Shown: positions 1 to 64,000 of the stretch, piece by piece
How positions within the stretch are numbered: position 1 is the first letter of the stretch
How the letters are laid out: every line of letters begins with the position of its first letter
NCBI GenBank assembly: GCA_937960435.1
Contig: CALGPN010000003.1
Span: 1 to 64,000, forward strand
Length of the DNA: 64,000 nucleotides
Source of the DNA: an uncultured Desulfosoma sp.
Lineage (GTDB): Bacteria; Desulfobacterota; Syntrophobacteria; Syntrophobacterales; DSM-9756
Reading direction: 5' to 3'
Notes under the pieces: model-generated
What the model was told of the DNA's origin: nothing
Database searches by the model: none
The model's input: the letters and a program-made list of their open reading frames with translations, nothing else
Position numbers and translations under genes: made by a program

Positions 1-585
1 ATGTTCTTCGGCAAGGATTCAGGCCTCGAAGCCAAGGAACCTCCGTCCAACATGATCTGGGCCATGACGCTGGCGGCATTTCTGTGTATCGCCATCGGGT
101 GCTATCCGAAGCCGCTGTATGATCTCTTGCCGTTCCCGGTGGATTTTGACCCTTATACCGGGGACCACGTGACCAGCGCTCTGGGGATCCTGCTCTTTAC
201 CGGGCTTGGATTCTTCATGCTGCTAAAGAAGCTGGACCCCGAGCCGACCATCAGTATCGACACGGACTGGTTCTACCGAAAAGGAAGCCGTGTCTTCATG
301 TGGGTGGCGAGCAAGCCGGTGGCCACGACGGACACTTACGTCGGGGATATCTGGAAGGTGTGGTTTTCCCGATTCACCCTTTTCTTCTCGGACATTCTGG
401 CGCGCATCATGGATGTTCGGGGGATTGACGGCGCGGTCAACGGAATCGCCGACTTCTTCCTGGCGGTTTCACGCCTGGCGCGCATGACGGCGACGGGCCT
501 TGTGCGGCATTACGCGGCGACGATGCTGATCGGCGGCATCGTCATCCTGGGCTACTACCTCTTCGCGACTTTGATGAGTCTATGA
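1..585 (+). CDS. nuoL: NuoL/Mrp-type antiporter-like membrane subunit, C-terminal part (gene starts upstream of the window)
   Basis: Only the last 194 residues lie in the window. The frame is open from base 1, so the first Met seen is probably internal. There is a hydrophobic stretch near residues 20-40, a second near 60-78, a long amphipathic part, and a last membrane helix at about 172-192. This fits the lateral-helix end of NuoL-type ion-translocating subunits of complex I. The stop overlaps the nuoM start (ATGA), so the two are translationally coupled. In the family this subunit carries one antiporter-like ion channel. NuoL is favoured over MrpA/MnhD because nuoM and nuoN follow. Confidence 0.8.
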
Positions 586-2171
586 TGAATGCGGCGAATT
601 TTCCCATCCTGTCGGTGACCACGTTTCTGCCCTTGGCGGGCGTTGCGTTGATCTGCCTCATTCCGAGCCGGCATCGGAAGGCGATCCAATGGACGGCCTT
701 CCTGACGACCGTGGTGACCTTTCTGGTCTCGCTGCAGTTGTACTTCCGGTTCGACTTAACTACGTGGGAGATGCAGTTCGTTGAGGATGCGTCGTGGATT
801 CCGCAGTTTGCCATCCGTTATCAGATGGGCATCGACGGAATCAGCCTGTTGCTGGTTTTGCTCACAACGTTCCTGTCCGCCGTGTCGGTTCTTTCCACCT
901 GGTCGGCGGTCACCGAAAGGGTGAAGGCCTACATGGCGTCCCTGTTGCTGCTGGAAACGGGGATGATCGGCGTCTTTTGCGCCCTGGACTTCATCCTGTT
1001 CTACGTGTTCTGGGAAGTCATGTTGATTCCCATGTACTTCATCATCGGGATCTGGGGAGGGCCCCGTCGCATTTACGCGGCCGTGAAGTTCTTCATTTAC
1101 ACCATGAGCGGCAGCGTGCTCATGCTGGTGGCCATTCTCGTACTCTATTTCATGTACCACGAGGCGACCGGGACGTATAGCTTCTACATTCTCGATTACC
1201 ACAAGCTGGGGTTGCCGGCCAACGTGCAGATCTGGCTGTTCCTGGCCTTTGCCGTGGCGTTTGCCATCAAAGTTCCCATGTTCCCGTTCCACACTTGGCT
1301 TCCGGATGCGCACGTGGAAGCGCCGACGGCCGGGAGCGTCATTCTTGCGGGCGTCCTTCTGAAGATGGGGACATACGGCTTCTTGCGGTTTTGCCTGCCG
1401 ATCTTTCCTCAGGCCAGTGTGGTCTTCGTCCCGCTGATTCTCGCGCTGTCCTTGATCGGGATCATCTACGGGGCGTTGGTGTCGCTGGCGCAGGACGACG
1501 TGAAAAAGCTTGTGGCGTATTCTAGTGTGAGTCACTTGGGATACTGCATGTTGGGCATGTTTGCTCTGAACGTGGATGGGATCAAGGGGAGCCTCATCCA
1601 GATGATCAATCACGGGCTGAGCACGGGCGCTCTGTTCTTGATTGTTGGTATCCTCTATGAGCGACGCCATACGCGACTCATTTCGGAATACGGCGGGCTG
1701 ATGAAAGTCATGCCGATTTTTGCTTTCCTCTTTCTGCTCGTCGCCTTCTCCTCCATGGGAGTGCCGGGGACCAACGGGTTTGTCGGCGAATTGTTGATCC
1801 TCATCGGGGCTTTTCAGGCGTCGTTGAAGTTCGGGCTGGCGGCGACGATCGGGCTGATCCTTGGGGCGGTTTACCTCCTGTGGACCGTAAAACGTGTCAC
1901 CTACGGGCCGATCACCAAGCCGGAAAACGAGGTGTTGAAGGACATGACCGTCCGCGAATACGCCTACATGCTACCGGTTTTGGTGTTCATTTTCTGGATC
2001 GGACTCTATCCGAAGCCTTTTCTCAGAACCATGGATGCGTCGGTGGCGCATTTGTTGGAATCCGTGCACGCGAAACAAGCGGCGCAGGTTTTGGAGCAGA
2101 AGCCGGCGTGGTTTCAGAATCTTCTTGCGAAAGCCGATATTCAACAGCTGACGAAGGGCCAAGGGCGGTAG
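582..2171 (+). CDS. nuoM: NADH-quinone oxidoreductase subunit M
   Basis: The 529-residue polytopic protein has the NuoM/Mrp antiporter-like fold, with about 14 hydrophobic segments. The family hallmarks are visible: the [16 protein letters not shown] stretch around residues 147-162, with the conserved membrane Glu, and later [19 protein letters not shown] near 230. The length is usual for NuoM. It is one of the proton-pumping subunits of respiratory complex I in the cytoplasmic membrane. It starts inside the stop of the preceding nuoL-like gene and is followed 3 bases after its stop by nuoN. Confidence 0.95.
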
Positions 2172-2174
2172 CTT

Positions 2175-3650
2175 ATGGAACAGGTGATGAGCAGCATCAG
2201 TCTGAGCGCGATTGCTCCGGAGTTGGTTCTGGTCGCTTGCGGATTGATCGTCTTAATGATTCAAGCTGTGTTCGGAAGCCGGTTTCGGGACTCTTTCGCC
2301 TACGTAAGCTTGCTGGGGATTGGGGGGGCGGCGTTTTTGGTCTTGACGAGCCCGGGGGCCTTCGAGTCCAAAATTGTGGAATATTCTTTTTGCGACATGT
2401 GGGTCGTGGACAATTTCTCTCGTTTTTTTAAGCTCATTTTCCTCATCGGGACCGGGCTGACTCTGTTGATCTCGCTGCGATATCTGGACAACGAGGCCAT
2501 GCAGCACAGCGAGTATTACGCCCTGATGCTCCTGTGCACCGTGGGGATGATGGTCATGGCCAGTGCGGCCGAATTGATCACCATTTTTTTGGGCGTAGAG
2601 CTCATGTCCATTTCTTTGTACGCCTTGGCGGGTTACACGCGGTCGCGGATGATGTCCAACGAAGCGGCAATTAAATATTTTATTCTCGGCTCGTTTGCTT
2701 CTGGCTTCCTTATTTACGGGATTGCCTTGATCTATGGAACGACCGGGACGTCCCAGATTCCTGCCATCGCCCGCTACCTTGCCCAGGCGGGAGCCGGGGC
2801 TGCCGTGCTGGTCATGGGCATGGCGCTCTTGATCATCGGGTTCGGCTTTAAAACGGCATCGGTGCCCTTCCATATGTGGGCGCCGGATGTCTATGAAGGG
2901 GCCCCGGCCCCGGTCACGGGCTTCATGTCGGCCGGTCCCAAGGCGGCAGCCTTTGCAGCGTTTGTGAGGATCTTCATGGAAGCGCTACCAACGCTGCAAA
3001 CGGATTGGATCATGGTGATTTGGCTCATTGCGGTACTCACCATGACGGTGGGCAACATCATCGCCCTTGTGCAGGAAAATATCAAAAGGATGCTGGCCTA
3101 TTCCAGCATCGCCCATGCGGGATACGTGCTCGTCGCCTTTCTGGCCGCCGGGGAACTGGGGCTGACGAGCATTCTCTATTACATGCTCGCCTACACGTTC
3201 ATGAACATCGGCGCCTTCGCAGTGATCACGATGCTTGCTGGTGCGGGGGAAACGCGGGTGAAGGTGGAAGACTATCGCGGCGTCGGATATAAACACCCCG
3301 TGGCGGCCTTGGCCATGAGCCTCTTTCTGTTTTCGCTGGCGGGGATTCCCCCGACGGGCGGCTTCATGGGGAAGTTCTACATTTTTTCGGCGGCCGTCAA
3401 ACAAGGTTACATCTGGCTGGCGATCATCGGTGTCCTCAACAGCGTTGTCTCAGTGTATTATTACCTTCGCGTGACGGTGGCCATGTATATGCAGGCGCCT
3501 GAAAAGGATGAGGACGTCCCGGCCGCGTCTGCGTTGTCTCCCGCGTTGGTCGTTGCGATCTTCATATCGGCCTACGGGGTTTTGTCCTTGGGCCTCTTCC
3601 CGTCAACCTATGTGGCCATGGTCAAAGAGTCCTTCCTGTCCTTCCTCTAG
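2175..3650 (+). CDS. nuoN: NADH-quinone oxidoreductase subunit N
   Basis: The 491-residue multi-spanning protein has NuoN signatures, including GVELMSISLYALAGY near residue 140 and the FKTASVPFHMWAPDVYEGAP region near 235. It is the third antiporter-like subunit of the complex I membrane arm. Gene order L-M-N is the usual 3' end of a nuo operon. A 100-base gap separates it from a formate dehydrogenase gene on the same strand, so co-transcription is likely. Confidence 0.95.
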   Translation: MEQVMSSISLSAIAPELVLVACGLIVLMIQAVFGSRFRDSFAYVSLLGIGGAAFLVLTSPGAFESKIVEYSFCDMWVVDNFSRFFKLIFLIGTGLTLLISLRYLDNEAMQHSEYYALMLLCTVGMMVMASAAELITIFLGVELMSISLYALAGYTRSRMMSNEAAIKYFILGSFASGFLIYGIALIYGTTGTSQIPAIARYLAQAGAGAAVLVMGMALLIIGFGFKTASVPFHMWAPDVYEGAPAPVTGFMSAGPKAAAFAAFVRIFMEALPTLQTDWIMVIWLIAVLTMTVGNIIALVQENIKRMLAYSSIAHAGYVLVAFLAAGELGLTSILYYMLAYTFMNIGAFAVITMLAGAGETRVKVEDYRGVGYKHPVAALAMSLFLFSLAGIPPTGGFMGKFYIFSAAVKQGYIWLAIIGVLNSVVSVYYYLRVTVAMYMQAPEKDEDVPAASALSPALVVAIFISAYGVLSLGLFPSTYVAMVKESFLSFL

Positions 3651-3750
3651 GCTTGCGGACCAGGGGGTTTCCCGGAGGGGTGAACCTGGTTATCCTCGTG
3701 AAGATTGGCTTGGAGAAGAGGGAAAACAGTCGGTGAAAAGAGAGAATACC

Positions 3751-6423
3751 ATGAGTGCGGTAAAACTGACGATAGATGGGCAGGACGTTGCCGTTGAGGC
3801 GGGGCGATCCATCCTGGATGCGGCGAAGGCGGCGGGGATCCGCATCCCGACTTTATGCTACCACGAACGGCTCAACCCGATAGGATCGTGCAATCTGTGC
3901 GTCGTGGAAGTCAACGGCAAGAGCACACCGGTGCATGCGTGCAAGACGCCCGCTGAGGAGGGCATGCTGGTGACGACCGACTCGGAGATGCTTCGAGGGA
4001 TGCGTCGCAAGGCCATGCAGCGTCTTTTGGTACACCATCCCTTGGATTGCCCCATTTGCGACAAGGCCGGGGATTGCCGGCTGCAGGATTTGGTCGTCGA
4101 GCTGGGTGTGACGGCCGAGGCTTATGAGGAGCCCAAAGAGCGGACGGAGGCCGTCTACGCCACGCCTCTGATCAAGTACTGGCGTGACCGATGCGTCCAG
4201 TGCCGACGGTGCGAATCGGCGTGTCGGGAAATCAAGGGGCAGGGGGCCATCGAATTCGTGGAAGTGAACGGCTCCCTGGAAATGAAGGTCACGCCGGAAC
4301 GATGCGTCTCCTGTGGAGAGTGTCTGCAGGTTTGTCCCACGGGGGCTCTGACGGAAAACTTGAGCCCCATGAAGGCGCGTGTGTTCACGGTGAAGAAGGT
4401 TCCGACCACGTGCACCTATTGCGGGTGTGGATGCCAGGTCGAGCTGAGTGTTGTGGATAATCGGATTGTGGCGGTGAACGGGGTCTACGACCCCACGATT
4501 AATGAAGCTAGTTTGTGTGTGAAGGGCCGATTCGGCTACGAATTCGTTTCCAGCGAGGAGCGGCTCAAGAAGCCTTTGATCCGGCGGGGGGACGGTTTCG
4601 TAGAGGCAAGCTGGGACGAAGCTCTGGATTACGTCGCCAAGAATCTCGGAAAAATCAAAGCCGAGCATGGGCCGGATGCCATCGGCGGGTTCGCCTCGGC
4701 GCGGTGCACAAACGAGGAGAATTACCTCTTCCAAAAATTTATGCGCGCGGTGATCGGCACAAACAATGTCGACCACTGCGCCCGTCTCTGACACAGCTCC
4801 ACGGTGGCAGGTCTTGCCGCCACGTTTGGAAGCGGTGCCATGACGAACCCCTTCAAGGATGTGCTGCATTCAGGTGTCATCCTTCTGACCGGGACCAACA
4901 CCACGGCGAACCATCCCATCATTGCCAACTATATTCACGAGGCGGTGACGAAGCGCGGGGCCAAGCTGATCGTCATCGATCCGCGGCGGATCAAGCTTGT
5001 GGACATCGCCGCCATGTGGCTCCAGCCTGCTGTGGGCACGGATGTCGCCTGGATTAACGGGTTGATGCACGTCATCATCAAGGAAAACCTTTACAACAAG
5101 GCGTATGTGGAGGAGCGCACGGAGGGCTTTGAGGAACTCAAAGCCTGTGTGGAAAAATACACGCCGAAACATGTGGCGAAGATCACCGGCCTTCGAGAAA
5201 AAGACATCATCGCGGCGGCGCGGCTCTTCGCGACCTCGGGACCGGGATCCATTATCTACGCCATGGGCATCACCCAGCACATATCGGGGACCGACAATGT
5301 CAAGTGCCTGGCTGCCCTGTCTATGCTGTGCGGGTATGTGGGGGTTCCCGGTGGCGGCGTAAACCCCTTGCGCGGCCAAAACAACGTCCAGGGCGCTTGC
5401 GATATGGGCGGGTTGCCCAACGTCTATTCGGGTTACCAGGTGGTCACGTCCGATGAGATCCGACAGAAATTCGAGAAGGCATGGAATGTTGCCAAGCTCC
5501 CGGACAAAGTGGGCTTGACGGTAACGGAAATGGGAAATGCTGCCGGCAAGTCCATCAAGGCCCTCTATATTATGGGGGAAAATCCCCTTCTCAGTGATGC
5601 AGACTTGAACCATGCGGAAAAAGCGTTGGCGTCTTTGGATTTCCTCGTCGTCCAGGATATTTTCATGACGGAAACGGCCAAATTGGCCCGTGTGGTTTTG
5701 CCGAGCGCCTGCTTTGCAGAAAAAGAAGGGACCTTTACGAACACGGAACGAAAGGTATTGCGGGTCCGGCAAGCCTTGGAACCCCCCGGGGAAGCGAAAG
5801 CGGACTGGTGGATCACGGCCGAAATCGCCAATCGCATGGGCTACCCCATGAATTATGACGGCCCTGAAGCCATCATGAAGGAAATCAACGCGCTGACGCC
5901 GAGTTACGGGGGGATCACCTACGAGCGGCTGGAAAAAGGCGGGCTTGTGTGGCCGTGTCCTACTCCGGACCACCCGGGGACGCCCATCCTCCACGTGGGG
6001 CGGTTCACCCGGGGCAAGGGGGCGTTTTTTGCCATCGAATACCGGCCGCCGGCGGAACCGACGGATGCGGAGTACCCGTTTGTGCTCACCACAGGCCGGG
6101 TGCATTACCATTACCACACGGGAACCATGACCCGAAAAGGGACCGCTCTGAACCGGCTGTATCCCGAGCCTCTCGTGGAAATCAATGCTCAGGATGCGAA
6201 GAAACTCAAGGTGGCCGACGGGGAGTATGTGCGCATCTCGTCGCGGCGAGGCACCATCACGATCAAGGCCATGGTGTCGGAGATTACAGCCCGGGGAGTG
6301 GTGTTCGTGCCTTTCCACTTTTACGAAGCGGCAGCCAACAAACTCACCATCAATGCCTTGGATCCCATTTCCAAGATTCCCGAATACAAGGTCTGTGCGG
6401 TCAAGGTGGAAAAGGCTGCCTGA
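3751..6423 (+). CDS. fdhA: Selenocysteine-containing formate dehydrogenase alpha subunit with NuoG-like Fe-S N-terminus
   Basis: One 890-residue protein runs through an in-frame TGA at 4789-4791, read as selenocysteine (residue 347) in the context HCARL-Sec-HSST, the classic formate dehydrogenase active site. Visible cofactor ligands are: [2Fe-2S] Cys36/47/50/64; His96-Cys100/103/109; two ferredoxin clusters, Cys148/151/154/158 and 185/188/191/195; and the molybdopterin-domain cluster Cys221/224/228. The catalytic and C-terminal dinucleotide-binding domains follow. The family oxidises formate to CO2 (reversibly) using Mo or W bis-MGD. The N-terminal Fe-S module resembles NuoG and HydA, typical of cytosolic NAD- or ferredoxin-linked enzymes. 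I chose ATG 3751 because the [2Fe-2S] fold begins at once. Further upstream frame is open but does not look coding. Confidence 0.95.
4789..4824 (+). promoter_or_regulatory. Selenocysteine UGA codon and bacterial SECIS hairpin
   Basis: The UGA is followed by a clean hairpin: stem GGTGGCA (4803-4809) pairs with TGCCGCC (4815-4821), with one G-U pair, around the five-base loop GGTCT. The GGUCU apical loop, and its distance just downstream of UGA, match the SelB-binding SECIS of E. coli fdhF and fdnG as I know them. The reading frame continues unbroken for another 544 codons after the UGA. Confidence 0.93.
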
Positions 6424-6968
6424 CGCTTCCCACCCCGATTCTGGGTCCGTTTTCCTGACTCGGTGCCCTCTCGCTTTTGACAAGGTGAGGGCCACCGAGC
6501 GGCAGGCGGGCAAAAAACCCTGCCACTCACGCTCCTTCGTTCGATCCTATGGTCCCTCACGGCGGCGAGCTCGACCGTGTGGTCCTTAGCATGAGCGGAT
6601 GACGAACCTTTGCGGCCGCCACGACGCCGACCGGCCTACGAGCGCCGCTGAGGCCGGTTCGGCCCATAAGTCATGGAATCTCGGACGGGACGGCAAGGAT
6701 GTGAAGCGGGCAAGGGCGGCTCGGACGGGAAGTCTCGAAGCGGATGCTTCATGGAAGAGCAGAACCGACCCGCTTCTTTTCGTATCTCCGAGCCAACGGA
6801 AGGGCGTGCTGCGCACATTTCGGCACCGCCGGCTCACCGGCTGCAGGGGAATCCCTTGACATGCTCTGCGCTGCAGCGGGGGCTGTTGCTGCGAGGCAAG
6901 CGCCGCGCCGTTACAGGCTCTAGTGCTGTCGTTTTTCGGGATTTGTTGCCCAGGTGTTGTCCTGGATA
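6424..6968. other. Gene-free stretch between fdhA and the tRNA-Thr terminator
   Basis: I found no convincing gene here. Short open frames on both strands read as low-complexity Arg/Ser/Pro-rich translations without family resemblance. One modest inverted repeat (ACCGGCC ... GGCCGGT, near 6630-6660) is present. There is no clear intrinsic terminator for fdhA and no match to tmRNA, RNase P RNA or SRP RNA hallmarks that I could recognise. Confidence 0.5.
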
Positions 6969-7002
6969 CGAAAAAGGGGTCGCGAATTTATCGCAACCCC
7001 TT
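6969..7002 (-). terminator. Intrinsic terminator of tRNA-Thr
   Basis: A 12-bp stem with one C-A mismatch and the five-base loop ATTTA occupies 6974-7002. Read leftward it is followed by five T residues. It lies 8 bases past the tRNA CCA end, so it fits termination of the tRNA transcript. Confidence 0.85.
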
Positions 7003-7010
7003 GATTTTCC

Positions 7011-7085
7011 TGGAGCCGGCGATGGGATTCGAACCCGCGACCTGCTGATTACGAATCAGCTGCTCTACCGCTGAGCTACGCCGGC
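7011..7085 (-). tRNA. tRNA-Thr (anticodon CGT)
   Basis: The complement strand folds as a full cloverleaf. The acceptor is GCCGGCG/CGCCGGC, the D arm GCTC/GAGC, the anticodon stem GCTGA/TCAGC with loop TTCGTAA (anticodon CGT), and the T loop TTCGAAT. CCA is encoded. The T stem GCGGG/CCCAT contains one C-A mismatch and a terminal G-U, which is unusual for an active tRNA. Confidence 0.95.
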
Positions 7086-7101
7086 CTAGAGAGCGGAAGG
7101 G

Positions 7102-7131
7102 CTTATAGCATGCGGGTTTAAAGACGGTCAA
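7102..7131 (-). promoter_or_regulatory. Sigma70-type promoter of tRNA-Thr
   Basis: On the complement strand a -35 TTGACC (7126-7131) is separated by 18 bases from a -10 TATAAG (7102-7107). This places the start about 10 bases before the tRNA 5' end. The strong match and tight spacing make it convincing. Confidence 0.75.
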
Positions 7132-7196
7132 GGCGAAAACGGTATAACAAAGTCCTAATTTTTTTCGGCGTGTGCCGGGTTATGTGGCGTCGATTG

Positions 7197-7580
7197 TCAG
7201 GTTTTGACCGCAACGCATTTGATTTCGATCTGGGCACCTCGAGGCAGTGCGCCGACCTGGACGACGGCCCGAGCCGGCTTGTGTCCGGCGAACGCTTCTT
7301 CGTAGATGGCGTTGAAGGTGTGAAATTGTGCGAGATCCGTCAAGAAGACGTCAACGGCGGCCACATCCCGCAAGCTGTAGCCCGCCGCTTCCAAGATGGT
7401 TTGGATATTCCGCAGTGCCTGACGCACTTGATCTGGAAAGGCCTCGCCGACCAGTTGGCCTGTTTCGGGGACCAGAGGGATCTGGCCGCTCACGAAAAGC
7501 CACGGCCCCGCCTGCACGGCCTGGCTGTAAGGGCCGATGGCCGCTGGGGCTTTAGGAGTCTCAACCAAATGGAACGCCAT
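7197..7580 (-). CDS. ridA: RidA family reactive intermediate deaminase
   Basis: The 127-residue protein is full length for the RidA/YjgF/UK114 family. It shows the N-terminal APAAIGPYSQAV motif and the C-terminal signature with the catalytic Arg (PARAVVQVGALPRGAQIEIK), where the Arg and the late Glu bind the substrate carboxylate and water. Members hydrolyse reactive enamine/imine intermediates released by PLP enzymes and act in the cytosol as trimers. It stands alone and leftward, with its own predicted promoter, next to tRNA-Thr. Confidence 0.93.
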   Translation of the reverse strand: MAFHLVETPKAPAAIGPYSQAVQAGPWLFVSGQIPLVPETGQLVGEAFPDQVRQALRNIQTILEAAGYSLRDVAAVDVFLTDLAQFHTFNAIYEEAFAGHKPARAVVQVGALPRGAQIEIKCVAVKT

Positions 7581-7629
7581 AGGTTCTTTCCTTTCTCACG
7601 TGGGCCGAGCGTGTTTATCCTCGGCCGAT

Positions 7630-7658
7630 TTTCTAGCACTGGAAAAGACGGTTGCCAA
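7630..7658 (-). promoter_or_regulatory. Predicted ridA promoter
   Basis: The complement strand has TTGGCA (7653-7658), a 17-base spacer and TAGAAA (7630-7635), about 50-60 bases before the ridA start. On the other strand, TTGCCA (7652-7657) and TATAAG (7673-7678) with a 15-base spacer may drive the divergent glycosyltransferase operon. That spacing is short, so it is less certain. Confidence 0.55.
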
Positions 7659-7706
7659 GGCCGTTTAGGGTCTATAAGATGCCGTGAATGAATCTATGGC
7701 GGATGT

Positions 7707-8981
7707 GTGCCCAACACCGGAGTCGGCATCGTCGCGAGCATTGGGACGACCGTGGACGGCGGGGGAAGGGTGGCTTCCATACCCGTAAAAAAAATCCTCA
7801 TGTACAGCCACGACACCTTCGGCCTCGGGCATATCCGTCGCACTCTTGCTATCGCTCGAGCGCTGCGCAAAGTCCCCGCCACCGTCTTGATTCTCACGGG
7901 ATCCCCTCTCGTCGGTCGCTTCAAGATCCCTCGAAGGGTCGATTTTGTCCGTATCCCGGGGATGATCAAAGTGACCAACGAGGAGTATCTGCCTCTTTCC
8001 ATGAAACTCGAGGCCACGGAGGTGCTGGAGATTCGCAAGAGCATCATCCTGGGCACGGCGAAAGCCTTTTGTCCGGATTTCTTCATTGTGGACAAAGCCC
8101 CTCTCGGGCTGAAGCGCGAGGTGGTCGATACGCTCCACTGGCTTCGGGACGGCCATCCCGGCTGCACCACGATTTTGGGGCTGCGCGATATCATGGACGG
8201 GGCGCAAGCGACCATCGAGGAATGGGAAACCAAGGGGATCTATAAGGCGATGGAGGCGCTTTACGACGAGATCTGGGTCTACGGGGTGCAGTCCTTCTAT
8301 GACCCTGTGAAGGAATACCGGATTCCTGAGGAGCTTGTCGGCAAGATCACTTATACGGGCTACATCCCTCGGCAGGTGCCGTCGCCTTCGGATATCCAAG
8401 CCCTACGTCGGGAGTTGGGTGTGGGGGCGGAGGAAAAAGTGGTGCTCATGACCGCGGGAGGCGGTGGTGACGGGTACCCGGTGGTCAACACATTTCTCAA
8501 AGCCTTTGAAGAAAACAGGCCGCCGCCCTTCGTGCGCGTCGTCGTCGTCACGGGGCCGTTCCTTTCGCCGACACGTTACAAGGAAGTGGAAAGGCGGTGC
8601 CAAACCCTGGGCTTTCAGCTTTTCCGTTTCCATCGCTTCATGGAACGGCTCATCGGGGCCTCAGACGTCATCGTCAGCATGGGCGGTTACAATACGGTGT
8701 GCGAAATTATCAGCCAGCGCAAACCCTTCCTTATCATCCCGAGAAGTGTTCCGAGGGAGGAACAACTCATCCGTGCGGAAGTCTTATGCCGTCGGGGTTT
8801 TTGCGAATACCTCCCCCCGGAGCGTTTGAGCGCCGCGGCGGTCTTTCGAAAGGTGTGCGAGCTATTGAAAAACGGAGCGGAGGTGGCATCCAAGGCGGAG
8901 GAATTTCCGTTTACGGCCTTGGACGTCATTCGATCACGAATCGTGGAAAGCAGCAGGGGGGCCCGGGTCCAATGGGCGTGA
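7707..8981 (+). CDS. MurG/GT28-like predicted glycosyltransferase
   Basis: The 424-residue protein resembles the COG4671-type predicted glycosyltransferases with a GT-B fold. An N-terminal Rossmann half begins near residue 28 with the SHDTFGLGHIRRTLAIARAL motif. A C-terminal nucleotide-sugar half contains a Gly-rich TAGGGGDG turn (about residues 250-257) and the SMGGYNTVCE donor-site motif (about 325-334), followed by a QLIRAE region as in MurG-like enzymes. GTG 7707 is the earliest start. GTG 7770 is possible, as conserved sequence starts only after it. It heads a tightly packed operon; its stop overlaps the next start. Acceptor and donor sugars are unknown. Confidence 0.8.
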   Translation: MPNTGVGIVASIGTTVDGGGRVASIPVKKILMYSHDTFGLGHIRRTLAIARALRKVPATVLILTGSPLVGRFKIPRRVDFVRIPGMIKVTNEEYLPLSMKLEATEVLEIRKSIILGTAKAFCPDFFIVDKAPLGLKREVVDTLHWLRDGHPGCTTILGLRDIMDGAQATIEEWETKGIYKAMEALYDEIWVYGVQSFYDPVKEYRIPEELVGKITYTGYIPRQVPSPSDIQALRRELGVGAEEKVVLMTAGGGGDGYPVVNTFLKAFEENRPPPFVRVVVVTGPFLSPTRYKEVERRCQTLGFQLFRFHRFMERLIGASDVIVSMGGYNTVCEIISQRKPFLIIPRSVPREEQLIRAEVLCRRGFCEYLPPERLSAAAVFRKVCELLKNGAEVASKAEEFPFTALDVIRSRIVESSRGARVQWA

Positions 8982-10342
8982 TGGCCCCACGCGCCGGGGT
9001 CACAGAAGGGGTCCTCCGGCGTGGAGATGCCGCGAAAGGGTTTTCTGAGGATAGGCCGCCCTTGGGAATCAGGTCGGCACCGCGTCTCGGCATGATCCTC
9101 AAGGGATACCCCCGCATTTCCGAGAGCTTCATCAGCCAGGAAATCGCTCTTCTGGAATCCTTGGGACTCTCCATCGAGATCTATTCCCTACGACGACCTC
9201 GGGAATCCTTTACACACGGAAGCGTCCGAAGAATTCGAGCGCCGGTGACCTACCTTCCCGAATATGTGCTCCCTCACCTTTTTACCGTGCTGGAGCCGAA
9301 CCTCCGCCTCTGGGGTCGGCTCCGAACCCGCTACGTTCGATGTCTTCGGGAGGCCCTAGAGCGCGCAGTGGATCGGCGCACGACGGCGACGCTGCGCCAT
9401 TTCCTGCAAGGGGGGTATCTTGCCTGGCATTGTCTCATGGGGCGGCCCGTGCGGCATCTGCACGCCCATTTTTGTCACACACCCACCTCCGTCGCGTTTT
9501 TTGCCTCCCAACTCACAAAACTGCCCTTCAGCTTTACGGCGCATGCCAAAGACATTTACACCTCGGACCCTGACCAGCTGCGCCGCAAGATGCACCACGC
9601 CCGCTTTGTGGTCACATGCACGGGCTACAACGCCCGTTATTTGAGCTCGATCTTGGACTCCGACAGCGCCGGCTCTGATGGGCAGAGGCATCGACCATCC
9701 GTTCCGATCCACACCATCTATCACGGGATCGACGTGGCGTTTTTCAACTATGCTCCCGATCCTCCTCCCGCCCCTCCTTTTCGCGTGCTTTCGGTGGGCC
9801 GGATCGTCCCCAAAAAAGGCTACGATGACGTACTCCAGGCTTTGAAAAAATTGGCCGAATGGGGGGTTCCGTTCCATTTCGACCACATCGGTTCCGGGGA
9901 AGACAAAGAAACGATTCACGCCTTGACGCGTCGTCTTGGTCTCTGGGATCGGACGACCTTTCATGGAACCCTTCCGCACGAGCGCGTCCTCGACTTTTAC
10001 CGCCGATCCCATGTGTTTGTCCTCGGCTGCAAAACAGCCCCGAACGGAGATCGCGACGGCATTCCCAACGTCCTGATGGAAGCCATGGCGGTGGGGCTGC
10101 CGGTGGTGAGCACCCGCCATTCCGCCATCCCGGAATTGGTGGAAGACGGAGTGACCGGAACGTTGGTGCCTCCGGGATCCCCCGAAGCTTTGGCCGGGGC
10201 GCTGAAAAAAGTTTTGGAAGCCGGGCCGTCCATCGAGGCGCAAAGGCGTGCCGCCCGGAAAAGGGTGGAAGCCGATTTCGACAGCCGCCGATGGATCCGC
10301 AAGCTGTTTGAGCTGTTGCGTGACGCCGTGGGAGCGCCTTGA
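8972..10342 (+). CDS. Glycosyltransferase family 4 (WcaL/colanic-type)
   Basis: About 456 residues with GT-B architecture. The N-terminal motif GYPRISESFISQEI and the HAHFCHTPTSVAFFASQL segment are typical of WcaL-like exopolysaccharide transferases. The C-terminal half has VGRIVPKKGYDDVLQAL and the donor-binding GIPNVLMEAMAVGLPVVST with its Glu. ATG 8972 or 8981 (overlapping the previous stop as TGATG) are the likely starts, and ATG 9092 matches the beginning of family similarity. It probably adds a sugar to a lipid-linked or surface glycan at the inner membrane. It is translationally coupled to both neighbours. Confidence 0.87.
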   Translation: MGVMAPRAGVTEGVLRRGDAAKGFSEDRPPLGIRSAPRLGMILKGYPRISESFISQEIALLESLGLSIEIYSLRRPRESFTHGSVRRIRAPVTYLPEYVLPHLFTVLEPNLRLWGRLRTRYVRCLREALERAVDRRTTATLRHFLQGGYLAWHCLMGRPVRHLHAHFCHTPTSVAFFASQLTKLPFSFTAHAKDIYTSDPDQLRRKMHHARFVVTCTGYNARYLSSILDSDSAGSDGQRHRPSVPIHTIYHGIDVAFFNYAPDPPPAPPFRVLSVGRIVPKKGYDDVLQALKKLAEWGVPFHFDHIGSGEDKETIHALTRRLGLWDRTTFHGTLPHERVLDFYRRSHVFVLGCKTAPNGDRDGIPNVLMEAMAVGLPVVSTRHSAIPELVEDGVTGTLVPPGSPEALAGALKKVLEAGPSIEAQRRAARKRVEADFDSRRWIRKLFELLRDAVGAP

Positions 10343-11475
10343 AAATCGCCGTCTACTGCCCCAACAAGCCTCTTGGGCACCCTGACCCCTCCGGGGATCA
10401 GACCATTGCGCACAATCTTGTGGAGGCGCTGCAGCGCCTCGGGCATGCGTGCCGGGAAATGAGCACCTTTCGGGCGCGGTGGTTTTGGACGCACCCCGAC
10501 GGCGTTCGACGGGCTCTCGAGGGCGTGTTGGAGGCTTTGAAAGGGTCCGTGGCCTGGCGCCCGGATCTGTGGCTCACCTATCACACCTACTACAAAGCTC
10601 CTGATGTGATCGGCCCGTGGGTCAGCGGGTTCTTGAAGATTCCCTACGCCCTTTTTCAGCCCATGTACGGCACGCGACGCCGAAAAGACCCCAAGACGCG
10701 GCCCGGGTTCTTCTTGAATCGGTGGGCCTTGCGCCGTTCGGCGCTTGCCGTGACCAACAATCGAAACGATCGTGCGGCGTTGGAACGGATCATTGCGACG
10801 GAGCGGTTAACCTATCTGGCACCGGGGATCTTCCCGGAAATGTTTTCTCGACACGAGGAAGCGGGAAGAGCCGTGAGGGATCGTCTCGGCTTGACGGCCG
10901 ACGATCGGGTGCTCTTGACGGCGGCTCGGTTTCGCAGCGGCGTGAAATGGGAAAGCCTGCGTTTCCTTTTTCGCGCCCTGTCTTTGCTGGATTTCGAAAA
11001 ATTGTCCGTGCATTTGGTGGTCGCCGGGGACGGTCCCATGGAAACGGAAGTCCGGCGGCGAGCTCTGGCCACGCTGGGATCCCGCGTGGTTTTTGCCGGC
11101 CGGGTGGCACGGCGCGACCTTTACGCCTACTACAGTGCGGCGGACCTTTTTGTGTTTCCGGGCATCGGGGAATCCTTAGGGATGGTCTTTCTCGAAGCCC
11201 AGTCCTGCGGACTTCCTGTGGTGGCTCTGTGCGAAGGGGGCGTGGATCAAGTGGTGGCCGACGGCATGAGCGGCGTTCTCGTTCGGGGAAGGGATCCGGT
11301 ACGCTATGCCGAAGCCGTTGCGGATCTTTTGGCGGATTCGCTGAGGCGGCAGCGTATGGGACGGGAAGCCGCCCGATTTGTGGATCGGGAGCGGAATTTT
11401 CACCGTCAAGCGCGCTACTTGGCCGCGCTCTTGGATTCCCTTGTTTCGGGACGCAATCGACCGGACCGGCAATGA
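10339..11475 (+). CDS. Glycosyltransferase family 4
   Basis: This 378-residue GT-B protein has an N-terminal MKIAVYCPNKPLGHPDPSGD segment and a C-terminal donor half with a FAGRVARRDLYAYYSAADLF motif and FPGIGESLGMVFLEAQSCG, where the E-x7-E-like catalytic/donor region is kept. It starts with TTG inside the previous stop (TTGA), four bases after a GGGAG Shine-Dalgarno-like run, and ends overlapping the next gene (ATGA). It is the third consecutive glycosyltransferase, so the set could build an oligosaccharide. The substrate cannot be deduced. Confidence 0.87.
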   Translation: MKIAVYCPNKPLGHPDPSGDQTIAHNLVEALQRLGHACREMSTFRARWFWTHPDGVRRALEGVLEALKGSVAWRPDLWLTYHTYYKAPDVIGPWVSGFLKIPYALFQPMYGTRRRKDPKTRPGFFLNRWALRRSALAVTNNRNDRAALERIIATERLTYLAPGIFPEMFSRHEEAGRAVRDRLGLTADDRVLLTAARFRSGVKWESLRFLFRALSLLDFEKLSVHLVVAGDGPMETEVRRRALATLGSRVVFAGRVARRDLYAYYSAADLFVFPGIGESLGMVFLEAQSCGLPVVALCEGGVDQVVADGMSGVLVRGRDPVRYAEAVADLLADSLRRQRMGREAARFVDRERNFHRQARYLAALLDSLVSGRNRPDRQ

Positions 11476-12197
11476 AAATCGCCATTCTTTCGGACATTCA
11501 CGGCAATTTGGAAGCCTTCCGGGAGGTGTTGCGGGATCTGGAAATCGTACAGCCCGACCGGGTGGTCTGTCTCGGGGACGCTGTAGGGTACGGACCCGAC
11601 CCGGAGGCCGTCGTGCGTCTGCTTCAGGCGCACCGCATCCCAAGCGTTCTAGGGAACCATGAGTGGGCTTTGGCGCATCCGCTCCATCTGGAATGGTTCA
11701 ATCCATCGGCGCGCTTGTCTCTGGAAAAAACCGCCGAACTGCTTTCCCCCGAAGTGCGCCGCACCGTGACGACATGGCCGACCACTTTGCACGTGGAAGG
11801 ATCGTTATGTGTCCATGGATGCCCTCCCAATTCCGTGACGCGGTATCTTTTCGAGGTGGTCCCGGAAGAATTGCCGGGTCTTTTTTCCGCCTATCCAGAG
11901 CCCTTGTGTTTCGTTGGGCATACTCATCAGTTGCGGTGGGTCCGCTGGGACGGGCATCAGGTCACCTCGGGCTGGATTCGGGGGGAGGTTTTGGAGCTTC
12001 ATCCTGCCGATCGATACATCATCAATGTGGGGGCCGTCGGCCAGCCTCGGGATGGAGACAACCGCGCGAAATACGTGGTCTGGGACACGGAAGCCCGAAC
12101 GGTCCGCGTGCATCGCGTCCCCTACGACATTGCCAAGACCGTGGAAAAGATCCTGGCGTTGGGGTTCCCGCGTATCAACGCGGATCGGCTCTGGTAG
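11472..12197 (+). CDS. Calcineurin-like metallophosphoesterase (YfcE-like)
   Basis: The 241-residue protein carries all metallophosphoesterase metal-binding motifs in order: SDIHGN, GDAVGYGP, GNHE, VHG and GHTH. The family binds two divalent metals and cleaves phosphomono- or diesters in the cytosol. Its ATG overlaps the stop of the glycosyltransferase before it, so expression is coupled to the glycan genes. A role on a sugar-phosphate or nucleotide by-product is only inference. The next gene begins 49 bases downstream. Confidence 0.9.
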   Translation: MKIAILSDIHGNLEAFREVLRDLEIVQPDRVVCLGDAVGYGPDPEAVVRLLQAHRIPSVLGNHEWALAHPLHLEWFNPSARLSLEKTAELLSPEVRRTVTTWPTTLHVEGSLCVHGCPPNSVTRYLFEVVPEELPGLFSAYPEPLCFVGHTHQLRWVRWDGHQVTSGWIRGEVLELHPADRYIINVGAVGQPRDGDNRAKYVVWDTEARTVRVHRVPYDIAKTVEKILALGFPRINADRLW

Positions 12198-12246
12198 CTG
12201 TTTTGCGAGAGTCCGAGGGCGGGACGGCCTAAATTTGGAGTCTCCC

Positions 12247-13578
12247 ATGAAGTGTATTGGTCGGTACCGGATTGTGGGGCTTTTGGGCCGCGGCGGCATG
12301 GGACGGGTGTATCGCGTATGGGATCCCGTTTCCCAGAGGCTTCTGGCTCTGAAGATGCTTCAGCCGCATCCCCCCTTGGCGACCCTTTTGGGCGAAGCCC
12401 GAATGAGGACGCTTTTCCTCATGGAGACGGACGTCATGGAAAAACTTGACCATCCTAACCTGACGGCCGTGCTGGACCGAGGTGTTCATGAAGGGCGCCC
12501 GTTTTTCGTCATGGAGTATTATTGCCGGCAACTCGCCGAGCATATCGGGGAAGGGGATGTGCTGGAGCGGCCCACGCGCCCGCTGCCGCCTCATGAGGCT
12601 TTCCGAATCACCCGGGAAATCCTCAGCGGCCTTGGAGCCATGCATCGCCTGGGCCTGGTTCATCGGGATGTCAAGCCCGCCAACGTGCTTCTTTCGGAAG
12701 ACAACGCGGTGAAACTCATCGACTTCGGCTTGTCCAAAATTCCGGGCGTTTCTTTTCCCAAACCGCACCAGCTTGTGGTGGGAACACCTTACTATGCGGC
12801 TCCGGAACAGGAACGAAACCCCGACAACGCAACAGCGGCTTCGGATCTCTACAGCGTGGGTGTCATCCTCTTTCGTCTGCTCACGGGATGGCTCCCGTCG
12901 GAGCCATCTTTTGCCGCCTTGCCCCATCCCTTCGACGGCGCCTCGTGGAGGGCCTTCTTTCGAAAGGCCTGCGCCGCCTCGCCGAGCAAACGTTACCAAA
13001 GCGCCGCGGGGATGCGGCGCGCTTTGGCGTTTTTGGAAAAGGCGTTTGATGAGGCATTGGAAAAAGCGTGCCGCCTGTGGCATGACGAAGGCGTGCAGCG
13101 CATCGGAAGAATGCGGTGCCGGCATGAGCCCGTCAAGGTTTCTCGAAAGGACGCCCAGCGGCTTTTCGACCTGGATCCTCTTTGGCGCCCTCGGGTGGAA
13201 ACGCCCAACGCCTGGACACTCGTGGACGACGTCGTGTTCGATGAAACGACGGGCCTGTGGTGGCAGCGCGATGGGTCTCCAGAAAGGCTCACTTGGCCGG
13301 AGGCCCGAGAATACGTGGGCGGCCTCGGCCGAGCCGCTTTTTCCGGGCGAGAAGACTGGCGCCTCCCGACCGTTTCGGAACTTGCCACGATTCTCAAACG
13401 ACCGCGATATCCCGAAACCTTTTGTCTCGAGCCGGTTTTTTCTGGTCGGATCCGAAGATTTTGGTCAGCGGACCGCTGCACTTATCGATCGGCCTGGTAT
13501 GCCGCTGGGGAACTGGGCTATTTTGCCGCTCAGGATTTTTCGTGCAGGCTGTATGTCCGGGCCGTGGCCGGACCCTAG
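12247..13578 (+). CDS. Ser/Thr protein kinase with C-terminal Lcl/DUF1566-like domain
   Basis: The 443-residue protein starts with a complete Hanks kinase domain: GRGGMG loop (residues 14-19), ATP Lys36, HRDVKPAN catalytic loop (139-146), DFG (159-161) and the APE motif. So it should be active. After a linker rich in basic and aromatic residues, residues about 320-443 resemble the Lcl C-terminal/DUF1566 domain (VVFDETTGLWWQRDG, EDWRLPTVSEL, FWSADR and a late LYVRAV strand). I see no transmembrane helix or signal peptide. In most bacterial kinases with sensor domains the sensor is extracytoplasmic, so a soluble arrangement is odd. It follows the phosphoesterase and precedes the YihY gene. Confidence 0.88.
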   Translation: MKCIGRYRIVGLLGRGGMGRVYRVWDPVSQRLLALKMLQPHPPLATLLGEARMRTLFLMETDVMEKLDHPNLTAVLDRGVHEGRPFFVMEYYCRQLAEHIGEGDVLERPTRPLPPHEAFRITREILSGLGAMHRLGLVHRDVKPANVLLSEDNAVKLIDFGLSKIPGVSFPKPHQLVVGTPYYAAPEQERNPDNATAASDLYSVGVILFRLLTGWLPSEPSFAALPHPFDGASWRAFFRKACAASPSKRYQSAAGMRRALAFLEKAFDEALEKACRLWHDEGVQRIGRMRCRHEPVKVSRKDAQRLFDLDPLWRPRVETPNAWTLVDDVVFDETTGLWWQRDGSPERLTWPEAREYVGGLGRAAFSGREDWRLPTVSELATILKRPRYPETFCLEPVFSGRIRRFWSADRCTYRSAWYAAGELGYFAAQDFSCRLYVRAVAGP

Positions 13579-13604
13579 CAGAGCCTTGCGCAGCGGAGGC
13601 CGTG

Positions 13605-14999
13605 ATGAGGAAACCTTGGAAGGATAAGCTGGGAGCCTTTCTTTTTGACATGAAAGACGGCCCTACGGGTCCTTTCAGGGAAGGAGCGCGACGCCTCGGC
13701 CGTCTCATCTATCTCAGCTTGTGGAAATTCAACCGGGACTTTTGTTTCGACCAGGCGGCAAGTTTGGCTTTTGCCACCATCTTGTCCCTCATTCCCTTTG
13801 CGGTTCTCTTTTTCAGTTTTGTCGGGCTGCTGGGAGGAGGGAAACACATCATTCGTTTCGTGCAGGACAAAATCCTTCCGGCCGTGGTGCCCGAATTCCA
13901 TGCTCAGGTGATGGATTGGCTGCAAAGATACATCTCCCCCACCGTGTTTAAGGCCGGCCCCGCGGGACTCATCAACCTGGCGGCGCTTGTCGGCCTCGTC
14001 TTCGGGGCGCTCAACATCCTGATCACGGCGGAGAGGGTCTTCAATCACATCTGGCGAGTCAAGGGAACACGCCGTTACCTTCAAAAGGTGACGGCCTTTT
14101 GGGTGGTGCTCACCTCAAGCCCCTTCGTCATTCTGGCTTCCATGTGGATCGGCAACGTCCTTGTGCCTCCCGGAGGGGCCGTCGAATCTTTTCTGCGGCG
14201 GCACTGGCTCGTGCGGAGCCTGTACGGGTTATGCGCCCCCATTTTGGTGGAAACTACGTGTTTTGCCTTGATCTACCTCTACCTGCCGTCGGCTCGCGTG
14301 CGGATGCGAAACGCCGTCATCGCCGGCTTATGGGCGGCGGCCCTCTGGGAACTGTCCAAAAAGGGATTTTACGTCTATGTGAGCGGAGCCGGCCAGGTGA
14401 CGAATTTCTATCGGCAACTGGCCACGGTCCCTCTTTTTTTTCTGTGGCTGTTTCTGACGTGGATCATCATCCTATGGGGCGGCCAACTGAACTACGCGTT
14501 GCAGAATACGAAAGCCTTGATCTTGGAACAGGCCAGGGGGGTGAAGGTCCATCGGTTTTCCCAGGCGTCTCTGGGACTTTTCCTTCTTTTCCGCATTTAC
14601 GAGCGCTTTCTCGAAGGGCGTCCTGCGCCCGAGTTGCAGGGCCTGGCAGACGAAGCGGGCGTCTCCCAGGATGATTTTGCGGATATTGCCTATTTTCTGG
14701 TGGAGCACAATATCCTGCTGGAAGACGCTCACTGTCCCGGCCGATTTTCGCTCGCGTGCCATCCCTCCCGCATCCTTTTGGACCAGGTGATCCGATGGCT
14801 CCATGAAAAAGAGTTTCCGGGAGAAACTCCTTTCCTCGATGTGGGGCGGGAATCCAACACCGTGGCTTCCCCGTGGCCCCGAGCCCTGCGACATCCCGCC
14901 GAGAAACTCTTTCGAGAGGCCCTGACAGGGTATCTTTCTCCCTTCAGAGGAAAGAGCCTCGAACAGGCGTGGGAGGAATCCCGATCTTCCTTTCTCTAG
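13605..14999 (+). CDS. YihY/BrkB family membrane protein with C-terminal cytosolic extension
   Basis: 464 residues. Residues about 45-300 hold six hydrophobic segments with the family marks FDQAASLAFATILSLIPFAV, LVGLVFGALNI and LPSARVRMRNAVIAGLWAA. A roughly 150-residue soluble C-terminus follows, with winged-helix-like features (GLADEAGVSQDDFADIAYFL), as in the longer members of this family. Start ATG 13605 sits behind a CGGAGG site. The molecular role of the family is not established. E. coli YihY was once mislabelled RNase BN. Here it closes the glycosyltransferase/kinase cluster. Confidence 0.88.
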   Translation: MRKPWKDKLGAFLFDMKDGPTGPFREGARRLGRLIYLSLWKFNRDFCFDQAASLAFATILSLIPFAVLFFSFVGLLGGGKHIIRFVQDKILPAVVPEFHAQVMDWLQRYISPTVFKAGPAGLINLAALVGLVFGALNILITAERVFNHIWRVKGTRRYLQKVTAFWVVLTSSPFVILASMWIGNVLVPPGGAVESFLRRHWLVRSLYGLCAPILVETTCFALIYLYLPSARVRMRNAVIAGLWAAALWELSKKGFYVYVSGAGQVTNFYRQLATVPLFFLWLFLTWIIILWGGQLNYALQNTKALILEQARGVKVHRFSQASLGLFLLFRIYERFLEGRPAPELQGLADEAGVSQDDFADIAYFLVEHNILLEDAHCPGRFSLACHPSRILLDQVIRWLHEKEFPGETPFLDVGRESNTVASPWPRALRHPAEKLFREALTGYLSPFRGKSLEQAWEESRSSFL

Positions 15000-15143
15000 G
15001 AAGGGTTCCGGCTGCGATCGTCGCGGGCAAGAGACCTTTCCGAAACTTTTTGCGCTTGCAAACCTCAAGAGGTTGTTGTGAGAATCCGTTGTTGCGGAAC
15101 GATCCGCACGGATAACCCATGGATGCACGAGGGACTTCAAGAC

Positions 15144-16379
15144 ATGGAAGAATTTCAGGACATGCCGTCGTTGGATTCCGTGCCTGGGGATGACGGGATC
15201 GACGGCGGCCTTTTGGGACACACGCAAGACGATATTCCCGATCGACGGGCCTGGTTTCGGCGGTGTCGTCGTCTCGTCGTGAAGGTGGGAAGCGCCGTGC
15301 TCACCACACCACGGGGCCTCGATCGTGTGATGATCCATCGTCTCACGGATCAGATTGTGGAGCTCAAAGAGCGCGGCCACGAAGTGCTCGTCGTCTCTTC
15401 GGGGGCAGTGGCTTCGGGAATGCGCAAGGTGGGTCTTAAGGAAAAGCCGAGAACCATCCCGCAGAAACAAGCGACGGCGGCCATCGGCCAGACGTTTCTC
15501 ATGAACGCATGGGAGGAAGCTTTCGACAAGTTTGAGCTCCTCACGGCCCAGATCCTCCTCACCCATGAAGACTTGGCCCACCGCCATCGGTACCTCAACG
15601 CCCGCAACACCCTGGAAACCCTTTTGGACTGGAACATTGTTCCGGTGGTCAACGAAAACGACACGGTGGTGGTGGAAGAAATCAAGTTCGGGGACAATGA
15701 CCAATTGTCGGCCCTCATTGCCGGTTTGGTGGGCGCCGATCTTGTGGTGATCCTCACGGACACGGAAGGCCTCTACGACTGCGATCCCCGAATCCACGAG
15801 GATGCGCGATTGATTCGGATCGTCCATGGCTTCAGCCCAAAACTCATGACCTGTGCCACGCCGGATCCCGGCTCGGTGGGGACCGGTGGGATGCTGAGCA
15901 AGCTCCATGCGGCCAAAAAATGCCTCGCTTCGGGAATTCCCATGGTCATCGGGCCGGGGCGGGAAAAGGATATTTTGGTTCGCCTTTTTGACGGCGAACC
16001 TTTGGGCACGCTGTTCCTTCCCAAACGGCGTCTGTACCACGGCAAAAAGATCTGGCTTGCCAATCTGCCCAAACCCGCGGGCGAACTGGTGCTCGATCCC
16101 GGAGCCGTGAGGGCCCTGCAGAAGGCGGGAAAATCCTTGCTGCCCATCGGGGTTCGAGAAGTTCGGGGAACTTTCGGCGTCGGGGCGGCGGTGCGCTGTG
16201 TGGACGAAAACGGAACCCTTGTGGGTGTGGGCCTCACGAATTATCGATCGGGAGAAATCGATCGGATCAAGGGGCACCATACCGACGAGATCGAGAGCCT
16301 TTTAGGCTACAAGCATTCGGATGAAGTGATCCATCGAAATAATTTTGTCTTGGCGGAACAGGCCGGGGCGGCCGAATAG
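15144..16379 (+). CDS. proB: Glutamate 5-kinase
   Basis: First enzyme of proline synthesis: ATP + L-glutamate to glutamyl 5-phosphate, in the cytosol. The amino-acid kinase domain shows RLVVKVGSAVLT, VVSSGAVASGM, PVVNENDTV and the GTGGMLSKLHAAK loop. A C-terminal PUA domain follows (about residues 315-400). I chose ATG 15144, behind a GAGGG site; GTG 15078 and ATG 15123 are alternatives. Even so, about 40 residues precede the kinase fold, a longer N-terminus than in E. coli ProB. proA follows in the same direction. Confidence 0.94.
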   Translation: MEEFQDMPSLDSVPGDDGIDGGLLGHTQDDIPDRRAWFRRCRRLVVKVGSAVLTTPRGLDRVMIHRLTDQIVELKERGHEVLVVSSGAVASGMRKVGLKEKPRTIPQKQATAAIGQTFLMNAWEEAFDKFELLTAQILLTHEDLAHRHRYLNARNTLETLLDWNIVPVVNENDTVVVEEIKFGDNDQLSALIAGLVGADLVVILTDTEGLYDCDPRIHEDARLIRIVHGFSPKLMTCATPDPGSVGTGGMLSKLHAAKKCLASGIPMVIGPGREKDILVRLFDGEPLGTLFLPKRRLYHGKKIWLANLPKPAGELVLDPGAVRALQKAGKSLLPIGVREVRGTFGVGAAVRCVDENGTLVGVGLTNYRSGEIDRIKGHHTDEIESLLGYKHSDEVIHRNNFVLAEQAGAAE

Positions 16380-16570
16380 GACCATGTTGGAAACCGGTGC
16401 GATGCGAAAGAGCGGTCCGCACACCATTTTCGGGACAAACGCCCAAGCCTCGCAGGAGAAGGCGTCGGGAGGCATCGTGGGACGGGCTTTGATCCGCATG
16501 GGCGTGCGCGCTTGACTGTTCGCCCCGAGGACGGGGAAGCACGGATATCAAGGGGGTTGGAGGAGGACAG

Positions 16571-17827
16571 ATGGGCCACAAGGAAGCCATGACGGCCATG
16601 GGACAACGCGCCCGGGAGGCGGCTCACCTCATGGCCAAGGCGGGCATGACGATCAAACGGCGGTTTCTGGAACAAACGGCGGACCGGATTCTGGCGCAGC
16701 GGGAGCGGATCGCAGCGGCCAACGCCCGCGATCTTGCGACGGCAGAAGAAAAAGGACTGGCCAAACCCAAGGTGGATCGGCTGCGCCTGACCGACAAGGT
16801 GCTCAAAGAAATGACCGACGGCCTTCGGGAAGTGGCCGCACTGCCGGATCCTGTGGGGCGGATTGAGGGCATGTGGACACGACCCAACGGGCTTCGGGTG
16901 GGCCGCATGCGGATCCCCTTGGGGGTTGTGGGGATCATCTATGAATCGCGGCCGAACGTCACCGTGGATGCGGCGGGTTTGTGCATCAAGGCGGGAAACG
17001 CCGTGATTTTGCGGGGGGGATCGGAAGCCTTTCATTCAAACCGGTGCCTCGCCGAGATCCTTCAGGAAACGCTGGAAGAAACGGGCCTTCCCAAGGCGGC
17101 CGTGCAGGTGGTGGAAACCACCGATCGGGAAGCGGTCCTGGAGCTCCTGAAACTTGAAGATCTCATTGACGTCATGATCCCGAGGGGCGGGGAAGAGCTC
17201 ATCCGATTCGTGGCGGAAAACGCCCGCATGCCGGTCCTGAAACATTACAAAGGCGTGTGCCACATCTACGTCGACGAGCGGGTGGATATGGACATGGCCG
17301 AGCGGGTGTGCCTGAACGCCAAAGTGCAGCGACCCGGCGTGTGCAACGCCATGGAAACCCTGCTCGTCCACGAAAAGGCGGCCCCCATGTTCCTCCCGCG
17401 CATGGCCCAAGCGTTTCGCCGCCACGGCGTGGAACTGCGGGGATGCCCCCAAACGTGCCGGCTTGTGGAAGGATGCCGTCCCGCCACTGAAGAGGATTGG
17501 GCGGCGGAGTACCTGGACCTCGTTTTGGCCGTCAAGATTGTGGCTTCCATGGACGAAGCCATTGAGCACATCACGCGGTACGGCTCGAGCCATACGGAAG
17601 CCATTTTGACGGAAGATTTGGACCGGGCCATGCGCTTTCTTCAAGAAGTCCAATCGAGCCTGGTGCTCGTGAACGCCTCCACGCGATTCAACGACGGGTA
17701 TCAATTGGGACTGGGCGCCGAAATCGGCATTTCCACATCTCGGCTGCACGCCTTCGGCCCTATGGGGGTGGAGGAACTGACGACCACCAAATTCATTGCG
17801 TTCGGCACGGGCCAATTGAGGGAATAG
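16571..17827 (+). CDS. proA: Glutamate-5-semialdehyde dehydrogenase (gamma-glutamyl phosphate reductase)
   Basis: A 418-residue full-length ProA that reduces glutamyl 5-phosphate to the semialdehyde with NADPH. The aldehyde-dehydrogenase-fold motifs [35 protein letters not shown] and the catalytic Cys region ([17 protein letters not shown]) are present, as is the C-terminal [16 protein letters not shown] 16571 has an ideal GGAGGAGG site. The 190-base gap from proB holds nothing I recognise. nadD begins 9 bases after the stop. Confidence 0.96.
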
Positions 17828-17836
17828 GACGGGTCG

Positions 17837-18544
17837 GTGGGAAACCCAACGCTCATGAACCGGGCAAGCTCAGGGCGCATCGGCATCTTGGGCGGGACAT
17901 TCAATCCGGTCCATATGGGGCATTTGCGTATGGCCGAAGAGGCTTTGGAAGCTCTGGCTTTGGATTTTTGCCTGTTCATCCCGGCCTGGGTGCCCCCCCA
18001 CAAGAGTGACGTGAAGATGGCGCCTTTCGAGCACCGATGGCGGATGTTGGAACAGGCCACGGCAAAGCATCCCCGTTTTCACCTCTCCGATCTTGAAAGG
18101 CGCTTGGAGGGAACGTCCTACACGGTGCGCACCCTTCGAGCCTTGGAGGAAGAATTGCCGCCCGGAACGGCCCTCTTCCTGCTGGTCGGGATGGACGCCT
18201 TTTTCGACATGCCGACATGGTGGCGGTACCGGGAAATTTTCCAAAGGGCTTCGGTGGCGGTTCTGGAACGTCCAGGAGTCGAAGAGCATAATCCTTTGGA
18301 GTTTTTGCGGCGGTATGTTTCGGCGGACTACGATGAAGATCCCGGGGCCGTGAGCGGCGACCCGTCATCCCTTCGAATGTGTTACCGGGCTTCCGCGGGG
18401 TTTCCCGTCGTGTTTTTGCGCACGACCCGCATGGACATCACCTCATCGCGGATTCGGGCCCTCACGGCTTCGGGAAAATCCATCCGGTTTCTGGTCCCCG
18501 ATTCGGTGATGGATTACATTAATGAAAAAAGCTTGTATCGGTAA
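17837..18544 (+). CDS. nadD: Nicotinate-nucleotide adenylyltransferase
   Basis: It makes nicotinate adenine dinucleotide from NaMN and ATP, in NAD synthesis. The nucleotidyltransferase signature GGTFNPVHMGHL (about residues 19-30) and the C-terminal ITSSRIR motif are visible. The 235-residue length is usual with the GTG start at 17837; ATG 17855 would also keep all motifs. It sits between proA and rsfS, a common order in proteobacteria. Confidence 0.95.
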   Translation: MGNPTLMNRASSGRIGILGGTFNPVHMGHLRMAEEALEALALDFCLFIPAWVPPHKSDVKMAPFEHRWRMLEQATAKHPRFHLSDLERRLEGTSYTVRTLRALEEELPPGTALFLLVGMDAFFDMPTWWRYREIFQRASVAVLERPGVEEHNPLEFLRRYVSADYDEDPGAVSGDPSSLRMCYRASAGFPVVFLRTTRMDITSSRIRALTASGKSIRFLVPDSVMDYINEKSLYR

Positions 18545-18571
18545 GTTTCCAAAAAATGACCCGGAGGAAGG

Positions 18572-18988
18572 ATGACCCATTTGGTGAAACAGGTCAAAAA
18601 CAGTCGAACGATTATGGATCCCTTGGCCAAGGCCCTTTCGTGCGCCAAGGAAGCGGACGATCGCAAAGCTTCGGATATTGTCCTGCTGGACGTTTCCAAG
18701 ATCACCACGTTGGCGGATTATTTTCTTATCTGCAGCGGCCGGTCCAGCCGTCAGGTCCAGGGCATTGCCGAAGGCGTCCAAACGCGGCTTCGGGAACTGG
18801 GCGTGCGGCCGCTGGGTGTGGAAGGGGAGCGGGAAGGCCACTGGATCCTTATGGACTATGGGGATGTCATCGTCCACATCTTCTATCAACCCATCCGGGA
18901 ACTGTACGATTTGGAAAGCCTGTGGTCGGACGGCACGGTGGTGTCTTTGGACGGGCATTTGGCGGTGCGGCACGGTGAATCGTCATGA
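18572..18988 (+). CDS. rsfS: Ribosomal silencing factor RsfS
   Basis: The 138-residue RsfS/Iojap protein has the typical KASDIVLLDV and DYFLICSGRSSRQVQGI motifs, then GHWILMDYGDVIVHIF. The family binds ribosomal protein uL14 and blocks subunit joining under starvation. ATG 18572 follows a GGAGGA site. The stop overlaps the next start by four bases, so the protease downstream is coupled. Confidence 0.95.
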   Translation: MTHLVKQVKNSRTIMDPLAKALSCAKEADDRKASDIVLLDVSKITTLADYFLICSGRSSRQVQGIAEGVQTRLRELGVRPLGVEGEREGHWILMDYGDVIVHIFYQPIRELYDLESLWSDGTVVSLDGHLAVRHGESS

Positions 18989-20421
18989 AGCGGTTTTGGC
19001 GCAAAGCCGCGGCCGTCTCCTTGGTTCTGAGCCTACTCGTGAGCACGGTTCCGTCATCCCGGGCTTGGGCTCTGGGGGTCGAAGAGGAAAAAGAACTGGG
19101 CCGAAAGATGTTGCAGACGGTCCGGGAACATTTCCGGCTCATCGAAGATCCTGAGGTGGCGGGGTACGTTCAGGCCATAGGGAAAAGGGTCATAAAAGGC
19201 CTCGGGCCGCTCCATTACGACTACGCCTTTTTCGTCATTGATGAGTCGACGCCCAATGCTTTTGCCATTCCCGGCGGGTATGTATTCGTGTTTCGGGGAC
19301 TTTTGGAACTCATGGGCTCCGAAGCCGAACTGGCTGCCATTTTGAGCCATGAAGTGGCTCATGTGCAAGCGCGGCATATTCACAAGCAGCTGGAAAAGGG
19401 GCGTTTGCTGAGTATCGCCGCCATTGCGGGGACCCTTGCGGGAGCTTTCCTGGGGTTAAAGAGCGATGCGGCGCAGGCTCTTGCGGTGGGCAGCATGGCC
19501 GGGGCCCAGACGCTGCAGCTGAAATACAGCCGCGAAAACGAAGAAGAAGCGGACAGATTGGGTTTCCAATACCTCACCTCGGCGGGCTACGATCCCCATG
19601 CCATGGTGACGGTCATGCAGAAGATGCGACGCATGAATTGGCACAGCGACAGTCGCGTGCCGTCTTACCTGTTGACCCACCCGGCGTTGGGCGAACGGGT
19701 GGGTTACTTGGAGCAGCTCGTGGAGCGTGAGGGAAGAGGTGGGTCCGGGCGGGTTTTTCGGGACACCGTGGGGGACTATCCTTTTATCCAAGCCATCTTG
19801 ATGAGCCGGCACACGGATTTTGAAGTGGCCCGGAACCGTTTCACCGAATGGCTGGAGGATCCGGCACGGAAGGCGGCCGCTTTGTACGGCCTTGGACGGT
19901 TGGGGTTGGACAAGGGGCGCTTTGAAGACGCTTCGGCCAATCTGCGCCAAGCGGCGCTCCTCAAGCCCTCGAGCCCGCTTGTGCTGAACGGTGTGGGCGA
20001 AGCCTACCAACGCCTAGGGCGCCTGGAGGATGCGGAAAAAGCCCTGCGTTCGGCGCTGATCATCGATGATGAATCGCCGACGGTGCATTTGCGTCTCGGC
20101 CTGCTTTATCAGGATCAGGGTCGGTGGGAGGACGCCTTGCAGCACCTAAAGAGAGCCGAGGGACTGGCGCCGCTCAACGCCGAGCTGGATTACCACCTGG
20201 GGGTCCTCTACGGGCGCATGCAGCAGCTGGGCCCGGCCCACTATCACTTGGGGCGCTACGCCATGCGCCGGGGTGATCCCCAGTTGGTGGCCTTTCATCT
20301 GGAAAAAGCTAAGTCTTTTCTGCCGGCCTCGGATGATCGCCTGAAGGAGCTGGAACGGTGGCTCAAGGAGGCCAAGAAGAGTCCGCGGGATTCCCGAATC
20401 CAAAGGCTTGACGGTTTTTAA
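18985..20421 (+). CDS. M48 family zinc metalloprotease with TPR repeats (BepA-like)
   Basis: 478 residues. A signal peptide at residues 1-28 (basic start, hydrophobic core, Ala-rich end) sends it out of the cytoplasm. The M48 zinc site is HEVAHVQARH (His122, Glu123, His126), with the third ligand in the ENEEEADRLG helix. From about residue 285 four or more TPR-like repeats follow. This matches BepA/YfgC-type periplasmic proteases and chaperones that tend outer-membrane protein assembly. It overlaps rsfS by four bases. Confidence 0.9.
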   Translation: MKRFWRKAAAVSLVLSLLVSTVPSSRAWALGVEEEKELGRKMLQTVREHFRLIEDPEVAGYVQAIGKRVIKGLGPLHYDYAFFVIDESTPNAFAIPGGYVFVFRGLLELMGSEAELAAILSHEVAHVQARHIHKQLEKGRLLSIAAIAGTLAGAFLGLKSDAAQALAVGSMAGAQTLQLKYSRENEEEADRLGFQYLTSAGYDPHAMVTVMQKMRRMNWHSDSRVPSYLLTHPALGERVGYLEQLVEREGRGGSGRVFRDTVGDYPFIQAILMSRHTDFEVARNRFTEWLEDPARKAAALYGLGRLGLDKGRFEDASANLRQAALLKPSSPLVLNGVGEAYQRLGRLEDAEKALRSALIIDDESPTVHLRLGLLYQDQGRWEDALQHLKRAEGLAPLNAELDYHLGVLYGRMQQLGPAHYHLGRYAMRRGDPQLVAFHLEKAKSFLPASDDRLKELERWLKEAKKSPRDSRIQRLDGF

Positions 20422-20521
20422 GAACCAGTGCTACACACACAATTTATACGTTTAGAGAGGAATCGCCGGAAACATCCATGATCGACCCGAGGTGGGGGCC
20501 TGGGGCGTCGAGGAGGGATCG

Positions 20522-22105
20522 ATGAAAATACTGGTGAGCGACAATCTGTCCGAGTCGGGGATAGAAAAACTCAAGGCCGTTCCCGGCTTTGAAGTGGAAG
20601 TGAATACGAGCCTCACCCATGAGGAGCTGTGCAAAATCATCAAGGAATACGATGCTCTGGTGATTCGCAGCGGCACGAAGGTGACGCGCGAGGTCATCGA
20701 AGCGGCCGACAACCTTAAGGTCATCGGCCGGGCGGGAATCGGTTTGGACAACGTAGATATCCCCGCCGCCACCAAACGGGGCATCGTGGTGATGAATACT
20801 CCCGAAGGCAATGTGATCACCACGGCCGAACACACCATCGCCATGCTCATGGCGCTCAGCCGCAACATCCCCCAAGCCAACACGTCCATGAAGGAAGGCA
20901 AATGGGAGAAGAAGAAATTCCGCGGCAAAGAAGTGTTCAACAAGACCTTGGGCGTGGTGGGTATCGGCCGCATCGGGCGAGTCGTCGCCGATCGTGCCAA
21001 GGGTTTGAAGATGAACGTCATCGCCTACGATCCTTACATCAATGAGGAAACCATTCGAAAGCTCGGGGTCGAGGCGGTGAGCTTCGACGATCTGTTGGCT
21101 CGGGCGGATTACATCACCGTCCATACGCCCATGACCCAGGAGACCCGCAATCTCATCAACAAAGAAGCTTTCAAAAAAATGAAACGCGGGGTTTTCGTCA
21201 TCAACTGCGCGCGCGGCGGGATCGTGAACGAAAAGGATCTGTACGACGCCATCCAGGAAGGCATTGTCGCGGGGGCGGCTTTGGACGTGTTCGTGGAAGA
21301 GCCACCGAAGAACAACCCGCTGCTGGAACTGGATAAAGTGATCGCCACTCCGCACTTGGGGGCATCGACGGACGAGGCCCAAGAAAACGTGGCCTTGGCG
21401 GTGGCCGACCAAGTCATTGATTTTCTGCTGAACGGCACCATTCGCAACGCTGTCAACGCCCCTTCCATCGACGGGGAGATTCTGGCCACCATGCGGCCAT
21501 ACCTGGAACTTTCGGAAAAGCTGGGCAGTCTGGTCCAGCAGATCACGCCCGGAGCCCCTCAGCAAATCTCCATCGAATACGTGGGCGACGTGTGTCAACT
21601 CAAAGACACCAAGCCCCTGACCATTTCCGTCCTCAAAGGGATCCTCACGCCCATGCTGGGTGAGCAGGTCAATTTCGTCAATGCCCCGGTTCACGCCAAG
21701 GAACGCAACATTCGGGTGACGGAAAGCCTGCGCAGCGAGGCGGAAGACTTCACCAACCTCATCAGCATTTACATGAAAACGTCCCAGGACGAAAACCTGG
21801 TAGCGGGCACCATCTTCGGCAAGAAAGACGTTCGATTGGTGCGGATCAACGATTTCCGACTGGAAGCGGCCATGGAAGGCCATTTGGTCCTCATTTACAA
21901 CATCGACACCCCGGGGACCATCGGTGCCATCGGCACATGTCTTGGACGGCACAACATTAACATTTCCATGATGGACGTGGGACAGGTTTTGGAACGAGGG
22001 CAAAACATCATCCTTCTGCGCACAGATACTCCCGTGACTCCAGACGTGGTTCAGGAACTGCTTTCGTTGGAAAACGTCAATATCGTTCAGATTCTCGAAC
22101 TTTAG
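20522..22105 (+). CDS. serA: D-3-phosphoglycerate dehydrogenase
   Basis: A 527-residue long-form SerA. It catalyses 3-phosphoglycerate oxidation with NAD, committing carbon to serine. The NAD-binding LGVVGIGRIGRVVADRAKG, the INCARGGIVNEKDL strand and the catalytic His in ATPHLGAST are clear. An intervening ASB domain follows, then a C-terminal ACT domain (from about residue 453) that usually mediates serine feedback. The start is set by GAGGAGGGA at 20511-20519. A DUF1844 gene follows at 18 bases. Confidence 0.97.
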   Translation: MKILVSDNLSESGIEKLKAVPGFEVEVNTSLTHEELCKIIKEYDALVIRSGTKVTREVIEAADNLKVIGRAGIGLDNVDIPAATKRGIVVMNTPEGNVITTAEHTIAMLMALSRNIPQANTSMKEGKWEKKKFRGKEVFNKTLGVVGIGRIGRVVADRAKGLKMNVIAYDPYINEETIRKLGVEAVSFDDLLARADYITVHTPMTQETRNLINKEAFKKMKRGVFVINCARGGIVNEKDLYDAIQEGIVAGAALDVFVEEPPKNNPLLELDKVIATPHLGASTDEAQENVALAVADQVIDFLLNGTIRNAVNAPSIDGEILATMRPYLELSEKLGSLVQQITPGAPQQISIEYVGDVCQLKDTKPLTISVLKGILTPMLGEQVNFVNAPVHAKERNIRVTESLRSEAEDFTNLISIYMKTSQDENLVAGTIFGKKDVRLVRINDFRLEAAMEGHLVLIYNIDTPGTIGAIGTCLGRHNINISMMDVGQVLERGQNIILLRTDTPVTPDVVQELLSLENVNIVQILEL

Positions 22106-22123
22106 CCGTGCGACGGAGGGCCT

Positions 22124-22570
22124 ATGGAAGAGCAGGAAAAGAAAGGCTTTGTCGTTCGGGATCGGCGAAAGATCGTTTTGGACGAGACGGACAAAGGGGA
22201 AAAGGTCGAAGAAACCGCGGGGCCGAGCGGTGGACAGCCGCCCTCGGGAGCTACCGTGGCCGAGGAGGGGGGCGGGACCCAGGGGGAGGCAACCAGGGAT
22301 GGGGAAAAAGCCTCAAGGGCTTACCCGCACGTGACCTTTTCCACTTTTGTTTTTTCGTTGAGTTCTTCCGCGTTGGTGCATTTGGGTGAGGTTCCCGATC
22401 CGTCCACACAGAAGCTGGAAAAAGATTTGCCCTTGGCCAAGCAGATTATTGACACCCTGGCGATGTTACAGGAGAAGACCAAGGGCAATTTGGACAAAGA
22501 CGAAGAGCAATTGTTGCAGACGGTGCTCTATGATCTGCGGCTTCGCTTTGTGAAACAAAGCGGCTCCTAG
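22124..22570 (+). CDS. DUF1844 domain protein
   Basis: 148 residues. The first 65 are a charged, Gly/Glu-rich, probably disordered arm. Residues about 68-140 form the DUF1844 helix pair (VTFSTFVFSLSSSALVHLGE ... QIIDTLAMLQEKTKGNL). The family is conserved in Desulfobacterota and related phyla next to core-metabolism genes, but its function is unknown to me. It lies just behind serA and is probably co-transcribed. Confidence 0.85.
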   Translation: MEEQEKKGFVVRDRRKIVLDETDKGEKVEETAGPSGGQPPSGATVAEEGGGTQGEATRDGEKASRAYPHVTFSTFVFSLSSSALVHLGEVPDPSTQKLEKDLPLAKQIIDTLAMLQEKTKGNLDKDEEQLLQTVLYDLRLRFVKQSGS

Positions 22571-22595
22571 AGCCTTTGGAAAGACCTTTGCGAAT

Positions 22596-22660
22596 TCCCT
22601 CTTGAGGGACTGATGGGGTGTCCCATGGTGGAAGGGCACGGCATGGCGCCGTGCCCTTCC
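22596..22660 (+). promoter_or_regulatory. Three consecutive hairpins in the leader of ispE
   Basis: Three adjacent inverted repeats are present: TCCCTC/GAGGGA (22596-22609), ATGGG-GTGT-CCCAT (22613-22626), and a perfect 13-bp stem with loop ATGGC (22630-22660). The last is followed only by GGTTTCG, so it is a weak intrinsic terminator at best. It may be a terminator/attenuator after the serA transcript or a structured 5' leader of ispE. Confidence 0.5.
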
Positions 22661-22696
22661 GGTTTCGACGCCAGGCGCCCCAGGTTGTTTCTTGCC

Positions 22697-23551
22697 ATGA
22701 AAGCTTCGGTGCGCGTTCCCGGAAAGATCAATCTGTGGCTCGAGGTACTGGGCAAAAGGGCGGATGGATATCACGATCTGTCCACGCTCATGGTCCCGGT
22801 CGCCCTTTTTGACCGCCTGGAGATGGAGATGAAGGCGGAGGGGATCCGTCTGGAGTGTCCGCATCCCTTGGTGCCCTCCGACGAGACAAACTTGGTCTAT
22901 CGGGCGGCGAAGGCTTTTTTCCAAAAGGCTGGATGGCGGATGGGGTTACGGGTTCGGCTGGAGAAAGGGATCCCCGTGGGAGCCGGTATGGGTGGAGGCA
23001 GTGCCGATGCGGCGGCCGTGTTGGCCTTCTTGAACAGGGTGGCTCCTCGGGCCCTTTCTCGGGAGGTCTTGCACGAGCTCGCCCGGGGTCTTGGGGCGGA
23101 TGTGCCTTTCTTCCTTGTGCGACGGCCGGCTCTGGCCACGGGCATCGGCGACCGGTTGGAGGTCGTCTCCGGCGTGCCGCGGTATCCCCTGGTCCTGATC
23201 AAGCCGCCTTTTGAGGTCTCCGCGGCGTGGGCTTACGGGAGTTTGAAGTTGACAAGGGGCGGGAGTCGCATTAAGATCGGCACGCTGTTGGCCTGCCCTC
23301 GCAACCCGGCGTCATGCTTGGAAAATGACTTGGAGGGGGCGGTTGCGGCCCGGTATCCGATTGTTGCCGCCATTAAGGGTTGGCTGCTGCGCAACGGGGC
23401 CGTAGGGGCGCTCATGACGGGAAGCGGCCCTACGGTTTTTGGCATCTTTGAAACCATGGATCGTGCCATGACCGTGGCACGGGCCGCTCGGCGCCAATGG
23501 ACGCACTGCTGGTGCAGTGCGACCACCACACTGGACGAGTCGGGGGTCTGA
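22697..23551 (+). CDS. ispE: 4-diphosphocytidyl-2-C-methyl-D-erythritol kinase
   Basis: A 284-residue GHMP kinase of the MEP isoprenoid pathway; it phosphorylates CDP-ME at the 2-hydroxyl. The N-terminal PGKINLWLEVLGKRADGYHD motif, the ATP loop PVGAGMGGGSADAAAVL and the C-terminal LMTGSGPTVFGIF are all present. ATG 22697 puts the PGKIN motif at the usual place. It is followed by tRNA-Gln and prs, an order often seen in this group. Confidence 0.95.
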   Translation: MKASVRVPGKINLWLEVLGKRADGYHDLSTLMVPVALFDRLEMEMKAEGIRLECPHPLVPSDETNLVYRAAKAFFQKAGWRMGLRVRLEKGIPVGAGMGGGSADAAAVLAFLNRVAPRALSREVLHELARGLGADVPFFLVRRPALATGIGDRLEVVSGVPRYPLVLIKPPFEVSAAWAYGSLKLTRGGSRIKIGTLLACPRNPASCLENDLEGAVAARYPIVAAIKGWLLRNGAVGALMTGSGPTVFGIFETMDRAMTVARAARRQWTHCWCSATTTLDESGV

Positions 23552-23574
23552 CGAAACGCTCGGGGTGGATTTCT

Positions 23575-23649
23575 TGGGGTGTCGCCAAGGGGAAAGGCAC
23601 GGGTCTTTGGAACCCGCATTCGGAGGTTCGAATCCTCCCACCCCAGCCA
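23575..23649 (+). tRNA. tRNA-Gln (anticodon TTG)
   Basis: The cloverleaf has acceptor TGGGGTG/CACCCCA, D arm GCC/GGC, anticodon stem CGGGT/ACCCG with loop CTTTGGA (anticodon TTG), and T arm GGAGG/CCTCC with TTCGAAT. CCA is encoded. It lies 23 bases after ispE and is probably processed from the same transcript. Confidence 0.96.
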
Positions 23650-23761
23650 CAAAGCGCCATGGACGAGACTCAAGGATGCCTATTGCGCATGAGGGGATGG
23701 GCACAGGGGTGACCCAGCCGGGAGGCTCAGAACGGGCGTTTTTGAGACGGGTCGGGAGAGG

Positions 23762-24697
23762 ATGCGCAGCCGACTGAAGGTCTTTTCCGGATCGTCCAAC
23801 CCGACGCTGGCTGAAAGTGTATGCCGACAGTTGGGCTTATCCCTCGGCAAGGCCCTGGTCACGCGATTTTCCGACGGGGAAATCCGCGTGGAGATCGGTG
23901 AGAATGTCCGCGGGGTGGATGCCTACGTGGTCCAATCCACGTGCCGCCCGGTCAACGACCACCTCATGGAGCTCCTGCTCATGGTGGATGCCCTCAAAAG
24001 AGCGTCGGCGGCGCGCATCAATGCGGTCATCCCCTATTACGGTTACGGGCGCAGAGACCAGAAAGACAAACCCCGAGTGCCCATCACGGCCAAAATGGTA
24101 GCCAATCTGCTGACGGCGGCGGGAGTGGACCGGGTGGTGTCGTGTTCGCTTCATGCCGGGCAGATCCAGGGGTTCTTTCGATTGCCCGTGGACGACATTC
24201 CGGGGCAATGTTTTTTCATGGCGGAATTCGGCCGAAGCGTGCGTCCAGAGAGCATCGTGGTGGCTCCCGATGCCGCAGGGGTGGCTCGGGCCAGACTTTT
24301 GGCGGAAAAGCTGGGTCTGCCTTTGGCGATTATTCACCACGAGCGGGAAACCGGTCAGAGGGATCCCGTGGTGGTGGGCGATGTGCGCGGCAAATTCGTC
24401 ATCATTTACGATGACATGGTGGATACGGGCACCAAAGTGTGCACGGCGGCGCAGGCGGTTATGGCGCATGGGGCTCGGGAGGCCATGGCCGTGTGTGTCC
24501 ACGGGGTGCTCTCCAAAGGGTCCGTGGAGCGCATTGAAGGGGCACCCCTGAGAAGGCTCGTGGTCACGGACACAATCCCTTTGGGGGAGAAGGCGGCCCG
24601 GTCCAGCAAGATTGAGACGGTGAGTGTGGCACCCCTTCTGGCCAAAGTGATGGAACACATCCATCGGGACGAATCCGTAAGCCGGCTTTTCCCGTAA
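23762..24697 (+). CDS. prs: Ribose-phosphate pyrophosphokinase
   Basis: A 311-residue PRPP synthase (ribose 5-phosphate + ATP to PRPP + AMP). It shows FSGSSNPTLAESVCRQLG at the N-terminus, the YYGYGRRDQKDKPRVPITAK catalytic flap and the PRPP-binding VIIYDDMVDTGTKVC motif. Length and start (ATG 23762) are normal. prs-rplY-pth is a common conserved order, kept here. Confidence 0.97.
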   Translation: MRSRLKVFSGSSNPTLAESVCRQLGLSLGKALVTRFSDGEIRVEIGENVRGVDAYVVQSTCRPVNDHLMELLLMVDALKRASAARINAVIPYYGYGRRDQKDKPRVPITAKMVANLLTAAGVDRVVSCSLHAGQIQGFFRLPVDDIPGQCFFMAEFGRSVRPESIVVAPDAAGVARARLLAEKLGLPLAIIHHERETGQRDPVVVGDVRGKFVIIYDDMVDTGTKVCTAAQAVMAHGAREAMAVCVHGVLSKGSVERIEGAPLRRLVVTDTIPLGEKAARSSKIETVSVAPLLAKVMEHIHRDESVSRLFP

Positions 24698-24738
24698 CGG
24701 TTCGGTTCCCGATGAACTTTTCCTAATGGAGGCGATTG

Positions 24739-25368
24739 ATGGCGATGGTGGAATTGACGGCGAAGGTTCGCGAACGCACCGGCAAAGGAGCCGCTCGAAA
24801 GTTGCGACGGCAGGAATGGGTTCCGGCGATCTGCTATGGTCCGAAAACCTCCCCGCTGCCCTTGTCCATTCCGAAGAATAAGTTGCTCAAGTGTTTGAAA
24901 GAGATGGGAGAAGAGACCCACCTCATTCCCCTTGTGGTGGAAGACGGATCGACAAAGACGACGAAAAAAGTGGTCATCCGCGAGGTTCAAATGCATCCGC
25001 ACAAACGGCGGGTGATCCATGTGGATTTTCACGAAGTCGCCTTGGACGAGCCCATGACGGTGGATGTGCCGGTGGAAGTCGTGGGAACGCCCAAGGGTTT
25101 AATCGACGGGGGGATGCTCAACCAAATTCGCTACAGCCTTTCGGTGCGATGTTTGCCCACGGAAATTCCGGAAAAGATCAGTGTGGATGTCAGCCGGCTC
25201 GGTTTGGGAGAGTCCTTGCACGTTTCCGATCTTCGAGGCAAGGTTCCCTTTGAGATCTTGGACGATGACAGTTATACTGTGGTGACCGTGGCGGCTCCGG
25301 AATCGGAAAAAGCGGCTGCAGTGTCTGAACCGTCAACTGAAGGTGGAGAGGAGGTGACAAAGGCATAG
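24739..25368 (+). CDS. rplY: 50S ribosomal protein bL25 (general stress protein CTC type)
   Basis: A 209-residue long-form bL25 with an N-terminal 5S rRNA-binding domain (LTAKVRERTGKGAARKLRR ... WVPAICYGP) and a C-terminal beta (TL5/CTC) domain ending in an Ala/Glu-rich tail. The start is ATG 24739, seven bases after TGGAGG. pth starts directly after its stop. Confidence 0.95.
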   Translation: MAMVELTAKVRERTGKGAARKLRRQEWVPAICYGPKTSPLPLSIPKNKLLKCLKEMGEETHLIPLVVEDGSTKTTKKVVIREVQMHPHKRRVIHVDFHEVALDEPMTVDVPVEVVGTPKGLIDGGMLNQIRYSLSVRCLPTEIPEKISVDVSRLGLGESLHVSDLRGKVPFEILDDDSYTVVTVAAPESEKAAAVSEPSTEGGEEVTKA

Positions 25369-26040
25369 GTGGTTGAGGGGGATTTCCGCCCGGAGCCGGA
25401 GAGCCGAAAGCTCTCTGGTGTGGAGTGCATCAGCGTCGTGGTTGGGCTGGGAAATCCGGGTCGTCTTTACGAGGGCACGCGGCATAATGTGGGGTTTTGT
25501 GTGCTGGACGTCCTGGCGGCTCACTACGGGTCGGTGCTCCAGGAACGGAAGTTTCCGGCACAGTGGGCGGAGGCTTCGGTGGAAAGCCGGAAAGTGCTCT
25601 TCATCAAGCCCATGACATACATGAATCGAAGCGGGGACGCCGTCGACGCCATGCTCCGGTATTTTAAAATCCCGCACACCCGGATGCTTGTCATCCATGA
25701 CGATCTGGACATGCCGTTGGGGCGCGTCAAGATCGTGCGCAGAGGGGGTGCGGGAGGTCATCGGGGTGTGGCCTCCATCATCGAACGGGTGGGAGACGGT
25801 GATTTTGCTCGTCTGAAGCTGGGGATCGGCCGGCCTCGGCATGGGGAGCCGGTCGAGGCGTTTGTGTTGAGCCGCCCTGGGGACGACGAGCGGGACCGGT
25901 TCGAAACCATGGTTTCCCACGGTGCGGAGGCAGCACGCGCCGTCTTGGAGCGAGGCCTGGATGCGGCCATGAATCTCTATAACGCGCGAGATGTGGTCGC
26001 CATGACCAAGCCGCGGGTTCGGGCGGAAACGAGGGTGTAG
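25369..26040 (+). CDS. pth: Peptidyl-tRNA hydrolase
   Basis: The 223-residue enzyme releases peptides from peptidyl-tRNA in the cytosol. Motifs are VVGLGNPGRLYEGTRHNVGF with the catalytic His, FIKPMTYMNRSGDAV, and the HDDLDMPLGRVKI and GGAGGHRGV loops. GTG 25369 abuts the rplY stop behind GGAGGTG at about 13 bases, giving a roughly 20-residue leader before the conserved fold. A later start is possible. Confidence 0.95.
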   Translation: MVEGDFRPEPESRKLSGVECISVVVGLGNPGRLYEGTRHNVGFCVLDVLAAHYGSVLQERKFPAQWAEASVESRKVLFIKPMTYMNRSGDAVDAMLRYFKIPHTRMLVIHDDLDMPLGRVKIVRRGGAGGHRGVASIIERVGDGDFARLKLGIGRPRHGEPVEAFVLSRPGDDERDRFETMVSHGAEAARAVLERGLDAAMNLYNARDVVAMTKPRVRAETRV

Positions 26041-26096
26041 ACTTTTTTTTGAGGCGTCACGTTAAATTTTGCACAAGGTGAAGGAGGATGGGAGCG

Positions 26097-28091
26097 ATGC
26101 TCAACTACACGATGTATGCGCCGATTTTTGGGCTTGCCGGGTTCGCTGTGGCCTTCATGATCTTTCTCTGGGTCAAGAAGCAGCCTCCCGGAACGGAAAA
26201 GATGCAGGAATTGGAAGAAATGATTCACACGGGCGCCATGGCGTTCCTGAAGACCGAATACTCGGTCCTGGTAATTTTCATCGCCGTGGTGGCCGGTCTT
26301 TTGTACTTCGGCGTCAATCCGCAGACCGCTTACTGCTTCCTCGGCGGCGCGGCCTGCTCCATCATTGCCGGTTTTACGGGCATGACGGCGGCGACGCGGG
26401 GCAATTCACGGACGGCGTGGGCCGCCAACCAATGGGGGCAGGCCAAGGCCTTGACGGTTTCCTATTTCTCCGGCTCCGTCATGGGGCTTTCGGTGGCTGG
26501 CCTCGGGCTCCTTGGTGTGGGCACTGCCTATTACCTTTTCGGGAAAGATCCGGCGACGGCCAACTATATCAACGGCTTTGCCATGGGCGCCAGCTCCATC
26601 GCCTTGTTCGCTCGTATGGGCGGCGGCATTTATACGAAAGCGGCGGACGTGGGTGCCGACCTGGTGGGTAAGGTGGAAGCGGGCATTCCGGAAGACGACC
26701 CGCGCAACCCGGGCGTCATCGCAGATAACGTGGGCGATAACGTGGGTGACATCGCCGGCATGGGCGCCGACATTTTCGAATCCTACGTGGGCGCCATCAT
26801 CGCCACCATCGCCATCGCGGCCACCATGCCCCAGGAAATGCTCCAAGGGGCGGACCGTATGGCCTACATGGCCATGCCACTTTTGGTGGTTATGGGCGGC
26901 TTGGTTTCGTCCTTCCTCGGTGTTTTCAGCCTCAAGGCCATGAGCGGGATGAATCCTCAAAGTGCCCTGCGCTACACGACCTTTGTGGCGGCCATCGCCT
27001 TTATCGGAATCACTTACTACATCGACAAGGCCTTGGGCTTGCCGGCCGGGGTTTTCTACGCGGTGGTGAGCGGCCTGGTGGTGGGCATCATCATCGGGCT
27101 TTTGGCCGAATACTACACCTCCATGGCGCCGGTACGTAAGATCGCCGCCCAGTCCGAAACGGGTCCGGCCACGGTGATCATCGCCGGTCTGGCCGTGGGC
27201 ATGGAAAGTGTGGCCCTGCCCGTGATCGGCATTTGTGCGGCCACCTATATTGCCTATGTGACCGGCGGTATCTACGGCATCGGCATTTCCGCGGTGGGCA
27301 TGTTGGCTACCGTGGGCGCTACCATGACTGTGGACGCCTATGGCCCGATCGCCGACAACGCGGGCGGCATTTCCGAAATGGCGGAACTGGGGCCGGAAAC
27401 CCGGGCCATTACGGATAGTTTGGATGCCTTGGGCAACACCACGGCGGCCATCGGCAAGGGTTTTGCCATCGGTGCGGCGGCTCTGACGGCCGTGGCTCTG
27501 TTCCAGGCTTTCGCCCAGGCGGCGAAGCTCCAGACCATCGACATTACGAATCCCTACGTGACCATCGGTGCTCTCATCGGCGGCATCGTGCCGTTTATCG
27601 TGGCCGCTATGACCATGACGGCCGTGGGCGATGCGGCCTTTGACATGGTGGAAGAAATCCGCCGTCAATTCCGTGAAATCCCCGGCTTGATGGAAGGGAC
27701 GGGCAAGCCCGACCCGGCCCGTTGCGTGGCCATCGCCACCAAGGGTGCCATCCGCCGCATGATGCTGCCCGGCCTCGTGGGCGTGACCGTCCCCGTGGTG
27801 GTGGGCTTCCTGATCGGTCCGGAGGCTCTTGGCGGCACGCTCTTGGGCTGCACCGTCTCCGGCGTTATGTTGGCGCTGTTCATGGCCAACGGCGGCGGAG
27901 CGTGGGACAACGCGAAAAAGTACATTGAAAAGGGTCATTTCGGCGGCAAGGGTTCCGATAACCATAAAGCCGCCGTGGTGGGCGACACCGTAGGCGACCC
28001 GTTCAAGGACACCTCCGGCCCCACCATGAACATCCTCATCAAGCTCGTGTCGGTCATTTCTCTCGTCATCGCCCCGCTGCTTATCCGCTAA
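26097..28091 (+). CDS. hppA: Membrane-bound ion-pumping pyrophosphatase, K+-dependent type
   Basis: A 664-residue integral membrane PPase with about 16 hydrophobic helices. PPi/Mg-binding loops are visible: [19 protein letters not shown] with the [17 protein letters not shown] motif, and a C-terminal [16 protein letters not shown]. It has Ala in [10 protein letters not shown], where K+-independent enzymes have Lys, so it should need K+. K+-dependent members pump Na+, H+ or both. The AAGGAGG site at 26081-26087 touches ATG 26088 but is nine bases from ATG 26097, so I take 26097. It recovers energy from PPi made by acyl-CoA ligases and biosynthesis. Confidence 0.96.
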
Positions 28092-28112
28092 GCGACCACC
28101 TGGCATGACGTG

Positions 28113-28143
28113 AAAGGGCCCCTGGTGCTCAGGGGCCCTTTTT
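28113..28143 (+). terminator. Intrinsic terminator of hppA
   Basis: A perfect 12-bp stem AAAGGGCCCCTG/CAGGGGCCCTTT with loop GTGCT is followed by further T residues, 22 bases after the hppA stop. A textbook rho-independent terminator. Confidence 0.93.
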
Positions 28144-28206
28144 GAGGCCTGTCGGCGCCTCTTGCAGAAGAAATCCACGCGCGTTTTCCCGACCTCGCTT
28201 TGCCCT

Positions 28207-28234
28207 TTGCACGGCGTTCTCAAGGTGTTATTAT
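28207..28234 (+). promoter_or_regulatory. Predicted carD promoter
   Basis: TTGCAC (28207-28212), a 16-base spacer and TATTAT (28229-28234) form a fair sigma70-type promoter about 90 bases before the carD start and after the hppA terminator. Confidence 0.5.
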
Positions 28235-28332
28235 TCAAAAACTTTCAGTTTCCCAGCCCCCGGGGTGGGACGATGTGTTCAGGGCGTCTCTCGGACGAGG
28301 GAGTTGCTCCATCGAGAGACAGGGAGGTCAGG

Positions 28333-28812
28333 ATGTTCAAGGTCGGGGATCTTGCCGTGTACCCTGCCCATGGCGTCGGCAAAATCGAAGCCATAGAAAC
28401 CAAGTCCATCGGCGGTCATTCCCAGGACTTTTACATCATGCGCATCCTGGAAAACGATATGAAAATCATGATCCCGGTGCAAAATGCGCACGTGGTGGGC
28501 TTGCGCCGCCTTATCGGGGTGGATGAGGTGCATAAGGTTTACGACATCTTGCGCCGTCGGGAAATTTCGGTCAATTCCACCACATGGAATCGTCGCTATC
28601 GGGAATATATGGAGAAAATCAAGACCGGATCCATCTATGAGCTGGCGGAAGTGCTCCGGGATTTGACGGTGCTCCAAAACGACAAGGAACTTAGCTTCGG
28701 GGAGCGCAAGATGCTCGAAACCGCTCGAGCCCTCTTGGTGACGGAAGTGGCCATGGCGAGGGGAGCCCAGGAAAGCCAGATTGCCTGTGAAATTGATGAA
28801 ATTCTTCAATAA
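28333..28812 (+). CDS. carD: CarD family transcription regulator (CdnL type)
   Basis: 159 residues. An N-terminal CarD/CdnL RNA polymerase-interacting domain (MFKVGDLAVYPAHGVGKIEA) binds the RNAP beta subunit. A helical C-terminal domain (about residues 75-159) contacts the promoter bubble. Family members stabilise open complexes at rRNA and housekeeping promoters. ATG 28333 follows GGGAGGT. It has its own promoter and is followed by a PIN-TRAM gene, as in many bacteria. Confidence 0.93.
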   Translation: MFKVGDLAVYPAHGVGKIEAIETKSIGGHSQDFYIMRILENDMKIMIPVQNAHVVGLRRLIGVDEVHKVYDILRRREISVNSTTWNRRYREYMEKIKTGSIYELAEVLRDLTVLQNDKELSFGERKMLETARALLVTEVAMARGAQESQIACEIDEILQ

Positions 28813-28951
28813 TCCATCCTTTCGCATTTTGGGCAATCCGTTTGAACCCAGGGGACGGCCGCCCGTTTCCTTCCTTCATTGTGTTTTTTCGCCTTAGAAC
28901 GCTTCAGGGCTTGGGGCGACGGCCATTTTATAACGAAAGGGGGTGAAATAT

Positions 28952-29977
28952 GTGACATGGGCCAGTCTTGTCACCAAGATTGTCCTGATCGTCGTGTGCA
29001 GCATCGGGGGATACCTCATCGCCGGCCAGATCGAACGGCTTGCTTCTCACTGGTGGGCCCCGTGGGCTGGGGTGGCCGTTGGGTTTTTTTTCGCTCTTTT
29101 AGCCATTTGGTTGGTCAAAACCGTTCGTCGATTGCCCATCAAGGTCCTTTTGGGAGGCACCCTGGGACTGGTGATGGGACTTTTGATCGTCAAACTCTTG
29201 AGTTTCGCTTTTATCGGCATTGAGAACACCACGATCCGCGTGGCCAGTTCCGTGGTCCTTGTCTGCATTTTCGGCTATGTGGGCGTCGTCCTGGGCAGCA
29301 TCAAGATCGAAGAACTGGGGTGGCCGAGTCGGCCTTTTTTTCATCGGACGTGGGGGCGAGGTGCCTCGCTCAAGATCCTGGACACCAGTGTCATCATCGA
29401 CGGACGTATTGTGGACATTGTTCAAGCCGGCTTTTTGGAAGGCGTCTTGGTGATCCCTGAATTTGTGCTCCAAGAACTGCAGCATATCGCCGACAGTCCC
29501 GAGGCGACTCGAAAACTTCGCGGTCGAAGGGGCTTGGATATGCTGAAGAAGCTCCAAGAGGAGAAATTGGCCGAGATTCGCATTGAAAGACAGGATTTCC
29601 CCCATCTTAACGATGTGGACGCCAAACTCATGGCCCTGGCAGTACGCCTGAACGCCTCCATCGTGACCAACGATTATAACTTGTCCAAAGTCGCGGAGGT
29701 GCAGGGGATTCCTGTGCTCAACATCAACCGGTTGGCGAACGCTCTGCGGCCCGTGGTGCTGCCGGGGGAAGTGCTCCGTCTGCAGATCCTCAAAGAAGGG
29801 AAGGAAGAAGGCCAGGGAATCGCTTACTTGGAAGACGGCACCATGGTGGTGGTGGAAAACGCGGCCAAATTGCTGGGGCAGGAGGTGGAGGCTTCCGTGA
29901 CCAGTATTTTACAGACCACAGGGGGCCGCATGATCTTCACCACCCTCAAACCGTCGGAATCGGGTCGGCGGCATTAG
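28952..29977 (+). CDS. PIN-TRAM domain membrane protein (YacL-like)
   Basis: About 341 residues. Four hydrophobic segments lie in the first 110 residues. A PIN nuclease domain follows, with acidic residues in LDTSVIIDGRIVD, an internal DVDAKLMALA and TNDYNLSKVA, and then a C-terminal TRAM RNA-binding domain. The AAAGGGGG site ends one base before GTG 28943 but is nine bases from GTG 28952, so the latter is favoured. The family is a conserved partner of CarD. A ribonuclease role at the membrane is probable but unproven. Confidence 0.9.
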   Translation: MTWASLVTKIVLIVVCSIGGYLIAGQIERLASHWWAPWAGVAVGFFFALLAIWLVKTVRRLPIKVLLGGTLGLVMGLLIVKLLSFAFIGIENTTIRVASSVVLVCIFGYVGVVLGSIKIEELGWPSRPFFHRTWGRGASLKILDTSVIIDGRIVDIVQAGFLEGVLVIPEFVLQELQHIADSPEATRKLRGRRGLDMLKKLQEEKLAEIRIERQDFPHLNDVDAKLMALAVRLNASIVTNDYNLSKVAEVQGIPVLNINRLANALRPVVLPGEVLRLQILKEGKEEGQGIAYLEDGTMVVVENAAKLLGQEVEASVTSILQTTGGRMIFTTLKPSESGRRH

Positions 29978-29984
29978 GCGTCCC

Positions 29985-31028
29985 ATGCACCACGCTGCAC
30001 CCGCACCACGGATTTTTCACGTCCAGGCGCCGGATTCAGGACAGCGCCTGGACGTTTTTTTGAGTGCTCGAGATCCCGATCGATCCCGATCGCAATACAA
30101 AAAATGGATCGAAGCGGGACACGTCTTGGTCAACGGGGCCCGGGTCAAGACGAGCTACGTGCTTCAGGCGGGGGATGAGGTCGCCGTTTGGGACATGGAG
30201 CCTTCGGGCACGGGGGACATGGTTCCGGAACCCATGGCGCTCCGCGTGCTCTTCGAAGACGATGACCTCATCGTCGTGGACAAGCCAAGCGGCTTGGTGG
30301 TCCACCCCGGAGCGGGACACGAGCGAGGCACGCTGGTTCACGGGTTGCTCGCCCATTGCGCCCGATTGGCGAGCCAAGGAGCGCCGTTACGCCCCGGTAT
30401 CGTGCATCGGCTGGACCAGGAAACCTCCGGTGTGCTGGTGGTGGCCAAAACCGACGGCGCCTATTTGGACCTCATCGAGCAATTCAAGGCTCACGAAGTG
30501 CAGAAAACCTACCTTGCCTTTGTCTATGGTCGATTTTCCCAATCCTCCGGAGAGATGCATACCCGGATCGGCCGCCATCCCAAAGACCGAAAAAAAATGG
30601 CCGTGGTGACCCGCCTGGGCAAAGAAGCCGTCACCTTGTGGCGGGTGCGGCAGGTCTGGCTCGATCTCGTTTCGCTTTTGGAGGTGCGGATCCTCACGGG
30701 ACGGACGCACCAGATCCGTGTCCACTGCCACGCCATGGGCCGCCCTGTGGTGGGGGATGAAACTTACGGGGGGGGGCTGCGTCGTGCGCAACGTCTTCCG
30801 AACCCCGCCGTTCGACAGGCCGTCTTGAGGCATGCCCGTCGGACCATGTTGCATGCGTGGCGCTTGGCCTTAAGACATCCGCGCACGGGCGAGGAGCTCC
30901 ACTTCGAAGCCCCGCTGCCAGAAGATTTTTCGAATCTCGCCGCCGCTCTTCAAGAGGCGGCAACCTCGTCGTCGCCCTTGTCCCTCGAACGAAAAAATCC
31001 TGACGCTGAGCGCCGGAAAATTCATTGA
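29985..31028 (+). CDS. rluD: RluA/RluD family pseudouridine synthase
   Basis: 347 residues. An N-terminal S4 RNA-binding domain (about residues 14-75) is followed by the catalytic domain with the Asp motif VHRLDQETSGVLVVAK, and the later LTGRTHQIRVHCHAMG. It isomerises uridines in 23S rRNA; the E. coli RluD target is helix 69. It starts seven bases after the PIN-TRAM stop. The exact target (RluD versus another RluA-type) cannot be fixed from sequence alone. Confidence 0.9.
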   Translation: MHHAAPAPRIFHVQAPDSGQRLDVFLSARDPDRSRSQYKKWIEAGHVLVNGARVKTSYVLQAGDEVAVWDMEPSGTGDMVPEPMALRVLFEDDDLIVVDKPSGLVVHPGAGHERGTLVHGLLAHCARLASQGAPLRPGIVHRLDQETSGVLVVAKTDGAYLDLIEQFKAHEVQKTYLAFVYGRFSQSSGEMHTRIGRHPKDRKKMAVVTRLGKEAVTLWRVRQVWLDLVSLLEVRILTGRTHQIRVHCHAMGRPVVGDETYGGGLRRAQRLPNPAVRQAVLRHARRTMLHAWRLALRHPRTGEELHFEAPLPEDFSNLAAALQEAATSSSPLSLERKNPDAERRKIH

Positions 31029-31092
31029 CAAGACCGCTCGGAATGGCTTTTGTTGACCCCACGAAATGATCCTCAAAGGAGTAAAGCATTCC

Positions 31093-31317
31093 ATGGCCGA
31101 GAATCGACTGGTTCACGCTTTCCAAAAGAACGCGCTCGAAGAAATCCGCGTCTCCCTCAACGTCTTTCGCGGAAAGGAATACATCGATATTCGCATCTTC
31201 TATAAGGGGGACGATGGCGAATATCACCCGTCGAAAAAAGGCGTCACTCTCTCCCCGGATCTTCTTCCCGATTTGCAGGAAGCCGTAAGAAAGTTGGAGG
31301 AAGCCCTCGAGGCGTAA
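31093..31317 (+). CDS. PC4/YdbC-like ssDNA-binding protein
   Basis: The small 74-residue protein matches the bacterial transcriptional coactivator p15 (PC4)/YdbC fold: an N-terminal strand pair (EIRVSLNVFRGKEYIDIRIF), a short turn (YKGDDGEYHPSKKGVTL) and a C-terminal helix. The family binds single-stranded nucleic acid as dimers. ATG 31093 stands 11 bases after AAGGAG; an earlier ATG at 31066 has no site. The next gene starts right at its stop. Confidence 0.82.
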   Translation: MAENRLVHAFQKNALEEIRVSLNVFRGKEYIDIRIFYKGDDGEYHPSKKGVTLSPDLLPDLQEAVRKLEEALEA

Positions 31318-31860
31318 ATGTCCGCGGACGCCTGCACTCATCGCAGCCATTTTGTTTGGTGCGTCAAGGAGGAACGTTTTGTTCCGCTGCTGCGATGCCT
31401 GACATGCCGCCTCTCTTGCGGGGTTTCCTCATCCGAAGCCGCGGATCTCCAGGCCGCTCGTTGGATAGCGGCCGGAAAAATCAAGGAGGCTTATACCATG
31501 AAACCTAAGGCTCGACCTCTTGCGGTTGAGGAGCACAGCCCGTCGCGATACTTTATCGTGGAAAATGGGACGGTTCGGGATTTGGAACCGGAAGAATACA
31601 GCCGAACCCCGGTGTATGAAACCGTGGGAAGCTATAGCGTGGAACGGCGTTTTGTGAAGCCGGAGGAGAAGGTGGAAATTGTTTACGAGGGCAAAAGACC
31701 GCCCAAGCAAACCGTCCCTGTCCTCGTCTCGCACAACGGCACCGCGACGGTGCTTTCCTCATGGAACGATCTGGAATCCCACCCGGAAAGCCTCGCGGAA
31801 GTCAAAGAGGTGCGAGTTGCCAGAGCCGTCAAGCAGGTCTTTGTCCTGAAGGCTCTCTAG
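31318..31860 (+). CDS. Uncharacterised Cys-rich protein, possibly with two start sites
   Basis: 180 residues from ATG 31318, which abuts the PC4 stop. The N-terminal 35 residues hold Cys6, Cys15, Cys27, Cys30 and Cys34 (a CLTCRLSC core), which could bind a metal. From residue 61 the protein is a charged beta-rich domain. An ideal AAGGAGG at 31483-31489 lies eight bases before the in-frame ATG 31498, so a 120-residue form without the Cys region may be the main or a second product. I recognise no named family. Confidence 0.65.
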   Translation: MSADACTHRSHFVWCVKEERFVPLLRCLTCRLSCGVSSSEAADLQAARWIAAGKIKEAYTMKPKARPLAVEEHSPSRYFIVENGTVRDLEPEEYSRTPVYETVGSYSVERRFVKPEEKVEIVYEGKRPPKQTVPVLVSHNGTATVLSSWNDLESHPESLAEVKEVRVARAVKQVFVLKAL

Positions 31861-32128
31861 GATGAGCCGAGAACGGGCAAGGCGCCTTCGCAGCTTGGGG
31901 TTTCATAGCCCGTAGGCTACTGAGTACGGTGGGGGCACGTGGAACGATTCAGTGCCGATTGAGAAACGTCGACGTTGATGGATGCGCACGCTCCGCCGAA
32001 AAATTATCCAGCAGCTGCATAAGCTTCCTGCACAGGTCTAAGCCGATGTCCTCTCAACCTATCCCTGCCGCCTCGGCGCCGAGCGATGCGACCGCCCTTC
32101 GGTTGTGCGGGGAGAGCACCCTGTTTGC

Positions 32129-32155
32129 GTTGGGGTTCGCTACGCTCACCCCAAC
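32129..32155. repeat. Short palindromic repeat with TTCGCTACGCTC core
   Basis: An 8-bp stem GTTGGGGT/ACCCCAAC encloses TCGCTACGCTC. A related sequence, GGTTCGCTGCGCTCACC read on the complement, occurs at 35371-35387. Sequences of this type are scattered in intergenic DNA of many bacteria. I recognise the look but cannot count copies here. There is no T run, so it is not a terminator. Confidence 0.55.
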
Positions 32156-32265
32156 CCACCACCGCCCCTTATGAACGCCGTTATTGCCACTGGCACTGTG
32201 CTGATGAGCAGTTGCAGCGGGGGTTAGCCATTCTGGAGGAGTCCTTGAAGGAATTGACGCGCTAG
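32156..32265 (+). pseudogene. Remnant of a PLP aminotransferase C-terminus (tentative)
   Basis: The frame ending at TAG 32263-32265 translates at its end as DEQLQRGLAILEESLKELTR. This closely resembles the last helix of class I/II aminotransferases and MocR-type regulators. It has no start, and the palindromic repeat lies immediately upstream, so only a fragment remains. The identification rests on a short stretch. Confidence 0.35.
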
Positions 32266-32320
32266 TTGAGCGCGACGCGAGGCATAAGCCTGGATTGCGA
32301 ATCGAAGAGAAGGAGAAGAG

Positions 32321-34075
32321 ATGCAGGGTTTTTTTGGGCGATACTTGATGGTGAACGTGGGGGCTCGTCGCTGGGAGGTGGTGCCTCTAGACCGCGAGAG
32401 ACTTCGCCGGACTCTCGGAGGCAAAGGGCTGGCCACGCAGCTGCTTCTCGAAAAGAACCCAGCGGGCGTGGACCCTTTGTCCGCGGGAAACCACCTCATC
32501 TTTGCCCTGGGCCCTGCGAGCGATACGGCGATTTACGGGTCTTGTCGGCACGGCATTTTCTCCAAGTCGCCTCTGACGGGATTGTACGGAGAATCCTATT
32601 CGGGAGGGAGCGTCGCCATTCCCATGAGCCGCGCAGGCTTTGATGCCATCGTCATCACGGGGGCGTCGTCGACGCCCGTGTGGCTGGAAATTTCCGATTC
32701 CCGAGTGCAATTCCACGATGCGGCGGATCTGTGGGGAAAGGACACTTTCCAAGCGGAAGACGCGGTTTTGGAGCGTTGCGGTGTGGACGGGGCCGGAGCG
32801 GTGGTGATCGGACCTGCGGGGGAAAATCTGGTACGCTACGCCGTGGTGGAAAATGACTATTGGCGTTCTGCAGGCCGCTGCGGCATGGGCGCCGTCCTTG
32901 GGTCAAAGAAGATTAAGGCCGTGGTTTTTCATGGATCCAGTGCCAGACCGGTGGCCGATGAAGAGGGCATCAAAGCGTATGCTCGTCGGACCGTTAAGGA
33001 ACTCAAAGACCACAAGGCCGCCCAAGCCTATCGAACGCACGGCACTCCCATGATGGTCGCTTTGCTCAACACTGTGGGTGGCTTTCCCACGCGGTATTGG
33101 GCCAAAGGCACTTTGGCATCATGGAAAAAGATCAGTGCGGAAATTCTTGTTGACCGATTTGGGGCGCGGCCCAAATCGTGCCGCACCTGTTTTATGGGGT
33201 GTGGAAAGTTCATGGAAATTCAGGAAGGCCGCCACAAGGGTCTGAAGATTGAAGGCCCCGAATATGAAACCATTTATGCCTTTGGCGGCCTATGCGAAAT
33301 TGATGTTTTGGATGAAATCGCCCACCTCAACGACTTGTGTGACCGATTGGGCCTGGACACCATTACGGCGGGGAATATGGCGGCTTTTGCCATCGAGGCG
33401 TCCCTGCGCGGAAAGATTCAGGAGCGGCTGGATTATGGAGACGTGGACGGTATCGCCGAACTCCTTGTGAACATCAGCGAACGAAAAGGACTCGGTGATC
33501 TTTTGGCCGAGGGGATTCGACCGGCCGCAGCCACACTGGGTCTGGAAGATCTGGCTGTTCACGTCAAAGGCCTGGAACCCGCGGGCTATGATCCTCGAGC
33601 GCTCAAGGGAATGGGGCTGGCTTATGCCGTGAGTGATCGTGGCGCGTGCCATCTGCGGGCCACTTTTTACAAAGCGGAATTGGCCGGGTTGATCGATCCC
33701 CAACAAATCGAGGGCAAAGCTCAGCTATTTCTGGATTTTGAAGATCGCTGCACCCTCTTCGACTGCCTTATCCTCTGCCGGTTTTACAGGGATTTTTACC
33801 CTTGGGAAGAACTTTCCAAGATCATCGCCCTGACTACCGGCGAGGCGTTCGCCAAGGAAGATCTGCAACGCATCGCGTCCTTCGTTGTGGACAGTACCCG
33901 CCGCTTCAACCTTCGAGAAGGTCTCACGGCGGCCGACGACCGTCTACCCCGAAGGCTTCTCAATGAACCTTTGGAAGACGGACGCTGCCTCACTGAAGAG
34001 GAAATGCACCAAATGGTTCAGGACTATTACCGGCTGAGAGGGTGGAATCCGCAAGGGGTTCCGCCTGAGGCCTAA
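32321..34075 (+). CDS. aor: Aldehyde:ferredoxin oxidoreductase family tungstoenzyme
   Basis: 584 residues, near full length for AOR. The N-terminal domain binds the bis-pterin (GGKGLATQLL, GPASDTAIYGSCRHGIFSKS, YSGGSVAIPMSRAGFDAIVI). The [4Fe-4S] ligands are CRTCFMGC near residue 286 and a later Cys in the LFDCLILC region. The family oxidises aldehydes, or runs in reverse reducing carboxylates, with ferredoxin, using tungsten. ATG 32321 has a GAAGGAGA site. No ferredoxin, NAD-linked subunit or tungstate transporter gene is adjacent. Confidence 0.92.
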   Translation: MQGFFGRYLMVNVGARRWEVVPLDRERLRRTLGGKGLATQLLLEKNPAGVDPLSAGNHLIFALGPASDTAIYGSCRHGIFSKSPLTGLYGESYSGGSVAIPMSRAGFDAIVITGASSTPVWLEISDSRVQFHDAADLWGKDTFQAEDAVLERCGVDGAGAVVIGPAGENLVRYAVVENDYWRSAGRCGMGAVLGSKKIKAVVFHGSSARPVADEEGIKAYARRTVKELKDHKAAQAYRTHGTPMMVALLNTVGGFPTRYWAKGTLASWKKISAEILVDRFGARPKSCRTCFMGCGKFMEIQEGRHKGLKIEGPEYETIYAFGGLCEIDVLDEIAHLNDLCDRLGLDTITAGNMAAFAIEASLRGKIQERLDYGDVDGIAELLVNISERKGLGDLLAEGIRPAAATLGLEDLAVHVKGLEPAGYDPRALKGMGLAYAVSDRGACHLRATFYKAELAGLIDPQQIEGKAQLFLDFEDRCTLFDCLILCRFYRDFYPWEELSKIIALTTGEAFAKEDLQRIASFVVDSTRRFNLREGLTAADDRLPRRLLNEPLEDGRCLTEEEMHQMVQDYYRLRGWNPQGVPPEA

Positions 34076-34140
34076 CAGGCTGCCGAAGGTTCCTGGAGGA
34101 CGATTTCAATCTTCCTTCATGAAGCGGCAAAAACAAAAAA

Positions 34141-34165
34141 GCCGCAATCCTATTGGATTCGCGGC
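34141..34165. terminator. Bidirectional terminator between aor and tRNA-Leu
   Basis: The stem GCCGC-AATCC/GGATT-GCGGC with one bulged C and loop TATT has T-rich sequence on the right (for aor) and an A run on the left, which gives T residues for leftward transcription from tRNA-Leu. Confidence 0.85.
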
Positions 34166-34180
34166 CTTTTCTCTTTTCCC

Positions 34181-34268
34181 TGGTGCCGAAGCGGGGACTC
34201 GAACCCCGACAGGCCTAATGCCCACTAGATCCTGAATCTAGCGCGTCTACCAATTCCGCCACTTCGGC
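34181..34268 (-). tRNA. tRNA-Leu (anticodon CAG)
   Basis: A class II tRNA of 88 bases: acceptor GCCGAAG/CTTCGGC, anticodon stem CTAGA/TCTAG with loop TTCAGGA (anticodon CAG), a long variable arm, T arm CGGGG/CCCCG with TTCGAGT. CCA is encoded. Confidence 0.97.
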
Positions 34269-34288
34269 ATTATGATACAAGAAAGACA

Positions 34289-34317
34289 TTGCCTTGGAAG
34301 CGACGATAAACTATGGT
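34289..34317 (+). promoter_or_regulatory. Predicted ribF promoter
   Basis: TTGCCT (34289-34294), 17-base spacer, TATGGT (34312-34317). Transcription would begin near 34324, which excludes a start at 34313 and fits translation from ATG 34376. Confidence 0.5.
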
Positions 34318-34336
34318 AAAGAACTTCAGCTGTCAA
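34308..34336 (-). promoter_or_regulatory. Predicted tRNA-Leu promoter, overlapping the ribF promoter
   Basis: On the complement strand TTGACA (34331-34336) is followed by 17 bases and TAGTTT (34308-34313). The predicted start lies about 33 bases before the tRNA. Its -10 shares two bases with the -10 of the opposing ribF promoter. Confidence 0.65.
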
Positions 34337-34375
34337 GCGCATTTTGAGGCCAAACCGGAGGTTCCCAAAGAAGCG

Positions 34376-35329
34376 ATGAAGGTGATCCGAAGCGTGGAAG
34401 AGATTCAAAAGCCCTTGAACAACCCTGTGATGACCATCGGCAATTTTGACGGGGTTCACCGCGGCCACAAGGTGTTGTTCCAGCGCGTCGTGGATTGGGC
34501 GAAAAAGCTGGGCGGACAATCGGTGGTCATGACCTTCGATCCTCACCCGCTCCAAGTGTTGGCGCCGTCTCGAGGACCGGATTTCATCACATCGCACGGG
34601 AAAAAGCTGGAACTTATCGAGGCCGAAGGGATCGATGTGACGATTGTGATTCCCTTCAGCAAGGACTTCGCCCAGATCTCGGCCCATGACTTTGTCAAAG
34701 ACCTTTTGGTGGACCGCATCGGCATCAAGGGGATCGTCGTGGGCTACGATTACCGGTTCGGCAGAAACCGCGAAGGGGACATTCGCCTGTTGCGGGAACT
34801 GGGCGGCCGTTACGGCTTTCAGGTGGAAATGGTTTCCGGCATTGAGTTGGAAGGGACCTTGGTCAGCAGCACGGCGATTCGTCAGCTCATTCGCGACGGC
34901 GAAATCCATGAGGCGGAAAGGCTTCTGGGACGGCCCTATGAAATTGTGGGACGCGTCGTCAAGGGTCGAGAGCGGGGTCGGCTCTTGGGGTTTCCCACCG
35001 CCAACGTGGACATCCAAAAGCAAGTGCCGCCGAAACCGGGCGTGTACGCCGTGGAGGTGGACATGGATGGGGAAATCTACATGGGCGCGGCCAACTTCGG
35101 GTGGAACCCCACCTTCGGCGATCCCACACCGTCTTTGGAAGTGCACGTGCTGGATTTCGACGGCAATTTGTACGGTAAGGAAATCGCCGTCCGTTTTGTC
35201 GAACGCATTCGGGATGAAAGGCGTTTTCCCGGTCCGGACGCTCTTGTAACCCAAATCCGAAAGGACGTGGAAACCGTCCGCAGCATCCTCACTGCCAAAA
35301 AGCCCATGGCCCTCGCTGCATCCGGCTGA
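34376..35329 (+). CDS. ribF: Bifunctional riboflavin kinase / FAD synthetase
   Basis: 317 residues. The N-terminal nucleotidyltransferase domain makes FAD from FMN (MTIGNFDGVHRGHKVLF, VMTFDPHPLQVL, VVGYDYRFGRNREGD, LVSSTAIRQLI). The C-terminal RFK domain makes FMN (GRVVKGRERGRLLGFPTANV, GVYAVEVD, then the catalytic NPTFG). ATG 34376 matches family length; an earlier in-frame ATG 34313 lies inside the promoter. It converges with hflX. Confidence 0.95.
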   Translation: MKVIRSVEEIQKPLNNPVMTIGNFDGVHRGHKVLFQRVVDWAKKLGGQSVVMTFDPHPLQVLAPSRGPDFITSHGKKLELIEAEGIDVTIVIPFSKDFAQISAHDFVKDLLVDRIGIKGIVVGYDYRFGRNREGDIRLLRELGGRYGFQVEMVSGIELEGTLVSSTAIRQLIRDGEIHEAERLLGRPYEIVGRVVKGRERGRLLGFPTANVDIQKQVPPKPGVYAVEVDMDGEIYMGAANFGWNPTFGDPTPSLEVHVLDFDGNLYGKEIAVRFVERIRDERRFPGPDALVTQIRKDVETVRSILTAKKPMALAASG

Positions 35330-35370
35330 TGCACGGGCCCGGGGCCGTTGGCTCTCGACCCACGCCGTCA

Positions 35371-35387
35371 GGTGAGCGCAGCGAACC
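35371..35387 (-). repeat. Second copy of the TTCGCTRCGCTC repeat core
   Basis: The complement reads GGTTCGCTGCGCTCACC, matching the core and one stem arm of the palindrome at 32129-32155, with A replaced by G in the centre. It lies between ribF and hflX. Confidence 0.4.
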
Positions 35388-35420
35388 TCAAAAAAATCCC
35401 CACTTCCATGCCTCCCCCAT

Positions 35421-35460
35421 GCCTCAGGACACCGCCAGCGGGGTTCTGAGGCTTTTTTCT
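35421..35460 (+). terminator. Rightward terminator for ribF inside the hflX 3' end
   Basis: GCCTCAG (35421-35427) pairs with CTGAGGC (35446-35452), with partial pairing inside, and is followed by six T residues. It acts rightward, yet most of it is the last coding part of hflX on the other strand. Confidence 0.75.
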
Positions 35461-37247
35461 TCCGCACCCCCGCCCAACTGAAACGGGGACGCTTCTTGGT
35501 CGGCCACTGTCCCCACCCCTTCGTCCTCGGTCAGGGGGGCGGGCAGGCAGAAATTTTCCACTTTGTCTTGAAGCACCTCGATAAGGGGCATAAGCGTGTT
35601 TCGGTCGATGGCGGACACGGCGACGGCTTCGTAGCGTCGCAAGGCCCGGGCGATCGTTTCGGCATCGGCCTTATCGATCTTGTTGAACACGAGGACCGTG
35701 GGCTTGCGGTCCAAGCCCAGCTTTTCCAAAACCACATGCACCGATGCCATGTGTTCTTCGTACCGGGGGTTGCTGATATCCACGACATGGAGCAACAGAT
35801 CGGCATCGTTCAATTCTTCCAATGTGGCCGCGAAGGCGTCCAGAAGATTTTGCGGCAGATCGCGGATGAACCCCACCGTGTCCGTGACGATGACTTCCAT
35901 GTCGCGGGGAAAGCGCAACCGCCGCGTTGTGGGATCCAGGGTGGCGAACAATTGATCTTCCGCCCAGACCCGACTGTGGGTGAGTGTGTTGAGCAGAGTG
36001 GATTTTCCTGCGTTCGTGTACCCCACGATGGACAAAATAGGGAGGGTTTGGCGCAGGCGCTTGGCACGGCGCTGTGAGCGATCTTTGCGCACCTGCCTCA
36101 GCTGCCTTTCCAGATGGGCGATCCGATCTTTGATGCGCCGCCGGTTGATTTCCAGCTTAGTTTCGCCGGGTCCGCGAACCCCAATCCCGCCCCTCAACCG
36201 GGACAGCGCGTCATCTTTGACGCCAAGTCGAGGCAGGAGATACTTGAGCTGGGCGATTTCCACCTGGAGCTTTCCTTCGCGGCTCTGAGCCCGCTGGGCG
36301 AAGATATCCAGGATGAGTTGGGTGCGGTCGATGACGCGCAGCTCCGTCGTGTCCGTAATGGAGCGAATCTGAGAGGGATTCAAGTCTTGATCGAAAATGA
36401 GGAGATCGACGCCGCACTGCATAGCCCGGACGATGATTTCACTGAGTTTCCCCTTGCCGATGAGGTATTTGGGGTTGGCTTGGCGCTGTCGCTGGATGAT
36501 GGTGTCCGCCACGCTGATGCCAGCGCTTCGCGCCAGTTCCCGCAATTCCTCCAAAGACGCTTCGGCCGATTCGCGATCCTCCGTCGTCACGCTCACCAGA
36601 ATCGCCCGATCCTTTGCCTGTTCGGCGGCGAAGGACTGACGTCCCCGCTCCAATTCCTCTTCCAGGGACTGCACAAACTGAAGAAAATCCAAAGCCGGCT
36701 CGGCACAGGGCGTCGGCGGCAAAACCCTCCAGGCGGCATCGGTTTTCCCCGATGAGGGGAGGAGGTGCGCCATTTCCACATCCTTGGCGCCTCCGTGATG
36801 GTCCACCCGCACGACGGCGACGCAGTCAAACCGCAAAAAGACCAGGTCCATGAGATCATCTTGGGTAAGCGGTTCTTCTCGGAGGTGCGTGTGGACGAAC
36901 CGGAGGCCCCGAAGACGCCAACGGGCCGCCCGAGACTTGGGAAGGTCGGGGATGTAGATGGATCCGGAATCTCCCACCAAAACCATTTCCACGGCACCAT
37001 CACGCCCGATCATGAGGCCGATTTGTCGGCCGCTTTCAAAGGACAGCCGGGCCAGATCCCGGGCCAGATCGGGTGAAATGACATCGCGCGGCAGGGATCG
37101 GCGGCGTGTGAGGTTTTCCAGCCGCTTTCGCACCTGCTTCTTCAGCCCAGTGAGATCTCCGTGGATTCTCGAAATGGTCAGTCCTCCTGAAAACGTCGTC
37201 CCGAGGGGCTTCCCCCCGAGGGATGAAGGTTCGTGTGTGATCGACAC
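35424..37247 (-). CDS. hflX: GTPase HflX with N-terminal extension
   Basis: 607 residues from the furthest canonical start (GTG 37247). A roughly 180-residue N-terminal domain seen in Geobacter-type HflX comes first. Then come the HflX subdomain (NPKYLIGKGKLSEI, IFDQDLNPSQIR, LDIFAQRAQSREGKLQVE), the GGIGVRGPGETKLE loop and the GTPase motifs GYTNAGKST, DTVGF and NKID. HflX splits stalled ribosomes. GTG 37247 has no ribosome site. A perfect AGGAGG at 37183-37188 stands seven bases before an in-frame ATT at 37173-37175, giving M-SRIHGDLTGLKK, where family similarity begins. Initiation at ATT (583 residues) is therefore plausible. Confidence 0.95.
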   Translation of the reverse strand: MSITHEPSSLGGKPLGTTFSGGLTISRIHGDLTGLKKQVRKRLENLTRRRSLPRDVISPDLARDLARLSFESGRQIGLMIGRDGAVEMVLVGDSGSIYIPDLPKSRAARWRLRGLRFVHTHLREEPLTQDDLMDLVFLRFDCVAVVRVDHHGGAKDVEMAHLLPSSGKTDAAWRVLPPTPCAEPALDFLQFVQSLEEELERGRQSFAAEQAKDRAILVSVTTEDRESAEASLEELRELARSAGISVADTIIQRQRQANPKYLIGKGKLSEIIVRAMQCGVDLLIFDQDLNPSQIRSITDTTELRVIDRTQLILDIFAQRAQSREGKLQVEIAQLKYLLPRLGVKDDALSRLRGGIGVRGPGETKLEINRRRIKDRIAHLERQLRQVRKDRSQRRAKRLRQTLPILSIVGYTNAGKSTLLNTLTHSRVWAEDQLFATLDPTTRRLRFPRDMEVIVTDTVGFIRDLPQNLLDAFAATLEELNDADLLLHVVDISNPRYEEHMASVHVVLEKLGLDRKPTVLVFNKIDKADAETIARALRRYEAVAVSAIDRNTLMPLIEVLQDKVENFCLPAPLTEDEGVGTVADQEASPFQLGGGAEEKSLRTPLAVS

Positions 37248-37274
37248 GGTGTGCCGAACTTAAGCGACCACTTT

Positions 37275-37302
37275 ATTATAATCGTCCGGGAAGAGAAAGA
37301 AA
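37275..37302 (-). promoter_or_regulatory. Predicted hflX promoter
   Basis: On the complement strand a perfect -10 TATAAT (37275-37280) is preceded after 16 bases by TTTCTT, a weak -35. The transcript would start about 20 bases before GTG 37247, and about 93 bases before the ATT candidate. Confidence 0.55.
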
Positions 37303-37384
37303 CAACGGGCGGCTTTTGAACGCTGCCCCTTTGGAGGGGCCTGCCGTGACCCGGGAGGAGGACATCCCGTTGTGGGGTACTCTC

Positions 37385-38710
37385 CTAGGCCCCGTAGGGG
37401 TTTCGTCGATCCAGGAGGCGCGTGGCCTTGCCTTCGTTTCGCGGCAGCCCGTGAGGTTCCACGAGCTTCACTTCGGGGGTGACGAGGAGTTCGCTTTTCA
37501 GTTCCTTGGCGATCTTCTTCTGAATCCTCTGCAGCCGGCGCATGTCTTCCACGAAGATCTTGTCGGTCACTTCCACTTCCACGGTCATGACGTCCACGTT
37601 GTCCCGCCGATCCAAAACAATGCGGTAGTTGTTCCCCACCTCGGGGATGCCCATCAGCACCTGTTCCACCTGGATCGGGAAGATGTTGACGCCTTTGAGG
37701 ATGAACATGTCGTCGGAGCGGCCTTGGATCCGATCCAATCGGCGGTGAACCCGACCGCAGGGACAATTCCCCGGCAGGATGCGGGTGAGATCCTTTGTGC
37801 GGTAACGAATGAGCGGCATGCCTTCACGGCTGAGGGTGGTCAAGACCAGTTCGCCCAGGGCACCATCCGGAACGGGTTCAAGGGTTTGCGGGTCCAGGAC
37901 CTCCACGAGGTAGGCGTCTTCCCAGATGTGCAAGCCGTTTTGATAGGCGCATTCAAAGGCCACACCGGGGCCGTTCATTTCCGAAAGGCCGTAACTGTTA
38001 AAGACGGTGACGCCGTAGAATGCTTCCACGCGCCGACGAACTTCTTCCGAATAGGGTTCGGCGCCCAGATAGGCGAGACGAAGATGCAGATCTTTGCGCG
38101 GGTCCACGCCCATTTCCGTCATCACATCCATCAGGCGCAGGGCGTAGCTGGGGATGATATGCATGACGGTGGTGGAAAAATCCCGCATGAGCTGGATCTG
38201 GCGTTTGCTGTTGCCCGCGCCTGAGGGGATCGTGAGCAATCCTAGGCGTTCCGCACCGTAGTGGAACCCAAGACCGCCCGTGAAAAGACCATAGCCGGAC
38301 AGATTCTGAAACACATCTCCGGGTCGGGCTCCAGTCATGTAAAGACATCTCGCCATAAGGTCGGCCCAGGTGTCCACATCCTTTTGAGTATAAAAGACAG
38401 CCGTGGCCTGCCCCGTCGTTCCGGAGGAGACGTGCAGGCGGATGAGCCGATCCCTGGGCACGCAAAGGAACCCGTAGGGATAGGCTGCACGAAGATCGTC
38501 TTTTGTGGTCACGGGCAGCTGCCGAATATCGTCGAGGGACTGGACACGCCGCCACGGGTCCGTGCCCAAGGCGTTTCGATAAAAAGGCGCTTCGGCCGCA
38601 CGGCGCAAGGTTTCGTGAAGCCTTTCCAGTTGAAGTTCTTCCAAGGCGTTTCGGGAAAGGGATTCCGCTTCAGCGTCCCAGTACTGAGCATTGTGATGCA
38701 TGGTGTGCAT
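37385..38710 (-). CDS. paaK: Phenylacetate-CoA ligase
   Basis: A 441-residue adenylate-forming enzyme. It activates phenylacetate (or a related aryl acid) with ATP and CoA, releasing AMP and PPi. Signatures are HVSSGTTGQATAVFYTQ, YLGAEPYSEEVRRRVE, NSYGLSEMNGPGVAFEC and the C-terminal RSDDMFILKGVNIFPIQVEQ. It stands without other paa genes. In anaerobes such stand-alone PaaK serve aromatic acid use or indolepyruvate/phenylpyruvate oxidation products. It lies leftward, after dnaB. Confidence 0.93.
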   Translation of the reverse strand: MHTMHHNAQYWDAEAESLSRNALEELQLERLHETLRRAAEAPFYRNALGTDPWRRVQSLDDIRQLPVTTKDDLRAAYPYGFLCVPRDRLIRLHVSSGTTGQATAVFYTQKDVDTWADLMARCLYMTGARPGDVFQNLSGYGLFTGGLGFHYGAERLGLLTIPSGAGNSKRQIQLMRDFSTTVMHIIPSYALRLMDVMTEMGVDPRKDLHLRLAYLGAEPYSEEVRRRVEAFYGVTVFNSYGLSEMNGPGVAFECAYQNGLHIWEDAYLVEVLDPQTLEPVPDGALGELVLTTLSREGMPLIRYRTKDLTRILPGNCPCGRVHRRLDRIQGRSDDMFILKGVNIFPIQVEQVLMGIPEVGNNYRIVLDRRDNVDVMTVEVEVTDKIFVEDMRRLQRIQKKIAKELKSELLVTPEVKLVEPHGLPRNEGKATRLLDRRNPYGA

Positions 38711-38840
38711 GGTCGGCTTCTCTCAGTGAGTCGTTTCCTTCAGGGCTACGATCCCGCTCGTCATGGGCTCCGAAAGGCCCCTCCTTCCCTTGGCTCCAGG
38801 CCGGATCGGGGGGGCAGAATCCCTCCGGTGCGAAACCGTC

Positions 38841-40190
38841 CTAGATCAGACCGTCTTGCCCGGCCAAATCTTCAAAGCGCGTGTAGCTGCTGATGAAGGC
38901 AAGTTTCACCCTACCCGTGGGGCCGTTTCGCTGTTTGCTCACGTGAATTTCGGCCGTCCCCTTGTCCTTGCTGTCCGGATTGTAGACTTCGTCTCGGTAG
39001 ATAAAAACAATCACGTCGGCGTCCTGTTCAATGGCGCCCGACTCCCGGAGATCCGCCAACTGGGGCCTCTTGTCGTGTCGTTCTTCCACTTTGCGGTTCA
39101 ACTGGGACAAGGCCACCACCGGAATGTTCAATTCCTTGGCCAAGGCCTTAAGAGAACGGGAAATGTCCGAAATTTCCAGTTCCCGCCTTTCGGTCTGCTC
39201 TCGGCTGCGCATGAGCTGAAGATAGTCCACCACCACAAGACCGATGTTGTGTTCCATCTTGAGCCGTCGGGTTTTGGCGCGAAGCTCTAGGGTGGAGATG
39301 GCCGGCGTGTCGTCCACAAAAATGGGGGCGTCCATGAAGGAACCGGCGGCAGTCAGGAGCTTGGCGCAATCGTTTTGGCTAAGAAAGCCGGTGCGCACTT
39401 TTTGGGAATCTACGCGGGCTTCCGCGCACAGCAGGCGCATGGCCAGCTGCTCTTTGCTCATTTCCAAGGAAAAGAAAGCGCACGGCACACCGCTTTTCAT
39501 GGCCGCGTTGCGCACGAGATTGAGGGCAAAGGCGGTCTTGCCCATGCTGGGCCGGGCCGCGATGATGATGAGGTCCGAGGGTTGCAGGCCGGATGTGATT
39601 CTATCCAGATCGGTGAAGTGCGTCGGAACTCCGGTGACCATTTCGCGGCGTTCCTGGAGCGCCTCGATAGTTCCGATGCTTTGTTTGACCACATCCTTGA
39701 TGACGGCGTAAGAACTGCGGATACGCCGCTCGGTGATGGCGAAAATGGCGGCTTCCGCACGATCCAGCACCTCCTCGGCATTTTTCCCGGGCCCGTAACA
39801 CCAGGACATGATTTCGCCGGAAACCTGGATGAGGCGGCGCAGAACGGCCTTTTCACTGATGATCTTGGCGTAAGCGGCCACGTTGGCCGCCGAGGGGACC
39901 AGCTCCGTCAGCGAGGCCAAATAGGCGGCCCCGCCGACGGATTCCAGTTCGTCCTTTTGCTGCAGCAGGTCGGCCACGGTGACAAGGTCGACCGGCTCGT
40001 TGCGCTCGAAAAGTTCCTGGATGGCTCGAAAAATGACGCGATGCGCGTCACGGTAAAATTCGTCGCCTCGGAGGATTTCCAGGGCCGCGGGCAGGCCGCT
40101 GTTGTCCACGAGAAGCCCCCCGAGGAGCGACTGTTCGGCTTCGATCTGGTGCGGGGGGATTCTCCTGAGCTCGTCGGCGAGCACTTCCAT
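38841..40190 (-). CDS. dnaB: Replicative DNA helicase DnaB
   Basis: 449 residues, no intein. The N-terminal primase-binding domain starts PPHQIEAEQSLLGGLLVD. The RecA-like domain has Walker A ARPSMGKTAFALNL, Walker B GLVVVDYLQLM and the ESGAIEQDADVIVFIYRDE motif. It unwinds DNA at the fork. It starts three bases after the rplI stop, within the conserved rpsF-rpsR-rplI-dnaB block. Confidence 0.97.
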   Translation of the reverse strand: MEVLADELRRIPPHQIEAEQSLLGGLLVDNSGLPAALEILRGDEFYRDAHRVIFRAIQELFERNEPVDLVTVADLLQQKDELESVGGAAYLASLTELVPSAANVAAYAKIISEKAVLRRLIQVSGEIMSWCYGPGKNAEEVLDRAEAAIFAITERRIRSSYAVIKDVVKQSIGTIEALQERREMVTGVPTHFTDLDRITSGLQPSDLIIIAARPSMGKTAFALNLVRNAAMKSGVPCAFFSLEMSKEQLAMRLLCAEARVDSQKVRTGFLSQNDCAKLLTAAGSFMDAPIFVDDTPAISTLELRAKTRRLKMEHNIGLVVVDYLQLMRSREQTERRELEISDISRSLKALAKELNIPVVALSQLNRKVEERHDKRPQLADLRESGAIEQDADVIVFIYRDEVYNPDSKDKGTAEIHVSKQRNGPTGRVKLAFISSYTRFEDLAGQDGLI

Positions 40191-40193
40191 GCA

Positions 40194-40640
40194 TTACTCT
40201 TCCTTGGAAACCACCACGGTGATTTGGGCCGTGATGTCCGCATCGACCTTGACGGGCACGGTGAATTCACCCAATTGCTTGATGGGCTGGTCCAAAAGGA
40301 TGAAACGCTTGTCGAGGTCGAAGCCTTTCTCCTGCAGTGCTTTTTGAATGTCCGTGGCACTTACGGACCCGTAGAGCTTGTCTTCTTCAATCACCTTGCG
40401 CGCAAAGGTCAGGGTCGTTTCGTTAAGCTTTTCCGCAATGGAGAGCATCTGGCGACGGACCCGCTCTTTTTTCTGGGCCAGCACCCGTTTGTGGTGTTCC
40501 AGTTCGCGGATCTTGGCACTGGAGGCTTCGAAAGCCAAGCCCTTGGGTAAGAGGTAGTTGCGGGCGTAGCCGGGAGCCACCTTGACGATGTCCCCGATTT
40601 GTCCGAGATTCGGAATGTTTTCCGTCAAGATCACTTTCAT
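40194..40640 (-). CDS. rplI: 50S ribosomal protein bL9
   Basis: 148 residues, full length. The N-terminal rRNA-binding domain (MKVILTENIPNLGQIGDIV, GYARNYLLPKGLA) is joined by a long helix to the C-terminal domain. A site AAGGAG stands just before ATG 40640. It lies between the DUF2232 gene and dnaB. Confidence 0.97.
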   Translation of the reverse strand: MKVILTENIPNLGQIGDIVKVAPGYARNYLLPKGLAFEASSAKIRELEHHKRVLAQKKERVRRQMLSIAEKLNETTLTFARKVIEEDKLYGSVSATDIQKALQEKGFDLDKRFILLDQPIKQLGEFTVPVKVDADITAQITVVVSKEE

Positions 40641-40699
40641 TGTTCACTCCTTGAATGCCTTACCCGTCGGCGCCGTGCCCGGCCAAGGGCAGGAAGCGG

Positions 40700-41692
40700 T
40701 CACGAGGCGGACGGAACATCGGCTTTGTTCTTCATGCGCCGAAAGTCAAACCACGTATCGAAAAAACCCATGAGCGCCACCGCGAGGCTCACGAACTGTT
40801 GCAGAAAGATCAGGGCATAGCCGAAAGCCTGCACCAGGTTGGGCACGCGCCATCGGTTGAAATAATAAGCCGTGACGGCCACCCCTTGAAGCAGGTAGAC
40901 GGCGCCGAGGGCGATGAGCACATTGGCCCCGACGACTTTGGCGCCGAAGGAGGGGGTCAGCACGAGGAACCCTGCGGCGATCACTCCCCAGACCAAATGG
41001 TCGGGGGCGTTCCACAGAGCCCACGGAAGCCACGGCGGTAAGGCAATGCCCCGGAGCATGAGGAGCTTGCGTGACAAAAGGAGAGTCAGCCACGCACAGA
41101 CGATGGTCGTGCCCATGGCCACACCGGGAAAGAGTCGAGCCAATAGGGCGATCCACGCATTCACCTCATCGGGAAGGGGCGCCCCGCCGACCGCCTCCGG
41201 ATGCGCCTGCTCCAGGAACGCCGCAATCAGGACCCGGAGCTGGTCTTCCAGATGTCCCCATAGGCCGCCGTCGGCATGACGATGGGTCAACCAGAAAACC
41301 AAAGCCCCGAAGGCAAAAACTTTGATCACGGCTTCCGCCACAACCCTTGTGACGGTCCACCCCTTGCGCATGCCGGTTCCAAGCAAGGTGCCGAGCAGCA
41401 ACAGCTCAAGGAAATAGGTCAACGTCTGGGGCGCCTTCCACAATAGGGAGAGGGTTCCACCCACCACGGCCGACCCTCCGGGGACGGCGTAGCCCAGAGG
41501 ATGCCCAAACCGATAGACGCTGATAAGCGACGGCACGGGAACGATCATGCCGGCTCCCACACCGGTTATGGGCACGAAGAGAAGGGCGAGAAACATGGCG
41601 ATGCTGAGTCCGATTCCTGCGAAGATGTCCCGCATCGCTACACTGCCCGCGCCCTGTCCCGCGGTGTTGTCGTGCCGAATTTTTATCCTCAT
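40700..41692 (-). CDS. DUF2232 (YybS-like) membrane protein
   Basis: A 330-residue polytopic protein with about eight hydrophobic segments. Its place between rpsR and rplI and the segment RLFPGVAMGTTIVCAWLTLL fit the DUF2232/YybS family found at this locus in Firmicutes and Desulfobacterota. The role is unknown; S-component-like transport has been suggested for similar folds but cannot be shown here. Confidence 0.75.
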   Translation of the reverse strand: MRIKIRHDNTAGQGAGSVAMRDIFAGIGLSIAMFLALLFVPITGVGAGMIVPVPSLISVYRFGHPLGYAVPGGSAVVGGTLSLLWKAPQTLTYFLELLLLGTLLGTGMRKGWTVTRVVAEAVIKVFAFGALVFWLTHRHADGGLWGHLEDQLRVLIAAFLEQAHPEAVGGAPLPDEVNAWIALLARLFPGVAMGTTIVCAWLTLLLSRKLLMLRGIALPPWLPWALWNAPDHLVWGVIAAGFLVLTPSFGAKVVGANVLIALGAVYLLQGVAVTAYYFNRWRVPNLVQAFGYALIFLQQFVSLAVALMGFFDTWFDFRRMKNKADVPSAS

Positions 41693-41845
41693 TTCAGGCG
41701 GCCTTTGCCGTCATGGGTGGCCTCGCCACACGCTCTCCCGAGTGTGGGCGAGGATCCCGGATATTTTGCCGTGGTGCCGTCGGGCGTTTCAGGGCACGGA
41801 ACACTGTGCCCTTCCCCCCCCGCACAATCACTAGAGGGGACCCCC

Positions 41846-42097
41846 TTAAATGGAATGGTCCACCGTGTACGGCAGCAGCGCCATCTGGCGCGCCCGCTTG
41901 ATGGCCAATGTCAGTTCCCTTTGATGTTTGGCGCAGTTGTCCGAGATGCGCCGAGGGATGATCTTCCCCCGTTCGGTCAGGAAGTACCGAAGCATCTTGG
42001 CGTCCTTGTAATCGATCCGAAGACTGCTGTCGGCGCAAAAACGGCATACGCGGCGTCGGCGAAAAACTCTTCTCTTTCTTTTCCTTTTGACGACCAT
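41846..42097 (-). CDS. rpsR: 30S ribosomal protein bS18
   Basis: 83 residues. The very basic N-terminus is followed by the S18 core ([39 protein letters not shown]). Cys residues in VCRFC plus the later DNC suggest the zinc-ligand-containing form. ATG 42097 is fixed by AAGGAG eight bases upstream; a longer frame has no site. It partners bS6 on the ribosome platform. Confidence 0.96.
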
Positions 42098-42156
42098 GAA
42101 AGACTCCTTCTTTCGACAAATCTTCAAAAACCCCTAAAGCGTGCAGAGGCGAGCTC

Positions 42157-42597
42157 CTATTCCTCGTCCTCGCCTTCTTCTTCCTCTTCATCCGCCTCTT
42201 CGTCCTGGCGGGCCCCAGCGAACCGAGGCGGTGTTTCTTCATCGTCGTCGGCTGCGGGCGGAGGTGCGGGCCGCGCCCGATCCTTCTCTTTTTCCGGGTC
42301 GAATTCATCGTCCAATTTCACGGTGATGAATTTGAGCACCCGTTCGTCAATGCGCATGGTGCGCTCAAGCTCGGCGATCAGGTCCGGCCCCGAGGCAAAT
42401 TCCATAAGGACGTAGTAGCCGTAGGATTTCTTTTTGACCGGATAGGCCAGTTTCTTCTTGCCCCAAGGGGCGTAGGTCAAGACGTTGCCCCCGCCCGATT
42501 CCACGACGCCGCGAAACTTTTCGGCAACCCCTTGATAGGCGTCTTCGGGCAGATCGGGGTCCACAATGAAAAAGGACTCGTACTTGCGCAACTGCAT
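42157..42597 (-). CDS. rpsF: 30S ribosomal protein bS6 with long acidic tail
   Basis: 146 residues. The S6 fold occupies 1-97 (MQLRKYESFFIVDPDL, LMEFASGPDLIAELER). A 50-residue Pro/Asp/Glu-rich extension follows: 13 of the last 16 residues are acidic. E. coli S6 gets glutamates added after translation by RimK; here the acidic tail is encoded. The start is fixed by AAGGAGG eight bases before ATG 42597. Confidence 0.96.
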   Translation of the reverse strand: MQLRKYESFFIVDPDLPEDAYQGVAEKFRGVVESGGGNVLTYAPWGKKKLAYPVKKKSYGYYVLMEFASGPDLIAELERTMRIDERVLKFITVKLDDEFDPEKEKDRARPAPPPAADDDEETPPRFAGARQDEEADEEEEEGEDEE

Positions 42598-42624
42598 GGA
42601 CTGGATCCTCCTTTCGGGTTTGAA

Positions 42625-42646
42625 GCCCCGCCGTCCTCGGCGGAGC
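42625..42646 (-). promoter_or_regulatory. Hairpin in the rpsF leader, possible S6:S18 autoregulatory site
   Basis: A 9-bp stem GCTCCGCCG/CGGCGGGGC with loop AGGA stands about 30 bases before rpsF. Many bacteria have an S6:S18-binding RNA in this leader. I could not match its conserved bulge, so the assignment is positional. Confidence 0.35.
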
Positions 42647-42765
42647 AAGGAGCGTGATGAATCGGAACTGCTTCGACTACCACAGCGCCCAAAAAGGCGT
42701 CAAGCCCTTTGGTCGCCTTGGTGGGGCAAAAGCCGGGACGCCTCAGGGAGGCCCTTAGGGTCGAT

Positions 42766-43116
42766 TTATTGGGCGGGGGTGGCGTGGCTGGATGCCGGGG
42801 ATTTGGGTGGAGTGAATTGAATAAGGATTTCATTGTCCCGAATGAGGTCGAGATTCAGGCGCAGAAACCGTTCCGCATAGACAGGGTCTTCCTTGAACCG
42901 TTGCGTTTGAAGGAACAACTGTTGGGTTTCTTTGCGCAGATCGATCACCCGCTGCTGCAAAGCAACCACTTGATCCCGCTTGTTTCGGTATCCCGCGAGA
43001 CCCTTGGGCGAGATAAAAACCGCCCGAAACAGGAAGAGGTCCACGGCGGCCAGAAAGAGAACCAAGATGAGCGCCCCCCAGCGTCCCACAACGTGATGCC
43101 AATCGAAGCGAAACAT
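42766..43116 (-). CDS. ftsB: FtsB/DivIC-like septum formation initiator
   Basis: 116 residues. A short cytosolic N-terminus, one membrane helix (about residues 12-32), then a coiled coil (VVALQQRVIDLRKETQQLFL) and a conserved tail with RFKEDPVYAERFLRLNL, matching FtsB/DivIC architecture (family DivIC/FtsB). These bitopic proteins join FtsL and FtsQ in the divisome. It starts three bases after the RACE-like gene stop. Confidence 0.78.
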   Translation of the reverse strand: MFRFDWHHVVGRWGALILVLFLAAVDLFLFRAVFISPKGLAGYRNKRDQVVALQQRVIDLRKETQQLFLQTQRFKEDPVYAERFLRLNLDLIRDNEILIQFTPPKSPASSHATPAQ

Positions 43117-43119
43117 AGG

Positions 43120-44718
43120 TTATCCCATGGCTCGAGGATGGATGGTGACGGATGGAAAAAGTTTTGGGTCCGTATGAGGCAAAAAGGTCGCCCCTCGAAA
43201 TTCGTTCATCAATTCCAGGTTCACGTTCAGCTCCACATAAGTGATCCGCTGGCGGACGGCGTCCATATCCGACAGGAGGCTGCGATCGAGCAGTGTCATG
43301 GCGGCCCCTCGGCCCGCGGTGTTTCCCAGCCCTTGGTAAGTTTCCAAAGGCAGATCCGGCAGCATCCCGATGCGAACGGCCATTAACGGGTCGATGTGGC
43401 TTCCGAAGGTCCCGGCCACAAAAAAATGCCGAATGTCGTGGACGGTCAACCCGACCTTTTTGGTGATGATGTTGAGAATGGTGTACATGGCGGCTTTGGA
43501 TTTGAGGAGGATGCCGATATCGATTTCGGAGACCATGAGATCCCGGCCGTCGGCCGTTTCCCCAGCCCACGCCACCACATAGGCGGGCCCGTGCTCCGTC
43601 TGGACGATCCGGGGCGTTTGGAGCTTTGTGTTGATTTTGCCTTGGATGGTCAAAATGCCCGCCATGAACATTTCCGCCACCAGATCGATGAGGCCGGAAC
43701 CACAGATGCCTTTAGGTTTTTCCTCGTGAAGCACATGGTAGGTGAGTTCCAAAGTGTCCCGATCGATGCGCACCCGGTCGATGGCCCCGGGCTGCGCCAT
43801 CATCCCTCGTTCCACCACCCCCCCTTCCAAGGCGGGCCCCGCCGCGCCGGCACAGGCCACAAGCCAGTCCTTGTTGCCCAGCACCACCTCCGCGTTGGTC
43901 CCTACGTCTACAAGGAGACTCACCTCTTCCGTGCGATGCATGCCCGTCGCCAAGATCCCGGCGATCAAATCTCCCCCGAAATAGGATCCTACGTTGGGAA
44001 AGACCACGAGGAGCCCCCTCGGGTGCATGCCCAAGCGCAGATCGGCGCCGTGCAACACGGGAAAGGTATTGGCCACGGGAATGTAGGGTTCCTTGCACAA
44101 CCGGGACGGGTCCAACCCCAGGAAAAAATGGGTCATGGTGGTATTGCCGGCCACCGTGAGGGCATAAATATGCGCCAGACGGTATCCATGTTTTTCCACC
44201 AGGGATGTGAGCGTTTCGTTAAAGGTGGAGCGCAGGAGATTCTGCATGAGGATCAGATTGTCCGGTCTGGAGGCGAAAACGATCCGGGTAAGGATATCTT
44301 CGCCATAGGGGATTTGGGGGTTGGGGACGGAAAGCCGGTCCAAAAGGGTGCCGGTTGTGAGGTCCACGAGGTAGAAAGCGATTTGGGTGGTCCCCAAATC
44401 CGCGGCTACCCCCAGCAGTGGCTGGTCCGACACCCCGGAGAAAAGTTCCGTGAGCTCCCAGCCCTCACCCGTAAAGCTTAAGACAGCGGTGGCCGTGAAA
44501 TTTCCCTGGCGAAAGCGGTTGGCGTAGGCACCCAACTCGCCCGGGGGCAGACGCAGCGGGTCGTAGCCCAGCTGTCGAAGCGCTCGTCGCAGTCGGTCCA
44601 GATCGGCGGTGTTGTCGTCTAAAGATGGAGCAGGGGCCGTCACAACGCGGCGCACCACCAAAGGGTCGAAGGAAAGCCATTCGGGAAAGATCTCTTTCTC
44701 CAGGGTTGCCTCTGCCAT
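43120..44718 (-). CDS. RACE-type ASKHA ATPase (corrinoid protein reductive activator) lacking the [2Fe-2S] domain
   Basis: 532 residues. After a linker/middle region (1-100), the actin-like ATPase core shows phosphate-1 GVAADLGTTQIAFYLVD (Asp107), VAGNTTMTHFFLG, phosphate-2 LLVDVGTNAEVVLG, CAGAAGPALEGG, GICGSGLIDLVAEM and VAGTFGSHIDP. Typical RACo/RamA-like activators carry an N-terminal ferredoxin domain that delivers electrons to Co(II) corrinoid; no such Cys cluster is present here or in the 240 bases upstream. It is either a split activator using another reductant or has another role. It precedes the ftsB-like gene. Confidence 0.85.
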   Translation of the reverse strand: MAEATLEKEIFPEWLSFDPLVVRRVVTAPAPSLDDNTADLDRLRRALRQLGYDPLRLPPGELGAYANRFRQGNFTATAVLSFTGEGWELTELFSGVSDQPLLGVAADLGTTQIAFYLVDLTTGTLLDRLSVPNPQIPYGEDILTRIVFASRPDNLILMQNLLRSTFNETLTSLVEKHGYRLAHIYALTVAGNTTMTHFFLGLDPSRLCKEPYIPVANTFPVLHGADLRLGMHPRGLLVVFPNVGSYFGGDLIAGILATGMHRTEEVSLLVDVGTNAEVVLGNKDWLVACAGAAGPALEGGVVERGMMAQPGAIDRVRIDRDTLELTYHVLHEEKPKGICGSGLIDLVAEMFMAGILTIQGKINTKLQTPRIVQTEHGPAYVVAWAGETADGRDLMVSEIDIGILLKSKAAMYTILNIITKKVGLTVHDIRHFFVAGTFGSHIDPLMAVRIGMLPDLPLETYQGLGNTAGRGAAMTLLDRSLLSDMDAVRQRITYVELNVNLELMNEFRGATFLPHTDPKLFPSVTIHPRAMG

Positions 44719-44819
44719 GGGTTTTCTCTCAAGTTTTTTGGGGCTGTTTCATCCCAAGGAGCCAGCCCCGACCGCCATCGTAATTTCTGCTAACGTTACA
44801 ACGGAGGTGCCGCATCCGC

Positions 44820-44895
44820 AAGAGATCGTCTCTCATCGAGACCTGCTCGGCGCCCCCGACGCTTCTGCCCTGAGGCACTAGGCCGGTGCCTGATG
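44820..44895 (-). promoter_or_regulatory. Structured leader candidate upstream of the RACE-like gene
   Basis: In the 240-base gap before the gene, small hairpins follow one another: AGGCAC/GTGCCT (44873-44891), a TCGG/CCGA pair near 44848-44860, and GTCTC/GAGAC (44828-44842). I looked for cobalamin, SAM, SAH and THF riboswitch consensus elements and saw none. It may be an uncharacterised RNA element or chance. Confidence 0.3.
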
Positions 44896-44958
44896 CTTCG
44901 TATTGTGAGAAAAAATCTTTTCCATGAGGACGGTTCCTAGCAAACCCCGGCATGGCCT

Positions 44959-45747
44959 TCAATGAGGATTTTCGAGCCAGCGAATCGGGCGGAAGGCCAT
45001 AACGTTGACGGTGCATTCCACAAACCCGCAGACCAGCAAATCCGAAAGGTTCAGTTCCAAGGATTCATCCAGGCGCTGGAGATCGTCCATAACCTGGCTG
45101 GACGGTTCTACATTGAAGCGCACGGCGTGGGCGTATTGGAAATGATCGGGCCGGCACCAATGCGGGGGAGACAGGCTGAAATGGATCCGGCATGCCAAGG
45201 GCCTCTGCCGATAAAAACTACACAGACCAGCGTGGAGAAACGGGCACGGCACATCCAAGGTGTGGTAGCGTCCAAGTCGCTCCGCTGTGCGCAGGCCAAT
45301 GGAAAGGTTAGCCGGATTTTCCCGATCCCATCGGCAAATTTCTCCCCACATTTCCATGCGTTCCATGGAGCGACGAAACATTCGATCCAAAACTCCGGCG
45401 CGAAAAGCTCCGTGGTAAAGATAAAGAATTTCCACCCCCGTAAGGCCTGACGGCAACTGAGTACAGCAATAGTGGCAGCCGGGAGCGCATGTCACGGTCC
45501 AACCCGACCGATGGAGGTGGCTTAGGACGAACCGAAGCGATTCATCGTAGACCCCAAAAGCCTTATCGAGATGGGTCAGAAAAATCTTGGGGAGCGCTCT
45601 GTGGTTTTTCCAGGGCCCGGGAATGACGGCATCCCGAGCACGACGCAGGTGGTCGGACACCCGCTCGTCGTAATGGCGCAAAGCGGCTCGCACGTCCACT
45701 GGAAGTTGGCTGAAATCCAATGGGTTTTCAAAGCCTTGGGCTCTCAC
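44959..45747 (-). CDS. YkgJ family Cys-cluster protein
   Basis: 262 residues with the zinc/iron-chelating YkgJ pattern: CAPGCHYCC near residue 90, and CPFLHAGLCSFYRQRPLACR near 170-190. Other Cys are at the end (LLVCGFVECTV). Members are small metal-binding proteins of unknown reaction; eight Cys are proposed to hold metal. Its start overlaps the DUF72 stop by four bases, so the two are coupled. Confidence 0.88.
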   Translation of the reverse strand: MRAQGFENPLDFSQLPVDVRAALRHYDERVSDHLRRARDAVIPGPWKNHRALPKIFLTHLDKAFGVYDESLRFVLSHLHRSGWTVTCAPGCHYCCTQLPSGLTGVEILYLYHGAFRAGVLDRMFRRSMERMEMWGEICRWDRENPANLSIGLRTAERLGRYHTLDVPCPFLHAGLCSFYRQRPLACRIHFSLSPPHWCRPDHFQYAHAVRFNVEPSSQVMDDLQRLDESLELNLSDLLVCGFVECTVNVMAFRPIRWLENPH

Positions 45748-46778
45748 CGAGTCCCCGCCTCACGCCCCGTCAACACGGACCTTTCGCGAAGAACCATGAC
45801 TAGCTGCCGACTCAGCAAGGGGGCGTTGCCTCCCGCCCGGTTGTTCACAATCACGCACACCGTCTGATTCTGCTCGATCCCTCTCACCACCAGCTCTGCC
45901 GTATCTCGAAACAGACTGGGCTGAATCATGTCCTCAATGAGCCGGTCAAACGGATGGGCTCGAGCGTACGCTTCTTCGTAACGCATGCCTCGTGGGGTTA
46001 AGAGGCGGACCACGACCAGCCGGGATTTGTTGAAAAACCGCCGACCGCTGCGCTGCCATTGCCTAAGCGGCGGGGGAAGCCAGGTCCAGTGCGACAGGAC
46101 CTGACCGACGCCGTGATCGGCCAAAACCCGGAAAATGGGTTCGCACAGGTAACTTTCCGTCCTCAATTCCAGGTGATATCGAGGATCTTCCGGCACGGCA
46201 CGGAAAAACGCCTCCAGACGATCGGCCAAGAATCGGGGGTTCATCCGATCGGCTTTCCGATGATATTCTTGTTCAAAAACAAATGCCGCAAGCCTCTCGC
46301 CCAAGAGCTCTACGGCGGGTTCGTAGAACCCCTTGCGAAACAGCTCAGGGTCGAGAAAATTCGGGTTTTCCGAGGCTTCTTTCCCCGTCCAGAGACGGAA
46401 AGCGCAGATCCTTTGGGGAACTTTGAGGACCACCCGAGCTTCCCGAGGAAGCTCTCGAGCATAGCGACTTAAGGTTCGGTGGCTCTCGGTGGGGATGCCT
46501 TCCGGGGTCAAGAGCAAGCTGTAGAAGGTAAAATCCAATTCCAGAACAGAGAAGTGTTTAAAATATTCCCGAACACTGTCGATGGGGAGGACCACGGAGG
46601 GAAAGCTTTGAGAGCCCACCCTTTGGACCCTTTGGCTCATTCGCCCTTCGTAGCGCGACGCCGTATAAATCTGCCCGATCCAGCCGCCGTAACGGTCGCT
46701 GGCCGTGCCGAGAAGCAGCTGAGGGTGAAGGTCACGAAAGAGAAAACGGGACGCCGCCTCCACGGGATCGGCGTGCAT
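45744..46778 (-). CDS. DUF72 (YecE-like) protein
   Basis: About 344 residues with the TIM-barrel DUF72 pattern: LLGTASDRYGGWIGQIY, VLELDFTFYSLL, VVLKVPQRICAFRLW and the closing VNNRAGGNAPLLSRQL. Function is unknown in the family. I place the start at ATG 46778 (GAGG eight bases upstream). Frames further up, to 47024, would overlap the small Cys gene and lack family sequence. It is coupled to the YkgJ gene. Confidence 0.85.
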   Translation of the reverse strand: MHADPVEAASRFLFRDLHPQLLLGTASDRYGGWIGQIYTASRYEGRMSQRVQRVGSQSFPSVVLPIDSVREYFKHFSVLELDFTFYSLLLTPEGIPTESHRTLSRYARELPREARVVLKVPQRICAFRLWTGKEASENPNFLDPELFRKGFYEPAVELLGERLAAFVFEQEYHRKADRMNPRFLADRLEAFFRAVPEDPRYHLELRTESYLCEPIFRVLADHGVGQVLSHWTWLPPPLRQWQRSGRRFFNKSRLVVVRLLTPRGMRYEEAYARAHPFDRLIEDMIQPSLFRDTAELVVRGIEQNQTVCVIVNNRAGGNAPLLSRQLVMVLRERSVLTGREAGTR

Positions 46779-46843
46779 TGGGATGTCCTCGGGCCTGATC
46801 CTTTGCGGACGCATCCGAAACCGTGCTGCATCCACGCTGGGGA

Positions 46844-47131
46844 TCAAGCGGGTTCGGTTCGTTCCTCCGCGCGTCGGGCGGAACGTTTTCTGTCCGACCA
46901 ACGCTTCAAGAATCGACCGATGGAGCTTTCCGCCAATGGAGATTCCTGTTGTGAGGTTTTCAGAACCCCTTGGGAGTGGAGTGCCGTCTGGAGGCATAAG
47001 CGCACCTCGGGGCACTGCAGGCAATCCCGCTGAGGCTCAATGAAGCCGTCCTTATTTCGAGGGCACACCCGGCTGGCGTCCCCGAAACAGGGCGGCTTGG
47101 GCTTTTGGGATTCGACAGAAATGTCTCCCAT
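46844..47131 (-). CDS. Small Cys-motif protein, uncharacterised
   Basis: 95 residues. The N-terminal part has Cys15, Cys23, Cys37, Cys40 and Cys46 in the order PPCFGD...VCP...DCLQCPEVRLC, a spacing I associate with short hypothetical proteins of Desulfobacterota. The second half is basic. It starts six bases after khpA ends and finishes before DUF72, so it belongs to that operon. A metal site is likely; no function is known. Confidence 0.6.
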   Translation of the reverse strand: MGDISVESQKPKPPCFGDASRVCPRNKDGFIEPQRDCLQCPEVRLCLQTALHSQGVLKTSQQESPLAESSIGRFLKRWSDRKRSARRAEERTEPA

Positions 47132-47137
47132 GGCGGC

Positions 47138-47383
47138 CTATTCCAGAATCTCCAGCACGGCTCTCTTCCGGAGCTTGGTCGCCGCCGCATTCATGATTGT
47201 GCGAATGGCGTGGGCGTTACGCCCTTCCTTGCCGATGATCTTGCCCAAGTCTTCTTTGGCGGCCCGTAGCTCGATGACCGAGAGTTGGTGGCCGTTGATT
47301 TCCCGCACCTGAACTTTGTCGGGATATTCCGCCAAAGCGCGAGCGATGTATTCCACGAGATTTTTGATTTCGCTGTCAGCCAT
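47138..47383 (-). CDS. khpA: KH-domain RNA-binding protein KhpA
   Basis: 81 residues consisting of a single KH domain with the [17 protein letters not shown] loop. KhpA, often with KhpB, binds small RNAs and influences cell division and envelope genes. ATG 47383 follows GGGGGGAC; longer upstream frame is not coding. A promoter at 47575-47603 would give a leader of about 185 bases, long for such a small gene. Confidence 0.92.
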
Positions 47384-47574
47384 GGAAATGTCCCCCCGCT
47401 TCCGTGACCATGGGATTTGGAATGCGCAGCAAACCTTGTGAAATAAAACATAAAACGCGTCAGAAAGAGACCTCGCAGAGTACCGCAGACCGTGCGGTTT
47501 CTCCGAGTCTTGTTGCCTTAGGGGTTTGCGGAAGAGGCTGATAAAGACGGCACCATAGATTCTCAACACAACGC

Positions 47575-47603
47575 ACTGTAGAGAATCCATGGGGCCCTGT
47601 CAA
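47575..47603 (-). promoter_or_regulatory. Predicted promoter of the khpA operon
   Basis: On the complement strand a perfect TTGACA (47598-47603), 17-base spacer and TACAGT (47575-47580). It lies in the phoU-khpA gap and makes khpA and its followers a separate transcript. Confidence 0.7.
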
Positions 47604-47653
47604 GGGAAGAGAAGGGACGGGCTTAGAACGCGGTCTGGAAGATGGTGGTCCTC

Positions 47654-48322
47654 TCAGGGCTCACACCGGTGTTTGATGTTCACCCCTTGGACGATGAAAA
47701 TAACACTTTCGGCGATATTCGTCGTTTGATCGGCCACGCGTTCCAAACATCGAGCGATGATGATCGTTTGCACCGCTCTTTCGATGCTGCGGCTTTCCGT
47801 GACCATGAGGTCGATCATGCGCCGCAGAACTTTATCGTTGAGCTCATCGGCTTCATCGTCCATTTGGCAGACATCGAAGGCTTGGGTGACGTTTTGACGC
47901 GCAAAAGAGTCGATGGCCACCCGCAGCATGTCCATGGCGGTTTCCGCCAAGGCGTCCAGCTCGGGGATGAACTCCAAAGGCGGCCTCTGGGCAAGAAATA
48001 AAGTTCTTTGGGCGATATTGACCGCCTGATCGGCGATGCGCTCCAGGTCGATGCTCATCCGCAGAGCCCCGATGATAAACCGCAAATCCTTGGCCACGGG
48101 CTGTTCTAGGGCCAGCAAGGAAAGGCACAGGTGGTCGATCTTCATCTCCAGCTGGTTGACCACGTGATCACCCGCGATGACTTGTTCGGCGAGCCCTTCG
48201 TCTCGGGTCTTATAGGCCTGAAGAGCTTTCTGCATGGCGTTTTCTGTAACTGCCGCCATCTCCAGCACGGTCATTCTCAAATCTTCCATTTGCCGGATAA
48301 AATGTGATTTCATCGTGTCCAC
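47654..48322 (-). CDS. phoU: Phosphate signalling protein PhoU
   Basis: 222 residues forming two repeats of a three-helix bundle with the metal-binding E/D motifs (DLERIADQAVNIAQ in the first, LERVADQTTNIAESVIF in the second). PhoU links the Pst transporter with PhoR and keeps the pathway off when phosphate is plentiful. It is the last gene of the leftward phoB-phoR-phoU set, 16 bases after phoR. Confidence 0.96.
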   Translation of the reverse strand: MDTMKSHFIRQMEDLRMTVLEMAAVTENAMQKALQAYKTRDEGLAEQVIAGDHVVNQLEMKIDHLCLSLLALEQPVAKDLRFIIGALRMSIDLERIADQAVNIAQRTLFLAQRPPLEFIPELDALAETAMDMLRVAIDSFARQNVTQAFDVCQMDDEADELNDKVLRRMIDLMVTESRSIERAVQTIIIARCLERVADQTTNIAESVIFIVQGVNIKHRCEP

Positions 48323-48338
48323 TCCCAGGGAAGTTTAT

Positions 48339-50147
48339 TCAGCCGTTCTCAGTCCTTTTCTCTTCAGGATTGGGGGCCCGCTTCACCGTAAAAAAGAACG
48401 CCGCGCCGCGATCAGTGCCTCGCACCGGACTTTCCACCCAGATTCGTCCTCCCATGTTCTGCACAATATGGCGGCAGATCGCAAGCCCGAGCCCGGTGCT
48501 TCCCGTCGCGCTTTCCCTTTGCCTGTCCACGCGGTAGAAGCGCTCGAAAACCCTCGCCTGGTGCTCCGAGGGGATGCCGGGCCCTTCGTCCTCGACGGCG
48601 AAAAGAACCGTATCCTTCTGCACCTCGGCGCGTATTCGGATCGGCGTCTTCGGGCGGCTGTAGCGCACGGCGTTGTCCAAGAGGTTTTGAAAGAGCTGCA
48701 CGAGCTGGTCCCGTTCGGCGCGGACCCAGAGGGGGGAATCGGGCAGAAGGGTTTGAATTTCCATGTTCTTCTTTCGCGCTTCAGGAAGACACGTTTCCAC
48801 GGCCGAGGCAACGGCCGAGACGGCGTCCACCGAGGTTTCCGGGATCTGCGGCGGCTGGCTTTCCAATCGAGTCAGGGTGAGCAGATCGTTGACCATGCGG
48901 GTCATATGGTTGGCTTTGCGCACGATGGTCCCAATGAACGTTTTGGCGTCTTCGTCTTCGGCGCACGGGCTTTCCAGCAACGTTTCCGCATAGCCCTTAA
49001 TGGCGGTGAGCGGGGTGCGCAATTCGTGGGAGACGTTGGCCACGAAGTCGCGGCGGATTCTCTCCAGCCGTTTCAATTCCGTGATGTCGTGCAGCACGAC
49101 AACGGCCCCTCTCGGCACCACGGGGCTCTGGAGGGAAACCACATGGACATCGAAGAATCGGTCCGGTTCCAGAACGATTTCCAAATGCACCATATCCCGG
49201 CCCGTCAAGACCTGGTCACAGGCCTTTTGAAGATCCGCATTGAAAAAAAATTCAAGGGGCTTCAAACCCACGGGCGATTTGGTCCCTCGCTGGATATGCA
49301 GAGCCGCACGATTGGCGGCCTTGATCCTCCCGTCCTTGTCCAGGAGAAGGACCCCTTCTTTCATGCCTTCGAGAATGGCGTGGAGCTGGGCCCGCTGATC
49401 TTCCAAACTTTTAATGCGCGTCTCGATCCGTTCGCTGGCTTCCAGGATCGTCCGCCCCATGGCGTCCAATAAGGGATAGCCCGACGGCCGCAGCCGGGGG
49501 CGTTCCCAGCGTCCCATGGCCTGGAGCATCTCCAGTAGCGGCTTCAGCGGTGTTTCCATAAGCCGCGACAGGAAAAACGCCAGGACACCCGTTGCGGCAA
49601 AAGCCAACCCCAGGAGGAGTCCGAAGTGGAGACGTTGCTGGTCTAATTGTTCTTTGATCTTCGAAACCGGCATGGCAATCCGCACAACGCCGTCCGGAAG
49701 ATTGGCGATCCCGGAGACGGGCACGGCCCCGTACAAGAGTTCCTTCCGCAATGTGTCGCTTCGCCGCGCACTAAACCCGAAGCCCTCTTGCCGGGCCGCC
49801 ACCACTTCCGGCCGATTCCAATGGTCCTCCATGAATCCGAGTTTGTCATAGGGCACATCGCTGTCGGCGACAACGCGCCCTCCTTGGGCGATGTAAGTGA
49901 TCCGAAAACCCAGGAGGTTTCCCACTTGAGTGCACCAGTCGTCCAGATCGCTGAGCCATTGGAAAGGTTCGTGATTTTTCAGAGACCACAAGACGAACGA
50001 CAGCTCTTGACGGATTCGACCTTTCGATTCGTCCAAGAGAACCTGCTGAAGCTGTCGGTGGAAGTACCATGCGGGTGCCAGAGCGCACACTAGGAGAAAG
50101 CCCCAGAAGGCCAGGAGCAGTCGTGTGCGGACGCACATGATCTTCAT
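48339..50147 (-). CDS. phoR: Phosphate regulon sensor histidine kinase PhoR
   Basis: 602 residues. Two membrane helices (about 8-28 and 175-195) flank a roughly 145-residue extracytoplasmic domain. Then come a HAMP-like linker, a PAS domain (about 255-360), HisKA with His374 in NVSHELRTPLTAIKGY, and the ATPase with LFQNLLDNAVRYS, DEGPGIP and STGLGLAI. E. coli PhoR lacks such a large outer domain, but many other PhoR proteins have one. Its start overlaps phoB by four bases. The named role comes from phoB, phoU and pst context. Confidence 0.93.
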   Translation of the reverse strand: MKIMCVRTRLLLAFWGFLLVCALAPAWYFHRQLQQVLLDESKGRIRQELSFVLWSLKNHEPFQWLSDLDDWCTQVGNLLGFRITYIAQGGRVVADSDVPYDKLGFMEDHWNRPEVVAARQEGFGFSARRSDTLRKELLYGAVPVSGIANLPDGVVRIAMPVSKIKEQLDQQRLHFGLLLGLAFAATGVLAFFLSRLMETPLKPLLEMLQAMGRWERPRLRPSGYPLLDAMGRTILEASERIETRIKSLEDQRAQLHAILEGMKEGVLLLDKDGRIKAANRAALHIQRGTKSPVGLKPLEFFFNADLQKACDQVLTGRDMVHLEIVLEPDRFFDVHVVSLQSPVVPRGAVVVLHDITELKRLERIRRDFVANVSHELRTPLTAIKGYAETLLESPCAEDEDAKTFIGTIVRKANHMTRMVNDLLTLTRLESQPPQIPETSVDAVSAVASAVETCLPEARKKNMEIQTLLPDSPLWVRAERDQLVQLFQNLLDNAVRYSRPKTPIRIRAEVQKDTVLFAVEDEGPGIPSEHQARVFERFYRVDRQRESATGSTGLGLAICRHIVQNMGGRIWVESPVRGTDRGAAFFFTVKRAPNPEEKRTENG

Positions 50148-50839
50148 GAACCACTCCGTTCCCGAAAGCGGTACCCCACACCGCGAATCGTTTCCACCAA
50201 GTAGGCGTACGCGCCAAGCTTTTGCCGAAGACGCCGGATATGGGTGTCCACCGTGCGCGCATACCCCTCAAACTGGTAACCCCACACGCGATCCAGCAAC
50301 CGGTCTCGAGTGAGCACACGGCCTCGATTCTGCATGAGTTCCAGAAGCAGCTTGAATTCCGTGGCCGTGAGGACAACCTCTTCGTTGTCGATCCAGACTC
50401 GGTGGGCTTGAGGATCCACAGCGATGCCTTCCACCGACACCACGTCCTCGACCCGACCGGGCACCGCCGCGCGGCGCATGACGGCCTGGACCCGAAGAAC
50501 CAGTTCGCGGGGGCTGAACGGCTTGACGACGTAGTCGTCCGCACCCAATTCCAAACCGACGATGCGATCGGCCTCTTCACCTCGAGCCGTCAACATAATA
50601 ATGGGCGTGGCTCCCGCCTCTTTGCTTCTTTTCAGGCTTTTGCAGACATCGAGCCCGTCCATGCCGGGAAGCATGAGGTCCAAGACGATGAGATCCGGCT
50701 TGTCGCGAAGCGCCGCGTCCAAACCGGAGATGCCGTCTTCGGCCTTGAGCACTTCATAGTCCGCGGCCTTGAGGTGCCAGGCGACCAAATTCAAGATGTC
50801 TCTGTCGTCTTCAATTACGAGAATTTTGCCACGTGCCAA
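50144..50839 (-). CDS. phoB: Phosphate regulon response regulator PhoB
   Basis: 231 residues. Receiver domain with acidic pair near 11-12, phospho-acceptor Asp54 (VLDLMLPGMDG), Thr in MLTARGEEAD and the Lys of YVVKPFSPREL. The C-terminal OmpR-type winged helix has LTATEFKLLLELMQN, DTHIRRLRQKLG and IRGVGYRF. It should bind Pho boxes in the adjoining gap and switch on pst. Confidence 0.95.
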   Translation of the reverse strand: MARGKILVIEDDRDILNLVAWHLKAADYEVLKAEDGISGLDAALRDKPDLIVLDLMLPGMDGLDVCKSLKRSKEAGATPIIMLTARGEEADRIVGLELGADDYVVKPFSPRELVLRVQAVMRRAAVPGRVEDVVSVEGIAVDPQAHRVWIDNEEVVLTATEFKLLLELMQNRGRVLTRDRLLDRVWGYQFEGYARTVDTHIRRLRQKLGAYAYLVETIRGVGYRFRERSGS

Positions 50840-51109
50840 GAAAGCCTCCCAAAAATTGGGTCTTACCGGCCATGATGAAGGCCGTCACAGAAGGAGTTTT
50901 CCTGCACATCTTAGGGGTGCCGCGTCCCCGGACCCCACCGTCCCTGGGTTTCCATACGGCCCCGAAGGGGACCGACATGGCATCTCTTTGATGGGCCGAA
51001 AGCCGCGAGGCAGGAAAACCGTGGGTCGACTCCGACCAAAGCCCTTAGGCGCCCTCCACCGGTCCGCCAAGAATCAAACGCGGCTGTGTCACAAGTCTGT
51101 GATGAGTCG

Positions 51110-51127
51110 GTGACATTTGTGTGACAC
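51110..51127 (-). promoter_or_regulatory. Pho-box-like site, leftward
   Basis: The complement of these 18 bases, GTGTCACACAAATGTCAC, agrees with the E. coli Pho box (two CTGTCAT-type repeats) at 13 positions by my count. It lies about 270 bases before phoB. Confidence 0.5.
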
Positions 51128-51184
51128 GCAGTTTCATGAGGCGGGAGCCTCCGCAATTTTGGGCATCAAGTGGACTCCGATGGA

Positions 51185-51202
51185 CTGTAACATGAATGTC
51201 AC
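51185..51202 (+). promoter_or_regulatory. Pho-box-like site before pstC
   Basis: CTGTAACATGAATGTCAC matches the Pho-box pattern at 12 of 18 positions, with both half sites (CTGTAACA, TGTCAC) well kept. It is 104 bases before pstC, a usual distance for a PhoB-activated promoter. Confidence 0.6.
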
Positions 51203-51305
51203 ACACCGGTAACCTCACGTTCACACGATCCGTTTAGCGTTCCGTCGTGGCGAGAACCGAAAAAGGCACAACGGCTTGATTTGAGTAGAAAGGGACACCT
51301 TTTCC

Positions 51306-52691
51306 ATGCCCGGTATGATCCTCCTTGCCCTGCTTGTCCTCAGCGCGGCGGCGTATGCTTTAGGGCAACGTCGGGTGCTTCGAATGGTCGGTGGTCCGAC
51401 CCGGTCGAGGGCTTTGGCGTCCCGGCCCCGTTATTACGGGACCTATGTGGCCTTGTGGTGCGCCGTGCCTGCGCTGGGGCTCCTGCTCTTGTGGGTTTTC
51501 TTGGAGCCGATGGTTTTGGATCAGCTGGTTCTGCGCCACTTGCCCGAATCTTACCGGAGTCTTCCTCCGGAACGGGTAAGCCTTCTCTTGAACGACATCA
51601 AGAACTTGGCCAAAGGGGGGATTGCTTCGGGCCAACCCGACCCGGCCGTGAGGGACGCAGTCGAACATTACCGAAATCTTCAAAGTCTGGCAAAGACGGC
51701 TCTTTGGGTTGTCGTGCTGAGTCTGTCAGCCGTCGGCCTTCAGTTCGGATACCGGAAAATCCACATTACCTTCCGTGCTCGAAATAAAGTGGAAAAGGTC
51801 GTCGAAACTTTTCTTATCATCGCTTCGACCATAGCCATCTTTACAACCATCGGTATTGTTTTTTCCGTCCTTTTTGAAGCCCTGAGGTTTTTTCGACTCG
51901 TCCCGTGGTGGGAGTTCCTCTTCGGGCTCAAGTGGAGCCCTCAGATGGCCATCCGCGCCGACCAGGTGGGAGCTTCGGGCGCTTTCGGCATGGTCCCTGT
52001 GTTTACGGGGACGCTGCTGATTGCCCTCATCGCTATGAGCGTCGCCGCGCCCTTGGGGCTCCTTTCCGCCATTTATCTCAGTGAATACGCCCCAAGAGCG
52101 TTTCGCACCGCCGTCAAGCCGATTCTGGAAATTTTGGCAGGAATTCCCACCGTCGTCTACGGCTTTTTCGCCGCTCTCACGGTAGGGCCTCTGGTGAGGC
52201 GTGTAGGGGAGAGCTTGGGTTTTGCCGTGGCTTCCGAAAGCGCTTTGGCGGCGGGTTTGGTCATGGGGATCATGATCGTGCCTTTCGTTTCGTCTTTAAC
52301 CGACGACGTCATTACTGCCGTCCCGAACGACTTGAGGGACGGCTCCTTAGCCCTGGGGGCCACTCGATCGGAAACCATAAAACGGGTGGTGTTGCCTGCG
52401 GCTCTCCCAGGCATCGTCGGCGGTCTTCTCCTTGGGGTGTCCCGGGCCATCGGGGAGACCATGATCGTGGTCATGGCCGCCGGTTTGGCCGCGAATTTGA
52501 CTTTCAATCCCCTTGCCGCCGTGACGACCGTCACAGTCCAGATCGTCACCTTGTTGGTCGGAGATCAGGAGTTCGACAGCCCTAAGACCTTGGCGGCGTT
52601 TGCCTTGGGCTTGGTGCTATTCGTGGTGACCCTGATTCTGAATATCATCGCCCTCTATGTGGTCCGCAAATATCGAGAACAATATGAATAA
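51306..52691 (+). CDS. pstC: Phosphate ABC transporter permease PstC
   Basis: 461 residues. A long N-terminal part (1-165) has membrane helices near the start, at 45-68 and at 130-150, with an exposed helical segment between. Then comes the BPD permease domain with EYAPRAFRTAVKPILEILAG, IPTVVYGFF and the EAA-like LRDGSLALGATRSETIKRVV. The extra N-terminal region makes it longer than E. coli PstC (about 320 residues). It is the first gene of pstC-A-S-B. Confidence 0.94.
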   Translation: MPGMILLALLVLSAAAYALGQRRVLRMVGGPTRSRALASRPRYYGTYVALWCAVPALGLLLLWVFLEPMVLDQLVLRHLPESYRSLPPERVSLLLNDIKNLAKGGIASGQPDPAVRDAVEHYRNLQSLAKTALWVVVLSLSAVGLQFGYRKIHITFRARNKVEKVVETFLIIASTIAIFTTIGIVFSVLFEALRFFRLVPWWEFLFGLKWSPQMAIRADQVGASGAFGMVPVFTGTLLIALIAMSVAAPLGLLSAIYLSEYAPRAFRTAVKPILEILAGIPTVVYGFFAALTVGPLVRRVGESLGFAVASESALAAGLVMGIMIVPFVSSLTDDVITAVPNDLRDGSLALGATRSETIKRVVLPAALPGIVGGLLLGVSRAIGETMIVVMAAGLAANLTFNPLAAVTTVTVQIVTLLVGDQEFDSPKTLAAFALGLVLFVVTLILNIIALYVVRKYREQYE

Positions 52692-53988
52692 ACCGTTCGT
52701 CACCACATCTTCTTCCGGGGTTTCATCCCCGTCACGCACGGTAACGATCGTGCAAGCGAGTTTGCACAAGCGCTACCGAGCGGAAAAACGGTTCCGGCTG
52801 TTGGGGTTGAGCGCCGTGATATGCGGCCTTGCCTTCTTGGCCTTCATGTTCGTAGACATCATTTCCAAAGGCTACACGGCATTTTTGCAAACAATGGTTC
52901 TCGTGGACATTGATGTGGATCCCGGCGAGGTCCACGTGGGGAACCTAGACCAAGCCGATTACCAGGGATTGGTGAAAAAGAGCCTGGAAAAGCTTTTCCC
53001 GGAGGTCACGGGAAGACAGGAAAAACGCGAACTCTACGCCTTGGTGAGTTCCGGTGCGGGCACGGTGGTGCGCCAAAGGGTTTTGGAGGACACCTCCATG
53101 ATCGGCAAAACCATCGCTTTGTGGGTTCCGGCAAACGACGATGTGGACATGGTCGTCAAAGGCCATGTGGAAAGAAACCTTCCCGAAAGTGAACGGCGGC
53201 TGGGGGATCGCACCCTTGGGTGGATCGAAGCCTTAGAATCTCAAGGAAGGATCACCACGCGCTGGAACAAGACCTTTTTCAAATCGGGAGATTCGCGCGA
53301 ACCCGAATTGGCGGGCATCCTAGGGGCGACGGCCGGCTCGTTCTACACCATCCTCGTCACCCTTGTCTTATCCTTTCCCATCGGCGTCGCCGCAGCGCTC
53401 TACCTGGAAGAATTCGCTCCAAAGAACCGCTGGACGGACCTCATCGAGGTGAACATCAACAACCTGGCGGCCGTGCCGTCCATCGTCTTCGGACTGCTGG
53501 GCCTGGCGGTCTTTCTGTCATTTTTCGGCCTGCCCAGATCGTCCCCTCTGGTTGGCGGCCTTGTGCTCACGCTCATGACTCTGCCGACCATCATCATTGC
53601 CGGGCGGGCCTCTCTGCAGGCCGTGCCGCCTTCCATTCGCGATGCGGCCTTGAGTGTGGGGGCGTCGCGGATGCAGGCCGTGTTTCATCATGTGCTGCCA
53701 CTGGCCCTGCCGGGCATGCTCACCGGCACCATCATCGGGATGGGGCGGGCCCTCGGGGAGACGGCGCCTCTGCTCATGGTGGGGATGGTGGCCTTTATTG
53801 TGGACATTCCCCGTGGGTTCACGGATCCGGCGACGGTCCTTCCCGTGCAAATCTACCTGTGGGCGGACAGTGCGGAGCGCGCGTTTGTGGAGAAAACTTC
53901 TGCGGCCATCTTGGTGTTGTTGGCTTTCTTGATCGCTATGAACGCCGCGGCGGTTTATCTGCGCAACCGCTTTGAACGACGCTGGTGA
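52684..53988 (+). CDS. pstA: Phosphate ABC transporter permease PstA
   Basis: 434 residues. A helix at about 40-62 is followed by a roughly 150-residue soluble insertion with mixed charged sequence (DVDPGEVHVGNLDQADYQGL...), then the permease core with ILGATAGSFYTILVTLVLSFP, NLAAVPSIVFGLLGLAV and IRDAALSVGASRMQAVFHHV. The insertion is typical of the longer PstA form. ATG 52684 overlaps the pstC stop by eight bases. Confidence 0.94.
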   Translation: MNKPFVTTSSSGVSSPSRTVTIVQASLHKRYRAEKRFRLLGLSAVICGLAFLAFMFVDIISKGYTAFLQTMVLVDIDVDPGEVHVGNLDQADYQGLVKKSLEKLFPEVTGRQEKRELYALVSSGAGTVVRQRVLEDTSMIGKTIALWVPANDDVDMVVKGHVERNLPESERRLGDRTLGWIEALESQGRITTRWNKTFFKSGDSREPELAGILGATAGSFYTILVTLVLSFPIGVAAALYLEEFAPKNRWTDLIEVNINNLAAVPSIVFGLLGLAVFLSFFGLPRSSPLVGGLVLTLMTLPTIIIAGRASLQAVPPSIRDAALSVGASRMQAVFHHVLPLALPGMLTGTIIGMGRALGETAPLLMVGMVAFIVDIPRGFTDPATVLPVQIYLWADSAERAFVEKTSAAILVLLAFLIAMNAAAVYLRNRFERRW

Positions 53989-54108
53989 AAAAAGGAGGTG
54001 AGAACTATCGAAATTATTGGAGCGGGAAAAAAACCTTGATTTTTTGAAGCCGAAGGCGGCGGATCATTGCCCGAAAGCACAAACGGACATTTGAAAGGAG
54101 AAGAAAAG

Positions 54109-55158
54109 ATGAAGCGATTTTTCTACGCCATGACGGCTCTTTGCATCCTCGCTGCCGCACAGGCACCCGTAAACGCCTCGGCGCGGGATTACATCTACAT
54201 CGTGGGATCGTCTACCGTGTATCCATTTTCCACCACGGTGGCCGAACAATTCGGGAAAGCCTACGGTTTTAAGACCCCCAAGGTGGAATCTACGGGGACC
54301 GGAGGCGGCTTTAAGCTCTTTTGTGCCGGGGTTGGGGTGGAGCATCCCGACATCAGCAATGCCTCCCGCGCCATCAAGAAATCGGAATTGGAAACCTGCG
54401 CCCAGAACGGGGTCAAAGAGATCGTGGAGGTGAAGATCGGTTTCGACGGCATCGTCCTGGCCAATAGCAAGAAAGCCCCTGTGATGCAGCTGTCCCGCAA
54501 GGATATTTTCATGGCCTTGGCCTCGGAAATTCCCGATCCCAAAGGCGGCGCAGGAATGGTCAAAAACCCCTTTAAGACATGGAAGGACGTCAATCCTGCC
54601 CTTCCCGATGTAAAAATCGAAGTGCTCGGGCCTCCTCCTACGTCCGGGACCCGCGATGCTTTCTTGGAACTTGCCATGGAGGAAGGGGCTTTGGAGATCG
54701 CGTCGTTGAAGGACCTTAAGAAGACCGACGAGAAAGCCTTTAAGAAAGTGGCGCACAGCATTCGAGAAGACGGCGCATGGATCGACGCCGGCGAAAACGA
54801 CAACCTCATTGTGCAGAAGCTTTTGACCAATCCCAATGCCGTGGGCGTTTTCGGGTTCAGCTTCCTCGACCAAAATACGGACAAGATCCAAGGGGCTGCG
54901 GTGAACGGCACAACCCCGACTTTCGAAACCATTGCCGCCCAGAAATACCCCCTTTCCAGGCCTCTTTTCTTCTACGTCAAGAAGGCTCACGTGGGGAGCA
55001 TCCCGGGAATTCCGGAGTTCGTCAAGGAATTTACCGAGGACAAAGCGTGGGGCCCTCAGGGCTACCTGGCCGACAAGGGCCTGATCCCGCTGCCGGATGC
55101 GGAACGAGCTTCCGTGCGTGACGCGGCTCGCGCGATGAAGCTGCTCAGCATGCCATAA
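54109..55158 (+). CDS. pstS: Phosphate-binding protein PstS
   Basis: 349 residues. Signal peptide 1-24 (ending near NASA). Phosphate-binding motifs are IVGSSTVYPFSTTVAEQF, ESTGTGGGFKLFCAG, SNASRAIKKSE and GPPPTSGTRDAFLEL. The start follows AAAGGAG by eight bases. It sits third in the operon, between permeases and ATPase, unlike the pstS-first order of E. coli. There is no lipobox Cys, so it should be free in the periplasm. Confidence 0.95.
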   Translation: MKRFFYAMTALCILAAAQAPVNASARDYIYIVGSSTVYPFSTTVAEQFGKAYGFKTPKVESTGTGGGFKLFCAGVGVEHPDISNASRAIKKSELETCAQNGVKEIVEVKIGFDGIVLANSKKAPVMQLSRKDIFMALASEIPDPKGGAGMVKNPFKTWKDVNPALPDVKIEVLGPPPTSGTRDAFLELAMEEGALEIASLKDLKKTDEKAFKKVAHSIREDGAWIDAGENDNLIVQKLLTNPNAVGVFGFSFLDQNTDKIQGAAVNGTTPTFETIAAQKYPLSRPLFFYVKKAHVGSIPGIPEFVKEFTEDKAWGPQGYLADKGLIPLPDAERASVRDAARAMKLLSMP

Positions 55159-55184
55159 ACTTCGTTTCGAAAATGGTTGGAAAA

Positions 55185-55209
55185 GGGCGCCCCGCTTTGT
55201 GGGGCGCCC
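55185..55209 (+). promoter_or_regulatory. Hairpin between pstS and pstB
   Basis: A perfect 9-bp stem GGGCGCCCC/GGGGCGCCC with loop GCTTTGT lies 27 bases after the pstS stop. No T run follows, so it is more likely an RNA-stabilising or partial-attenuation element that raises PstS over PstB. Confidence 0.5.
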
Positions 55210-55230
55210 GGCGAAACCTGTGCAACTGAA

Positions 55231-56148
55231 ATGGTATTGAGTAAGATGATGGATGCCTTCGTGAGTGCCAAAAGCCTTAAAGGCCCGGGAAAGCCGACAC
55301 AGGGGGATCGTTCCGTGGCGGGGCTCGAGAACAAGAGCGGCATGGAATCGCAAGGGCTTGGCGGGAAAACCGTCGGGGATGTGCATGTGGCCGACCCTCG
55401 CATGACGTGTCGTCACGTGAACGTCTTTTATGGGGACAAGCAGGCCATTCGGGATGTGTCCATCGACATCGGCCGAAACGAGGTGTTGGCCATGATCGGA
55501 CCTTCCGGATGCGGCAAGTCCACCTTTTTGCGTTGTTTGAACCGCATGAACGATACCATCGAAGGATGCCGTGTGACCGGAACCATCACCCTGGACGGAC
55601 AGGACATCTACGACCCTTCTTTGGATGTGGTGCTGCTGCGCGCTCAGGTGGGCATGGTGTTCCAGAAACCCAACCCGTTTCCCAAGTCCATTTACGAAAA
55701 TGTGGCCTACGGCCCGAAAATCCACGGTTTGGCCCAAAGCCGGGATGAACTGGACGAAATCGTGGAAACGTCCCTTCGGAAAGCCGGACTTTGGGAGGAA
55801 GTGAAAGATCGCTTGCAACAGTCCGGGACAGGCCTCTCCGGCGGTCAACAGCAGAGGCTGTGCATCGCTCGGGCCATCGCCGTCAACCCTGAAGTGATCC
55901 TGATGGATGAGCCGTGTTCCGCTCTGGACCCCATTGCCACGGGGCGCATCGAGGACCTGATTCACGAGCTGCGCGAGCAGTACAGCATTGTTATTGTGAC
56001 GCATTCCATGCAACAGGCGGCCCGAGTGTCCCAGAGGACGGCTTTTTTCCACATGGGCGACCTCATCGAGGTGGGACCCACCGACCGCATCTTCACCCGA
56101 CCGCGCCACAAATTGACGGAAGACTACATCACGGGGCGATTTGGTTAG
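55231..56148 (+). CDS. pstB: Phosphate ABC transporter ATP-binding protein PstB
   Basis: 305 residues from ATG 55231 (55246 and 55249 also possible). About 57 residues of low conservation precede the ATPase core. It then shows Walker [12 protein letters not shown] (near residue 90), Q-loop [14 protein letters not shown], signature [16 protein letters not shown], Walker [14 protein letters not shown] and the His switch VTHSM. It powers phosphate import. The end overlaps the livF end by 20 bases on the opposite strand. Confidence 0.95.
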
Positions 56149-56890
56149 CTTCCTCGGAGTTGCCGAACAGGATCTGAACGGCGTGATGGTTTCGAAGGAT
56201 TTCGGGACCGGGGCCGCTCAACGTGACACACCCGTCCTCGATGAGAAAAGCCACATCGGCGACCCGCAGGATCCGACGCACATGCTGCCCGGCGAGGAGA
56301 AGGGTCAGACCACTTTTTCGAAGTTTTTGAAAGGCACTGCAGAAGCGCCGAACGACTTTAGGGCTGAGTCCGAGGAAAGGGTCGTCGAGAAGAAGAAGGC
56401 GGGCTCCGGCCATCAGACCCCGTCCTAGGGTGACCATGCGCTTTTCGCCGCCGCTCAAGGCGCCGGCTCTCTGCCGCTTTTTTTCTTCCAGTTCCGGAAA
56501 CAAACAGAATACCAACCGCATGCGGTCTTCAATGCGACTTCGACGAAGATAGCCCCCCACCTCCAGATTTTCCAAAACGGACATTTCCGGAAAAACGCTC
56601 ATTCCCTCAGGAACATAGACCATGCCCAGCCGCACGATGTCGGCGACGTCCAAGGCTTCGGTATGCACTCCGTCGTAAAGAATTTCCCCTTGAACCGGTC
56701 GGATGATGCCGGCCACGGCCTTGAGGATGGTGGTTTTTCCCGCGCCGTTGGGACCGACCATGGCGACGATTTGGTGCGGCCATACCGTAAAGGACACGTC
56801 CTGGAGCACGGGCGTCAGTCCGATGGAGGCACACAGATGTCGAACGTCGAGCAAAGGACAGTCCTTTTCGAGAGCGCCCATGGGCTTCAA
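56129..56890 (-). CDS. livF: Branched-chain amino acid-type ABC transporter ATPase LivF
   Basis: 253 residues with Walker [17 protein letters not shown], signature [17 protein letters not shown] and Walker [16 protein letters not shown]. The Walker B has Asp-Asp-Pro where Asp-Glu-Pro is usual: the catalytic Glu is replaced, which should slow hydrolysis at that site. It pairs with LivG, whose stop it overlaps (ATGA). The substrate may be an amino acid, amide or other small acid. Confidence 0.92.
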
Positions 56891-57636
56891 ACCTCTTCCG
56901 CCGGCTCCCGCTCGCCCAAATACGCTGACAAGACCTCCGGGTGGTGCAGCACTTCCTGCGGGGAACCTTCCACGATTTTTTCCCCCTGATCCAGAGCCAC
57001 CAGCCGGTGGGAGACGCGGGCCGTCAGGTTCAGGAAATGATCCACTAGCAGGATCGTCATGCCCCGATCCCTCAGGGAAAGGACCAGCTGGGCGGCTTGA
57101 TTGACCGCGTGGGGGCTGAGTCCCGCAGCGATTTCATCCAAAAGGAGCAACGTGGGATGCGTGGCCAAAGCCCGGGCCACTTCCAGCCGCCTTTGTTCGG
57201 AGAGGGTGAGTTCTTTTCCCGGCGTGTGCCGTTTGTCATGAAGACCGACCAGGTCCAACAACGCCGCCGCTTCAGAAGCTTTCGAAAGAACGCCGTCACT
57301 ACGCGCAAAGTTTTTTCCAAACCACAGGCCGATCAGGACATTTTCCTCGGCACTCATGTCCGGGAAGGGCCGCGCAATCTGAAACGTGCGGGCAATGCCC
57401 GCTCGGCAGACCTTGTACGGGGGCCAACCTGTGATGGGGCGGCCGAGAAAAATCACATCCCCTGCAGAGGCTTGAACGAGGCCGGAAATGACGTTGAAAA
57501 GGGTCGTTTTCCCAGCACCGTTAGGGCCGATCAAACTCACGATTTCGCCTTCATGCACCGAAAAGCTCACGTCTTTGAGAATGGTCCGGGGCCCGAAGCG
57601 AACGGTGAGGTGATGGATTTCCAAGATGCGCTTCAT
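56887..57636 (-). CDS. livG: Branched-chain amino acid-type ABC transporter ATPase LivG
   Basis: 249 residues with Walker [17 protein letters not shown], the RTFQIARPF Q-loop, the degenerate signature LTLSEQRRLEVARALA, and Walker B LLLLDEIAAGLSP with the catalytic Glu. The LSEQRR signature is usual in LivG relatives. ATG 57636 overlaps the livM stop by four bases. Confidence 0.93.
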   Translation of the reverse strand: MKRILEIHHLTVRFGPRTILKDVSFSVHEGEIVSLIGPNGAGKTTLFNVISGLVQASAGDVIFLGRPITGWPPYKVCRAGIARTFQIARPFPDMSAEENVLIGLWFGKNFARSDGVLSKASEAAALLDLVGLHDKRHTPGKELTLSEQRRLEVARALATHPTLLLLDEIAAGLSPHAVNQAAQLVLSLRDRGMTILLVDHFLNLTARVSHRLVALDQGEKIVEGSPQEVLHHPEVLSAYLGEREPAEEV

Positions 57637-58583
57637 TTCTTCCTCAATCCCAAGCCTTTCGGGAAAAAGAGGACGGAGGCCACAATGACCAGGCCGTAGA
57701 CGGCGGCATGGCCGGCGGGCAACACGGGATGAAGCACCAGTTGATCCAAGGGATAGAGAACGAGGGCTCCGAGGGCGGGACCGAACCACCGGAAGCGCCC
57801 CCCAAGAATGGAGAGCACCAAAGGCATGGCGGACAAATGAGTGCTGAAGACGACCGGCGGTTCCACGAAACCGTGCAGGTGGGCGTAGAGTCCGCCGCAT
57901 AACCCGGTAAGGAGAGCGCTCAGCGTCATGACGCTCCACCGCACAGGATACACCGGGACTCCCAAGACCCCGGCCGCCTGTTCGTCTTCCCGGATGGAAC
58001 GAAGCGCCCAGCCCCAACGGGAATGGATGGCCTTGAAATGAACCCATGTGCCGGCAAGAAGCACGACCAAGAGGGCGTAGTATTGGGCGGTCAGATCTCC
58101 GCCGAAGTCGACGGTCACCCGTCCCATATGGACCAGGGGCAAAGGCCGGATCCCCACAAAGCCCAGAGACCCGTAGGTGACGGATTCCCAGTTGTCGGCG
58201 ATGACCTTGGGGATTTCTACGGCGGCGAGAGACACCAGGGCAAAGGTGGCGCCACGAAGATTTCGAAACACCGCGGCGCAGACGGCGCCGTAGACCCCCG
58301 CGGCCAAAGCGGCCGTCGTGAGTGTGACGGCCGGGTTTCCCGACCCGTAATGATCCATGAGAGCGGCTCCGTAGGCGCCGAGGCCGAAGTATGCGGCATG
58401 GCCCAGGGAAATGAGGCCGCTTAACGCGGTGAGATTCCATGCCATGGCCACGGTGGCGTAAAGAAACGCCATGGTGAAGACGCGGCACACCCATTGAGGA
58501 TGGGCCGTCACCAAAGGCCAGAGCGCCAGAACCAAGATCACTGCCCAGAAGATCAGAAACGATGGAATCGGCTTTTTTTTCAA
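57633..58583 (-). CDS. livM: Branched-chain amino acid-type ABC transporter permease LivM
   Basis: 316 residues with about nine membrane helices and the LivM marks AMAWNLTALSGLISLGHAAY and SRWGWALRSIREDEQAAGVL. The proposed TTG 58583 overlaps the livH stop as TTGA and gives a short basic N-terminus (KKKPIPS) before the first helix. GTG 58631 is an alternative. Confidence 0.9.
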   Translation of the reverse strand: MKKKPIPSFLIFWAVILVLALWPLVTAHPQWVCRVFTMAFLYATVAMAWNLTALSGLISLGHAAYFGLGAYGAALMDHYGSGNPAVTLTTAALAAGVYGAVCAAVFRNLRGATFALVSLAAVEIPKVIADNWESVTYGSLGFVGIRPLPLVHMGRVTVDFGGDLTAQYYALLVVLLAGTWVHFKAIHSRWGWALRSIREDEQAAGVLGVPVYPVRWSVMTLSALLTGLCGGLYAHLHGFVEPPVVFSTHLSAMPLVLSILGGRFRWFGPALGALVLYPLDQLVLHPVLPAGHAAVYGLVIVASVLFFPKGLGLRKK

Positions 58584-59449
58584 AGTTCCGGGGCCGACCT
58601 TCTCCCCATAAGCAATCCGTGTGGTTTCCACAGCAGCAGCATAATAAGAATTAAGGCACTGACCAGTTCGCGCCAATTGGTCCCCAGGACCAACGCGGCC
58701 CCCGATTCCAAAGCCGCCAGAACACACGCGCCGAAAAGCAGACTCCGAATGTGCCCGACGCCGGCAAAAATCGTGATCACCACGGCAATCAGGGTCGCTT
58801 CGAGCCCCCCCGCCGGGTGAAGATAGGCCAGGCGCCCAAACAGAGGCCCCGCGAGGCCGATGAGGATTCCGCCGATGGCGAAAGCCACTCCTTTCATTCG
58901 CTTTACATGGATGCCCGCCAGTCGTGCCGCCTCCCGCTCCTGAATGGTCGCTCGCAGTGCCTTGCCCAGGAAGGTTCGGTGCAACATCAAGAAGACGGCG
59001 GCCGTCGCTCCCGCGGAAAGGGCGAAGGTCCAAAGATGGGTTTCCGTGACATAGGCCCCCCGAAAAGGCGAAAATACGGCGCCTCCGGAGGTCGGTATCA
59101 AGCGGTAGTCGGCGCTGAAAAAAAACAACATGACGTTCTGGGCGATCAGAGCCATGCCGAAAGTGATGACCAAGGAGTTCAGCTCGAAAGGTTCTCCCAC
59201 TCTTTTAAGCACCTGATGGACCATGACGAGAAGAACGGTCAGAAACAGCATGCACACGGGCAGCGTCATCCAAAAGGCCCAGCCCCAAGCTTTCATGAGG
59301 CCGTAAGCCAAGTAACCACTGAGGACGATGAGTTCCCCGTGAGCTAAGTTGAATGCGTGGGTGACCCCGAAAATCAGGGAGAACCCCAGAGTTGTCAAAG
59401 CGTAAAAAAAACCTAGGGAAAGCACGCCGATAAGAAATTGAGCCCACAT
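58580..59449 (-). CDS. livH: Branched-chain amino acid-type ABC transporter permease LivH
   Basis: 289 residues with about eight membrane helices. The motifs FSLIFGVTHAFNLAHGELIVLSG (split here as GVTHAFNLAHGE) and IQEREAARLAGIHVKRMK are typical of LivH. It follows livK at 19 bases and forms the membrane channel with LivM. Confidence 0.92.
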   Translation of the reverse strand: MWAQFLIGVLSLGFFYALTTLGFSLIFGVTHAFNLAHGELIVLSGYLAYGLMKAWGWAFWMTLPVCMLFLTVLLVMVHQVLKRVGEPFELNSLVITFGMALIAQNVMLFFFSADYRLIPTSGGAVFSPFRGAYVTETHLWTFALSAGATAAVFLMLHRTFLGKALRATIQEREAARLAGIHVKRMKGVAFAIGGILIGLAGPLFGRLAYLHPAGGLEATLIAVVITIFAGVGHIRSLLFGACVLAALESGAALVLGTNWRELVSALILIMLLLWKPHGLLMGRRSAPEL

Positions 59450-59468
59450 GATCCGTTCGTCCGCGGCG

Positions 59469-60671
59469 TCAGTTCGTCGGTGCGGTCATGGGAATCCACG
59501 TGCCTTGGGCGCGGTCTGGAGGATAGATGGGCACGAGGCGGCCGTTTTGGATCTGGACCACCACCTGCCGATAGTGACGTGGGTCTCCCTTGGCGTCGAA
59601 TTGGACGCGTCCCAGGGGCAGCGTCAGATCCATCGCCCTCAAGGCTTCCGCAATATGAGGGCCGTCCAGGGGATCGCCCCGGTCGGCGACGGCCCGCAGG
59701 GCCTCAAGAAGTACCTTGGCCGACGTGTAGCCGTGCATGACCGTGGAGGTGGGCTCGCGCCTGTATCTGGCGCGGAAGGTCTCTAAAAAACGAAGGGATT
59801 GCTCTTCGGTTCCCGGATAAGGAAAATCCGGATGCCACGCGCTCATACCCATCAAGTTTTCCGCCGCCCGCCCCATCTGCTGGATGAATTCGGGGTATGC
59901 CAGGCCCCATGGACCCACATAGGCCGTCAGGGGAACGTTCTGTTCCCGAATCTGCCGAACCAGGATCAGGTGATCCGGAAAAAACCCGGCGCTGATAAGG
60001 ACCTCTGCCTGAAGGGATCGCATCTTTAGAAGAAAAGGGCTGAAATCCGGGGTGCCGGGCCGAAACTTTTCCACAAGAGACACTTCGACCCCCGAACGCC
60101 GAAGACACTGGAAAAGAATCTGGGAAAATTCCGTGGCTCCTGGTGTGGCGGCGTGGAGAATGGCTGCTTTTTTGCCTGGGAACGTTTCAGGAAGGAATCG
60201 GCACAGGGGTTCCGTGACCCCGTCCAGATGGGAGATCCGGAAAAAGAAGGGATTTTTCCCTTCCAGAGTCAGGTCTCTTTGCAGACTTGCCGAAGCCACA
60301 TAGGGGATTTGGGCTTTCAGGGCCAACTGGCTGATGGGACCCACGAGCGAGTCCACGTACCCGCCCGTCAGAGCCGTCACCTTTTCCCGGTAAATCAGGT
60401 CCTGGGCTTGATTGACGGCGGTTTCCGGCTGGCTTTGATCGTCCCGAGAAAGCAGCTGGACGGGATGCCCCGCAACGCCGCCGGCCTGATTGCATTCTTC
60501 CACGGCGTATTCGATGCCGCTGAGGATCTCCTGGCCGTGATTGGCAAGCTTTCCCGTCAAGGGGTTGATGGCCCCCAACCGAACCGGAGCCGCGGGATAC
60601 CCCCCATGGGCAAAACCCGCCACAAGGGTCCATGTGAAAATGAACTGAAGAAAGAGCCTCGCGAAACGCAT
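59469..60671 (-). CDS. livK: ABC transporter substrate-binding protein LivK type
   Basis: 400 residues. Signal peptide 1-23 is followed by the type I periplasmic-binding fold (VRLGAINPLTGKLANHGQEI, GVAGHPVQLLSRDDQ, VTALTGGYVDSL, ILHAATPGATEFS). ATG 60671 has a strong GGAGGAGGGGG site; no lipobox. It decides the substrate, which cannot be read from sequence. The neighbouring acyl-CoA ligase suggests an organic acid as an alternative to amino acids. Confidence 0.92.
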   Translation of the reverse strand: MRFARLFLQFIFTWTLVAGFAHGGYPAAPVRLGAINPLTGKLANHGQEILSGIEYAVEECNQAGGVAGHPVQLLSRDDQSQPETAVNQAQDLIYREKVTALTGGYVDSLVGPISQLALKAQIPYVASASLQRDLTLEGKNPFFFRISHLDGVTEPLCRFLPETFPGKKAAILHAATPGATEFSQILFQCLRRSGVEVSLVEKFRPGTPDFSPFLLKMRSLQAEVLISAGFFPDHLILVRQIREQNVPLTAYVGPWGLAYPEFIQQMGRAAENLMGMSAWHPDFPYPGTEEQSLRFLETFRARYRREPTSTVMHGYTSAKVLLEALRAVADRGDPLDGPHIAEALRAMDLTLPLGRVQFDAKGDPRHYRQVVVQIQNGRLVPIYPPDRAQGTWIPMTAPTN

Positions 60672-60737
60672 CGTCCCCCTCCTCCCATTCTCTCTCGGGC
60701 GGCATCCCCGGGCCGTTGTCGGCGCTGGATGCACTCC

Positions 60738-60766
60738 ACCATATGCCATGGGGCCGGAAGGGGCAA
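60738..60766 (-). promoter_or_regulatory. Predicted promoter of the liv operon
   Basis: On the complement strand TTGCCC (60761-60766), 17-base spacer and TATGGT (60738-60743), about 67 bases before livK. Confidence 0.5.
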
Positions 60767-60790
60767 GACGGTTCATGAACCCTCCGGGGC

Positions 60791-61636
60791 TCAGCCGTCC
60801 ACCTCGAGCACGTAGCCCACGGGAGCGAAAGCGAAACGAGACCCGAATTCGGCGGACAACCTGACGATGGGCGCCTGCCCCGTGCAATGACTCACGGCGA
60901 GAATCTGGACATCGAATCGCTTGAGGGCCTCGATGGTTTTGTCCAGTTGGGCCGCAGGCGAAAAGCCCAGATGCGTCCCGCCGAGCACGGCGTAAACACG
61001 GCTTTCCCCGCTTCGGTTCGTGAGGTGATCCAGGATGTTGATCAAACCCGCATGGGCGCATCCCAGCAGGACCACAAGACCTTTGGGGGTCTTGAGGGCA
61101 AGGGAATAGTCATCGCGGAACGGATCCGGGGTCCAGTCCCCGTTGGAGCGGACGACAAACTTGGGATCGCCTGTTTCAAAATCCGTTCGCCGGGGCACCT
61201 CTCCGGAAAGAAACACATCGGGCGCGATTTCCGCAAAACTTTCCACCCACTGAAACTGAGCGCCCCGGGTCACCAAGTAGGCTTCCTTCCAGGGCAGGCC
61301 GATGGACACGGGCCTTTCCACAGGGCCCATGAGCATGTAGCGGAACCGTTCCAAAAGGACGTCCGGGTGAGCCACCACCGGGCAAGGGCCGCGCACGCCG
61401 AGAAAAGCCAACATCCCACCGGTGTGGTCGAAGTGCCCGTGGCTCAGCACGAGTTTATCCACTTTGGAGAGGTCTTTTTTGAGCCGCAGCGAGTTTTGAA
61501 CCAGACCGAATCCCTGGCCGGTATCAAAAAGGAGCACAGATTCCGGGGTTTCCACGTAAGCGGCAAAGCCGTGTTCTCCGATGAGTCCCGGCACCGGTAC
61601 GGTGTTTTCACACAAAACGGTGATCTTGTACCCCAT
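60791..61636 (-). CDS. MBL-fold metal-dependent hydrolase (COG1237 type)
   Basis: 281 residues with the metallo-beta-lactamase signature SHGHFDHTGG (near residue 66-75), a later GCAHAG metal ligand and a GGTHLG/SHCTG C-terminus. This matches the COG1237 group, which includes the archaeal enzyme making ribofuranosylaminobenzene phosphate for methanopterin. That reaction is not implied here. It lies leftward, between the acyl-CoA ligase and livK. Confidence 0.87.
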   Translation of the reverse strand: MGYKITVLCENTVPVPGLIGEHGFAAYVETPESVLLFDTGQGFGLVQNSLRLKKDLSKVDKLVLSHGHFDHTGGMLAFLGVRGPCPVVAHPDVLLERFRYMLMGPVERPVSIGLPWKEAYLVTRGAQFQWVESFAEIAPDVFLSGEVPRRTDFETGDPKFVVRSNGDWTPDPFRDDYSLALKTPKGLVVLLGCAHAGLINILDHLTNRSGESRVYAVLGGTHLGFSPAAQLDKTIEALKRFDVQILAVSHCTGQAPIVRLSAEFGSRFAFAPVGYVLEVDG

Positions 61637-61698
61637 GGCCTACTCCTTTCGTGGATGAGAGACCTTCTCGACGCATGAGATCCAATCTGGCGGAGTCT

Positions 61699-61748
61699 AA
61701 CCCAAACGGATGAGGCGGCATAGAGTCCATGCCGCCTCATCGTTGGGT
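61699..61748 (-). terminator. Strong hairpin after the acyl-CoA ligase gene
   Basis: A 13-bp perfect stem (61709-61721 with 61729-61741) and a further AACCCAA/TTGGGTT pair outside it form a long hairpin 25 bases past the ligase stop. The T run is poor, so termination is probable rather than certain. Confidence 0.6.
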
Positions 61749-61765
61749 TATTGGTTTTCAGGAGA

Positions 61766-63406
61766 TTACTTCCTGAGCATGCGTCGCAGCAACTTTCCGG
61801 TAGGTGTTCTGGGGAGGGAATCCACGTATTCCACCAGACGCGGCAGCTTGTAGACGGCAATGTGCTGTTTGAGGAATTCCTTCAGTTCTTCAAAGAAGGC
61901 GTCCCCTCCTTCATAACCCGGTTTCAGCACGATGAACGCTTTGGTCACCTGACCTTTTTCCGGATCGGGGACACCGATGACCCCTACGTCCGCCACGGCG
62001 GGATGCTTGAGGATGGCTTCTTCCACTTCCGCAGGCCCGATGCGGTAACCCGAGCTCTTGATCATGTCGTCTTCGCGCGACACAAAGAAGATGTTGCCGT
62101 CCTCGCGCATGTAAACGGCGTCGCCCATCTGGTTCCAGCCGTTCTTGACCCCCTTTTGCTGGGATTTGAGGAGCCGCTCCCCGTCCACATAAGGCTTCCA
62201 GTACAGGGTGCCCGAAGGTCCCTTGATGATCATGCTGCCCACTTCGTTGGGCTTGCAGTCGTTCCACTCAGAATCCACGACGCGCACCAGTACGCCGGGC
62301 AGGGCCTTGCCGATGCTATTGGGCACGGGCTCGGGGTTCAGGGTGTTGGAGGTCAGCAGGTGCAGCATTTCGGTGCCGCCCAAGCCTTCCCAGATGGGCT
62401 GCCCCGTGAGTTTGATCCAGCCCTCCAGAGTTTCGGCGCCCAGGGCGTCACCGCCGGAGGTGCACAAACGGACGCTGCTGAAATCGTATTTCTTGAAGTC
62501 GGGGAATTTCATCAAAGCTCGATAGGCCGTCGGAAGCCCCGTGAGCACCGTGATCTTGTGCTTTTGGATAAGTTCCATCATGTCGGCCGGGGCGAATTTA
62601 GGCAGGAGGGAGATCCCCGCGCCGCCTTCGAACGGGATCAGCGTGAACGTGCCGAAGCCTGCGGCAAAGGACACCGGAGCAGCGCCGCCCAAAATGTCCC
62701 CGGGTTTAAGATTGTAGACGTATTTGTTGACCAGCCTGGATTCGATGATCACAGGCCGGACGAAATGGACACAGCCTTTGGGCATGCCCGTAGTTCCCGA
62801 CGTGTAGAGAATGACCCCGATGTCGTTGGCCTTGAGCATGGTCGCTTGAAGGTCGGGGGAGCCTTGCTGGAGCATTTCCTCGTAAACCAAATGCCCTTGG
62901 GCTTTCACTTCATCCGGATTGCCCCCGATGACGATGACCTTCGTCCCGTATTCGAAATCCTGTTTGGCTTCTTCCACGGGGCCCATGAGCGGCGCGTTGA
63001 CCACGAAGAATTTCATTTCGGCGTTGTTGACGACGAAGGCCACCTCCTCCTTGGACCACAAGGGAGAGGTGGGAATCGGGATGGCCCCGATCTTTTCGAT
63101 GGCAAAGATGGTGACGAGAGCTTGCGGCGAATTGACCAAGCGGATGCCGATGCGGTCTTGAGGTTCCACACCGGCGGCTTTGAGGGCGTTGCCGAACTTG
63201 TTCACCATTTGCTGGAGCTGGGCGTATGTGAACTCCTTGTCCATAAACTTGATGGCAATGTTGTTCCCCCGCCCTTCCCGCACATGCCTGTCGAGCAAAT
63301 AATCGGCCAGGTTCAGTTCCATGGGGGTGTCGGCAAATTCGTCCGGCACGATGTATTCGGGCCACATGTCTTTGGGGGGGAGATAGTTTTCCGGTATTTT
63401 CGCCAT
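61766..63406 (-). CDS. AMP-dependent aryl/acyl-CoA ligase (benzoate-CoA ligase family)
   Basis: 546 residues. Adenylation motifs are VILYTSGTTGMPKGCVHF, the WEGLGGTEM active site, YMREDGNIFFVSREDDMI hinge and the catalytic Lys near the end in PRTPTGKLLRRML. It is close in pattern to benzoate, 2-aminobenzoate and cyclohexene-carboxylate CoA ligases. It makes acyl-CoA, AMP and PPi. ATG 63406 is set by AAGGAGG seven bases upstream. Substrate unresolved. Confidence 0.9.
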   Translation of the reverse strand: MAKIPENYLPPKDMWPEYIVPDEFADTPMELNLADYLLDRHVREGRGNNIAIKFMDKEFTYAQLQQMVNKFGNALKAAGVEPQDRIGIRLVNSPQALVTIFAIEKIGAIPIPTSPLWSKEEVAFVVNNAEMKFFVVNAPLMGPVEEAKQDFEYGTKVIVIGGNPDEVKAQGHLVYEEMLQQGSPDLQATMLKANDIGVILYTSGTTGMPKGCVHFVRPVIIESRLVNKYVYNLKPGDILGGAAPVSFAAGFGTFTLIPFEGGAGISLLPKFAPADMMELIQKHKITVLTGLPTAYRALMKFPDFKKYDFSSVRLCTSGGDALGAETLEGWIKLTGQPIWEGLGGTEMLHLLTSNTLNPEPVPNSIGKALPGVLVRVVDSEWNDCKPNEVGSMIIKGPSGTLYWKPYVDGERLLKSQQKGVKNGWNQMGDAVYMREDGNIFFVSREDDMIKSSGYRIGPAEVEEAILKHPAVADVGVIGVPDPEKGQVTKAFIVLKPGYEGGDAFFEELKEFLKQHIAVYKLPRLVEYVDSLPRTPTGKLLRRMLRK

Positions 63407-63767
63407 GCTCTTTCCTCCTTGACCTGCACGTTGGACATGGATGCCGCATTGAAGCTTCCGCACGGCATCGAATGGGACTCATTGGGGCACGGATCCGTCC
63501 TGCGCATCACCTCCTTTGGCAAACCGATGACCTCATCGGGGATGGGAAAATGCATCCGCCGGGATGGCCCCGAGCGGCGGCAAATTCAAGGTTCTGGGCA
63601 TTCAGAGAAACGGAAGAGCCCGTGGCGCGGGGGCGCGTGCGATGGGAAGAGGGAGGAGGAAGAGGAGGCGAGCGCGGAAGATTTTCAGTAGCAAAGGGTG
63701 GCAAGAGTTATCCACTAAGGAAAATGTCGTGGGCTCGACCGGTGAGCCTCTCCGGCGTCGCTGTCAT
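63407..63767 (-). other. Gap before the ligase gene
   Basis: 361 bases without a recognised gene. Purine-rich sequence fills about 63600-63690. No confident promoter was found, though some must drive the ligase. One TTATCCACT at 63706-63714 resembles a DnaA box by chance. Confidence 0.4.
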
Positions 63768-64000
63768 TTAGGCTTCCGCGGAAACGACCTCAATGCCTTC
63801 CTCCTTCAGGGATCCAATGAGGGGGTCCATGGGACACTTCTTGATCCGAAAGGAATACACGGCCTCATCGGCAGCCGTGGGCTGCAGGTAGCATATGCTG
63901 ATGATCTCGGCCCCTTTGTTCTGCAGGAGCCGCGTGACGCCGTCCAAGCTCTGTTTGGGGCCCGCAAGCTTGACGTCCAACCGGCTGGAACTTTGCATGA
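63768..64000 (-). CDS. ACT-domain protein, C-terminal part (gene probably begins beyond the window)
   Basis: The 76 residues visible form one ACT domain (RLDVKLAGPKQSLDGVTRLL, IISICYLQ, AVYSFRIKKC). The Met at 63998 may be internal, because in this group such a domain usually follows a CBS pair (AcuB-like). ACT domains bind small ligands to regulate. It lies upstream of the acyl-CoA ligase, in the same direction. Confidence 0.65.
   Translation of the reverse strand, partial: MQSSSRLDVKLAGPKQSLDGVTRLLQNKGAEIISICYLQPTAADEAVYSFRIKKCPMDPLIGSLKEEGIEVVSAEA

Follow-up and report, generated by a model that had tools for sequence, protein, structure and literature searches.

The window, a stretch of 64,000 nucleotides from one contig of an uncultured Desulfosoma sp., carries six genes on the + strand between positions 7770 and 14999. 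The first three encode glycosyltransferases. GT28 (7770..8981) is a MurG-like, COG4671-like enzyme (Pfam Glyco_tran_28_C, E 2e-9); it is followed by GT4a (8981..10342), an EpsE/WcaL-like family 4 glycosyltransferase (Glycos_transf_1, 5e-36), and by GT4b (10339..11475), a second family 4 enzyme (Glyco_trans_1_4, 6e-31). Next to the trio lie MPE (11472..12197), a calcineurin-like metallophosphoesterase (Metallophos_2, 5e-16), and KIN (12247..13578), a Hanks-type Ser/Thr kinase with a C-terminal Lcl_C domain (Pkinase 4e-37, Lcl_C 4e-17). The last gene (13605..14999) encodes a YihY/BrkB-family inner membrane protein (Virul_fac_BrkB 6e-43). We refer to the trio as module A, to the phosphoesterase and kinase as module B and to YihY as module C.

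The six genes are closely packed. The TGA of GT28 (8979-8981) overlaps the ATG of GT4a at 8981, for which GTG 8978 is an alternative start; GT4b starts with TTG within the stop of GT4a, giving a 4-base TTGA overlap (start 10339, stop end 10342), and GT4b and the phosphoesterase meet at ATGA (start 11472, stop end 11475). The phosphoesterase-kinase and kinase-YihY gaps are 49 bases (12198-12246) and 26 bases (13579-13604). The sequence-only reading had described this compact packing, with its overlaps and gaps of <50 bases, correctly; its first start at 7707 should probably be moved to GTG 7770, because the proteins of congeners are, like the resulting product, 403 aa long.

Upstream of the trio, a RidA gene (7197-7580) is located on the opposite strand and is divergently oriented; RidA is also close to the trio in several genomes of family f3 (G015, G013, G031 and G027). 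Further upstream, positions 582-6423 hold a proton-antiporter-type membrane subunit and a frame resembling a formate-dehydrogenase-type molybdoenzyme, followed by tRNA-Thr at 7011-7085. Downstream of YihY are proB and proA, both on the + strand, nadD, which was assigned from its sequence and not by family search, and rsfS. In the promoter scan, the count of promoter-like sites was not above that of shuffled sequence; terminator-like sites were slightly above it in the terminator scan, and none was decisive.

Gene order was surveyed in 60 genomes, the window's own and its relatives, using the GT28, kinase, YihY and phosphoesterase proteins as queries; the stretches around the protein matches were extracted and their genes were mapped. 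Here G denotes a genome (G000 is the window's own), g a genus (g1 is the window's), f a family and L a locus. The complete run GT28-GT4a-GT4b-phosphoesterase-kinase-YihY-proB-proA is present only in g1 and g3, with three genomes each. Of the overlaps, only that of 4 bases between GT4a and GT4b recurs in every one of the five relatives that have the full run. The GT4b-phosphoesterase gap in these relatives is 254, 40, 512, 78 and 340 bases, and an overlap at this junction is seen in the window's genome only. The sequence-only reading had proposed to check whether the order is kept in close relatives, and it already breaks down within the family. In the complete genome of g4, the trio is located ∼0.8 Mb from the phosphoesterase, which directly precedes proB, and the protein search found no kinase orthologue. 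In g2, the phosphoesterase also lies before proB and the trio elsewhere; no kinase orthologue was found there by the protein search of the 60-genome set.

The phosphoesterase and the kinase are a pair separate from the transferases. The phosphoesterase adjoins the kinase at 16 of the 20 kinase orthologues of relatives, and 10 of those 16 are at loci without transferases. Among named records with the kinase in other genomes, the phosphoesterase is upstream in 11/25, including Desulfofustis and Nitratidesulfovibrio, and none carries transferases or YihY in the stretch examined. The kinase relatives belong to Desulfobacterota. By genome, the co-occurrence of kinase and phosphoesterase is significant (p = 4e-7; outside the family, 6e-6), and the phosphoesterase is found without the kinase in 10/60 genomes. 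Nothing supports an involvement of the phosphoesterase in sugar metabolism; the enzyme travels with the kinase.

The phosphoesterase contains the calcineurin-like metal-binding motifs, and DIHGN, GD..GYGP, GNHE, H115 and GHTH are invariant in 11 orthologues. Its nearest solved structure is 3rqz (E 6e-42), which is of the same family and matches over the full length but whose title names no substrate. By sequence, 3qfm also belongs to this family, but it is more distant (E 5e-9). Assignment as a PPP protein phosphatase (PrpA/PrpB) was rejected, with 25.9 bits vs an NCBIfam cut-off of 326. A phosphoesterase paralogue (39%) is located at G000:C28:144226-144954 (L096), near a different Ser/Thr kinase and a DSHCT helicase; this neighbourhood is kept in G001, G002, G006 and G012, and an acetyltransferase is also present in relatives.

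The kinase has the Hanks-type fold, keeps the HRD, DFG and APE motifs and shows no obvious membrane segment. Its tail was modelled from an alignment of 20 sequences; the best of five models reached a pLDDT of 72, the others 36-44. The best PDB match of the model is 8q4e, the C-terminal domain of Legionella Lcl (E 2e-3), followed by C-type lectins. The E-value is modest but agrees with the Pfam match, and a C-type lectin fold is predicted for the Lcl_C domain. Like other Hanks-type kinases with Lcl_C (DUF1566), KIN combines kinase motifs with the lectin-fold domain; different from them, it is adjacent to a calcineurin-like phosphoesterase. Our literature search found no paper on DUF1566 kinases or on the kinase-phosphoesterase pair. 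Judged from the two families and their adjacency, the pair would perform reversible protein phosphorylation, with the lectin-fold domain as a possible sensor of a cytosolic ligand. Several other identities were considered and rejected. The lectin-fold tail raised the idea of a diversity-generating retroelement target, but the genome holds no second copy of the kinase 3′ end that could serve as a template repeat (best E 0.26). For the defence kinases PD-T4-6 and MAD6, the PADLOC matches cover the kinase domain only, and NCBIfam MAD6 gave 126 bits vs 460; for a phage origin, only generic kinase matches were obtained.

YihY is a third, separate gene. It scores 115.6 bits against TIGR00765, above the cut-off of 73.15, and bears a C-terminal extension of about 150 residues. 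The YihY orthologues of f2 (G010 and G012) are located apart from the other cluster genes.

The order GT28-GT4a-GT4b was kept in 20/20 loci first compared. The f2 and f5 loci continue directly from the trio into further genes. ABC genes adjoin it in f2, f5 and f42 genomes; a deacetylase is also there in f5 and f42. Annotation across the loci gave as partner enzymes a histidine phosphatase, a second GT28-like transferase (GT28b) and a DUF2334 deacetylase, and on the envelope side an FtsX-type permease, a LolD-like ATPase, a giant M28/MacB-core/FtsX protein and a DUF6785/6784 protein; a further partner is a 654-residue protein without Pfam match. The giant protein is ∼1,600 residues in size. In other families, one-locus versions with all partners occur in G050 (L170) and G091 (L162); that of G014 (L169) is without histidine phosphatase and deacetylase. 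In the distant loci of G141, G158 and G301, the set is broken or reduced, and the trio is split or GT4b is missing. In L180 (G110), one open frame of 1,444 residues (6887-11221) contains a GT28 relative (38%), possibly as part of a multi-transferase fusion.

The second half of module A is on a different contig in the window's genome, at about 59302-71598 of G000:C25 (L085, L171), and its link to the trio is here one of co-occurrence. This intact, tightly packed cluster encodes a poly-gamma-glutamate hydrolase, GT28b, the FtsX permease, the LolD-like ATPase, the giant M28/MacB/FtsX protein, the DUF6785/6784 protein and the 654-residue protein. The two halves are ∼1.5 Mb apart in G005 and ∼0.25 Mb apart in G015; both genomes are complete, and the split is therefore not an assembly effect.

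GT4a resembles the EpsE/WcaL-type exopolysaccharide transferases and matches the NCBIfam EpsE model over its full length, but with 185 bits vs a cut-off of 400, and no eps or colanic acid genes were seen alongside. Like the LolCDE and MacB ABC transporters, the C25-type transporter contains an ATPase and a permease of the FtsX family; different from them, its permease is fused to the giant protein with M28 and MacB-core domains, and it is accompanied by the DUF6785/6784 protein and glycan enzymes. The neighbourhoods of the desulfobacterial loci held no recognisable genes for sugar precursors, a polymerase or an outer-membrane export protein. No Wzx/Wzy, Wzm/Wzt or synthase exporter was seen in the annotated loci, where the exporter is LolD/FtsX/MacB-like; LolCD/MacB-type transporters are not known to export polysaccharides. 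The GPMC system was rejected (best NF038229 score in the window 42.7 bits vs a cut-off of 400). Literature searches found no description of the trio/partner pathway and no papers on COG4671 transferases, DUF2334 with transferases or DUF6785/6784.

The trio and the envelope-side proteins co-occur strongly. Among the 60 genomes, the giant and DUF6785 proteins are present in 33 of the 35 with the trio's GT28 and absent from 23 of the 25 others (p = 3e-12). The exceptions are G029 and G053, with the trio and without the exporter proteins, and G046 and G049, where the exporter proteins occur without the trio; of these four genomes, G049 and G053 are incomplete. Across 297 genomes evenly sampled from the phylum Desulfobacterota, GT28 (E<=1e-80, a cut-off placed in the gap from 1.7e-81 to 1.5e-71 once the results had been seen) and DUF6785 share exactly one set of 20 genomes, of 11 families, and both are absent from the other 277 (p = 1.6e-31, ignoring kinship). 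DUF6785 is absent from four further genomes, whose GT28 relatives are more diverged (1e-53 to 1e-71). Family f20 includes one genome with both proteins and two with a diverged GT28 relative only and no DUF6785, a within-family pattern that is not explained by kinship.

Homologues of GT28, GT4a, GT28b, GT4b and the DUF2334-type deacetylase, with 30-40% identity, are located on R. johnstonii pRL11, S. meliloti pSymB and Shinella pShin-02. In our search of plasmids, Rhizobium, Sinorhizobium and Shinella carry GT28-GT4a-GT28b in one run, and several have GT4b and the deacetylase nearby; additional copies may be present on rhizobial chromosomes. Different from the desulfobacterial loci, GT4b is set apart from the run and the exporter is an ABC protein of ∼900 residues with a cyclic-nucleotide-binding partner; no copies of the giant M28/MacB and DUF6785 proteins were found on the plasmids. 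These comparisons point to an exchange of the exporter around a conserved enzyme core. In the tree, GT28 and GT28b form two lines, each with desulfobacterial and rhizobial members; long branches meet, making the deeper forks uncertain. A nucleotide-sugar dehydrogenase is also encoded in the rhizobial loci, and that of S. meliloti adds a polysaccharide lyase. Together with the deacetylase, these genes favour a polymer, and by analogy the rhizobial context points to such a product for module A. No paper giving these loci a product was found in the literature searched. pRL110056, reported to be needed for root colonisation (PMC11103875), may fall in the pRL11 cluster, and smb20804/20805 affect the capsule (PMC5539429); both are leads only and are not used as evidence here.

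The observations are the gene content, the conserved order of the trio, its adjacency to the second half in other genomes, the co-occurrence and the pair's independence; from them, we consider it probable that the six genes are three independent modules that meet here, not one conserved system, and that the trio is part of a surface-polysaccharide pathway with the C25 half. Modules A, B and C would have come to lie side by side, ahead of proBA, in the lineage of two genera. The competing view, that of the sequence-only reading, takes all six as a single envelope-glycan system, with the transferases or YihY under the control of kinase and phosphoesterase. The same order on one strand, with mostly short gaps, in the six genomes of g1 and g3 speaks for it, and the lectin-fold domain of the kinase could sense a glycan precursor. 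However, g2 and g4, which belong to the same family, do not keep the order, the trio-phosphoesterase gaps reach 512 bases, and in other families the pair sits elsewhere without the transferases. Co-occurrence of trio and kinase is also weak (p = 0.05) and at chance level outside the family (p = 0.21). We regard a single system as improbable. A surface-glycan role of the trio is well supported through its conserved partners, but kinase regulation of a six-gene system is not. The sequence-only reading was probably right about an undescribed envelope-sugar pathway but misplaced its border, with half of it elsewhere and three of the genes from other modules.

Judged by its sequence relationships, module A is most likely a surface-polysaccharide pathway; we infer its product, transport direction, enzyme specificities and any regulation. 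The two GT28-like enzymes, one here and one in G000:C25, and the two GT4 enzymes would build the glycan in the cytoplasm; in relatives the DUF2334 deacetylase would trim it. The C25 cluster, with its LolD-like ATPase, FtsX permease, giant, DUF6785/6784 and 654-residue proteins, may move or process it across the envelope. Two other products were weighed. Module A might glycosylate the lipid A core or an inner-membrane glycolipid, the C25 transporter carrying lipoproteins or the glycolipid in a LolCDE-like manner. MurG-type enzymes act on lipid-linked acceptors, the ATPase is nearest to LolD, and the permease part of the giant protein matches LolF and LolC; yet the rhizobial deacetylase, dehydrogenase and lyase suit a polymer, and we hold this product to be rather unlikely. 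Less likely still, and slightly behind even the single six-gene system, is the making and export of a glycosylated peptide or the processing of peptide-linked glycans, where the M28 part and the poly-gamma-glutamate hydrolase would cut peptide bonds. The giant protein has a putative M28 peptidase domain, and the hydrolase adjoins GT28b in f1 genomes; but the hydrolase was seen in f1 only, the M28 match, at E 2e-8, is weak, and the loci showed neither a precursor peptide nor a gene for peptide synthesis.

With the surface-polysaccharide pathway as the preferred reading of module A, a phylum-wide, testable system replaces a genome-specific cluster. The DUF6785/DUF6784 and giant M28/MacB proteins gain strong candidate partners, and module A is linked to homologous genes in genetically tractable rhizobia. 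The conserved phosphatase-kinase pair has a lectin-fold domain, and a search for its ligand is now possible. More tentatively, and with the balance somewhat against it, module A may be an undescribed envelope-glycan machine widespread in Desulfobacterota. In such a machine, a core of five enzymes (two GT28-like, two GT4 and the deacetylase) would feed a transporter of the LolCDE/MacB type, its permease being fused to the giant M28-like protein and working with the DUF6785/6784 membrane protein, and rhizobia would use the same core with another exporter. If true, machinery that is otherwise known to serve lipoproteins and small molecules would handle a glycan.
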